DNA from: Verrucomicrobiota bacterium
Lineage (GTDB): Bacteria; Verrucomicrobiota; Verrucomicrobiia; Limisphaerales; JADLHS01
Direction: 5' to 3'
Length of the DNA: 39,511 nucleotides
Assembly: GCA_025350905.1 (NCBI GenBank)
Contig: JANXWY010000090.1
Location: forward strand, 1-39,511
Each line of letters starts with the position of its first letter. Positions within the stretch are counted from its first letter, which is position 1. A program made the translations under genes and the position numbers. The notes under the pieces were generated by a model that was not told the origin of the DNA, did no database searches, and was given only the letters and a program-made list of their open reading frames with translations. Of the stretch, positions 1 through 39,511 are shown piece after piece.

Positions 1-210
1 AGCAAACCTGATCAGGACCAGAGCAAACCTGATCAGGACCAGAGCAAACCTGATCAGGACCAGAGCAAACCTGATCAGGACCAGAGCAAACCTGATCAGG
101 ACCAGAGCAAACCTGATCAGGACCAGAGCAAACCTGATCAAGACCAGAGCAAGCCTTGTCAGGAACGGAGCAAACCAGATCAGGGTTGGAGTAAACCTGG
201 TGAAGATTCC
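1..210. repeat. 21-bp tandem repeat array (10 units, 6 identical)
   Basis: The window opens inside a tandem array with a 21-bp unit, agcaaacctgatcaggacca plus g. Units 1-6 (1-126) are identical, unit 7 (127-147) has one change, and units 8-10 (148-210) diverge progressively. The unit length is a multiple of three. The left end of the array lies outside the window, so the total copy number is unknown. Degenerate units at one edge and identical units inside are usual for an array that grows by slippage or unequal exchange. Confidence 0.95.
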
Positions 211-276
211 GGCGCGGTTGGCCGTCGCGGGCGAGTGGGGCGCTTGGGTGTGGTTCGGAGCGCTAACCGGGCGTGA
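1..276 (+). CDS. C-terminal part of a heptapeptide-repeat protein (5' end outside window)
   Basis: Frame 1 is open from the first base to a TGA at 274-276. It reads as tandem SKPDQDQ heptads that decay to SKPCQER, SKPDQGW and SKPGEDS, followed by a short Arg/Gly/Val-rich tail. In the diverged units several changes are third-position synonymous (aaa to aag, cct to cca, agc to agt, cag to caa), so Ser-Lys-Pro is kept in all ten units. This favours translation in this frame. The product would be a hydrophilic, Pro-rich, probably disordered repeat tail. I do not recognise a family. The alternative is a non-coding minisatellite that happens to be open; two other frames are also free of stops within the unit. 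Confidence 0.4.
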   Translation, partial: SKPDQDQSKPDQDQSKPDQDQSKPDQDQSKPDQDQSKPDQDQSKPDQDQSKPCQERSKPDQGWSKPGEDSGAVGRRGRVGRLGVVRSANRA

Positions 277-772
277 TGGGCGGCCGCCAGCGCGAGCCGA
301 ATGCACGAGACGCGAAACGTAGCGGCCTCCTCTCCCAGCGGGAGAGGAATGAGGTGAGGGAGAATGGCCGGAACCTCTCGTCGTATTCGCACGCCGCAAG
401 ACTTTGGACGTTTTCACCCTCACCCCGGCCCTCTCCCCCGAGGAGAGGGAGAATCATTTCGCCGCCACACAAGAATTTGGACGCGCTTGATTTGTTGCCC
501 GGCTAGGAATGGAATCCAATGTGGCGGCGATAGCACGAGGATCGAATAAATTTGATGAGACGTCCGATAGCTGTTCCCTCTCCTCGGGGGAGAGGGCCGG
601 GGTGAGGGCGGGCCAAAACACTAACTCTCCACCAGAATCGGGATGCACGACCAGCCTTCCCAACCCGCTGCGGCTGGGTCAGCGACCACAGCCGCGCTCC
701 GCCGAATCACCACGCCCTCCGTGCCCCCTATTTGTTTGACGCGCTCGGTGACGGCTCACTACCGTCGGGACA
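277..772. other. Intergenic region with palindromic repeats
   Basis: I find no convincing gene here; the short open frames are produced by the repeats. The stretch holds three copies of a G/C-rich palindrome with a ctctccc...gggagag core: near 326-360, 415-450 and 574-609. The second and third face each other and bound a composite element annotated separately. From about 612 to 772, ahead of the xylanase, I see no recognisable gene or promoter. Confidence 0.6.
415..611 (-). repeat. Composite palindromic element, copy 1 (inverted relative to copy at 11858)
   Basis: The element has the layout palindrome, ~120-bp spacer, inverted palindrome. Its ends are caccctcaccccggccctct at 415 and the mirrored form ending near 611. 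The reverse complement of the spacer aligns closely with 11890-12020. Shared blocks include agggaacagctat, aaattt, atcgccgcc and a purine-rich end. Homology in the spacer shows that the whole unit is one repeat and not two chance REP sequences. The layout is like BIMEs or small non-autonomous elements. No open frame in it looks functional. Confidence 0.75.
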
Positions 773-1900
773 ATGAAGCCATTCCTCGCCAGCCTGTGGG
801 CCATCGCTTGGCTGGTTTCCCCGCACCTCGGCTTAAGCGCCACCGCGCCGGAATCTTCCTCATTACGCCACGCAGCGGCAAAACTCTTCGCCATCGGCGT
901 CGGCATCAACGACCACATTTCCCAGCGCACAAACGATTGGCCTTTGCTCACGGCGCAATTCAGCACGGTGACACCGGAGAATTGCATGAAGCCGGCCGCC
1001 CTCCAGCCTACGGAAGGCGCGTTCGATTTTGCCACGGCGGATGCGTTCGTTGATTTCGCCACGCGCCAGAACCTCAAGCTCGTAGGTCACTGTCTGGTCT
1101 GGGCCAAGGACGATCGAACGCCCGCGTGGTTCTATCGCGTGGGCCAACAGCCGGCGAGCCGCGAACTGCTGCTGACACGCATGCGGCAGCACATCGCGAC
1201 CGTCGCGGGCCGCTGGCGCGGTCGCATCGCCATGTGGGATGTCGTCAACGAGGCGCTGGATGATGGCACGAATTACCTGCGGCCGTCCGGATGGGAACAG
1301 GCGTGCGGCGAGGAGTTTATTGCAAAGGCGTTCGAGTATGCGCACGCCGCCGACCCGGCGGCGCTGCTGGTTTACAACGATTACAACACCGAACTGCCCG
1401 CCAAACGCGCGAAAATGATTCGCCTGGTTCGATCGCTGCGCGCGAAACATATTCCGCTGCACGCCATCGGCCTGCAGGGACACTATGAGCTCGACCAGGT
1501 GCCGTTGGCCGAACTCGAGGCGACCCTCGTGGCCATGCGGGAACTGGGAGTGAAGGTGGTGGTGTCGGAGTTGGACATCGATGTTATCCCCCGCGCGAAG
1601 TGGTGGGCGGAAGGCGGAAAATATCGAGCCGAACTCAGGCAGCTGAATCCCTACCGCGACGGTTGTCCCCCGGAAATTCTCCAGCGCCAGGCAGAACAGT
1701 ATGCGCAATTGTTCCAGCTCTTTCGTAAGCACGCGGGCGTCATTGCCCGGGTTTCCTTCTGGAATCTGCACGACGGCCAGAGCTGGCTGAATGAGTTTCC
1801 GTGGCAGCGGGTGAATCATCCGCTGCTCTTCGATCGCGCAGGCCAGCCCAAGCCGGCGTTTGCGGCGGTGATCCACGCCCTGACCGACGCCCCACCATGA
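773..1900 (+). CDS. Secreted GH10 endo-1,4-beta-xylanase
   Basis: A glycoside hydrolase family 10 enzyme, which cleaves internal beta-1,4 xylan linkages with retention of configuration. An N-terminal signal peptide (about residues 1-23) implies export. The rest is one GH10 barrel: [16 protein letters not shown] near 105-120, acid/base Glu160 in WDVVNEAL, and nucleophile Glu266 in SELDID. The usual WH after LV in the family (LVWHxQ) is replaced by WAKDD, a small deviation at the active-site rim. At 375 residues it is a normal single-domain length with no carbohydrate-binding module. The stop TGA (1898-1900) overlaps the next ATG as ATGA, so it is probably translationally coupled to the M28 peptidase. 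Confidence 0.93.
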
Positions 1901-4074
1901 GCACGCTAGAAACCGTTGAGCTTGGCAGCGCCGAACCAAGTCGAGGGGAGATGCTCGGCTGGATCCAGCGCATCGTAAGCTTCGGCATCCGACGTCCCGG
2001 TTATTCCCAGAGCCTGCAAGTCGAGCAATGGCTGGAAGCGACGTTTCGCGAACTCGGGCTCGCGAAGGTGCGGCGCGAACCGGTGCCGGTGAACTGTTGG
2101 GAGCCGTTGGCGACCTCATTGGTTTTTCCAGCCAACGCCGTCGAGCTGCCATGCTTTCCAGTCCCCTACACCCGTTGGACCGCGGCGCCGGGCCTCGAGG
2201 CGGCAACCGTGTTTGTAGGTGAAGGGAGCGTCGAAGAGTTCCAACGCGTGGATCTCCGCGGACGCATTGCCGTGGTCAATATGCGGTTTGCCGAACTGCC
2301 GGGCGTGGCGCTCAAACGCGGCGCACGGTTTATTCAGGATGCACAGCAGTCCATCCCGGATGGACCGTTGCATGTGGCCAACTGGTTGATCAAAAATTTC
2401 CCGGCGTATTACGAAGCGCAACACCGCGGGGCCGTCGGCTTCATCGGCCTGCTGGTGGATTCACCGACAGACGGCTGCGATTTCTTTGTGCCGTACGACG
2501 GACACCTGAAAGATTTGCCGGCCGTGTGGGTCGGACGCGAACATGCGGCCCAGGTGCAGGCATTGGCCCGGTCGCGCCAAACCGCGCGACTGGTGAGCCA
2601 GGGTGAAAACCGCCAGGTTAACTCCCACAACGTTGTGGGAGTCATCCCCGGAAGTGGGGAAAGGGGAAAAATTGAAAACGAAAACATCGTCATCACCTGC
2701 CATCACGACGCACCCTTCGCTTCGGCCGTCGAGGATGCTTCGGGCCTGGCGGTGCTGCTCGCGCTGGCAAAAACGTTCGCCGCAGCGCCCGGCGGACGGC
2801 CGCAACTGCGGCGCGATCTCATCTTCGTGGCCGCGTCCGGACATTTTCATGGCGGGAATGGCAATCGAGTGTTCGTGGCGCACCACGCGGATGGCCTCTT
2901 GAAACGGACGGTCGCCGCGTTTGGGGTCGAACACATCGCCGAGGAAACGGCGAGTGACGGTCACGGGGGTTACCGGCTGACGGGCCGACCCGAGGTGCGA
3001 GCGCTTTTCTTCGATGGCAGCGACCACTTCGCCCGCATTCTTGCGGAGGAAGCGGAGCGTAGTCAGCTGGATCGAATGGTGTGTGCCGACGCTTACGGTT
3101 TCGGACCTGAGCCGCCGTGCGATAGCGCGCCATTCTTCACCGCGGGCATTCCGTCGGCGTGCCACATCTCGGGGCCGCTGTACCTGTTTGACCCGCACGA
3201 TACAATTGATAAAGTGCGCGCGGTTGATCTCGTGCCGATGGCAAATTTCTTCACCAATGCGATTCGGCGGATTGATACAATTACCGCGGCCGATTTATCC
3301 GCAGGCATGAAACGTCCCCGAGGGTTGCCCCCACCGCCGCCGCCGTCCTGGTTTCAGCCTCCGCCACGGTCGCAGGCGAACGGCGGCTTTACCCTCATTG
3401 AATTGCTCGTGGTGATTGCCATCATCGCGATCCTGGCCAGCATGCTCCTGCCCGCCTTGAGCAAAGCGAAGCAGAAGGCGCAACTGGTGAATTGCCTCTC
3501 CAACTTGAAGCAGATTGGTTTCACTCTGAACATGTACACCGGCGACAACCGGGAACAATTCCCGCATTCGGGTCGGGCCTGGCCGCAGATGCCGTTCGTG
3601 GACCTGTTGAAAATGCTCGACCCGTACATCAGCACCAACAATCGCGCCTTCTTCCTGTGTCCTGCGGATCGGGGGCGGGGATGGAACATGGAATGGGTCA
3701 TTCGCAACGGCAGCGGCAGTGGCATCACCACGAACCAGCTGCTCTTCCCGTGCTCCTACTACTACTACCATCAATTTTACAATGATGACGGTGGCAGCGC
3801 CCTGAAAATACGGCGCGTGTCGGAGGTCCGCTTTCCAACGAAGAAGGCGATCGCGCCGTGTTTTGCCAGCACGGCCAAATCAATTTACGACCTCACCCTG
3901 GACACCCCGTCGGGCGGCCACGGCCCCAAGGGGATGTCGCTGCTGTTCGTGGACGGCCATGCGCAGTTTGCCCGCTACCCGGATTTGAACCACACCTCCG
4001 GGAGCGGCAGCACTAAAATGTACAATCTGGATTGGACGGCCGGCGGGCTAACCGGGGCTGACTTGTTCCGCTAA
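1897..4074 (+). CDS. M28-family peptidase in frame with an H-X9-DG type II pseudopilin
   Basis: One open frame of 725 residues holds two units. Residues 1-465 are an M28 zinc aminopeptidase-like protein: a PA-like segment at about 85-235, metal-site HHD (269-271), EDASG (279-283), and PHDTIDKV (433-440) matching the last His of the family. No N-terminal signal is evident. Residues 471-725 are a complete pseudopilin: a Met, a short basic/proline leader, cleavage site GG/F (F498) with Glu502 at +5, the [17 protein letters not shown] helix, and a C-terminal GGHGPKG...DGH motif. A prepilin signal buried at residue 497 should not be processed normally, so the pilin is probably translated separately from ATG 3307. 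The ATGA at 3307-3310 resembles a 4-bp gene overlap whose upstream stop has been lost. Confidence 0.8.
3307..4074 (+). CDS. H-X9-DG pseudopilin, probable independent start inside the fused frame
   Basis: This is an alternative reading of the 3' third of the fused frame. Starting at ATG 3307 it gives a 255-residue protein with a 27-residue leader, a type IV prepilin cleavage site (GG before FTLIE), one N-terminal hydrophobic helix, and the globular domain with the H-X9-DG motif common in Verrucomicrobia and Planctomycetes. Such proteins are processed by prepilin peptidase and occur in type II secretion or pilus-like assemblies or at the cell envelope; the individual role is unknown. No Shine-Dalgarno sequence is visible before 3307, so expression would depend on coupling to the peptidase reading frame. 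Confidence 0.6.
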
Positions 4075-4100
4075 TCCATGCTCCGTAACGCAACGCCACC

Positions 4101-4934
4101 ATGAACCAAATATCGTCTGCCAGCGGAAGCGCCAGAATTTTCCGCGCCCGCCGCGACGTCCGGCGTGAATCGCCCGGCGACACTGGCTTCACGCTCATTG
4201 AACTCTTGGTGGTCATCGCCATCATCGCGATCCTGGCGGCCTTGCTATTGCCGGCGTTGAGTCGCGCCAAGCTGAAGGGACAGGAAGCCGCATGCAAAAA
4301 CAACGTCAAACAACTCGGCCTCGGGTTTTTCATGTACGTAAACGATCAAGGCAAGACGTTCCCGGCCACGTACGATCCGAAGGAGTTTTGGATGGCCTTG
4401 ATGAAGGCCTACGTTCCTTCGGACAAGATTCGAATCTGCCCGACCGCTCCCGTGCCGGCAGATCGCAAACCGGCGGAAGAGAGGTTCGGTTCGGCCACCG
4501 CGGCTTGGTTTGGTCCGCAGACCATTGTGCAGTGGAATCAGGGATTTGAATCGAGCTACGGAATCAACGGTTGGTTGTATTCCAATTCCGACGCCGGGAA
4601 GGCTTTCACGAAAGAAGGGGAGTTCAAGCTTCCCGTCCAGACGCCGGTTTTTGCCGATTGTGCGTGGGCTGATGGATGGCCCGAACCGTCCGACGTACCG
4701 ACCAAGAACCTGCTGGCGGGCGGGAACGTCAACAGCACCCAACGTTGGTGCATCGCCCGGCATGGTTCCCGTCCCAGCCCCATCCCGACGGCGGTCGATA
4801 TCAAGCAGCGTTTGCCCGGAGCGATCAACATGGGGTTCTTCGATGGGCATGTCCAAAGCACGCGCTTGGAAGACCTCTGGACCTTAACTTGGAGCCGGAC
4901 TTACAAGCCGGCCGCCAAGCGGCCGGGGACTTGA
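4101..4934 (+). CDS. H-X9-DG pseudopilin (second copy)
   Basis: A 277-residue prepilin-like protein. The leader (1-29) is basic and ends in Gly; the mature protein starts [17 protein letters not shown] (F30, Glu34 at +5). The globular part ends in a [13 protein letters not shown] segment, the second half of the H-X9-DG signature. It starts 26 nt after the preceding pseudopilin and shares its helix almost exactly, but the globular domains differ clearly. The two are therefore related members of a family, not a recent duplication. It is last in the + strand cluster that begins with the xylanase. The gene faces the phosphoesterase lipoprotein across about 195 bp in which I see nothing specific. 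Confidence 0.9.
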
Positions 4935-5128
4935 ACCGCGGTCGCTCCGTTCCTTTGCCCGGCAAGTGGTCGGCGACCGGACGAACAGTTTCAGCGCCTG
5001 AAATTCGCCGCTCGCTTCGGGTGGAAAATTTTACATTCTGAACGCCGAGCCGGAAGTTCGCGCAACGTTGGCAAGGTAATCACGGAGCGGCGTCGGCACC
5101 CGAGTGGCCGGGCTAACCGCAACCGGCG

Positions 5129-7702
5129 TCAATCATCATCCACGTCAGCACCCGCGCGGCCCAGTTTCAGCCGATGTAGTCCTTTCCCGTGTGCTCCAGC
5201 AAAAAAAGCCGGGTAAGGGCTGTCCACGCCCTTCACCGAATGCCAGATGATCCGGTTGAGCGTATCCTCGTCCGCTTGGTCCACCGCCTCCAACGGTTGG
5301 GCCAGGCTTTGCTCGGCCCAGAAACGCTCCAACCCTTGAAGCTGGGCGACGGGTTGGCTCATTTCATCCAGCGCGATATTATTTTTCAAACAAGTGTAGG
5401 ACGAAAAGTTTGGCGTGCGGGTGAAACAATCGGTCATCAAGGGCGCCAGCGAATCCATCTGGTTCATCGGCGGCAGGCCCAGCATTTGTTCCATCGTGTG
5501 CAATACGGAGGTCTGATTGTAAAACTGGCTGATCACGGCGCCGCGTTTCGTGTACGGGCTAACCACGAGACAAAGTGAGCGATGGCCATCGACGTGATCA
5601 AACCCCGCCTGCGGATCGTCTTCATTCACAAAGATGCACGTCTTTGGCCAGAAGCGGCTCCGCGAAATGCGGTCAATGATGCGTCCCAAGGCCAGGTCGT
5701 TGTCCGCCACTTGGGCCCGCGGCGTCGGCGATCCCGCGCGGGTGCCGGAGGTGTGATCGCTCGGCAGATAAATGATTACCAGGTTGGGCCAGTCGCCCGA
5801 TTTTTCGTACCCGGTGAATTCGTCCAGAAAAACATCGGCGCGAACCGCGTCCGGAATCCGCAAATTCCAACCTGGCGATTGCGGGCAACTGTAACGGCGG
5901 AGGGTCTCGATCTGCATGTCGTGCTGGAAAGCAATGGTGTTGCCGTTGGTACGGTTATTTTCATAGATCGCCGACCAACCCGCATTTTTCGGCACCGGTT
6001 CGGTGGTGCTCATCTCACCGTAATTCCGGAACGAAAGCCCATGCAGCAGCAAATTGTCCCAGATGAATCCGGTCGCCGAAAAACTGAGCGGATCATCGCC
6101 GGCGAACGGATAACTGCGGGTGAAACCGCCGAACGATTTCTCGAGGTAGTCTGTAGCATAACCCTCCATCGCCCACGCATGACCGTCGGCGGAGACCACC
6201 CCATTGCAGTAATAATTATCCAGCAGCGCAAACTGTTCGGCCAGCGCGTGATGATTCGGCGTCACCTCCCGACCAAAAACGCACAGCGCCGGATCCGCGT
6301 TGCCTTGTGGCAAATCACCAAAGATCTGATCGCAGGTCCGGTTCTCTTTGATGATGTAAACGACATGATCGAAGACCGACGGCTCTCCTGTATGCCGCGG
6401 TACCGGCACGGGCTGTTTGCGCGAATCATTCCTTTCCCAGGCGCGCAGGATCTGCGGGACACGGGCGTCCGCGTTGGCCTGCCGGGTATATTCTCGCAAG
6501 TCCGGCGCGGTGGGGAGCTTGACCTTGCTCACCGTGCCGAGATACCGGCGGCTGTTCCAACCCTGCTTCGTGTCACTGGGTTGCCGGGAGCCCAGCCCCT
6601 TGATGTTGGCGATGAACAGGGAATCGCCGTCGGTCACCACCGCGCCAGGATACCAAGCCGTGGGAATGAAACCTTCGAGGCTGGGCTTCGGGGCCAGCGC
6701 GATCACGGCCACGGCGTTGTTGCCGCCGTTGGCGACGAAGAGAGTTTTTCCATCCTGGCTTAAGGCGAGGGCGTTGGGGGCGCTGCCAAAGGGTAAGGTC
6801 GCGTCGGGCCGGACCAAAATGGTTTCAACCACCCGCAAGGTGGTCGTGTCCACGACGCTGACGGTGTCCGAGTTCGCATTGGCGATGTAGAGGGTTCGTT
6901 GATCCGCGCTCAGCTGCAAATCGGAAGGATGCAAGCCCGTGGTGATTTCGGCGGTGGTTTCCTCCCGGTCCAGCGCCACCACGGAAACGCTGCCGCTGGC
7001 CGCTACTCCCCGTACATCCACCAGGGTATCAGTGCCGGAAGACTTGGCGGTCTTCTCACCGGCCCGCGGGTGACGACCGCCCCAGTTCGAAACGAACGCA
7101 GTTTTCCCATCCGCCCGGAGCGCCACGTCGAACGGGGCAATGCCGACCGGCAGTTCCTTGAGCAACCGACCCGACTCCAAATCCACAATTCCTAAACTGT
7201 TGTTCCGCGACAGGCAGACGTAGGCCCGTTTCTCATCCGCGGAAAGCGCCAGGCCGCCGGGATGGGAATTGCCGGTGCCGCCCGGCCCGGGCAAAGTAAT
7301 CTTGCGTCCCCAGGCCAGCATCGCCGCTGCATCGAGTTTAGCTTCCAGCAGGGCATTTTGGGCGAGCGTAACAAACACCCGGTTGCCATCCGCGGTGACG
7401 ACAATGCCGTGGGTGGAGCCGGCCCCGGCCGGAAACGGTAATTCCTGCCGTATTTTCCAGGCCGCCACGTCAATTACGAGGAGCCCACGATTATCTTTCA
7501 CGTAGAGCGTTCGCCGGTCGGGCGCGAGCACCAAGTCCACCGGGCGACCGCCAAATTCCAGCGATTGTCCGGCGGGATGCAACGCCTGGCCAGTGGAGAC
7601 AATATGGCCGCCGGTCGGCGCTGGCCCCACGTGTTCGATCGAGTGGGTCTGGCAGCCCAGCAAAATGAAAATGCTGCCGAGCGGGAAAAATAATCTTTTC
7701 AT
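5129..7702 (-). CDS. Lipoprotein: YVTN beta-propeller plus phosphoesterase (PF04185-type)
   Basis: 857 residues. A lipoprotein signal ends in LLGC (Cys17). Residues about 45-400 hold YVTN/NHL-like blades (for example DNRGLLVIDVAAWK, NANSDTVSVVDTTTLRVVET, NGGNNAVAVIAL). Residues about 440-800 are a phosphoesterase domain of the phospholipase C/acid phosphatase AcpA superfamily. This domain begins VVYIIKENRT (ENRT at 453-456, the usual catalytic Asn-Ser/Thr region) and later has NEDDPQAGFDHVDGHRS, the metal-binding tail. The propeller-plus-phosphoesterase arrangement is common in Verrucomicrobia, Planctomycetes and Acidobacteria. The likely role is hydrolysis of a phosphoester at the outer surface or in the periplasm; the substrate cannot be told. 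It lies 23 nt downstream of the DUF971 gene, suggesting co-transcription. Confidence 0.9.
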   Translation of the reverse strand: MKRLFFPLGSIFILLGCQTHSIEHVGPAPTGGHIVSTGQALHPAGQSLEFGGRPVDLVLAPDRRTLYVKDNRGLLVIDVAAWKIRQELPFPAGAGSTHGIVVTADGNRVFVTLAQNALLEAKLDAAAMLAWGRKITLPGPGGTGNSHPGGLALSADEKRAYVCLSRNNSLGIVDLESGRLLKELPVGIAPFDVALRADGKTAFVSNWGGRHPRAGEKTAKSSGTDTLVDVRGVAASGSVSVVALDREETTAEITTGLHPSDLQLSADQRTLYIANANSDTVSVVDTTTLRVVETILVRPDATLPFGSAPNALALSQDGKTLFVANGGNNAVAVIALAPKPSLEGFIPTAWYPGAVVTDGDSLFIANIKGLGSRQPSDTKQGWNSRRYLGTVSKVKLPTAPDLREYTRQANADARVPQILRAWERNDSRKQPVPVPRHTGEPSVFDHVVYIIKENRTCDQIFGDLPQGNADPALCVFGREVTPNHHALAEQFALLDNYYCNGVVSADGHAWAMEGYATDYLEKSFGGFTRSYPFAGDDPLSFSATGFIWDNLLLHGLSFRNYGEMSTTEPVPKNAGWSAIYENNRTNGNTIAFQHDMQIETLRRYSCPQSPGWNLRIPDAVRADVFLDEFTGYEKSGDWPNLVIIYLPSDHTSGTRAGSPTPRAQVADNDLALGRIIDRISRSRFWPKTCIFVNEDDPQAGFDHVDGHRSLCLVVSPYTKRGAVISQFYNQTSVLHTMEQMLGLPPMNQMDSLAPLMTDCFTRTPNFSSYTCLKNNIALDEMSQPVAQLQGLERFWAEQSLAQPLEAVDQADEDTLNRIIWHSVKGVDSPYPAFFAGAHGKGLHRLKLGRAGADVDDD

Positions 7703-7725
7703 ACCAGGCGTTGAATCAAGTGGCG

Positions 7726-8025
7726 TCAGTTCCCGGCCAGGCGCCGCAAATAGTCGAAGGAAAAAAGCCCACTGTTATGACCGTCTCGCCAATACGGCTG
7801 AATCGCATAACCGCCGACCGGGACGAAACGCACCATTTCAAAGGCCGTCGGGGCCAAAGGTTTGTCCGGCGACTTGTAAAGGTTGCCGAGAATATCCACT
7901 TCCCCGTGACAACCGGCACACGGACAGGCGCGCCGCAGCTTTTCCAGCGCGACGAAACTTTCCGCGCCATCGTCCCAGCGGATCGCCAATTCGCTTCCGA
8001 TGTTTTGTATGTCCAACGCTCTCAT
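7726..8025 (-). CDS. DUF971 / gamma-butyrobetaine hydroxylase-like N-terminal domain protein
   Basis: A 99-residue stand-alone DUF971 (PF06155) protein. Signature parts are an IRWDDG start to the core, a cysteine cluster CPCAGCHGE (about 34-42) of the zinc- or Fe-S-binding type, and the conserved end VGGYAIQPYWRDGHNSGLF followed by a short helix. In other bacteria the domain occurs alone or joined to Mrp/ApbC-type Fe-S carrier proteins. Here it diverges from a NifU/IscU-like gene 263 bp away, which fits a link to iron-sulfur metabolism. That link is an inference; the biochemical role of the stand-alone domain is not established. Confidence 0.85.
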   Translation of the reverse strand: MRALDIQNIGSELAIRWDDGAESFVALEKLRRACPCAGCHGEVDILGNLYKSPDKPLAPTAFEMVRFVPVGGYAIQPYWRDGHNSGLFSFDYLRRLAGN

Positions 8026-8121
8026 GCCTCGAGCCTATGAAATTTTCCGGCCCGAAACAAATGCCATCGTCCCTGCTGAAGGCGGGGCACTGACACTGCC
8101 CCCGTGTAGCCGGCGGGGAAT

Positions 8122-8189
8122 CGGAACGCCGCGTTCAGGCGGCAGTCGTGCGGAGGGACCAGGGGCTGCCGCCTGAAGGCGGCGTTCCG
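8122..8189. repeat. Long inverted repeat (24-bp arms, 23/24 matching)
   Basis: Arms 8122-8145 and 8166-8189 are complementary at 23 of 24 positions and separated by 20 nt. The inner part reads ctgccgcctgaaggcggcg. The element lies in the divergent gap between the DUF971 and NifU-like genes, about 100 bp from each start. It has no T-run, so it is not a simple intrinsic terminator. It is most likely another dispersed palindromic repeat, although its position means that it could affect either promoter. Confidence 0.85.
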
Positions 8190-8288
8190 GGGCAACTTCA
8201 AGTGGCGACCACGGATGGCCAGTCCAAAAAAAAATCAGCGTGGGCATTCCGGCCAAATTCGACTACCTTGGAAGCAGAAAATAAAACC

Positions 8289-8783
8289 ATGAACGATGAT
8301 TTACAGTCCCGCATTCAAGCCGCGCTTGCCAATCCACAGAATTTGGGCGAATTGGCCGACGCCGACGCCGTGGGCACCGTGGGCAACTCGGATTGCGGCG
8401 AGATGCTGCGGATGTGGGTGAAGTTCAAGCAGCAGGACGGCAAGCGGGTCATTGATCGGGCCACATTTCAATCGTTCGGCTGCGAGACCGCCATCGCCGT
8501 CGCGAGCCTAGCGACGGAATTGATTCGCGGCAAAACCGCCGAGGAAGCCCTCGCCCTCCAGCCGGGAGAACTGGCTGGTGAACTGGGTCCGCTCCCGCCG
8601 ATGAAAATCCATTGTGCTCAACTCGTCGAAGGCGCCTTGCGTTCGGCCCTGGCCCCGACGGCGGCTTCGGCGAAACCCGTGGTGGAATCAAAGCCGAACC
8701 CGACCGCGCCCGCGCCCACCTTGCTCGACAGTTTTTCCCAACCCAAAGCCGGCGGGGTCAAAATTACTTTTTTGGACCCGTGA
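8289..8783 (+). CDS. NifU/IscU-like Fe-S cluster scaffold protein
   Basis: 164 residues. The IscU/NifU N-terminal fold is recognisable from three cysteines in their usual settings: GNSDCGEML (Cys36), FQSFGCETAIAVASL (Cys65) and MKIHCAQLVEGAL (Cys109). These assemble a transient [2Fe-2S] cluster for transfer to apoproteins. A Pro/Ala-rich tail (about 121-150) ending GGVKITFLDP is extra to IscU and lacks a second NifU domain. I chose ATG 8289 because longer in-frame starts read through the 8122-8189 palindrome. The 3' end overlaps the convergent hflX gene by 20 bp. No IscS-like desulfurase lies nearby. Confidence 0.88.
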   Translation: MNDDLQSRIQAALANPQNLGELADADAVGTVGNSDCGEMLRMWVKFKQQDGKRVIDRATFQSFGCETAIAVASLATELIRGKTAEEALALQPGELAGELGPLPPMKIHCAQLVEGALRSALAPTAASAKPVVESKPNPTAPAPTLLDSFSQPKAGGVKITFLDP

Positions 8784-10065
8784 CCGGGACGATGAACTTC
8801 GCGAATTCCGCGTGGTGATGCGGCGGGATCCGCGCCTTGAACTTCGCGAGCTTGCCGGTGTAACGCCGCTCGATCACTTGTCCGACCTGGTGGAGGCGCG
8901 CGATGACCGCCGCCTGTTCGTGCGGCACGCGCAGCTCCAGGAATTCGCGCACGGGCCGCAATTGCGTTCCCAACTCGGCGAGCAAAACCGGCAAGCCATC
9001 GCCGGTCGTCGCGGAAATGGCGACCGCATTCGCGTGTTTCTCCTTGAACCGACCAAGAGCTTCTTTGCTCCCGTTAAGCCGGTCAATTTTGTTGAACACC
9101 ATCAGGGTCGGTTTGTCGCCGGCGCCGATCTCGGCCAGCACCGCATTCACCGCCGCAATCTGTTCCTCCACCTGCGGATGACTGATGTCCACGACGTGCA
9201 GTAGTAAATCCGCCTGCACGACCTCTTCGAGCGTGGCCTTGAACGCCTCGACCAGGCCGTGTGGCAGTTTGCGGATGAAACCCACGGTGTCGGTGAGCAA
9301 AACGTTTTGGTTCGTCGGCAACCGCAGGCGGCGCGTCGTGGGATCGAGCGTGGCGAACAGGATGTCCTTGGCCAGCACCTCCGCGCCCGTGAGCTGGTTG
9401 AGCAGCGTGGACTTGCCCGCATTCGTGTAGCCGACGATCGATGCCAGCGGCCAGAGACTGCGCTGGCGGCCGCTGCGTTGCACGGCGCGATGCTGGCGCA
9501 CGCTGTCGAGGTCGCGTGTGATCCGATCGATCCGCTCCGAGACTTTGCGCCGATCGGCTTCCAGCTGCGATTCACCTTCGCCACCGCGCATGCCGATGCC
9601 GCCCGCCTGCCGGGACAAGTGGCCCCAAAAGCGCGTCAGCCGCGGGAGCAAATGCTGGAGCTGCGCCAGCTCAATCTGCAATTTGCCTTCGCGCGTTCGG
9701 GCGCGTTGCGCAAAGATGTCGAGAATGAGCGCGGTGCGGTCGAGAATCTTTACCTCAAAAATCTTTTCCAGATTACGGCTCTGCGCGGGCGAAAGTTCAT
9801 CATCGAAGATGACGGTGTCCACGTCGTTCTGTTTGCAGAACGCGGCGAACTCGCCGGCTTTGCCTTTGCCGATATAGGTGGCGGGATTCGGGGTCTCGAC
9901 CTTTTGCGTGCCTTCGCCGATGACGGCGCCGCCGGCGGTCGTGGCCAGTTCCCCGAGTTCATCAAGCGACTCGCGCAGGTTGGCCGTGGTGCCGGATTTC
10001 AGTTCCAGTCCGACAAGGAAGACCCGTTCCGTCCGGGTGTCTCGGGTTTCAATTAGGGCTTTCAA
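8764..10065 (-). CDS. hflX: GTPase HflX
   Basis: 433 residues, normal for HflX, a ribosome-associated GTPase that splits or rescues 70S ribosomes under stress. The N-terminal HflX domain (1-200) has the Gly-rich loop GGIGMRGGEGESQLE (155-169). The G domain has G1 GYTNAGKST (212-220), a switch LFATLDPTTR, G3 DTVG (259-262) and G4 NKID (325-328). Translation must begin at TTG 10065, because the preceding codon is TAG and there is no ATG or GTG before the conserved domain. It is convergent with the NifU-like gene and 216 bp from the DUF433 gene, with an inverted-repeat element between. Confidence 0.95.
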   Translation of the reverse strand: MKALIETRDTRTERVFLVGLELKSGTTANLRESLDELGELATTAGGAVIGEGTQKVETPNPATYIGKGKAGEFAAFCKQNDVDTVIFDDELSPAQSRNLEKIFEVKILDRTALILDIFAQRARTREGKLQIELAQLQHLLPRLTRFWGHLSRQAGGIGMRGGEGESQLEADRRKVSERIDRITRDLDSVRQHRAVQRSGRQRSLWPLASIVGYTNAGKSTLLNQLTGAEVLAKDILFATLDPTTRRLRLPTNQNVLLTDTVGFIRKLPHGLVEAFKATLEEVVQADLLLHVVDISHPQVEEQIAAVNAVLAEIGAGDKPTLMVFNKIDRLNGSKEALGRFKEKHANAVAISATTGDGLPVLLAELGTQLRPVREFLELRVPHEQAAVIARLHQVGQVIERRYTGKLAKFKARIPPHHHAEFAKFIVPVTGPKK

Positions 10066-10105
10066 ACTAAGCTATTGAAGTTGGACATACCTGCGAAGGT
10101 TCAGA

Positions 10106-10263
10106 TTCATTTCGTTAACACCGGGCTTCAGCCCGGTGCCCGTGGCAGAAAAAGCCGCCAGCCGTTTCAACGGCTTGCCGACGTTCACAAAACCTTTGAA
10201 ACGGTTTTTGTCGCGAGGTGATTTCCGACACCCGGCTGAAGCCGGGTGTTAATGAGAAATTCA
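10106..10263. repeat. Element with ~33-bp terminal inverted repeats and nested palindromes
   Basis: The left end (10106-10138) and the right end (10229-10263) are imperfect inverted copies. Each end contains its own hairpin: CACCGGGC-TTCA-GCCCGGTG at 10119-10138 and ACACCCGGC-TGAA-GCCGGGTGT at 10228-10249. Outside these, ttaacacc at the left mirrors ggtgttaa at the right. The interior has a third hairpin, AGCCGT-TTCA-ACGGCT (10160-10175), and an inverted pair CCGTTTCAA/TTGAAACGG. It occupies the gap between hflX and the DUF433 gene and could also act as a transcription barrier. Confidence 0.8.
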
Positions 10264-10281
10264 TGGCGGCGGACAGGAAAG

Positions 10282-10542
10282 TCATTTGCCGGCATCAGCC
10301 ATCTGACGAGCGACGAGGTAATCAATCTCCGTCAGATGATCCTCGTAGTACGAAAGGCACTCGTAAACCTGTGCGCGAGTGGCCCCCGGCAATTGGCGCG
10401 TTACCGACTCCACCGTTTCGCCGTTTTGAAGCAATCCAACTACATCGTGAACGCCAACGCGGGAGTTCTCCAAGCGGGCATTGCCGCCGCAAATCCCGGG
10501 GGTTTTGATGATATAACGGTACGTTTCAACGGTCGCAGCCAT
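10282..10542 (-). CDS. DUF433 protein (VapB/antitoxin-like)
   Basis: 86 residues from ATG 10542. The DUF433 (PF04255) pattern is clear: YIIKTPGICGGNARLENSRVG, then a helix-turn region with LLQNGETVESVTRQLPG, and YYEDHLTEIDYLVARQ at the end. Members are small helix-turn-helix proteins, many of them antitoxins for DUF5615 PIN-like toxins. No such toxin follows here: downstream is only the inverted-repeat element, then hflX. It is therefore an orphan. It may be co-transcribed from miaA through the small membrane protein. Confidence 0.85.
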   Translation of the reverse strand: MAATVETYRYIIKTPGICGGNARLENSRVGVHDVVGLLQNGETVESVTRQLPGATRAQVYECLSYYEDHLTEIDYLVARQMADAGK

Positions 10543-10581
10543 GCGCCGAACTCTACTACAACACCGGACAGTCGCCAATCG

Positions 10582-10854
10582 CTATGTTAGCCGATCAATT
10601 GCGTCCGACATTGTGCCGGTATTCCTCAACTTCCTCTGGGGTAGGCGGCGCGGGCCAGACGTAATCACAGGGACGCCACAAACGGCCGATACGAAGTGCT
10701 GAGGAGAAAGCTTTTCTCCTTGGGCAGCCAATTTGCGTCTGTAACTGGCCAACGCAATCTGCCCTCGAAACCGCCCGACCAGGAGGAAGACCACGAGCAG
10801 AACGATGAGCGCGAGCAGGATCTTGCCCAGAAGTTTGAGCCAGCGCTTGAGCAT
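10582..10854 (-). CDS. Small membrane-anchored protein, possibly a truncated or frameshifted remnant
   Basis: 90 residues. Basic start MLKRWLKLLGK, one transmembrane helix (about 10-27), then FRGQIALASYRRKLAAQGEKLSP. The first ~50 residues look like the membrane-proximal start of larger Verrucomicrobial envelope proteins; this is from memory and uncertain. After about residue 55 the sequence becomes unconvincing, whereas the +1 frame gives an acidic, proline-rich run (WPAPPTPEEVEEYRHNVG) ending at 10595. A frameshift is therefore possible. It starts 9 nt after the miaA stop, so it is probably in that operon. Function unknown. Confidence 0.5.
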   Translation of the reverse strand: MLKRWLKLLGKILLALIVLLVVFLLVGRFRGQIALASYRRKLAAQGEKLSPQHFVSAVCGVPVITSGPRRLPQRKLRNTGTMSDAIDRLT

Positions 10855-10863
10855 GGCGGCAGG

Positions 10864-11835
10864 CTAGTCCGCGCCCTGGACTTGCACAAGCGCAGCCATC
10901 GCCGCAGCAGAATCGTGCGGCTTCAAAGCGATCCATTGCGCGCGGGCATGTTTCCGAAACCACGTCGTTTGCCGTTTGGCGAACTGGCGGGTTTTGATTT
11001 TCACCAGCTCCATCGTCTCGGCCAGCGAGCGTTCGCCGCGCAGATGCTCGACGACCTGCCGGTAGCCGATGGCCTGCAGCGCGGTTTTGTTTTGTGCGAG
11101 GCCGTGATCGAGGAGTCGCCGGGTTTCGTCCACCAGTCCGCGCTCGAACATCTCGTCCACCCGGGCATTGATCCGGGACTGGAGATCGGCAGACAACCGC
11201 GCGAGCACTACCACGGTAGGGACGGCGCGCGGCGCCGTCCGGTCATCGCAGCGCGATGACCCTACCATCGGCGCGCCAGTATTCATCCTCCACTCGGCTC
11301 GCTGTTCGGAGAATGGCTTGCCCGTGAGCCGGATGACTTCCACGGCGCGAACCACGCGGCGCGGATTTTGCCGATCGATCCTGGCGAAGGTCGCCGGGTC
11401 GCGTTGCTCCAATTCGTGGAGCAACTCCGCGAGCGGCGTGGCTTCCAGCTCGGCGCGCAGTATTTCATCCGAAGGCGGCGCTTCACCGAGTCCATCGAGG
11501 AACGCCTTGAAATACAATCCGGTGCCGCCACAAAAAATCGGGACGCGACCGCGCGACTGGATTTCCGTCACGGCTTGCTGCGCGAGCGTGACGAACTTCG
11601 CGGCATCAAACGACTCGCTGAGTTCCGCCACATCAATCAAGTGATGCGTCACCCGGGACCGTTCGGCCGCGGACGGTTTCGCCGTGCCGAGGTCGAGTCC
11701 GCGATAGACCTGCATCGAATCCACGGAGATGATTTCGCCGCCGATCTTTTCCGCGAGCGCGAGCGCGACGGCGGATTTGCCCACAGCGGTCGGGCCGGCG
11801 AGGAAGATGGGTTGTTTGATCGGGTGCTGTGCCAC
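10864..11835 (-). CDS. miaA: tRNA dimethylallyltransferase MiaA, with an in-frame palindromic insert
   Basis: 323 residues. Transfers a dimethylallyl group to N6 of A37 in tRNAs that read UNN codons. The P-loop GPTAVGKS is at 14-21, the SVDSMQVYRGLDLGTAKPS region at 38-55 carries the catalytic Asp, and QNPRRVVRAVEVIRLTGKP (156-174) is the usual tRNA/DMAPP-binding stretch. It starts at GTG 11835. Residues 190-207 (MVGSSRCDDR...VPT) are encoded exactly by a 52-bp palindromic element and have no counterpart in ordinary MiaA. They fall just after EQRAEWR, in the variable swinging-domain side before VVVLARLSADLQSRI. The frame is kept, so the enzyme is probably functional. Confidence 0.95.
   Translation of the reverse strand: MAQHPIKQPIFLAGPTAVGKSAVALALAEKIGGEIISVDSMQVYRGLDLGTAKPSAAERSRVTHHLIDVAELSESFDAAKFVTLAQQAVTEIQSRGRVPIFCGGTGLYFKAFLDGLGEAPPSDEILRAELEATPLAELLHELEQRDPATFARIDRQNPRRVVRAVEVIRLTGKPFSEQRAEWRMNTGAPMVGSSRCDDRTAPRAVPTVVVLARLSADLQSRINARVDEMFERGLVDETRRLLDHGLAQNKTALQAIGYRQVVEHLRGERSLAETMELVKIKTRQFAKRQTTWFRKHARAQWIALKPHDSAAAMAALVQVQGAD
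11215..11266. repeat. 52-bp three-way-junction palindrome inside miaA
   Basis: The outer stem GGTAGG (11215-11220) pairs with CCTACC (11261-11266). Between them are two perfect 9-bp hairpins with 3-nt loops: GGACGGCGC-gcg-GCGCCGTCC (11220-11240, sharing one base with the outer stem) and GGTCATCGC-agc-GCGATGACC (11241-11261). The whole element is read in frame within miaA. Related architecture (outer GGTAG/CTACC, inner hairpin with the tcgcagcgcga core) occurs at 26240-26357. Confidence 0.9.
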
Positions 11836-12140
11836 GGAATGAATGTGAAAAGTCCGCTCTCACCCTGACCCACTCCCCCGGGGCGAGGGAACAGCTATTG
11901 GATGGCTCAGTAAATTTGGTCGGTCCCTGGGCCATCGCCGCCGCCTTGGTCCGCGTTCCTGGGCGCAGGAAAAACCAAACGTGTCCGAGTTCACTTGCGA
12001 CGGCGTGTTGACTTCCTCTCTCTCTGGGGGAGAGAAGCCCTGTTGGGTTTTACACCGTTGAAAATCAAAGCAAATCGCACTCACAGTCGGACGAATCAAG
12101 GCCCAAAAATCATTTGCAGCTCGACCTGATGGCATCTTAC
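11836..12140. other. Intergenic gap occupied by a repeat element
   Basis: No gene is supported between the miaA start and the SUKH stop. Most of the gap is the composite element (copy 2) described separately. The remainder, about 12045-12140, is more AT-rich and resembles the neighbouring SUKH gene in composition. I see no terminator with a clear T-run. Confidence 0.6.
11858..12040 (+). repeat. Composite palindromic element, copy 2
   Basis: This unit is homologous to the reverse complement of 415-611. It starts ctctcaccctgacccactcc, continues through agggaacagctattgg and gccatcgccgccgcc, and ends in the mirrored palindrome ctctctgggggagag. Left and right palindromes are more worn than in copy 1. 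It lies just upstream of miaA, so any miaA promoter must be inside or right next to the element. Confidence 0.75.
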
Positions 12141-12737
12141 TCAACAGAGGTCTTTTCGCTGCCAATAGTCTGAATTCGGGTTCAAATCACTCGCAATCTT
12201 CACCTCGTTTAAGAATCGCGTATCCAGCAAACCATCTACATCAAGATGGTATATTTTTTCTTTGTAACACCTGAGCATCGTTTCCATCATCGTTTCGACA
12301 CTGTCATAGATCTTTCCGATTTGTTGAGCACTCTCCCAAAAGGCATAATATACGGGAACTTGTCGAGCAAACACCTTGGATCGATCTACGAATATTCGGT
12401 CTGCAGTTCCATTTGATAATATCGGGTACCAATCTTTTGACCAACCCTCAATACTTTCTGCGAAGTGCTTGTTTTCCGCTTCGACCAACTCAACGGGCAG
12501 CCAATAAAAACCCGGAGAAATCCACAAATGTGCCATCGAGATCTTTGCATCCGTATTGGACCCATTCCTCCATGAATACAGGTCAAGTAACTCAGTGTTC
12601 CTAAATACGCTGGCTAAAAATGGGTGCTCAGCCTGTTCAGGCAGGCGAAGCCCTGGCTTAAAGTTCTTCGGGTTCGTGATACCCAAGGCCAACTGGGCAT
12701 CCATGATTCGGTCGCCAAGTTCAGAAATAGGTTTCAC
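12141..12737 (-). CDS. SMI1/KNR4 (SUKH) family protein
   Basis: 198 residues from GTG 12737. SUKH-domain features are LDLYSWRNGSN (about 52-62), FYWLPVELVEAENKHFAE, the GWSKDWYPILSNGTADRIFVD strand-turn, and a C-terminal helix with VETMMETMLRCYKEKIY. Bacterial SUKH proteins are mostly immunity proteins against polymorphic or contact-dependent toxins, though others have different roles. No toxin gene adjoins it. The gene is distinctly more AT-rich than the genes on both sides and directly follows a repeat element, which suggests acquisition by transfer. Confidence 0.8.
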   Translation of the reverse strand: MKPISELGDRIMDAQLALGITNPKNFKPGLRLPEQAEHPFLASVFRNTELLDLYSWRNGSNTDAKISMAHLWISPGFYWLPVELVEAENKHFAESIEGWSKDWYPILSNGTADRIFVDRSKVFARQVPVYYAFWESAQQIGKIYDSVETMMETMLRCYKEKIYHLDVDGLLDTRFLNEVKIASDLNPNSDYWQRKDLC

Positions 12738-12762
12738 AAGTCGAAACTAGTAATCTGAAATC

Positions 12763-13545
12763 TCATTTTGCCGGCGCGGCGGATGGTTTACGTCCGCGCA
12801 AGATGAAGAATAAAACCACGCCGGCCACAAAAATTCCGAGGCTCAGCAAATGCGCGGGGGTGAATCCATGGTGCTGGTGGGCATCGTTGTAATCGCCGCG
12901 AAACGTTTCCACCATCGAGCGCGTGACGGCGTAGCAAAGCAAATACATGGCGAAAATTTGCCCGTCAAATTTCCGTCGGCGATACAGCCACGCCAGTCCC
13001 AGATAGAGCGCCAGATTCAGGAGCGCGTCATAGAGTTGGGTCGGATGCACCGGCAGACCTTGCGTCGAGTGGGACTCCGGAAAGCGGATCGCCCACGGCA
13101 ACTCGCAACTGCGCCCGTAGCAGCAGCCGTTCATCAGGCAACCCAAGCGTCCAAACATGGAGCCGAGGGCGATGCTGGGCGCGAGGACGTCGGCAAGTTT
13201 CCAAAGCGGGAGTTTTTTGAAGCGCGCGAAAAGGATGACGGCGATCGACGAACCAATAAGTCCGCCGTAATAAACCAGCCCTCCGCGTTGGATCATGAAA
13301 ACTTCCGTCCATGGCTGGCCAGCAAAACTTTCGCGCCAGTAGGTGGCAATGTAGAGCAGCCGCGCCCCCAGCACCCCGCCAAGCAGCAGCCACGGCACGA
13401 CCAGGTCGGCAATCAGTTCGCCCGAAATCCCGGCGCGCGGGGCGCGCCGGGTGGCGGTCCACAGTCCGGCGAGGAACGCCAGGGCGATACAAATGCCGAA
13501 CCAGTGAACGGTTATGGGTCCGAGATTGAAGGCAATCGGATGCAC
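12763..13545 (-). CDS. lgt: Prolipoprotein diacylglyceryl transferase Lgt
   Basis: About 260 residues. An inner-membrane enzyme that moves diacylglyceryl from phosphatidylglycerol to the lipobox cysteine of prolipoproteins. I place the start at GTG 13545, giving the typical opening HPIAFNLGPITVHWFG; the frame remains open upstream to a TTG at 13641, but that extension is not conserved-looking. Signature elements are GGLVYYGGLIG, the Arg-containing RLGCLMNGCCYGR and a C-terminal YRRRKFDGQIF followed by a last membrane helix. Seven hydrophobic segments fit the family. The many lipobox proteins in this window are its likely substrates. Confidence 0.93.
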   Translation of the reverse strand: MHPIAFNLGPITVHWFGICIALAFLAGLWTATRRAPRAGISGELIADLVVPWLLLGGVLGARLLYIATYWRESFAGQPWTEVFMIQRGGLVYYGGLIGSSIAVILFARFKKLPLWKLADVLAPSIALGSMFGRLGCLMNGCCYGRSCELPWAIRFPESHSTQGLPVHPTQLYDALLNLALYLGLAWLYRRRKFDGQIFAMYLLCYAVTRSMVETFRGDYNDAHQHHGFTPAHLLSLGIFVAGVVLFFILRGRKPSAAPAK

Positions 13546-13639
13546 GGCCGGAACGTAGAGGAAAACTTCCGGATGAGAAATGGATTTTCGGCGGCTGAAC
13601 CTCGGGCCCCTGAAATGATCGCGCTCACCGGATCCGACC

Positions 13640-13708
13640 AACCCCTCACCCCGTCCCGCTCCCCAGCGGATGGGGAGAGGGTGGCTGAAGGCCGCGTGAG
13701 GGGTTGTC
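13640..13708. repeat. Palindromic repeat upstream of lgt
   Basis: The outer arms acccctcac and gtgaggggt flank an inner hairpin CTCCCC-agcggat-GGGGAG (about 13659-13677). The arms and core resemble the end palindromes of the composite element at 415 and 11858, but the homologous spacer is missing, so this looks like a solo end. It lies between lgt and the TPR gene, both on the minus strand. Confidence 0.7.
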
Positions 13709-13757
13709 CGGAATGCTGTTTGTTGGGGTGCCGGGTAAGGATGCGCCCGGTCTCAAG

Positions 13758-14552
13758 TCAGGGCTGCCCATTCTCACGCAATTTGTCGAAGCGGGGCTGC
13801 CAGTCGCTCCAGTCCGGCGCCCAATCCGCGCCCGCGAAATTGGTGCGCGCCGCCGGCCAGAGTTTTTCCAGCGCTTCGAGCTCGCGGGCCAACGGTTTTT
13901 TGTCGTGCCACTTCAAATACGCCTCCGCGAGCAGGAGCCGGTTTTCGGGAAACTCGGGCACGAGTTCGGCGGCGGCTTCCAGATGTTTGCGGGCTTTGCT
14001 CCGGCTGCCGACACTCAACGGCCAGCCGGGAGCCTTGAAGTAGAGTTCGCCGAGACAACGATCAGGGCCGGCATTACAGAATCGTTCGTCCAGTTCCCGC
14101 GCCTTGTGAAATTCCCGCTCCACCTCCTTCACCATCGTGTAGGCGGCCAGGTTTCGCTTCAGGTCGGCCAGTTTGCCCACGGTAATGGCCAGATAATAAT
14201 GTGCCGCGGCGGACTTTGGGTCCAAGAGCAGACTCTGACGACACGCCGTGATGCCTTCGATGATGATTCTTTCCTGTTCCTTTGCGTCCGTGAGGACCAT
14301 GACCAACTCAAAGGTCGCCCGGCCCACCTGCCAGGCGGCCGCGCCGTTGGTGGGTTCCGTGTCGTAGCGCTTTTGGGCGGCGGCGAGGATTTGTTGGGCG
14401 TGCGTGCGAAACTGAACGTTCTCGTCGGGGTTGGTATCGGAGGCAAAACCGAGATTCAAGGGGCCGGCCCCAGCAGCGAAAACCAAGCTGGCCAGCAGCA
14501 ACCCCCGGCTCAATCCAGGAACCTGAAGCATCGAATTAGCAGTTGCGGACAT
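13758..14552 (-). CDS. Secreted tetratricopeptide-repeat protein
   Basis: 264 residues with a signal peptide-like start (hydrophobic about 13-32). The body is helical with TPR-like pairs: AAWQVGRATFELVMVL, KSAAAHYYLAITVGKLADL, KARKHLEAAAELVPEFPENRLLLAEAYLKWHDKKPLARELEALEKL. The stretch LGELYFKAPGWPLSVGSRSKARKHLE resembles the aPg-turn-gs pattern of TatT/TRAP-associated TPR proteins; this is a resemblance only. Probably a periplasmic protein-binding scaffold with no catalytic motif. The ATG is 27 bp from the divergent lipoprotein start, so a start at Met8 (14531) should be considered. Confidence 0.75.
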   Translation of the reverse strand: MSATANSMLQVPGLSRGLLLASLVFAAGAGPLNLGFASDTNPDENVQFRTHAQQILAAAQKRYDTEPTNGAAAWQVGRATFELVMVLTDAKEQERIIIEGITACRQSLLLDPKSAAAHYYLAITVGKLADLKRNLAAYTMVKEVEREFHKARELDERFCNAGPDRCLGELYFKAPGWPLSVGSRSKARKHLEAAAELVPEFPENRLLLAEAYLKWHDKKPLARELEALEKLWPAARTNFAGADWAPDWSDWQPRFDKLRENGQP

Positions 14553-14568
14553 GCGCCCGGAAGATATA
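14543..14568 (+). promoter_or_regulatory. Candidate sigma70-type promoter for the lipoprotein-hpnH pair
   Basis: A TTGCGG and a TATACT lie 16 nt apart, and the TATACT is 11-12 nt before the GTG at 14580. If used, the transcript would be nearly leaderless. The -35 match is weak (3/6) and the -10 good (TATACT). The stretch also overlaps the start of the divergent TPR gene. Confidence 0.3.
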
Positions 14569-14579
14569 CTGGCATACCA

Positions 14580-14825
14580 GTGAGATTACAGCGGAAAACG
14601 ATTCAATGGGTTGGGTGCGCGGCCCTGTCGCTGCTGGCGGCCGGGTGCAGCGGCGTCCATGCCTCGAAAAGCGTCTCGCCGCTGGATTTTCTCATCCCGG
14701 GCGGCGGTTCGCTGTGGAAGGGATTGCTTTACGTCCCACCGCCAGCCGCCCCGGCATTGCCCGACCCGTCCGTGCCCGTGCGTCCGCCTGCCGAGGCGAC
14801 CCAACAACTCGCGCTCGTCCGTTAA
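14580..14825 (+). CDS. Small lipoprotein preceding HpnH
   Basis: 81 residues from GTG 14580. The lipoprotein signal ends LLAAGC (Cys23), followed by a short segment SVSPLDFLIPGGGSLWKGLLY and a Pro-rich end. The start is uncertain: the frame is open far upstream through the opposite-strand TPR gene, but only this start gives a sensible signal peptide. The stop is 4 nt from the ATG of hpnH, so the two are almost certainly co-translated. Its role is unknown. Confidence 0.7.
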   Translation: MRLQRKTIQWVGCAALSLLAAGCSGVHASKSVSPLDFLIPGGGSLWKGLLYVPPPAAPALPDPSVPVRPPAEATQQLALVR

Positions 14826-14829
14826 ACTT

Positions 14830-16272
14830 ATGAGATTCCCTTTTGCGTTGTCGGCAAAAATTGCCGGCCACATCATCAAACACAAACTGCGCAAGACACC
14901 CAAGTTTGCCATGGTCTTGCAGCTCGAACCGTTGCATACCTGCAACCTGACGTGCACCGGGTGCGGCCGGATCCGGGAATACTCCACCAACCTCAAGGAC
15001 ATGGTGCCACTGGAGAAATGTCTGGCGGTGGCCGACGAATGCGAAGCGCCGATGGTGAGCATTTGCGGCGGGGAACCGCTGATTTATCCGAAGATCGAAG
15101 AGTTGGTGGCCGGGCTCCTCCAGCAGGGTCGCATCATTTACATCTGCACCAACGGGGTGTTCATGCGGAAGAAAATGCGCGACTACCTGGCCGCCGTGTA
15201 TTCGCCGGCGATGGAGGCCAAGCTTCAGGAATTGCTGAACGCGGAACTGGTCACCGCGAAGGAAGCCGAAGTCATCCGCAAGTCGGACGCAGCCGCGCGC
15301 CAAAAAGTCGTCATTCGGCCGAGCCAGTGGATGTACTGGAATGTTCATGTGGACGGACTGGAATTTACGCATGACCTCATCGTCGAACGGGAAGGCGTGT
15401 TCAAGGAGTGCGTGCTGGCCATCAAGATGGCGAAAATTCTCGGCTACCAGACGGCGACGAACACCACCGTTTACAAGGAAACGGACGTGCAGGAACTGGA
15501 GGACATGTTCGGTTTCCTTTCGTCGCTGAACGTGGATGGCCACACGATCTCACCCGGCTACGAATACGACGCCGCCAAGAAGGACATGGTCAAACGGCTC
15601 GGCAAACAGCCGGAAGATTTCTTCCTCACGCGCAAGATGACCCGGCAGAAGTTTGCCCGGATTCAGGAATGGGGCGAAAAGTTCACCATCTTCGGCACAC
15701 CGGTGTACCAGGAGTTTCTCGCCGGCAAACGCGAGCTGACCTGCACCGCGTGGGCGATCCCGACCTACAACATCAAAGGCTGGAAAGCGCCGTGTTACCT
15801 GATGACCGACGGCCATTACGACGGCTTCCAGGAAATGCTCACGAAAGTGCAGTGGGATAAATACGGCGTGGTGGACGGCGTCGCGCGCGATCCGCGTTGC
15901 GAAAACTGCATGGTCCACTGCGGCTACGATCCCAGCGGCGCGCTCGGTACGAATTATCAACGCGGCGACAACTGGAAGAATTTCAAATACAACTTTGGCG
16001 CGAAGCCCAAACCGTTTACGGCGACCGCCGCGTTGACTCAGCGCGCGTTCAACGGCGTGACGATTGGTAAAGGTCACCTCGCCGAAGCCAAAGCGGCCAT
16101 CAACAGTCCCCGCGCGGCGATGAACGGCGCGCAAGCCGCCTTCTCCCGCAAGGCCGAACCGCACGACCATAGCCACGCGTCGGGCGGGACCGCCAACGGG
16201 GGTTGCGGCACGGGCGACACGACGCAACGCGACGAGTTGCTGGCCAAGATTGCCGAAGGCAAGAAAACCTAG
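14830..16272 (+). CDS. hpnH: HpnH-like radical SAM enzyme (adenosyl-hopene transferase type)
   Basis: 480 residues. The radical SAM cluster CNLTCTGC (Cys38, 42, 45) follows LQLEPLHT, with SICGGEP at about 77-83. The C-terminal half has NIKGWKAPCYLMTDGHY and CENCMVHCGYDPS, all as in HpnH, which attaches 5'-deoxyadenosine to a hopene in C35 hopanoid synthesis. It is much longer than the usual ~330-380 residues. There is a ~40-residue charged insert (about 122-165) between the CTNG strand and the WNVHVDGL segment, and a ~90-residue tail with a His/Gly/Cys-rich end. No squalene-hopene cyclase or other hpn gene is nearby, so substrate identity rests on similarity alone. Confidence 0.85.
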   Translation: MRFPFALSAKIAGHIIKHKLRKTPKFAMVLQLEPLHTCNLTCTGCGRIREYSTNLKDMVPLEKCLAVADECEAPMVSICGGEPLIYPKIEELVAGLLQQGRIIYICTNGVFMRKKMRDYLAAVYSPAMEAKLQELLNAELVTAKEAEVIRKSDAAARQKVVIRPSQWMYWNVHVDGLEFTHDLIVEREGVFKECVLAIKMAKILGYQTATNTTVYKETDVQELEDMFGFLSSLNVDGHTISPGYEYDAAKKDMVKRLGKQPEDFFLTRKMTRQKFARIQEWGEKFTIFGTPVYQEFLAGKRELTCTAWAIPTYNIKGWKAPCYLMTDGHYDGFQEMLTKVQWDKYGVVDGVARDPRCENCMVHCGYDPSGALGTNYQRGDNWKNFKYNFGAKPKPFTATAALTQRAFNGVTIGKGHLAEAKAAINSPRAAMNGAQAAFSRKAEPHDHSHASGGTANGGCGTGDTTQRDELLAKIAEGKKT

Positions 16273-16369
16273 CCCCGGCTGAGGTCAGGTACTTTGGGGT
16301 GCGCTGTGCGAGGCGAACTTTGCTGTTCGTCGTTGGTCGGTCGCCCCCGCGACTCCCCGAAATCCTTCC

Positions 16370-17581
16370 ATGCCTCGTTATTCTGAACGAACGCTGCTGC
16401 TCTTGCTGGCCGCCGTGCAGTTCACCCACATCCTCGATTTCATGGTCATCATGCCGCTGGGCCAGCAACTGATGCGCGAACTCGCGCTTTCGCCGGCCGG
16501 GTTCAGTCATCTGGTGGCGGCCTACACCATCAGCGCCGGGGTGGTGGGTTTCCTGACCGCGCCTTTCATGGATCGGTATGATCGGCGCCAAACCTTGCTC
16601 ATGGCTTATGCGGGATTTTTCCTGGGCACGCTGGCGTGTGGGCTGGCTCATACCGCCGGCACGCTGCTCCTCGCGCGCGCGGTTTGTGGCGCGTTCGGCG
16701 GGGTCTCCGGGGCGACGCTGATGGCGATCGTGGGCGACCTCGTCCCGCCACAACGCCGGGCTTCCGGCATGGGCATCATCATGGCAGCCTTCGCGCTCGC
16801 GGCGGCCTTAGGCGTACCCTTCGGGCTGTTTCTCGCCCAAAAATTTCGTTGGGAGATGCCCTTCTTCTTCGTGGCCGCCATGGCAGTGCCGGTTTGGGGC
16901 CTGGTGTTCAGGCTGCTGCCGCCGGTGCGCGGCCATTTGGATGACTCGGCCCGTCACGGTTTTCAGACCTTTGCGGGCCTGTTACGCGACGCGAATGCCG
17001 GACGCGCATTGCTCTTCATGTGCGCGTTGGTCATGGGCCATTTTGCCATCATCCCTTTGCTGGCCCCCTACCTCGTCATGAATGCCGGTTTGCCGGAGGA
17101 TAAATTGTTCCTGATCTACCTCGTCGGTGGGGTGTGTTCGGCGTTCACCGCCCCGCTGTTTGGCCGGTTGGCCGATCGCCATGGGCGGCTCCGGATATTC
17201 GCGCTGCTCATTGTCGCGGCCAGTCTGACGACCCTGGCGATTGCCAACTCCGGTCGTTTGCCGGTGTGGGGTTCGCTCGCGCTGGCGGGATTCTTTTTCA
17301 CGTTCGCCAGCGGACGATTCATTCCGGGGCAAGCCATCATGTCGCTGGCGGTGCCAGCCCGCCGCCGGGGCGCCTTCATGAGCCTGACCAGTTGCGCCCG
17401 CGATTTGACTTCGGGCGTCACCTCGAGCTTGGGCGGCTGGATGGTAACCAAATCGCCCAGCGGCCAGCTGGTCAATTTCGACAAGCTCGGTTGGCTGGCG
17501 GTCGTGGTGAGCCTGCTCAGTCTCTGGCTCGCAAGTCGGGTGCGCGCAAATGAAGTCTCCCACCGGGGTGACTCGGCATAA
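16370..17581 (+). CDS. MFS transporter (drug/sugar efflux type)
   Basis: 403 residues with about 12 hydrophobic helices. Motif A, FMDRYDRRQTLL, lies between helices 2 and 3 (66-77), with the degenerate copy LFGRLADRHGRLRIF in the second half. The opening VQFTHILDFMVIMPLG is typical of AraJ/NepI-like efflux permeases, which export small molecules against the proton gradient. The substrate cannot be read from sequence. It follows hpnH by 97 bp in the same direction, but nothing shows that they share a function. Confidence 0.88.
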   Translation: MPRYSERTLLLLLAAVQFTHILDFMVIMPLGQQLMRELALSPAGFSHLVAAYTISAGVVGFLTAPFMDRYDRRQTLLMAYAGFFLGTLACGLAHTAGTLLLARAVCGAFGGVSGATLMAIVGDLVPPQRRASGMGIIMAAFALAAALGVPFGLFLAQKFRWEMPFFFVAAMAVPVWGLVFRLLPPVRGHLDDSARHGFQTFAGLLRDANAGRALLFMCALVMGHFAIIPLLAPYLVMNAGLPEDKLFLIYLVGGVCSAFTAPLFGRLADRHGRLRIFALLIVAASLTTLAIANSGRLPVWGSLALAGFFFTFASGRFIPGQAIMSLAVPARRRGAFMSLTSCARDLTSGVTSSLGGWMVTKSPSGQLVNFDKLGWLAVVVSLLSLWLASRVRANEVSHRGDSA

Positions 17582-17829
17582 GCGAAAGCGCAAAACCGCT
17601 CAGGCGGAAGCGTGGCGGGTTCGCATTACTGTTTGACGACCCATGGCCCACGCACGCCATACTCCGATACCATCTGCAATCCGCGCACCCGCCCAACTTC
17701 TGCTCGACAACTTGGAAAACAGGAAATAGGGTCGCGGTGTATTCAGCCCCCGGCCAAAAGGCAGGCCGATTGTCAGGTACGCGGAACGCATCGAAACCGT
17801 CGCTCTAATAAAATCAACCCGGAGGTATC
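17582..17829. other. Intergenic region, no gene seen
   Basis: About 250 bp between the MFS gene and the DUF4019 gene. No coding region is supported. The only clear signal is the ribosome-binding site at its end. A promoter for the lipoprotein gene is expected here, but I cannot pick one with confidence. Confidence 0.5.
17821..17825 (+). promoter_or_regulatory. Strong Shine-Dalgarno GGAGG
   Basis: GGAGG ends 4 nt before ATG 17830 and 7 nt before ATG 17833. The spacing favours the second ATG. It is one of the few obvious Shine-Dalgarno sequences in the window; most other genes here start without one. Confidence 0.8.
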
Positions 17830-17832
17830 ATG

Positions 17833-18279
17833 ATGAATAAATTCCCTACCCTCGTCGGCGGACTGTTGGTCCTGGTCCTCTGCGGTTGCGAGAAACAATC
17901 AACGGGCGATCCCGCAGCAAAAGGGAACGCGAAGGCGGAAGCCGCGGCGATTGAGTCCGCGCGAACCTGGTTGGCGCTGGTGGATGGCGGCAATTATGGG
18001 CAGAACTGGGACGAGGCTGCGGCGTTGTTCAAGTCCGCCGTCACGAAGACGGGTTGGGAAGAAGCGGTACGCGCCGTCCGGACGCCCTTGGGAAAACTGA
18101 ACTCCCGCAAACTTCGATCACAACAATACGCGACTTCCCTGCCCGGTGCTCCCAATGGCGAGTATGTGGTAATCCAATATGATACGGACTTTGTGAACAA
18201 AGCGAACGCCGTAGAATCCATCACGCCCCTGCTCGACAAAGATGGCAAATGGCGTGTGTCGGGTTACTACATCAAATAA
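17833..18279 (+). CDS. DUF4019-family lipoprotein
   Basis: 148 residues from the second ATG, chosen for its 7-nt spacing from GGAGG. A lipoprotein signal ends in LCGC. The DUF4019 (PF13211) fold is recognisable in sequence: ARTWLALVDGGNYGQNWDEAAALFK, VRAVRTPLGKLNSRKLRSQQY, GEYVVIQYDTDFVNKANAVESITPLLDKDGKWRVSGYYIK. It is a small NTF2-like periplasmic domain of unknown function, common in soil bacteria. It stands alone, with about 280 bp to the next gene. Confidence 0.88.
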   Translation: MNKFPTLVGGLLVLVLCGCEKQSTGDPAAKGNAKAEAAAIESARTWLALVDGGNYGQNWDEAAALFKSAVTKTGWEEAVRAVRTPLGKLNSRKLRSQQYATSLPGAPNGEYVVIQYDTDFVNKANAVESITPLLDKDGKWRVSGYYIK

Positions 18280-18561
18280 TCATCCGTCGCCGCGAGCAGC
18301 ACGCCCGGGAACAGCCCCACACAAAGCAATCAACGAAACGACTTCGTGGACACGCAGCGAGTGTAGTCGTCCGAGTTCGTATCGTCCAATTTTTCCTGGA
18401 AACGCCAAGCCGACACAGCTTTTGCAAGCCTGCTTCACGTAATCAATCGGCTGTTCCAAGAAACCTGGCAGACTACTATGATCACTGTGGTATTTTCGTC
18501 TCGGCAAAATTGAATTGACCGGGTTTTGAAATTGTGTGCAAATCGCAAGTTATATCCCCCC
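18280..18561. other. Intergenic region, no gene seen
   Basis: About 280 bp with no supported coding frame and no strong palindrome. A TTGACC at about 18516 could be a -35 element for the POTRA gene, but no convincing -10 follows at the right distance. Confidence 0.4.
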
Positions 18562-21018
18562 ATGAAATTACCTTTGCTACCGTGCCTGCTCTTCGTGTTG
18601 GTGCTTGGCGCGGAGAATGACACCGTCCGTGGCGCTGCGACCAACGACACTCCCCGCGTCGGCCGGCTGCGCGAATTCGACCGGTTCGCTTTCGAAGGCG
18701 ACACCACTTTCTCACCGACGAACCTCTGGTACACGTTAAACTCCACCGTCGATTTTCCTGAACTGTCGCATCCCCTCGCCCCGCGCGATGTCTTTCTGGC
18801 CGCGATCAGTCGTCAACTACAGTTGGGCTATCTACATTGTGGGTTTCCCGATTCCCAGATCATAGCGCGCTACGATCCCTCGGCGGATCGGGTTGTCGTG
18901 CAGATTAAGGAAGGACCGCGTTACCTTTGCGGTTCGATTGAAATCATCGGCGCCCGGAAGATCCCAATTCAACCCATCGTAACTGCACTGACGACGACCA
19001 ACGCCGACAGCGACGTGTTGCTACAACCTTTTCAATTCCTTGACAATGCCCCAGCGAACAAGACCGCTAAGCGGGATACGGAGGACTCGAACAATCGGAA
19101 TTCCATGTGGGTCGTCGGGCAACCGACGCATTTTGACAACATCAGCTTGCGCCACCTGTCCAGCCTGGTCACGAACACCTTGGTCCAAAATGGTTTTTTC
19201 TCGTCCCAATTCAACTTGAATATCGTGTCGAACGCTGCCACCCGAACCGCGACGTTGCAGGTGAACATCATTGAGGAAGGTCCGCTCGCCACCATTGATC
19301 GCATCAAAGTGGTCGGGAACTGGCTGAATAGCCGTGAGCAATTGTTGACCTACCTCGGCTTGCAACCGGGCATGAAATACAGCAGCAGCCTCACCACCGC
19401 CATCACGGACCGGCTTTATCATTCCGCACGGTTTTTAACCAACTCGGTATCGGCCGGCCGGCCGGATGCCTCCGGTCGCCTGACGCTCACGATTGAAGTC
19501 ATTGAAAATGACCAAGGCCCGCTGTTGAACGGCGCATTCACCCCGATAGAGGAGACGATGCTAAAGGCCCGCACCTGGCTCGCGAAAGTGGGGGAAACCC
19601 GGGATGAAGCCGTGCTGTCGGTCACCGGGTATCCCGACGCGGCCTCAACCTTGCAATGCATTCTGTCACCCCGGCAGGGTTTCTTGATTCTGGATAACGA
19701 GGTGGTCGCCGGAACCAACCGGCTTCGCCGTGCAATCGTGGCGTCCGCAATCGAGCTCGGGCTTTATGTGCCCGCCCGACGGGAGAAATTTATGGGCCAC
19801 TTTTTGCTCGATCAGATGAAGAGTTTTGTTTGCATGGAAACCAAGGCACCGGACGAAAACGGCAATAGCGGGAACATATCCTTCGGGGCCGGTTTTTCGC
19901 GCCTCAACGACACGACCAATGCGCCTCCCTTTGCCCTGAGCGTGCGCCTGGACCCAGCGGCATTCGTGCGCCTGGCACACGGTACCGATGCCGCCTGCTG
20001 GTTCGATGGGGAACAGCTCATCCGCAGCAACGCCGGCTCTGTTCTCAAACTGGAAGCCAAGACCAGCCGGTTCATCGAGTGGACCGGGAGGAGCGAGGCT
20101 CCGGACAACATTCTGACAAAATTGCACTTCGAGCCCGGTGCCTATGCGACGGCCTTAGCCAGGATTGAGCGTGAGGGCAGTGGATTTAAGGACGTCTATC
20201 AAACGAACGATCCCCTCGGCTCAGCCGTTGCTATTTTTGGCAGTGAATTAGTCCAGATAAAATTCGTAGATTCTTACCTGCGGACTCAGCTTCCCGATGC
20301 TATCTGCGCTCAGCTACCGACCTTGCTGCGACAATTGAGCCGAAGCGGCATTTTTGGAATCTTAAAAGATTTTTATGATGCAACAACCGCGCCGGACGAC
20401 ACCACCCGTCGGTTTGCAATTCCGAATACCCAGCCTCCAAGTTCCGGTGAAACCGCCAATAGTTGGTTGCTGGTGGGTGGCCAGTGGCTTTTGGGGCACA
20501 GCGACGAGTTGTTGCCCGTTGGCTCCTGGCCTTGGACGCTGACGCGGGACATAGCCCGTTTGGCGCGCGGTCAAATGGATTATTTAGCGTTGGATACACA
20601 GGGAATCTATGACTCCAGTGCCACGGGTTCGCTGGGCTATCTGGTAACCGCCCAGCTTCTGAAGGAGCAGAACGCGCCCGGAGCCAAAGCCATGGCCGCC
20701 CGGGGTTTGGAACGGCTTTCAGCGAATGATTTCCGGCGCGATTGCCAGGTGTTTCTGGATGAGAACAAACTTTGCGGGCGATTGGCCGTCGGGCTAGCTG
20801 GCACCGTGTGCAATTTGGACGGCCCGGAACTGGATGCACTGCTGGCGCCGATGCCGCCCGTTTGGGCTGATTTCATCCAGGACTGTGCCCGCCGACTGCA
20901 CACAGCCAAAAAAGATCAACCGCTGATTGATACGATCGCGCCAGCCTTGGACACCATTTGGGAAAAAGAACTCAAGCGAGAAACCGGCGACAGCCTCCGG
21001 AAGATTGCCAATGAGTGA
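18562..21018 (+). CDS. POTRA-domain protein with a non-barrel C-terminal half
   Basis: 818 residues from ATG 18562 (the frame stays open to a TTG at 18526). The signal peptide is MKLPLLPCLLFVLVLGAE. Residues about 40-260 hold two to three POTRA-like units of the BamA/TamA type, for example QIIARYDPSADRVVVQIKEGPRYLCGSIEIIGA and IDRIKVVGNWLNSREQLLTYLGLQPGMKYSSS, ending in LTLTIEVIE. From about 300 on, no repeated amphipathic strands or C-terminal aromatic barrel signature is evident. Instead there is a mixed region with FSLR-like lipid-carrier strands and a helical end. Some Verrucomicrobial proteins carry POTRA domains on other modules; this one is not assigned to a family. Likely periplasmic or outer-membrane-associated. 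Confidence 0.75.
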   Translation: MKLPLLPCLLFVLVLGAENDTVRGAATNDTPRVGRLREFDRFAFEGDTTFSPTNLWYTLNSTVDFPELSHPLAPRDVFLAAISRQLQLGYLHCGFPDSQIIARYDPSADRVVVQIKEGPRYLCGSIEIIGARKIPIQPIVTALTTTNADSDVLLQPFQFLDNAPANKTAKRDTEDSNNRNSMWVVGQPTHFDNISLRHLSSLVTNTLVQNGFFSSQFNLNIVSNAATRTATLQVNIIEEGPLATIDRIKVVGNWLNSREQLLTYLGLQPGMKYSSSLTTAITDRLYHSARFLTNSVSAGRPDASGRLTLTIEVIENDQGPLLNGAFTPIEETMLKARTWLAKVGETRDEAVLSVTGYPDAASTLQCILSPRQGFLILDNEVVAGTNRLRRAIVASAIELGLYVPARREKFMGHFLLDQMKSFVCMETKAPDENGNSGNISFGAGFSRLNDTTNAPPFALSVRLDPAAFVRLAHGTDAACWFDGEQLIRSNAGSVLKLEAKTSRFIEWTGRSEAPDNILTKLHFEPGAYATALARIEREGSGFKDVYQTNDPLGSAVAIFGSELVQIKFVDSYLRTQLPDAICAQLPTLLRQLSRSGIFGILKDFYDATTAPDDTTRRFAIPNTQPPSSGETANSWLLVGGQWLLGHSDELLPVGSWPWTLTRDIARLARGQMDYLALDTQGIYDSSATGSLGYLVTAQLLKEQNAPGAKAMAARGLERLSANDFRRDCQVFLDENKLCGRLAVGLAGTVCNLDGPELDALLAPMPPVWADFIQDCARRLHTAKKDQPLIDTIAPALDTIWEKELKRETGDSLRKIANE

Positions 21019-21048
21019 GTGATCTTCACCGCGAGCCCTTCCCTCAAG

Positions 21049-22506
21049 TTAGACGAGAATTTCCTTGATCGTCTTCCCGGCAATGCCAGTGAGCCGCGCG
21101 TCCAGGCCTTGGAATTTCACCGAGAGTTTCGTGTGTTCAATCCCAAGTAACCGAAGCATCGTCGCATGCAAGTCATGGACATCCACGGGATTTTCAATAG
21201 CGGCATAGCCCAATTCATCTGTGGCGCCGTAAACGAAACCCGGCTTGATCCCGCCGCCGCAGAGCCAGATGCTGAAGCCGGCGTTGTGATGATCGCGTCC
21301 GTCGCCGCCCTGGCTCATCGGGGTGCGCCCGAATTCACCGGCCCAGACGATGAGGGTCTCGTCCAGCATCCCGCGTTGCTTGAGGTCCGTGATGAGCGCC
21401 ATGCAGGCGCGATCAATTTCCTGGGCTTTGAAAGCAATCCCTTCCTTCACGCCGCCGTGATGATCCCAATCCTTGTGGTACAGCTGAATGAAACGGACGC
21501 CGCGTTCGGCCAGCCGGCGGGCGAGCAGGCAATTGGACGCGAACGAACCATCGCCGGGCTGGCAACCGTACAGTTCCAGCGTGCCCGGCGGTTCGAGCTT
21601 GATGTCCATCAACTCGGGCACGCTCGCCTGCATCTTGAACGCCATTTCATACTGCGCGATGCGGGTCGAGATTTCCGGATCATCCACGATCGTGTCGTAA
21701 CGGGCGTTGATGGTATTGATCGCCTGGACGACGTCATGCTGTTGCTCGCGTGAAACCCCGGCGGGCGTGCCGAGGTACAGCACCGGATCGCCCTGACCGC
21801 GCAAATGCACGCCTTGAAAGCGGCTGGGCAACAATCCGGCCGCCCATTGCCGGGCGGAAATCGGCTGGTTCTGTCCGCCTTTGCCCAGGGAAGTCAGCAC
21901 CACGAAACCCGGCAGTTCTTCGGCTTCGGAGCCCAACCCATATGTCGTCCACGCGCCCATGCTGGGCCGGCCGGCGATCTGGGAGCCGGTGTTCATGAAC
22001 ATGTGCGCCGGATCATGGTTGATGGCTTCGGTCGTCATCGAGCGGATGAGGCAGATCTCGTCCAGCACCGAGCCGAGGTGCGGGAAAAGCTCGCAAATCT
22101 CCGTGCCGTTACGACCAAACTTTTTGAAACCGTGCTGCGGACCAAAGCAAACCAGTTTCGCACCCTGCAACTGGGCGATTTGTTTTCCCTTGGTAAACGA
22201 CTCGGGCATTGGCTCGCCGTGCATCTGCGCCAGCTTCGGTTTGTAATCGAACGTCTCCAGATGCGACGGGCCGCCAGCCATGCTCAACCAGATGACGCGC
22301 TTTACTTTTTGCGGGTAATCGAGCGGTTTGACCACGCCAGTCCATTTGTCTTTGCGCGTGACGGCCGCCGCCGCGGCGGCGGAAAGCAGCGTCGGGTTGA
22401 GCAGCGACGCCAGCGCCAGCCCGCCAAGGCCCTGCGCGGTGCGCCCGAGGAAGGTGCGGCGGTTGAAGCTGCGCTCCAGCGCGGGAAGGTCAATGTTGTT
22501 GCTCAT
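21049..22506 (-). CDS. DUF1501 protein, Tat-exported
   Basis: 485 residues. A twin-arginine signal, FNRRTFLGRTAQGLGGLALASLL (18 residues of it: RRTFLGRTAQGLGGLALA), implies folded export. The DUF1501 (PF07394) domain, an alkaline phosphatase/sulfatase-fold relative, shows VIWLSMAGGPSHLETFDYKP, INHDPAHMFMNTG, VWAGEFGRTP and GRDHHNAGFSIWLCGGG. Members almost always pair with a DUF1549/DUF1553 cytochrome protein, as here at 23074-26157. They are thought to act together in periplasmic polysaccharide or sulfated-glycan use. The activity is unproven. Confidence 0.92.
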   Translation of the reverse strand: MSNNIDLPALERSFNRRTFLGRTAQGLGGLALASLLNPTLLSAAAAAAVTRKDKWTGVVKPLDYPQKVKRVIWLSMAGGPSHLETFDYKPKLAQMHGEPMPESFTKGKQIAQLQGAKLVCFGPQHGFKKFGRNGTEICELFPHLGSVLDEICLIRSMTTEAINHDPAHMFMNTGSQIAGRPSMGAWTTYGLGSEAEELPGFVVLTSLGKGGQNQPISARQWAAGLLPSRFQGVHLRGQGDPVLYLGTPAGVSREQQHDVVQAINTINARYDTIVDDPEISTRIAQYEMAFKMQASVPELMDIKLEPPGTLELYGCQPGDGSFASNCLLARRLAERGVRFIQLYHKDWDHHGGVKEGIAFKAQEIDRACMALITDLKQRGMLDETLIVWAGEFGRTPMSQGGDGRDHHNAGFSIWLCGGGIKPGFVYGATDELGYAAIENPVDVHDLHATMLRLLGIEHTKLSVKFQGLDARLTGIAGKTIKEILV

Positions 22507-22533
22507 AGCGATTTCAAAAGACGAATTTCAAAG

Positions 22534-22570
22534 CACCAAACACCAAAGCCCAAACACCAAAGAAACACCA
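22534..22570. repeat. CACCAAA-rich arm, left of the four-helix gene
   Basis: The stretch is built from caccaaacaccaaa-type units. It is the inverted counterpart of the TTTGGTG-rich arm at 23038-23073. The two arms bracket the four-helix-bundle gene. Confidence 0.8.
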
Positions 22571-22597
22571 GGCTGCAAATTCAAAATGTCGTTGCAT

Positions 22598-23074
22598 TCA
22601 CTTTTTGTGCATCGTCACCAGAATGCGGATCAGTTCGGTCGCCTCGCGATAGAGCCGCCGGGCTTCTTCCGCCATTGCCGGCTCGGCGGTTGCGATCATG
22701 CGCAAAAAGAAACGCGTTTCCTTGGCTTCTTTGATACAACGCTTCGCACAATATCGGAAATCCTTTTTGGAGACGGAATCATTTGCTTCGCAAAAATTGG
22801 CGCCGACGCTGGTACCAGAACCGACGATCTGGTTGATAAGCCGGTCATTGCCGGGGTTGCGTGGAATCCGCTTCGAAAATCGTATAATGCCTTCACCAAA
22901 CAGCGCAGTTCTCTCCTCAAAGTCGAACGGATGCCGCGGTTCCGGACCCGCCGATGGCTCCTCCTTGAAAACCCAAGCGCCACCCCCATTGCCAGTGACA
23001 TAATTCACGGTCGGCTCCGGTTTGGAGTTTGAGGGTTCTTTGGTGTTTGGTTTTTGGTGTTTGGTGTTTTTCAT
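22598..23074 (-). CDS. Four-helix bundle protein (23S rRNA intervening-sequence type, PF05635/TIGR02436)
   Basis: 158 residues. The core is FEERTALFGEGIIRFSKRIP, NDRLINQIVGSGTSVGANFCEAN, KKDFRYCAKRCIKEAKETRFFLRMI and EEARRLYREATELIRILV, the four helices of the S23/IVP family, related in fold to the Avd protein of diversity-generating retroelements. The first ~50 residues are not part of the family; residues 1-20 (MKNTKHQKPNTKEP...) are translated from the repeat arm. ATG 23074 overlaps the upstream stop as TGATG. The gene sits between the normally adjacent DUF1549/1553 and DUF1501 genes, so it looks like an insertion. The molecular role is unknown. Confidence 0.87.
   Translation of the reverse strand: MKNTKHQKPNTKEPSNSKPEPTVNYVTGNGGGAWVFKEEPSAGPEPRHPFDFEERTALFGEGIIRFSKRIPRNPGNDRLINQIVGSGTSVGANFCEANDSVSKKDFRYCAKRCIKEAKETRFFLRMIATAEPAMAEEARRLYREATELIRILVTMHKK
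23038..23073. repeat. TTTGGTG-rich arm, right of the four-helix gene
   Basis: Repeats of tttggtgtttgg run from 23038 to the start codon region at 23073. It is inverted relative to 22534-22570. The arm lies within the start of the four-helix gene's reading frame. Confidence 0.8.
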
Positions 23075-26000
23075 CACCCCCTCGTAATGGTTTCATGCAA
23101 ATTCAAAATCACCCGGGCAATGTTCGTCCAGGCCGCCAATTCCGCCGGATCAGCGTGGGGCGGCAGCGGGGTCTGACCAATCTTGAGCAGCGCCTCGGCG
23201 GCGACGGGGTCGGCGCGATATTCCGCGAGCTGCTGGGCCAGCAGCGGCTGGATGGTTTGGAGTTCATCGGTCCGCGGCGCGCGGTCCAGCACTTGTCGCC
23301 ACGCCCAGGTGAGGCGCGATTTCGTGTCACTCCCGCCTTCCTGCAAAATCCGGCCGGCCAGGGCGCGTGCGGCTTCGACATAAGTTGGGTCGTTCAGGAG
23401 CACGAGCGCTTGCTGGGGAATGTTCGAACGAATGCGTTCCGCCGCGCATTCTTCGCGTGTCGGCGCATCGAACGCCACCAGGCTGGGATGCAAGTACGAC
23501 CGCTGCCACCACACGTAGAGCCCGCGCCGATACTGGTCCGCCCCCACGCTGGCGTCGTAACTGCGCACGGGAAAATTCAAGTTCTCCCAATACCCGTCGG
23601 GCTGATAGGGCTTCACGCTGGGCCCGCCAATTTTCTCCACCAACAATCCGGAAACCGACAAGGCATTGTCGCGCACCAGCTCGGCCTCCAGCCGCCAGCG
23701 GCTTTGCGCGGCCAGTTCCCGATTGAGCGGGTCGCGGGCCCGCAGTTTTTTCGAGGGCACGGAGGTTTGCTGGTAGGCCTCGCTGTTGACGATCAGGCGG
23801 ATCATGTGTTTCACGTCCCAGCCATGGTCCATGAATTCGCACGCCAGCCAATCTAGCAGCGGTTGATTGGCAGGCAATTCACCCTGGGCGCCCAGATCAT
23901 CCACCACCTTGGACAGCCCAACACCAAAGAATTGTTTCCAGAGCCGGTTGACGATCACTCGTGCGGTGAGGGGATTTTCCGGCGACACCAGCCAGTTCGC
24001 CAAATCGAGGCGATTCAACTTCTGATCGCCCGCCGGGGGATGGGCGGCCAAGAGGTAAGGCGGCAAAGCGGGCTGCATGATCTCGCCCGTTTCAATCAGG
24101 AAATTTCCGCGGGGTAACAGGCGCACCGTACGTGGCTCGCTGGCGGCCACCGAAACCAGACAGCGTGGTATTGTGCCTTCAAAGTCGCTGCGGGCTTTGC
24201 TGGCGGCCGCGAGCTGGTCGCGGAGGGCGGCGGTTTCGGGCGCGATCCGCTTGAAGTGCGCGAAGAGTTTTTCCGTTTGCGCCGCATCGCGTTGCTCCGC
24301 GGCGACCAGCAGCAGATCACCGATTTCTTTCGCCGGCGGAAAACTCAACGGGCCTTGCAAGGCTTCCACATTGGTCGTGACTCCAATGCGGAAATGGCCC
24401 AACAGATGACCCGCACGGTTCTGGGTGAGGTCCACGGTCAGCGTTTCGCCCGGTTGCAGCGTGAGCGGGGCCGCCAAGCCGAGCACAAGTTGATGCGCCT
24501 GCCCTGACTGAGGAAGAATTGCCCAACCAAAGGTGTCGTCCGAGGCATGGCCATCAATAACCAGAGCCGCGACATATGTCGGATGCAGATTGGTTTTGAG
24601 GTCGCCGACCTGTTCGATATCCGCCCGTGCCGCGACGAAGGAAATCGCGTTGGTTGTATGATCGAGCCGCTGGATTTTCGCCGTCAGCTCCGTCAACACA
24701 AAGTTGCCATTCTCGGCGCGGCCCGGTCCTTTGGCCGGCAGCGAGTCATGCGGCAGCGCCTCGAGGCGCAACCCCACCACCTCGGTCACGCCGTTCGTGA
24801 AAGCCACGGTGTAGCTGTCCGTGTCCGGTTTTTTTCCGGTGGCGAGCACCGAGTGGTCTTTCTCAATCTTGAGCGAGCTACCGCCGGCGGACTCGGCCCG
24901 GACCGGCGTCAAGGGTGTCCAGCGGCGATCCTGAATCGTGGCGTCCAATTGAATTTTTTGCCATTCGGCGAAGGCATTGGCCCATTCCGGATGCGGCGCA
25001 TCGTAGGCCTGCTGCGCACGCGCGAGCTCCTCATCGAGCCGCGCCAGTTCCGTTGCCTGTTGGTCGTCTGGCACTAACATGCCCGGCTCCCGGGCGCCGA
25101 TGATCGGCTCCTTGAGGTCGGCAAAGAACGCGCCAAGGGCATAGAAATCACGCTGCTTGATGGGATCAAATTTATGATCGTGACACTGGGCACAGCCAAT
25201 CGTCTGGCCGAGCCAGACGCTACTCACCGCCCGCACGCGATCCGTCAGCATGCGGGCTTCGTAATCCTTGGGTTGCGCGCCGCCTTCCTCGGTCGTGAGC
25301 AAGAGCCGATTGAAAGCGGACGCCACTTTTTGTTCCTGTGTGCTTTGGGGCAGCAAGTCGCCGGCAAGTTGTTCGCGCGTGAACTGGTCAAAAGGTTTGT
25401 TTTCGTTGAAGGCCCGGATCACGTAATCCCGATACGGCCAGATGTTACGCGGCGTGTCGGAGTGATAGCCAATCGTATCCGCAAAGCGCACGACGTCGAG
25501 CCAGCCGATGGCCATGCGCTCACCAAACTGCGGTGCGGCGAGCAACTGTTCCACGAGCCGGGAAACCGCCGCGGGCGATTGGTCATTCACGAAAGTCTCC
25601 ACGGCCTCCGGCTTTGGCGGCAGACCAATCAGGTCAAAGTACAACCGACGGGCCAACGTGCGACGGTCCGCGCGCGGCGACGGCTTAAGCCCAAGCTCGC
25701 GGAGCCGCTGCTGGACCAGAACATCAATGGCATTCTTGTCCGGTGGAATGACAAGTTTCACCGGCGGCACGTAGGCCCAGTGCGCTTCATACTTGGCCCC
25801 GGCGGCAATCCAGCGGCGCAACACTTCCTGCTGGGCCGGGGTCACGCGCTTGTGCGAATCGGGCGGCGGCATGACCTCATCCTCCGCGGTGGCCCGCAGC
25901 CGCCGGATCATCTCACTTTTGTCAGGCTGCCCGGGCACGATCGCCCGCTTGGCCACGGCATCCTCCCGCACGTCTAGGCGGAACTTTCCCTTGCGCTTGT

Positions 26001-26157
26001 TCTGGTCGGGACCGTGGCAATAGAAACATTTATCCGATAGAATCGGACGCACATCACGATTGTAGCGGATCGGCTCGGCGGCCGCCGTGACAGAAACCGT
26101 GAAGGCAAACAGGAGACACCCACGGCTAGTGGCGAGCAGGTGCTTCGATATTTGCAT
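23074..26157 (-). CDS. PSD1-type protein: cytochrome c (PSCyt1), DUF1549 and DUF1553
   Basis: 1027 residues from ATG 26157, after which a signal peptide ends near AAA. Residues 28-125 are a planctomycete-type cytochrome C domain with heme motif CFYCH (44-48) and the distal EVMPPPDSHK. DUF1549 follows (about 140-350), with a second CxxCH, CAQCHDHKFDP (322-332). A central non-conserved region (about 370-680) may be a galactose-binding-like beta domain. DUF1553 ends the protein (about 700-960), with RVIVNRLWKQFFGVGLSKVVDDLGAQGE. It is thought to be a periplasmic electron-transfer partner of DUF1501 proteins in polymer breakdown; the actual reaction is not known. Confidence 0.92.
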   Translation of the reverse strand: MQISKHLLATSRGCLLFAFTVSVTAAAEPIRYNRDVRPILSDKCFYCHGPDQNKRKGKFRLDVREDAVAKRAIVPGQPDKSEMIRRLRATAEDEVMPPPDSHKRVTPAQQEVLRRWIAAGAKYEAHWAYVPPVKLVIPPDKNAIDVLVQQRLRELGLKPSPRADRRTLARRLYFDLIGLPPKPEAVETFVNDQSPAAVSRLVEQLLAAPQFGERMAIGWLDVVRFADTIGYHSDTPRNIWPYRDYVIRAFNENKPFDQFTREQLAGDLLPQSTQEQKVASAFNRLLLTTEEGGAQPKDYEARMLTDRVRAVSSVWLGQTIGCAQCHDHKFDPIKQRDFYALGAFFADLKEPIIGAREPGMLVPDDQQATELARLDEELARAQQAYDAPHPEWANAFAEWQKIQLDATIQDRRWTPLTPVRAESAGGSSLKIEKDHSVLATGKKPDTDSYTVAFTNGVTEVVGLRLEALPHDSLPAKGPGRAENGNFVLTELTAKIQRLDHTTNAISFVAARADIEQVGDLKTNLHPTYVAALVIDGHASDDTFGWAILPQSGQAHQLVLGLAAPLTLQPGETLTVDLTQNRAGHLLGHFRIGVTTNVEALQGPLSFPPAKEIGDLLLVAAEQRDAAQTEKLFAHFKRIAPETAALRDQLAAASKARSDFEGTIPRCLVSVAASEPRTVRLLPRGNFLIETGEIMQPALPPYLLAAHPPAGDQKLNRLDLANWLVSPENPLTARVIVNRLWKQFFGVGLSKVVDDLGAQGELPANQPLLDWLACEFMDHGWDVKHMIRLIVNSEAYQQTSVPSKKLRARDPLNRELAAQSRWRLEAELVRDNALSVSGLLVEKIGGPSVKPYQPDGYWENLNFPVRSYDASVGADQYRRGLYVWWQRSYLHPSLVAFDAPTREECAAERIRSNIPQQALVLLNDPTYVEAARALAGRILQEGGSDTKSRLTWAWRQVLDRAPRTDELQTIQPLLAQQLAEYRADPVAAEALLKIGQTPLPPHADPAELAAWTNIARVILNLHETITRG

Positions 26158-26200
26158 GGGACAATAAAATGCGGCTGGCCGACACGGTGTCAATCCTTCG

Positions 26201-26392
26201 CTGCGGGAAGGGTGCGACTGGAAGTGGCGGTCAACCCGGGTGGTAGGAGTGTTCGCGCTGCGAATACTCCGCCCGCGTAGAGCGGGCGGAACGTGCGGTG
26301 ACTCGGGCGTGCCGCTGGACGCGGCGCGACGGCTCGCAGCGCGAGCCGTTCTACCACACTGACCGCCACTTCTGGTCGCACCCCTGCGGGAA
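26201..26392. mobile_element. MITE-like element with 24-bp TIRs and a 9-bp direct repeat
   Basis: Left arm 26210-26233 (gggtgcgactggaagtggcg...) and right arm 26360-26383 are inverted copies at 22 of 24 positions. The only mismatches are two adjacent internal bases. Immediately outside both arms is the same 9-bp word ctgcgggaa (26201-26209 and 26384-26392), as expected for a target-site duplication. The 174-bp body encodes no protein. Its interior is a multi-hairpin palindrome described separately. The element lies 44 bp upstream of the DUF1549/1553 gene, in its promoter region. Confidence 0.85.
26240..26357. repeat. Branched multi-hairpin palindrome inside the MITE-like element
   Basis: The outer stem GTGGTAG (26240-26246) pairs with CTACCAC (26351-26357). 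Inside are GGAGTGTTCGC-gct-GCGAATACTCC (26246-26270, one G-T pair), CCGCCCGC-gtaga-GCGGGCGG (26269-26289) and ACGGCTCGC-agc-GCGAGCCGT (26329-26349). The outer GGTAG/CTACC and the last hairpin core match the layout of the palindrome inside miaA, so the two are probably one family. Confidence 0.8.
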
Positions 26393-26689
26393 TAAAGCGG
26401 TGGCGACGGATCGGACAGTTACCACCGTTACTCGGCACACATTTTAAGGTTGTTGAAATTGAGCTGCATTGCCAACGCCTTGCGCGACGATGGAATTCCT
26501 TTTCAAAACTCTGCGGACCGGAGTTGCCATGGACAAAATATCGTTCGGCATTTTGGTTCATCTCGCCGGCATCGGGTTCGGCGTTCACTTTCGCCGGGTT
26601 TGTCGCCTCCTATGACAGGATTAGCCAGCGAAGTTTCTGGTTTCCGAAAAGTTTCCTCCGGGCGGAGCCGGAGCCGAGCGAGTTTTCCA
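26393..26689. other. Intergenic region, no gene seen
   Basis: About 300 bp between the MITE-like element and the PIN toxin remnant. A 41-codon + strand frame (26490-26615) starting MEFLFKTLRTGVAMDK is open, but there is nothing to show that it is a gene. No terminator is visible. Confidence 0.4.
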
Positions 26690-27106
26690 TCAGTGGACCA
26701 ATTGAATCAGATTCGCTTCGTCAGCGAAGGCTTTTGCCAGTGGCTTATCGAGCGTGGCCAGACAGCCTCCATGCCGGCGGGCAAGTGCAATCAGGTAGCG
26801 GTCGGTGATTTGATTCGCGCCGGTCATCAGGTCGGTTCGCACCACCCGGTCAGCAGAACTCAGGTCGTCGGGAACAAACCGATGACGCGGATCGGCGAGG
26901 AGTCGGCGCAGCACACCAAACGCGTCGTCGGGTGTCATGCCAAAGCCGAGCAACGGATGCGAGGAGACCCGCGCAAAGCCGAGTTGGGAGATCGGACAGG
27001 TAGCGAAAGCGGAAACGCCTTTGAACCACGGGCGAACTTTCGAGTGATGCTCATGGTTTTCCCAGAGCTAGGCCATGAGGACGTTGACATCGAGCAGGCA
27101 GATCAC
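26690..27106 (-). pseudogene. PIN-domain toxin (VapC-type) interrupted by an amber codon
   Basis: Read from GTG 27106, which overlaps the antitoxin stop as GTGA, the frame gives VICLLDVNVLMA, then TAG (27068-27070), then LWENHEHHSKVRPWFKG and on through GFGMTPDDAFGVLRRLL to QITDRYLIALARRHGGCLATLDKPLAKAF. This is the layout of a ~138-residue PIN ribonuclease toxin: the first catalytic Asp in LLDVN, and the later D-x-YL and ATLD acidic residues. The stop is at codon 13, one residue before LWENH, where the family has a sense codon; one base change would explain it. A product restarting at an internal Met lacks the first Asp. A sequencing error or stop suppression is also possible. Confidence 0.8.
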
Positions 27107-27312
27107 GGCGTCAGGGTTTCAAGCTCGCGCACGAGGCAGGAGGTAATGACACCGCCGTTGGCACGGATGACCGGCAGACCGTCCTCGGACACAGCCACCG
27201 TGCATTTGCAGACGGGCATCGAACTCTCATTCTCGACAACAAACCGGTTGACCATCACGCGTTCCGTGGGTGGCAGATGTTTGATCTGGTCTATAACTTC
27301 CAGTGCGGTCAT
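27103..27312 (-). CDS. Antitoxin paired with the PIN toxin
   Basis: 69 residues from ATG 27312: MTALEVIDQIKHLPPTERVMVNRFVVEN, then SMPVCKCTVAVSEDGLPVIRANGGVITSCLVRELETLTP. The second part resembles VapB-like antitoxins that precede PIN toxins; the first part resembles the N-terminal helix of another small antitoxin type, so the gene may be composite. It overlaps the toxin start by 4 bp (GTGA). The frame is intact, unlike that of the toxin. An in-frame upstream ATG (27408) exists, but the extra 32 residues do not look conserved. Confidence 0.65.
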   Translation of the reverse strand: MTALEVIDQIKHLPPTERVMVNRFVVENESSMPVCKCTVAVSEDGLPVIRANGGVITSCLVRELETLTP

Positions 27313-27421
27313 AGTGATTATTATCCGCGGAAAGGCTTGGTTGGGCAAGTGGCCGTTTCCCCGCTGCCGTTTCCCCGCGCCGCTCGTGCCGGAGCCGATC
27401 GCTTTCATCTCCGTGGCGGCG

Positions 27422-28579
27422 TCATTTCGGGCTTATCCAATTTTGGAACACCCTATCATCAAAAAGTCGTTTTGCGAGCAATTGATAACCCTCGGTCAAT
27501 GGATGGCTGGCATCCGCGTACAACACGCTGGGGAGCGGTTCGGGAATCCAGTGGGGTATTTGATTCTGCGCGAGCCACGCCACGATTTCCTCGTGGATTT
27601 TCCGGTAAGCGGGAAGGTTCTCCCGGGCCATCAAGTGTTCGTTGAATGGCCCCAACACGACGAGCACGTCGTTATCGCGCTGCCGCAGGACTTCCAGGAC
27701 CCGTTGGAACGCGTGCCATTGGAGCGATTGGTCCAGCGCGACCCATTCGAACTGCGTCGTGCCGGTGGCGTTCGTGGACCACGGCTTGTGGCGCGGACTC
27801 AGCGGGCCGCGTTGCGGATCGTCGGCGGGTTCGGCGGGAACGGTCAACGTGATTTGGGAAAAAGGATTGCGATAAGCGTTGGGATAGCGCGGCGGATCGC
27901 CCCCGGCTTCGGCCAGCGTCCACTTCGGAATGCTTTGCTGACCGAAATAAGCGTTTTGCAAATGGCTCACCCATTCGAGGAAAGGAACGTTGCGCTCCAC
28001 CAGCGCGTTGAGCCGCTCACTGGCGTCGGCCCGATAACAGGGAATCCGCGGGCTGAACTGCGGCACCAACGCAGCATGGTTGAACGACTCTTCCTTGTCG
28101 GTGCTCAGGTCCGCCTTGGGACTGGTCAGCCAGAGCAGATTACAGTGCAAAATTACTTTCTGATGGCGCAATGACCCGCCATAACAGCGGACCAAGCCTT
28201 CCAGCGCGAGCGGAAACAGCCCGTTGACGCCCGCGTTGACGAACCGGTTGGGGACGCCGGTTTCCTGGTTCAAAAAGTGCGACCAGGTGCCATCAGCCAA
28301 AACGTATTCACCCCAGACCACGGAATCGCCCAGCAGCACGATGTTCGTTGGGCTCGCCCGTTGCAGGCGTTGTTCGTAGAGCCAATAGTCTTTGCTCAAC
28401 GCGTAGGGGATGCGGTAGTCGGGCCCGATCGCGAAGCGTTCCAGTTTTTTCCACACCCACGGCGTCAGCGTGACCACGAGCAGCACCACCCCGGCCGCGA
28501 CGGCCCAGTGCTGTGGGCGCAGCCGCACTTCGTTGACGAAGGGGAGCTCCGGCGACTCCAATGGTTTCAGGGCGGCCAT
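27422..28579 (-). CDS. Membrane-anchored SGNH/AlgJ-like hydrolase or O-acetyltransferase
   Basis: 385 residues. A single N-terminal membrane anchor (about 25-41) precedes an SGNH domain: VLLGDSVVWG (Asp85-Ser86) and C-terminal YADASHPLTEGYQLLAKRLF (Asp356, His359) supply the Ser-His-Asp set. Such proteins partner MBOAT acyltransferases in O-acetylation of extracellular polysaccharides, as AlgJ/AlgX do with AlgI. The MBOAT gene ends one base before this start, which supports that pairing. The polymer is not known. Confidence 0.85.
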   Translation of the reverse strand: MAALKPLESPELPFVNEVRLRPQHWAVAAGVVLLVVTLTPWVWKKLERFAIGPDYRIPYALSKDYWLYEQRLQRASPTNIVLLGDSVVWGEYVLADGTWSHFLNQETGVPNRFVNAGVNGLFPLALEGLVRCYGGSLRHQKVILHCNLLWLTSPKADLSTDKEESFNHAALVPQFSPRIPCYRADASERLNALVERNVPFLEWVSHLQNAYFGQQSIPKWTLAEAGGDPPRYPNAYRNPFSQITLTVPAEPADDPQRGPLSPRHKPWSTNATGTTQFEWVALDQSLQWHAFQRVLEVLRQRDNDVLVVLGPFNEHLMARENLPAYRKIHEEIVAWLAQNQIPHWIPEPLPSVLYADASHPLTEGYQLLAKRLFDDRVFQNWISPK

Positions 28580-28580
28580 T

Positions 28581-30182
28581 TTAAAACTGGAAATAAATGA
28601 ATGCGCCGCCGCCGGAGGCGCAGAGGCACAGGTAGAGGACCATAAAAACCATTGCGCCCACGCGCACCACCCCCGTTTGCAGGAGCGGCCGCAAGCGCGA
28701 CTCGTAGGCGAATTGATAGAGCCAGATCAGGGCCACCAGCAGCAGCATGAGCGCGGGGATTTGCGGATCCTGCCAGGCCGCCGTGAAGATCCGCTGCACG
28801 ATCAGCAGGGCATCGCCGAGGGAATTGGCCCGAAAAAAGATCCACGCGAAGCACACGAAACTGAACACGGCCAACTGCTTCACCAGCCGGGGCACGCGTT
28901 CGCGATAAACGGCCGACCGTTCCAGCTCGCGGGTGATCAGGATGCCGGCGGCATGGAGCGTGCCCCAGATGACGAACGTCCAATTCGCTCCATGCCAGAT
29001 GCCGGAGATGAAAAAGGTCAGGAAGAGATTGCGGTAAGTTTTGAATATCCCCCCACGATTTCCGCCCAGGGGAATATAAACATAATCCCGAAACCAGGAC
29101 GAGAGGCCGATGTGCCAGCGCGACCAAAAATCTCCGAGCCCGGTAGCCAGGTAGGGATTGTTGAAGTTTAAAATCAAATTAAACCCCATGAGCTTCGCCA
29201 CGCCACGAGCCATGTCCGTGTAGCCGCTGAAGTCGAAGAAGATTTGCCAGGCGAAAGCAAACGTTGCCAGCACCAGCGCCGGGGCGTCGAATGCCTTGGG
29301 GTTGTCGTACACTCGTTCGACGTAGAACGAGAGGTAATTGGCCAGGGCCAGTTTCTTGAACAAGCCGACGAGAAACAGTGACGCGCCGTCCGTGAAATTT
29401 TGCAGGCGCACCGGGGGGAACTGGTGGAATTGGGGCAGGAGATGTTTGGCGCGCTCGATCGGACCGGCCATCAGTTGGGGGAAAAAGCAGACGAAGGTCG
29501 CAAAGCGGATAAAGTTGCGTTCCCGCTGCACGTTACCCAGGTAGAAATCAATGGTGTAGCTCAGCGATTGAAAAGTGAAAAAAGAGATGCCGACCGGCAG
29601 CAGATACTCGAAACCGAACGGCATGAGCGTGGACGGATCGGACAACTTGAACGAGCTGTGGAGCGAAGTGAAAACCGCGTTCAGATTCTCCACGACGAAG
29701 CGGGCGTACTTGAAAAACAGCAGCAGGGCGAGATTGTTGACGAGACTGATGAGCAGCCAGATTTTGCGACTGCGAAAAAGGGCCCCGAGCGCCATCAAGA
29801 GTAGTATCAGACTGAGCACACCCATGGTCGGCCGGAGCGTGGGCAGGCCGAAAAGTGCCATCGCGAGGCAGCCCAGAGTCGCGGCGGCAGAAACTACAAA
29901 CGCAACTTTGAGCACGCGATCACCGAAACGAAACCGGATCGGCCGGGCGAGCCCGTCGGTCGTTTGCCCGGTGCCCGGGCAGTGGTCCATCAATGCCACC
30001 AGACCGAAATCGAGCAAGGTGGAATAGACCACGAGCAGGAGGTAATACGGATTCCACCAGCCGTAGAAAAAATAAGAGGCTGCCGTGAGCCAGGGCAGCC
30101 AGAGCCGGGTCTTCCGCAAGGCGTAGAACCCCGGCAGAACGACCAGCAGGAAGACCAGAAACGGCCAGGTGTGAAAAAGCAT
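28581..30182 (-). CDS. MBOAT acyltransferase (AlgI-like)
   Basis: 533 residues with about 12 hydrophobic helices. The opening PFLVFLLVVLPGFYALRK and SYFFYGWWNPYYLLLV is typical of AlgI/DltB. Further marks are PVGISFFTFQSLSYTIDFYLG, FPQLMAGPIERA, the WSRWHIGLSSWFRDYVYIPLGGNRGG loop, and the catalytic histidine in ISGIWHGANWTFVIWG. It brings an acyl (usually acetyl) group across the inner membrane for a secreted glycan. A poorly conserved cytoplasmic loop (about 60-140) is somewhat long. It forms a tight pair with the SGNH gene. Confidence 0.93.
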   Translation of the reverse strand: MLFHTWPFLVFLLVVLPGFYALRKTRLWLPWLTAASYFFYGWWNPYYLLLVVYSTLLDFGLVALMDHCPGTGQTTDGLARPIRFRFGDRVLKVAFVVSAAATLGCLAMALFGLPTLRPTMGVLSLILLLMALGALFRSRKIWLLISLVNNLALLLFFKYARFVVENLNAVFTSLHSSFKLSDPSTLMPFGFEYLLPVGISFFTFQSLSYTIDFYLGNVQRERNFIRFATFVCFFPQLMAGPIERAKHLLPQFHQFPPVRLQNFTDGASLFLVGLFKKLALANYLSFYVERVYDNPKAFDAPALVLATFAFAWQIFFDFSGYTDMARGVAKLMGFNLILNFNNPYLATGLGDFWSRWHIGLSSWFRDYVYIPLGGNRGGIFKTYRNLFLTFFISGIWHGANWTFVIWGTLHAAGILITRELERSAVYRERVPRLVKQLAVFSFVCFAWIFFRANSLGDALLIVQRIFTAAWQDPQIPALMLLLVALIWLYQFAYESRLRPLLQTGVVRVGAMVFMVLYLCLCASGGGAFIYFQF

Positions 30183-30222
30183 GGCGCTTGGTCTTGGTTA
30201 GTTCATCCCGCGTGGCAACGCG

Positions 30223-31161
30223 TCACTTGGCGTTGCTTTTCAACGCCTGAAGTTCTTCCGCGGTGGCGCGCCGCACGCAACGAAAGCCGCAGTAGTCGGT
30301 GGAGAAACACGCGTCACTGTCCCCGGTCAGTTCGGCTTGCCGCGCCGTGGTGCGACAAGCCTCCGGGCTGGATTTCCAACTGCCACCGCGGATGACCCGG
30401 CGCACATCCTTGCCGGGATTTGCCGGGCCGTGGGGATCCACGGCCGGACTTTCCGTGGAATAGGCCGGGCTGTAAATGTCCTCGCACCACTCGGAAACGT
30501 TGCCGTAAAGATCGTAGAGCCCCCAACGATTCGGTTGTTTCTGACCCACCGGATGGGTCCGCTGGTCGGCGTTGGCGGCGAACCAGGCGTATTGTCGCAA
30601 CTTGTCCGGCGCGCCGAAATCGTAAGGTTCCTCGGTGCCGGCGCGCGCCGCGTATTCCCACTCCGCCTCGGTGGGCAAGCGATAACCATTCGCTGCATAG
30701 TCGCAATCCCAGTCCATGGTTTTCTCGTTGTAACACGGTCGCAACCCTTCCAGGAGCGAGCGCTCGTTGCAATATTGCTTCGCATCGCGCCAGCGCACCC
30801 GCTCCAATGGTTTCTTCGGGCTGTCCTGCCAGTGCGAGGGATTGGGCAACTGCACCTTCGTGAACAGCGCGTGGGTCACCTCGAATTTGTCGATCAAGAA
30901 GGCGCTGACTGTCACTTTGTGCGCCGGGCGCTCGTCGGCATTGCCTTGATCGCTGCCCATCAAATATCCGCCCCCCGGCAGGGCAACCATTTCGACTCCG
31001 GACTTGGTCACAATCTCGAACGGGCTGGCGGCGCTACCCGGGGCGGAGATCGATGCGGGGCCAGACTTTACCGCACTTGAAGAGTTGGCTTCGGATTTGC
31101 CGCACCCAGAGAGCAGCCGGATCGCCACCGCCCCCAGTAGAAACCAAGTTGTTCGGTTCAC
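30223..31161 (-). CDS. Formylglycine-generating-enzyme-like (SUMF1) lipoprotein
   Basis: 312 residues from GTG 31161. A lipoprotein signal ends LLSGC (Cys20). The FGE-sulfatase domain (PF03781) shows GGGYLMGSDQGNADERPAHKV, LPTEAEWEYAARAGT, YGNVSEWCEDIYSP, RVIRGGSWKSSPEACRT and the final CGFRCVR. True FGE oxidises a sulfatase cysteine to formylglycine. Most lipid-anchored relatives are uncharacterised and may be lectin-like or kinase-linked, and no sulfatase is in this window. It begins 3 nt after the TolB-like gene and lies 40 nt before the MBOAT gene, so it is in the same operon. Confidence 0.88.
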   Translation of the reverse strand: MNRTTWFLLGAVAIRLLSGCGKSEANSSSAVKSGPASISAPGSAASPFEIVTKSGVEMVALPGGGYLMGSDQGNADERPAHKVTVSAFLIDKFEVTHALFTKVQLPNPSHWQDSPKKPLERVRWRDAKQYCNERSLLEGLRPCYNEKTMDWDCDYAANGYRLPTEAEWEYAARAGTEEPYDFGAPDKLRQYAWFAANADQRTHPVGQKQPNRWGLYDLYGNVSEWCEDIYSPAYSTESPAVDPHGPANPGKDVRRVIRGGSWKSSPEACRTTARQAELTGDSDACFSTDYCGFRCVRRATAEELQALKSNAK

Positions 31162-31164
31162 CGG

Positions 31165-32271
31165 CTATTCCTTCGACTTTGACGGTGGGCGAAACCAGGC
31201 GGACTCTTTGTTGCTGAATCCATTGGTTGTCAGCATCACGAAATCGGCGGCGCCGGCCGGGCTCAGTTCCACCACGCCGTCCCGCTCCGCCGACACGGCG
31301 CAAAGATTCCAGCCCGGCGCATATACGCCCACGATTTCGCAAGCGGCCTGAAACGTGCCGGGCTTGCTCGGGTCGCCCTTGCTGGCGGGGCCGCGGCTGA
31401 GGGTCAGGTAGCGGTTGTCCGGCGACCAGTCCACGTGGTAGGTCTCGTTCGTATGATCCTGTATGCGGAGCCGCCAAGTCCCGACGGTGGGTCTAGCCGC
31501 GGCGAGATCAATCGGCGCGACGGCGATTTCGTGGTCGCCGGAGCCCCAGGCCAGTTGCTTGCCGTCCGGGCTCAAACAGGGACGGCAGCCCGGAATTTTC
31601 AGATCGACGATATTCGTGCCGTGCCGCTCAATGGCGAGGATCGTGTGGTCAAAACCCATACCGGCATGAACGGTGGCAATGACCCATTTCCCATCCGGCG
31701 AAAATCCCGGGTTGTAGAGGTGGTAAATATTTGTGTTGTTCGGATGGATCTCGATCGCGCCGGTGGCCAAATCATAGAAACTCATCCCCTTGGTGTAATA
31801 ATCCATCACGTTGAATTTGGGATATTCCTGCGGCAAAAAACCAATGACTTTGCCATCCGGACTCCAGAACGGTTCCCGGGTATTCTCCACCAGCTTCTTC
31901 CGGTTCTTGCCATCACTGTCCATGACATACAGGCTGCGAACGGCATCGCGGCCTTCGCCTTGATCCACCGAAAAACAAATCTTCGAGCCGTCGGGCGAAA
32001 CTTGCGGGTAATGCTCGTGTTCCGTCGGCGTGTCCGTGAGGTTGACGGGCTGCGACCCGTCGGCGTGCATCACGAAAATCTCCCAGTTGTCGTTGACGTA
32101 AGATTCGTAAGCGATCTTGAAGGGCGCGCTACTTAACCGTTCCCTTAGCGACGCTGGTGCGTCCGCCGCCGTGGCGGTGGTCGCAAAGAGGGCGGCACTC
32201 AGGATGACCACGGACGACGGCTTTGGGCCCAGGCAACTGATCAAGGCACAAAGTCTGTTTTGGATTAGCAC
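31165..32271 (-). CDS. TolB-like (PD40) beta-propeller, secreted
   Basis: 368 residues from GTG 32271; a hydrophobic signal lies at about 19-35, ending TAADA. At least five PD40/WD40-like blades are visible by their SPDGK turns: QVSPDGSKICFS, PFWSPDGKVIGF, GFSPDGKWVIA, CLSPDGKQLAW and DWSPDNRYLTLS. Propellers of this type act in periplasmic complexes or ligand binding. No catalytic motif is seen. It is the first gene of the operon leading to the SUMF1-like, MBOAT and SGNH genes, so it may have a role in the same envelope-modification process. Confidence 0.85.
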   Translation of the reverse strand: MLIQNRLCALISCLGPKPSSVVILSAALFATTATAADAPASLRERLSSAPFKIAYESYVNDNWEIFVMHADGSQPVNLTDTPTEHEHYPQVSPDGSKICFSVDQGEGRDAVRSLYVMDSDGKNRKKLVENTREPFWSPDGKVIGFLPQEYPKFNVMDYYTKGMSFYDLATGAIEIHPNNTNIYHLYNPGFSPDGKWVIATVHAGMGFDHTILAIERHGTNIVDLKIPGCRPCLSPDGKQLAWGSGDHEIAVAPIDLAAARPTVGTWRLRIQDHTNETYHVDWSPDNRYLTLSRGPASKGDPSKPGTFQAACEIVGVYAPGWNLCAVSAERDGVVELSPAGAADFVMLTTNGFSNKESAWFRPPSKSKE

Positions 32272-32645
32272 GCGCGGATGCTAGTTGCCCACCCAAGTTT
32301 TCTCAACACCAAACTGCCAGAGTGCCGGAAATTTGACGTGCCGATCGCGAAAGGCCATTGAACAACGTGGAGTGTCCAGTCTCCGCAGTATTGCTACGGA
32401 GGACGGGCGGGAGTCCTCTCCCGCTTTCGAAGGGGGTGCCGGCGAGTTGGGACTGGGATTGTTCCCTTGATTGCTGTCGTGCTACAGAAAAGAGCCGCAG
32501 GGGCAGCGCACGCCAAAACCTTGCGGAGGTTCGGTGGAGCGCCTCCGGAGGGCCGAGTTCCACGAGGCCCTATCTTGTCTTCCCAAACGTTTCAGAATGG
32601 GACTCGTGTAACTCGTCCCTCCGGGGCTGCGGCAAGACATTCCAT
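32272..32645. other. Intergenic region with a palindromic repeat
   Basis: About 370 bp between the FG-GAP gene and the TolB-like gene. Positions 32490-32623 are the repeat also found at 35280-35418; the remainder holds nothing recognisable. Short open frames here come from the repeat. Confidence 0.6.
32546..32623 (+). repeat. CGGAGGGCCGAGTT palindromic element, copy 1
   Basis: Left arm cggagggccgagttccacga and right arm ending actcgtccctccg are imperfect inverted copies with a ~28-nt middle. Homology with the copy at 35344 extends about 55 bp to the left through a gccaaaacct-type block. Confidence 0.85.
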
Positions 32646-33956
32646 TCAAGGCCCGAGGAGGCGGAAGAAAGCGCGTGGGCCGGTTGGAGTGACGGTCGCA
32701 ACTTCCTGGCCGTTGGTTTCCGTGGGCATCAGGCTGGAATCCTGCCAGTCGCCGCCGTTGGCCAGCGTGGTGGCGGATTGGAGAACGAAGCCGGTGGCGT
32801 TCGTGGGCCACGAGAGCTGAACGGTGTCGCCGGAATGCGCGATGGCCAGTCGGGGCGGAACTTTTCCGAGACCGGTGAAGATGTAGGCCGCGCCGGAGTG
32901 GGAGGCGCTGTTGTTGCTCTGGTTGCCGTTCACCCCGGTGGAGTTGCTGGCCTCATCAGGTGCCCCGACCACTACCGCGTCACCCGAAATTGCCACTGAC
33001 AGGCTGAAGTGGTCATCCGTGTCGGTGTTCGAGGCTTTGAGATAGGCTGGCTGGCTCCAGTTCGTTCCGGTTCGCACAAACACGTAGGCCGCGCCGGAAT
33101 TCGTCCCGCTGTTGTTGCTCTGGTCGCCGTTCACTCCGGTGGCGTTGCTGTCTTCGAAATACGCCCCGACCACTACCGTGTCACCCGAAATTGCCACTGA
33201 CGAGCCGAAAAAGTCACCCGCATCGGTGTTGGAGGCTTTGAGATAGGCCTGCTCACTCCAAGTTGTCCCGCTGCGCATGAAGACGTAGGCCGCGCCCGAG
33301 GATGGGGCGCTGTTGTCGCTCTGATTGCCGTTCGCCCCGGTGGCGTTGCTGGACTCGCCCGAAGCCCCAACCACTACCGTGTCGCCCGAAATTGCCACTC
33401 GGCCAAAGTTGTCACCCGCATCGGTGTTGGAGGCTTTGAGATAGGCCTGCTGGCTCCACGTTGTCCCGCTGCGCACGAAGACGTAGGCCGCGCCCGAGGA
33501 TGGGGCGCTGTTGTCGCTCTGATCGCCGTCCACCCCGGTGGCGCCGCTGTCCTCAGAAGATGCCCCGACCACCAACGTGTCGCCCGACACTGCTACCGAG
33601 AAGCCGAACCGATCCCCCGCCTCGGTGTTGGAGGCTTTAAGATAGGCTTGCTGAGTCCAGTTCGTCCCGTTGCGTATGAAGACGTAGACTGCACCAGCGA
33701 ACGGTGCGCTGTTGTCGCTCTGATCGCCGTCCACCCCGGTGGCGTTGCTGGACTCCACATATGTTCCGACCACCACCGTGTCTCCCGACACTGCGACGGA
33801 CCAGCCGAATGCGTCACCGAATGCGTCACCCTGCTCGGTGTTGGAGGCTTTGAGATAGGCTTGCTGGGCAATCTGCTGCGAGGCGGCAGGATGGACGAGC
33901 GCTGCCAAAGCGAGAAGCAGGGGGGCGAGGCGAAAATAACCTGTATGCATTTTCAT
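32646..33956 (-). CDS. Secreted FG-GAP beta-propeller with five near-identical repeats
   Basis: 436 residues. A signal peptide ends near AAS (about 26). Five ~63-residue repeats follow, each with QQAYLKASNTxxGDxFG, SVAxSGDTVVVGA, TGVNGDQSNNS and GAAYVFVRxGTxW. The Dx(D/N)xDG-type turn is a likely calcium site. The third repeat lacks one residue (DNFGRVAISGD), whereas neighbours have one more. The C-terminal ~75 residues (LSWPTNATGFVLQSATTL...FFRLLGP) match a module common at the ends of secreted Verrucomicrobial proteins, possibly for sorting. It is likely a surface or extracellular binding protein. It starts 44 bp after the Asp-box gene. Confidence 0.88.
   Translation of the reverse strand: MKMHTGYFRLAPLLLALAALVHPAASQQIAQQAYLKASNTEQGDAFGDAFGWSVAVSGDTVVVGTYVESSNATGVDGDQSDNSAPFAGAVYVFIRNGTNWTQQAYLKASNTEAGDRFGFSVAVSGDTLVVGASSEDSGATGVDGDQSDNSAPSSGAAYVFVRSGTTWSQQAYLKASNTDAGDNFGRVAISGDTVVVGASGESSNATGANGNQSDNSAPSSGAAYVFMRSGTTWSEQAYLKASNTDAGDFFGSSVAISGDTVVVGAYFEDSNATGVNGDQSNNSGTNSGAAYVFVRTGTNWSQPAYLKASNTDTDDHFSLSVAISGDAVVVGAPDEASNSTGVNGNQSNNSASHSGAAYIFTGLGKVPPRLAIAHSGDTVQLSWPTNATGFVLQSATTLANGGDWQDSSLMPTETNGQEVATVTPTGPRAFFRLLGP
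32880..33860 (-). repeat. ~190-bp intragenic tandem repeats
   Basis: Five consecutive DNA units of about 190 bp encode the FG-GAP blades. Long stretches, such as those around gaggctttgagataggc and cgtaggccgcgcc, recur almost unchanged, pointing to recent duplication or ongoing exchange between units. Confidence 0.85.
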
Positions 33957-34000
33957 GATCGTAGGACGTGGTTTCTAGGTTTATTCGGGGCCCGCCGAAT

Positions 34001-35173
34001 TTACGGCACCAGTTTGCGAACGGTGGCATGGTTGACGCCCGCTGGCGACACCGCTCCGCCGGTGAACACATTGCCGGCAGCATCGCTGGCTGCCGCGGCG
34101 GCAGCTACGGCACCCGCAACGTCGTCGGTGAGCACCCAATTGACGCCGCCGTTAGTGCTGCCCCGAGTGATCCAATGGGAGACGCCTCCGATGCTGTATC
34201 CACCGGTCACGAACACGCGACCAAACGCGTCCACCGTGACGGCGTTCACTGCCGGAGTGGCCGGTGGCAAATAGTTATCCACCGTGGTCCAGTTCAGCCC
34301 CCCATTCGTGCTCTTCCGCGTGACCCAATGGGCTTGGACAGCCTTGTTGACGACGAACTGCGCCCACCCGGCAACGTATAGATTCCCGCTGACATCCGCT
34401 GCAATCTGGCTCGCATGCGACAATTGAGCGGCGGCCGGTTGGAACTGATCCACCGTGGTCCAAGTGCTTCCGCCATCCATGCTGCGGCGCACGCTCCAGA
34501 CGTTGGCGATGCGGCCGACGGCAAACACGGCCGTAGGGGTAGCTGCCATTCCCGTCGCCCAGTTGAACCCGCCGGCCAAGTCATCCACGGTCGCCCAAGT
34601 CGTGCCACCATCGAGACTGCGTCGCGTCAGGAAGTGCTGCCGGCCTTGGGTATCGCCGAAACGTCCCCCGACGAAGACGCGGCCGGCGCTGTCCTCGACC
34701 ACCGCGTTGGGGTAGGCAAAAAAGTTCGGGGCGGTCAGGACGTCCACCGGGCTCCAGGTCGTGCCGGCGTCGGCGGAACGCAGAACCACCCAGTCATTCC
34801 ACTGAATGTTTTTCATGGACCGTAGCATCGCGGTGGCGAAAACCAGGCCCGAGCGTTGGCCCACGGTCACGGCTAGGGAGGTCGCTGTCCCGTTGCCAGG
34901 GAGGTCCAACACCGGCAACCAAGTTTGGCCACCGTCGAGGGTGCGGCGAACAAAAGCGTGCGGAATGCCCGCGAGATCGGTGCCAGATCCGGCGCTAAAA
35001 ACCACCCCGTTGTCAACGGCGGCCAGGCCTTTGACAATGCCGGACTGGCCAGCAGTGTAGTCATCCACGGTTTGCCAGGTGGATTGGGCAAGGATGGGCG
35101 TGAGCGGCGCGAGCAGGAGGGCCGCGCCGAGGGAGAGAAATTGCGGGGTTTTGATTTTCATGAATGCTTTCAA
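34001..35173 (-). CDS. Secreted Asp-box (BNR/sialidase-like) beta-propeller
   Basis: 390 residues. A signal peptide runs to about ILAQ (29). Six Asp-box motifs are spaced evenly: TLDGGQTW, SADAGTTW, SLDGGTTW, SMDGGSTW, STNGGLNW and STNGGVNW, with VDDY/VDNY turns after each. These mark the folded turns of sialidase-like or Ycf48-like propellers and give no catalytic information; no sialidase arginine triad is evident. It is probably extracytoplasmic. It lies between the kinase and the FG-GAP gene on the same strand. Confidence 0.85.
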   Translation of the reverse strand: MKAFMKIKTPQFLSLGAALLLAPLTPILAQSTWQTVDDYTAGQSGIVKGLAAVDNGVVFSAGSGTDLAGIPHAFVRRTLDGGQTWLPVLDLPGNGTATSLAVTVGQRSGLVFATAMLRSMKNIQWNDWVVLRSADAGTTWSPVDVLTAPNFFAYPNAVVEDSAGRVFVGGRFGDTQGRQHFLTRRSLDGGTTWATVDDLAGGFNWATGMAATPTAVFAVGRIANVWSVRRSMDGGSTWTTVDQFQPAAAQLSHASQIAADVSGNLYVAGWAQFVVNKAVQAHWVTRKSTNGGLNWTTVDNYLPPATPAVNAVTVDAFGRVFVTGGYSIGGVSHWITRGSTNGGVNWVLTDDVAGAVAAAAAASDAAGNVFTGGAVSPAGVNHATVRKLVP

Positions 35174-35477
35174 GTTGAGTTCGCTGTGTTTGGTTTGTGG
35201 TGCCGATCATCGGCGCGCACGGGAGAGGAATCGGACGACTTCCGGGGAATCTTTCAAAAATCTGTTGCGATTTTGTGGGAGGAGAAAAGCGCCGAGGGAG
35301 CGGGCGCACTCCAAAACCTGGCGGCGTTTTGATAACCCCCACTCGGAGGGCCGAGTTCCACGAGGCTCTAAATAACAAGAGAATGGAAATAATGGGACTC
35401 GTGTAACTCGTCCCTCCGAGCGAAAGGATTTGGGACTCGCGGAGCTCGTCCCTCTGAGTAATTCGTCCCTCCGGTGG
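35174..35477. other. Intergenic region with a palindromic repeat
   Basis: About 300 bp between the kinase stop and the Asp-box gene start. 35280-35418 is a repeat element with further half-arms to 35473. No gene or clear terminator is seen, although the hairpins could end kinase transcription. Confidence 0.6.
35344..35473 (+). repeat. CGGAGGGCCGAGTT palindromic element, copy 2 with extra arms
   Basis: The main unit is 35344-35418, left arm cggagggccgagttccacga and right arm gtgtaactcgtccctccg. Two further right-arm-like pieces follow (about 35432-35455 and 35461-35473), so arms have been added or partly duplicated. Confidence 0.85.
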
Positions 35478-38400
35478 CTACTCGAACAACTGCGGGGCGC
35501 GGGCGCGGAGCGAGTGGTTCAGTTCCGACAGTTCGCTCGCCTTGAGTGGCAGCAGCACGCCGCTGGCGTTGAGCCGCCGACCGGACAGGAGCTTCGCGTA
35601 ATCGGCGATCACCTCGGTCGCCAGCGGTGTCGGCTTCAGATCCCAGGCGCGGAGCAGATTCGGATCGCTGGCGGTGATCAGCCGGTTTCCGGGTGTGATG
35701 CACACCCACCGGATGTACCCTGAGTGCGGCAGGAAAGGCGTAACCGGTTCTGTGGTTGAGGCATCGAAGACCCGCGCACGGTTGTCGTCGCTGCGCGTGG
35801 CGATGAAACGCCCGTCCGCGCTCCAGCGGGCGGAGCGCGCCGTTCCTTTGCCGCTGGTCATGGGAGAAAGCAGCATTTCACCCGTAGCGGCGTCCCACAG
35901 TTTAACCTCGGCTGCTTCTCCAGCGGTGATCAACCGTCGGGCATCGGGACTCCAGTCGAGGTCGAGCAGGCCTCCACCATGCTTGAACTGGGGCACGACC
36001 AGTTCACCGGTTTTCAGGTCAATGATGCTTCCGCTCTGGTCCTCGCCCACGGAGGCGAGCCGGCGGCCGTCCGGGGAGAAACGCATCCGGTTCGCGCTGC
36101 CGCGAATCTTGGTGAGCAGGAACGGTTTTCCGGTGAGTTTGTCGGTGTCCAAATCGAATAATTGGAGATGCTGGTCGTTGTAGGTTTCTCCGTATCCCAG
36201 CAGGAGCGCCCCGCAATCGGGACGAAACGCAGCGGGCATGTAGTCCGTAGGGAGATACCACAGAGACCCCGACATGGCGGGGATGCTCCGCTCAAGGCTA
36301 CCATCGCTAGTGCGCCACACCCGGACATTCCCGTCGCTACAGAACGTGAACAGGCGCGACTCATCGGCGTTGAAAGCCGTATGCGCCAGGAAGGATGGAT
36401 GAGGAAGCGCCAGCCGACGCCAGTCCCGCCCTTCGTTTGACCAAAGCGAGATGGTGACTTTGGGCGGCGCGCCTCTTAGTTGCTCGTCCAAGGCGCAGAA
36501 GCGTCCGCTGGGACTGACTTCCCACCCTCCAAAGCTGGCATTGGTTTCCTGCACTCGCAGGACCTGAAGTTCCGTCAATCGCTCCGAATCAATCAAATGC
36601 AGCCCTTCGTCGGCTAGGCGAATCGGGAGCCGCCCGGACGATCCACCGCGGGGGCGCTGGAAGTTGGCCGGTCCCTCGGGGATTTTGGCTGAGAGTTCCA
36701 ACCAAGCAGCTTCGGTTTCGTGTTTGAGCGACCAAACCTTCGCCGTGCCATCGTCGCTGGTCGTCAGCAGTCGGGAGCCATCGGGGCTGAAGTGAACCGA
36801 TTCGACCCAGCCGGTATGACGAAACGGGGGGAACAACAATTCCCAACTCTCAAGGTTCCAGATTGAGACAAAGCCGCTGTCCGTGCCCAAGGCCAGCCGA
36901 CGACCATCAAAATTGAAATCCCAGCAGCGGACGCTGGGAAACGCCAACGTCCGGAGGAGTTTGACACCGTCGCCGAGATCCCAGACCCGCACGCCCTCCG
37001 CCTCGCCGCTGCTGAAGAGCACATCGCCTTTGGGGCTGAAGAAAAGCGCGCGGACGTTTCCGATCACGGTAATCAGTTCGCCAACGCGCTTCGCGTTCTG
37101 GACATCCCAGACTTGGATCTGGCTCGCTTCAGTCTCGTTCGATTCGGAGGTGGCAGTTACCAAATGCCGACCGCCCGGGCTCAAGGCTACCCGTCGGATT
37201 GGCAGATCGTGCATGAACGGACTGCCCACCAGTTCTCCTGTGGGCAACCGCCAGATCCGGGCGGTTTGATCGCGGCTGCCGGAAACGAGGAAGCCGCCCT
37301 CGGCGCTGAATGCGAGCATCGTGATTTCATTGGTGTGTCCCTTCAGCTCAACGACGGGCTGTCCGTTGCGCGTGTCGAACACTTGAATGACGTGGTTCGT
37401 CAAGGCGACCGCCAGCCAGCGGTCGTCCGGGCTGAACGCGGAACCGAAGTGGTTCGAATTCAATTGGGGAATTACCGGCTCCCCGGTTTGGACATCCAGA
37501 ATCTCCGCCATTTGCCCCATGGGTGGCACCGCATCGAATGACGCGCGTCCCTGGTTTTCCGAGGAGCAAACCAACAAACGCTGGCCATCCCGGGCGAAGC
37601 GAATCTGGCGGAGGGCTTTGCTCTCATGCGGTCGCTCCCAAAGCATCTGGCCGGAGTGGGCATCCCACATGGTCAGCTTGTGCTGAGAAGTCGCGGTGAC
37701 CAGGCGGTGGCCGTCCGGACTGAACGCACTGGCGAGGACGCTCGATTCGTAGCTCATCACGTGCGATAGCCGTGGAGTCTGATCGAGCGTTTGCTGAATG
37801 CGGACGCGGTGGATTTCCTCTTCGGCCAGGCGATTGGTCACCAGCGGCAGGGCGTCGGCGAACCACAGCAGCGCCGCCGACGGGTCCTTGTCGTCGAGCA
37901 GGCGGACGCCGTTGGCGACATCAAGGCGGACGATCCGCTCGCGATTCTCCTCCGCGAGCTTGGTCTTCTCAGTCGCGAGGTGGGTCTGTTCCTCCGCGAG
38001 CCGGCGGTTCGTATCGGCGAGTTGCGTTTTTTCCACGACGAGTTCGCTCACGAGGTGGGTCTGGCGGGCCTGCCACCACCAGCCAAGCGCAATGACGGCG
38101 GCGAGGGCGGTGACGAGAGCACCGGCGCGTTGGACGAAGCGGAGTTGGCCGGCGAGCTTCCGTTGGTGGCGCACTGAACCGCCGCTTTGGAGCAGCGCGA
38201 GGTCGGCGTTCATTTCCTCGGCGGACTGGTAGCGCTGCTTCACGTTCGCGGCGCAAGCTTTGAGCAGAATGGCGTTGAATTCGAGCAGTTGCGCGCTGTC
38301 CGGCGCGTCAATGATCTGGGTGAACGGTTCGGGAAAATCCTTGCGGTCTTTGCCCATGCCGGCTTCGTAAAGGACCTTGCCCAGGCTGTAGAGGTCGGCT

Positions 38401-39128
38401 TGCGGCGAGTTTGGCCCCTCGGGCGGGATGAAACCTTCGGTGCCAACGTAGGAACGCGCCTCAGTCATCTCGATGACGAGGCCGATGTCGGCGAGCTTGG
38501 GCACGCCGCCCACGAAGATGAGGTTGGACGGTTTGATGTCGCGGTGGATCAGGCCGGCGCGGTGCAGGTGGGCGAGGCCGAGGTTTAGCGTGACGCCAAG
38601 TTCAAGACATTCGCGGAGCGGCAGTCGGCCGCGCTGGAGGAGGACTTTGGCGAGGGTTTTGGGGACGTAGGAGTCGGGATGCAGCACCGCCATCGCTTCG
38701 GAGGGCCGAGTTACACAAGGCCCTGATTCAATTGAAGGAGATTGAGGATTCGTGTAACTCGTCCCTCCGATGGCAATCGTCGCCGCGTCATCCGCCAGTT
38801 CCATGACATAGTAGAAGTACCCCTCGGCGTCGTTGCGACCGATCTGGAGGATGTCGATGAAGCCTTCGTTTCCGCGCGAAAGCGGTTCGAACTTCTGCAT
38901 GCCGTTGAACTCGCGTTCGTAAGGCCGGGCGTCGGTGAAGCGATCGCGGAAGACGACCTTCACCGCGCGCCAGGTGCCGACGGTGGTGCGGGCCAGCCAC
39001 ACGTCGCCGTAGCTCCCGCCGCCGATTCGCCGCAGGAGCTCGTGATCGGGCACGACCGGCATCACCGGCGCCATCCACGAGGGCGGGCCAGTGGTGTCGG
39101 TTACGGGCGGTTTGGATTCAAGCGGCAT
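35478..39128 (-). CDS. Transmembrane Ser/Thr protein kinase with C-terminal WD40 repeats
   Basis: 1216 residues. The kinase domain (about 28-315) has glycine loop IGGGSYGDVW (35-44), Lys57 in WRAVKVV, HRDIKPSN (195-202) and, in place of DFG, DIG (214-216). Juxtamembrane and single transmembrane helix (about 333-352) precede a coiled coil with EKTQLADTNRRLAEEQTHL. WD40 repeats run from about 455 to 1190, with SPDGHRLVTATSQHKLTMWD, SAEGGFLVSGSRDQTARIW and similar blades, enough for two propellers. It probably senses an extracytoplasmic or protein ligand. Residues 120-144 (GGTSYTNPQSPSIESGPC and flanks) are encoded by a 71-bp palindromic element inserted in frame between the hinge YYVMELADDA and the next helix. 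Confidence 0.93.
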   Translation of the reverse strand: MPLESKPPVTDTTGPPSWMAPVMPVVPDHELLRRIGGGSYGDVWLARTTVGTWRAVKVVFRDRFTDARPYEREFNGMQKFEPLSRGNEGFIDILQIGRNDAEGYFYYVMELADDAATIAIGGTSYTNPQSPSIESGPCVTRPSEAMAVLHPDSYVPKTLAKVLLQRGRLPLRECLELGVTLNLGLAHLHRAGLIHRDIKPSNLIFVGGVPKLADIGLVIEMTEARSYVGTEGFIPPEGPNSPQADLYSLGKVLYEAGMGKDRKDFPEPFTQIIDAPDSAQLLEFNAILLKACAANVKQRYQSAEEMNADLALLQSGGSVRHQRKLAGQLRFVQRAGALVTALAAVIALGWWWQARQTHLVSELVVEKTQLADTNRRLAEEQTHLATEKTKLAEENRERIVRLDVANGVRLLDDKDPSAALLWFADALPLVTNRLAEEEIHRVRIQQTLDQTPRLSHVMSYESSVLASAFSPDGHRLVTATSQHKLTMWDAHSGQMLWERPHESKALRQIRFARDGQRLLVCSSENQGRASFDAVPPMGQMAEILDVQTGEPVIPQLNSNHFGSAFSPDDRWLAVALTNHVIQVFDTRNGQPVVELKGHTNEITMLAFSAEGGFLVSGSRDQTARIWRLPTGELVGSPFMHDLPIRRVALSPGGRHLVTATSESNETEASQIQVWDVQNAKRVGELITVIGNVRALFFSPKGDVLFSSGEAEGVRVWDLGDGVKLLRTLAFPSVRCWDFNFDGRRLALGTDSGFVSIWNLESWELLFPPFRHTGWVESVHFSPDGSRLLTTSDDGTAKVWSLKHETEAAWLELSAKIPEGPANFQRPRGGSSGRLPIRLADEGLHLIDSERLTELQVLRVQETNASFGGWEVSPSGRFCALDEQLRGAPPKVTISLWSNEGRDWRRLALPHPSFLAHTAFNADESRLFTFCSDGNVRVWRTSDGSLERSIPAMSGSLWYLPTDYMPAAFRPDCGALLLGYGETYNDQHLQLFDLDTDKLTGKPFLLTKIRGSANRMRFSPDGRRLASVGEDQSGSIIDLKTGELVVPQFKHGGGLLDLDWSPDARRLITAGEAAEVKLWDAATGEMLLSPMTSGKGTARSARWSADGRFIATRSDDNRARVFDASTTEPVTPFLPHSGYIRWVCITPGNRLITASDPNLLRAWDLKPTPLATEVIADYAKLLSGRRLNASGVLLPLKASELSELNHSLRARAPQLFE
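38699..38769. repeat. CGGAGGGCCGAGTT palindromic element, copy 3, inside the kinase gene
   Basis: Left arm cggagggccgagttacacaa (38699-) and right arm cgtgtaactcgtccctccg (ending 38769) are imperfect inverted copies. They match the intergenic copies at 32546 and 35344 closely. In the minus-strand kinase frame the element reads through without a stop. Confidence 0.9.
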
Positions 39129-39511
39129 GGGAAATTATGAACCCGAATCTCGAGGTCTGAGTCGGACGCGCTTTGGTTCGGAGGGACAAGCTCCGCGCGT
39201 CCGAAACTCCTTGGGCAAAGTCAGGGCCTCGTGGAACTCGGCCCTCCGGTTTGAACGCATGTTCATTGTGCCGTTTCGGCTTGTGGCCAAGCGAACCGCC
39301 GGAGCAAGCGATCCTCGACGCGGCGGGTGCCGAGCCGGGCGGCGGGACGATACTTGGCAAACCGCGGCGACCCAGGGGTGTTTCATCTGGGATAAGCAAG
39401 CCGCAGGTGAGGAGGAGGTTAGTGGAAAATGACTGGACATCGGCAAGACGACTTTCTACACCTTGGGCATGCCGAAGCCACTAACCGGTGCTGAATCCGC
39501 GATTCTCCAAA
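39129..39511. other. Region upstream of the kinase, with a repeat; no gene seen
   Basis: The kinase promoter should be here. 39179-39247 is a repeat copy. From 39250 to the window edge I see no coding region with a recognisable product and no tRNA. The last ~80 bp could begin an unseen gene. Confidence 0.5.
39179..39247 (-). repeat. CGGAGGGCCGAGTT palindromic element, copy 4
   Basis: This copy is inverted relative to copies 1-3: cggagggacaagctccgcgc at the left and cctcgtggaactcggccctc at the right. It lies about 50 bp upstream of the kinase start, so two copies flank or enter the same gene. Confidence 0.85.

Follow-up and report, generated by a model that had tools for sequence, protein, structure and literature searches.

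Dispersed REPIN-like repeats have, with a probability that we put at about 0.8, become protein-coding in the genome of a Verrucomicrobiota bacterium and in its relatives, where the hinge-helix D loop of a kinase family would act as a recurrent acceptor whose content turns over fast and is in addition recombined between paralogues. One such repeat, here termed element A, is dispersed and is read in frame within genes, several repeat types occupy the one kinase loop, their turnover is evident among close relatives and the reading frame used is biased. In the mechanism that we propose, several kinds of mini-repeat would land in genes across the bacterial order, frame-keeping copies that read as hydrophilic, flexible peptide would persist in surface loops, and the hinge-helix D loop would be filled by different repeat types in different lineages, changing faster than the surrounding kinase. 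The repeats would arrive by transposition, perhaps catalysed in trans by a Y1/HUH transposase that recognises their hairpin arms, the main filter would be the tolerance of the loop, and exchange between paralogues would take the form of gene conversion. It is to be noted that a tolerant loop combined with any kind of sequence growth would yield part of this pattern.

Element A within the kinase gene of the window

The window, by which we mean the whole stretch of DNA analysed here (39,511 nucleotides), carries a gene for a 1216-residue protein in which WD40 repeats accompany a kinase domain (PF00069, Pfam 8.9e-19) and in which a copy of element A lies within the kinase part (Table 1). The first-pass annotation had described a 71-bp palindromic element at 38699-38769. 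This was borne out by a covariance model of the element A family (81.4 bits, the window copy being itself included in the model), by the arm pattern, which with at most 3 mismatches was matched 7 times in the window and 0 times in 100 shuffles, and by a fold 5.2 standard deviations better than that of dinucleotide shuffles (z -5.2, calculated for single-stranded DNA). The shuffles and the copy number rule out a chance palindrome as a reading of element A. Further copies had been claimed at three intergenic sites nearby, and all three were recovered (Table 1). Considered as MITE-type terminal inverted repeats, three of the four window copies fold far better than shuffles, the exception being the copy at 39179-39248, which folds no better than its shuffled versions (z -0.12).

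Table 1. Position, strand and supporting evidence of the features of the window referred to in the text.
Feature	Position	Strand	Evidence or remark
Kinase-WD40 gene, 1216 aa, holder of the insert	35478..39128	-	translation, Pfam, PknB likeness
Complete variable linker (residues 114-153), flanked by MELAD and YVPKTL	38670..38789	-	coordinates from translation
Element A copy, REPIN-like palindrome	38699..38769	+	71 bp; in-frame kinase residues 120-144, minus-strand reading
First arm, GGGCC..GGCCC-type hairpin	38699..38723	+	copy alignment and column counts of arm matches
Second arm, inverted, GGGAC..GTCCC type	38745..38769	-	copy alignment and column counts of arm matches
Element A copy	32546..32623	+	covariance model; one frame scanned (220 aa), no Pfam match
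Element A copy a short way downstream of the kinase gene	35344..35418	+	covariance model
Poorly palindromic element A copy a short way upstream of the kinase gene	39179..39248	-	covariance model
Single element A arm, beyond the kinase stop codon	35432..35455	-	arm pattern match
CCCTCACCC-type palindrome copy (paralogue C371 has this type in its hinge)	13643..13702	-	just upstream of the lgt start

The insert supplies 25 amino acids (residues 120-144) to the loop that precedes helix D. The kinase motifs reported as intact, Lys57, HRDIKPSN and DIG, are indeed present in the translation, DIG standing at what we take to be the usual place of DFG. The estimate that the element adds about 25 residues holds when the window kinase is compared to short-loop relatives, but not when it is compared to its closest relatives, which have loops of similar length and of other sequence. 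Among solved kinases PknB is closest in sequence and also the top fold match, so that PknB-like bacterial Ser/Thr kinases are the best solved relatives of the window kinase on both counts. The two differ at the loop: 43 residues separate MELADD from the TL that aligns with PknB 102 in the window kinase, at a place, between the hinge and helix D of kinase nomenclature, where PknB has few residues. A model of the window kinase (49 sequences) reached a mean pLDDT of 89.7, with most of the core above 90 and the blocks of the insert at 52-56, and the model of a short-loop relative (L121, 28 sequences) displayed the same core strands and helices with small differences at the C-terminal end. The first-pass annotation had suggested that an insert at this place might alter kinase activity; in the model of the window kinase the fold is kept and the insert is predicted to be unordered.

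Dispersal and coding use of element A

Element A is built of two inverted 25-nt arms separated by a variable spacer (15 copies aligned), one arm having a stem of the GGGCC..GGCCC type and the other of the GGGAC..GTCCC type. Among 77 arm-like pattern matches, of which a few are probably due to chance, columns 8/22 were occupied by A-T in 46 and by C-G in 23, and columns 13/17 by T-A in 41 and by C-G in 30, the search pattern having left the tested columns free. Double changes at two column pairs indicate that the two arms are conserved as separate hairpins. Most arms start with CGGA, and the GTAG/CGTC tag before the stem is absent.

The genome to which the window belongs (a 6.27-Mb assembly of 489 contigs, hereafter the own genome) contains 20 strong element A loci and one weak locus; the copies on C148 (a half copy) and C314 (weak) stand outside the 20. 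One contig end (L042, C412) falls within a copy of element A, so that repeats may break the assembly and copies may be undercounted. At E 1e-6 the element was detected in 14 of 57 genomes, the own genome being counted among the 57, and the matches, in which both strands of single places are counted, were most numerous in G018 (at least 85), G022 (48), G007 (28) and G228 (26). The C272 copy and the window copy at 39179 share 19 of 20 spacer bases within different flanks, and this pair of sequences would fit movement of element A as a unit.

REPINs are paired inverted REPs that are moved by RAYTs. Element A resembles them in its two inverted arms, its variable spacer and its tens of copies, and differs in lacking a convincing Y1 transposase neighbour. 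A RAYT adjoining element A was looked for and not found: in 46 Y1 loci from five genomes (all 16 of the own genome and 30 of the 51 of four relatives) no convincing element A lay beside the transposase gene, the only match being a weak one (L059, E 0.093). G018, which has 30 Y1 transposase matches, most of them partial, also has very many near-identical relatives of element A, and none was next to the transposase in the 10 of these 30 loci that were inspected (for instance L246, L250, L259, L262, L265 and L268). The Y1 transposase genes L046, L048, L049 and L050 of the own genome are flanked by inverted palindromes unlike element A.

Nine of the 20 strong copies lie in frame in Pfam-supported genes, six of them at kinase hinges and the others in ValRS, in an HsdM-type methylase and in a GFO/IDH/MocA-type protein. 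The six hinge copies, found in the window kinase and five paralogues, share a single orientation and a single frame, and the in-frame copies as a whole use at least two frames. A lone insertion in the window kinase is ruled out by the five paralogues, which hold element A at the identical place and in the identical frame. At the ValRS copy there are 36 residues, compared to 9 in the Thermus ValRS. Among the 11 other strong copies, four gave no clear Pfam support in the one or two frames scanned; one of these, C365:8166, lies in a 452-aa frame that has weak propeller matches, at its N-terminal edge. Three copies fall in no 100-aa frame, and the remaining four occur solely in frames of 103-138 aa, outside the Pfam scan.

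The suggestion that in-frame entry is a general process in this genome thus gains support from the nine copies and from the other repeat types present in the kinase loop of relatives. The accompanying statement, that two palindrome families enter genes in frame within 28 kb, could not be confirmed in the window, where the other family examined, the CCCTCACCC type, sits upstream of lgt. Elsewhere in the own genome the CCCTCACCC type is in frame in kinase C371 and, as judged by eye, in ValRS, where two palindromes of this type lie in frame between EVAES and DSEGRIWL. G003, which belongs to the same genus, has a different stretch in this loop, and an element A insert further on is common to both ValRS proteins. 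From these two genomes the ValRS loop suggests a process that may extend beyond kinases. By eye, ValRS (gene L039 on C79, set beside L232 of G003) shows three palindromic in-frame inserts.

Repeat types, turnover and frame choice at the hinge-helix D loop

Long loops split a full-length match and thereby favour short-loop kinases, and for this reason the family was searched with the C-lobe alone as a query. At E 1e-40 it was present in 113 of 293 genomes of the order. Linkers were sampled from the best matches of a longer list, ordered by likeness to the window kinase, to which C20 and C292 of the own genome and some other loci were added; the 136 loci yielded 134 linkers, none coming from L140, L186 and L065 and two from L030. 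Four duplicates with identical linkers (L062, L063, L064 and L067) were kept out of the tree, cluster and frame counts and retained in the hairpin counts of 79. Without the duplicates, 54 of the 130 kinases have a short loop of 9-19 aa (exactly 12 aa in 42 of them) and 76 a long loop of 22-73 aa. Within the aligned part of the domain, 75 of the 130 kinases had inserts of at least 10 aa at the loop before helix D; two further positions had such inserts in 3 kinases and in 1 kinase, respectively.

Clustering of the long linkers at the DNA level gave 14 groups of two or more, one of which lumped four types. The largest group was split by eye and two groups, PPHPESP and NPKAKT, which look like inherited linkers, were set aside, resulting in 15 repeat types: element A, the GTAG type, the CCCTCACCC type and twelve types named after their peptides (RNPKE, RSDG, NVGQASS, MQNEE, SDQLSVV, AADVRR, GVRNAE, KMEDG, STLN, GKGRKG, VQSSMFK and QGSSG). 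These types account for 48 of the 76 long linkers; 5 linkers belong to the two groups set aside and 23 stand outside any type. Of the 79 long linkers, 25 contained a hairpin with z < -3; once duplicates are removed the figure is 23 of 76, which leaves 53 without such a hairpin. Control segments of the same genes gave 0/77, 1/79 and 1/78. A member with z < -3 exists in 11 of the 15 types; NVGQASS and MQNEE reach z -2.3 at most, and the KMEDG and QGSSG types have no hairpin.

All four of the types examined for dispersal, out of the 15, proved to be dispersed repeats, namely element A, GTAG, CCCTCACCC and RNPKE. Matches of the GTAG type, which represent arms and not loci, numbered at least 41 in G153, at least 56 in G087 and at least 3 in G030, with none in G043 among the matches listed. 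The CCCTCACCC type gave 44 matches in the own genome, the query itself and strand doubles included. For the RNPKE type, both strands of G156 and G144 gave many matches within the linker part of the query, and G050 gave a few. An equivalent loop devoid of repeat similarity in orthologues would have counted against the first-pass reading, and this objection holds by half: the nearest relatives do have an equivalent loop unlike element A, but those of their loops that were tested consist of other repeats. L062 and L065 carry another repeat type with a GTAA or GTAG tag. In L065, a relative of the window kinase, the frame is lost after the GTAG-type hinge repeat (1825 onward), which is perhaps a failed insertion.

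The content of the loop differs between kinases that are otherwise closely similar. Outside the loop the window kinase is 94% identical to L118 and C365 is 96% identical to L144, and in both pairs the linkers are unrelated. The C365 group (L029, L144, L165, L185, L153, L166 and L167, each being C365 itself or 77-96% identical to it) displays six loop states, one of them outside the named types. On a quick tree of the 130 kinases, computed with the linker removed, at least 19 changes between short and long loops are needed, and at least 41 changes among 18 states when the 23 unassigned linkers are left out; these counts do not separate gain, loss and exchange.

The frame in which the linkers are read is biased. 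Of the 68 long linkers that had a further stop-free frame, 53 were read in the frame with the highest share of disorder-promoting residues, compared to 20.9 expected if frames were equal. With one representative per type or singleton the count was 25 of 37 (10.8 expected), with more trimming 24 of 36 (9.9 expected) and for the named types alone 12 of 15 (4.5 expected). C-lobe control segments gave 0 of 39 where 12.0 were expected, which means that equal chance cannot serve as a neutral baseline where the protein is folded. The same frame bias might be produced by any working disordered linker.

Exchange, selection and relation to known repeats

Several observations bear on the traffic of linkers between paralogues. 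The linkers of C172a/C172b and of C13/C436 are 98% identical, compared to 90-91% in the remainder of the domain (P 1.1e-4 and 5.1e-4, respectively, assuming independent sites), and in the same gene pairs identity is mostly 80-100% across the kinase part and mostly 45-60% beyond it. The spacers of element A are alike in the window, C365 and C172b kinases, so that the window copy was probably inherited or passed among paralogues, and the linker sequence shared by L144, L195 and C20 extends past the repeat arms. Judged from these alignments, recombination between paralogues seems to account for part of the spread of loop repeats. The paralogous kinase-WD40 genes L030, L031 and L032 combine near-identical kinase domains with diverged downstream parts, as if the kinase half had been homogenised.

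The same observations could be carried further, to a model in which homologous recombination or gene conversion, with the conserved lobes as anchors, swaps linkers from an old stock between paralogues and between strains, new insertion being rare. Such a model has appreciable plausibility, although the odds run against it. It accommodates the excess identity of the linkers, the drop in identity beyond the kinase part, the sharing outside the repeat arms and the alike spacers in kinases of which two, the window kinase and C365, have nearest relatives with other linkers; the several types nevertheless had to arrive first, the four tested ones also occur as dispersed copies away from kinase genes, and three unrelated proteins contain element A in frame. 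A more ambitious proposal, which we consider rather unlikely, is that the loop is an evolutionary cassette slot into which unrelated palindromic mini-repeats are repeatedly recruited in disorder-promoting frames and exchanged between paralogues, so that an expanding kinase family would obtain from selfish repeats a loop for regulation or recognition that changes fast.

Selection might also favour change in the loop as such, because at the mouth of the ATP site it would modulate the access of nucleotides or the binding of partners, with the repeats as raw material. The concentration at one loop, a turnover faster than that of the kinase and the disorder-promoting frames would all agree with this, but they are also predicted by tolerance alone; moreover 54 of the 130 kinases have a short loop, no common linker motif was seen by eye, and in one ValRS loop, too, the repeats differ between two genomes of the same genus. 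We regard this explanation as unlikely. It appears highly improbable that the elements are steered to this site by target DNA, or by some local state of the DNA or RNA: inserts of unrelated types do start, by eye, within a few codons of one point after MELAD, but their ends differ between types and element A is found at other places in other genes. The least probable of the explanations considered is that an mRNA hairpin between the codons of the N- and C-lobes is useful in itself, for example as a translation pause. Its position at the lobe boundary would suit that role, as would the third codon positions of L118 and L119, which are more alike in the linker (0.85) than in the flanks (0.69), yet the 53 long linkers without strong folding (DNA energies) and the 54 kinases with a short loop speak against it.

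The reading that we prefer, repeated entry of dispersed repeats at one tolerant kinase loop followed by turnover and exchange, can be set beside two known cases. The Rickettsia palindromic elements are likewise small dispersed palindromes that lie in frame in conserved proteins, with a tested case in guanylate kinase (PMC2229807). Compared by description only, our system differs from them in its many repeat types, its fast turnover and the use of a single loop of one family. Intragenic REPs are pairs of inverted short hairpins within genes, with Verrucomicrobia among their hosts, those of the GTAG kind being commonest in Opitutus terrae, and recB of two Xanthomonas species carries different REPs at about the same site (PMC3733652). 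As inverted hairpin pairs inside genes, the GTAG/CGTC REPs described there are similar to element A, but the latter has CGGA before the stem, and compared to the recB case a whole kinase family is affected here at one site. In the literature searched, which lay largely outside subscription journals, no paper was found that describes palindromes at a kinase hinge or in bacteria of the Pedosphaera type. Protein-coding palindromes are thus already known, and what is new is a single loop as a recurrent acceptor together with its fast turnover.

Whether small selfish repeats feed protein evolution has so far been judged mostly from scattered single inserts, as described in these two sources (PMC3733652, PMC2229807). 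Here a single loop provides many natural replicates, for which the short-loop relatives can serve as controls, so that arrival, frame choice, decay, exchange and the effect on the enzyme could be measured at the kinase loop. The loop before helix D is unsuitable as an orthologous character.

Two further kinds of repeat were observed in the window. A gene at 32646-33956 is made of repeats of about 201 bp, with five in-register copies that are 61-78% like the reference copy, and a 21-bp tandem repeat occupies positions 1-227, at the window start.
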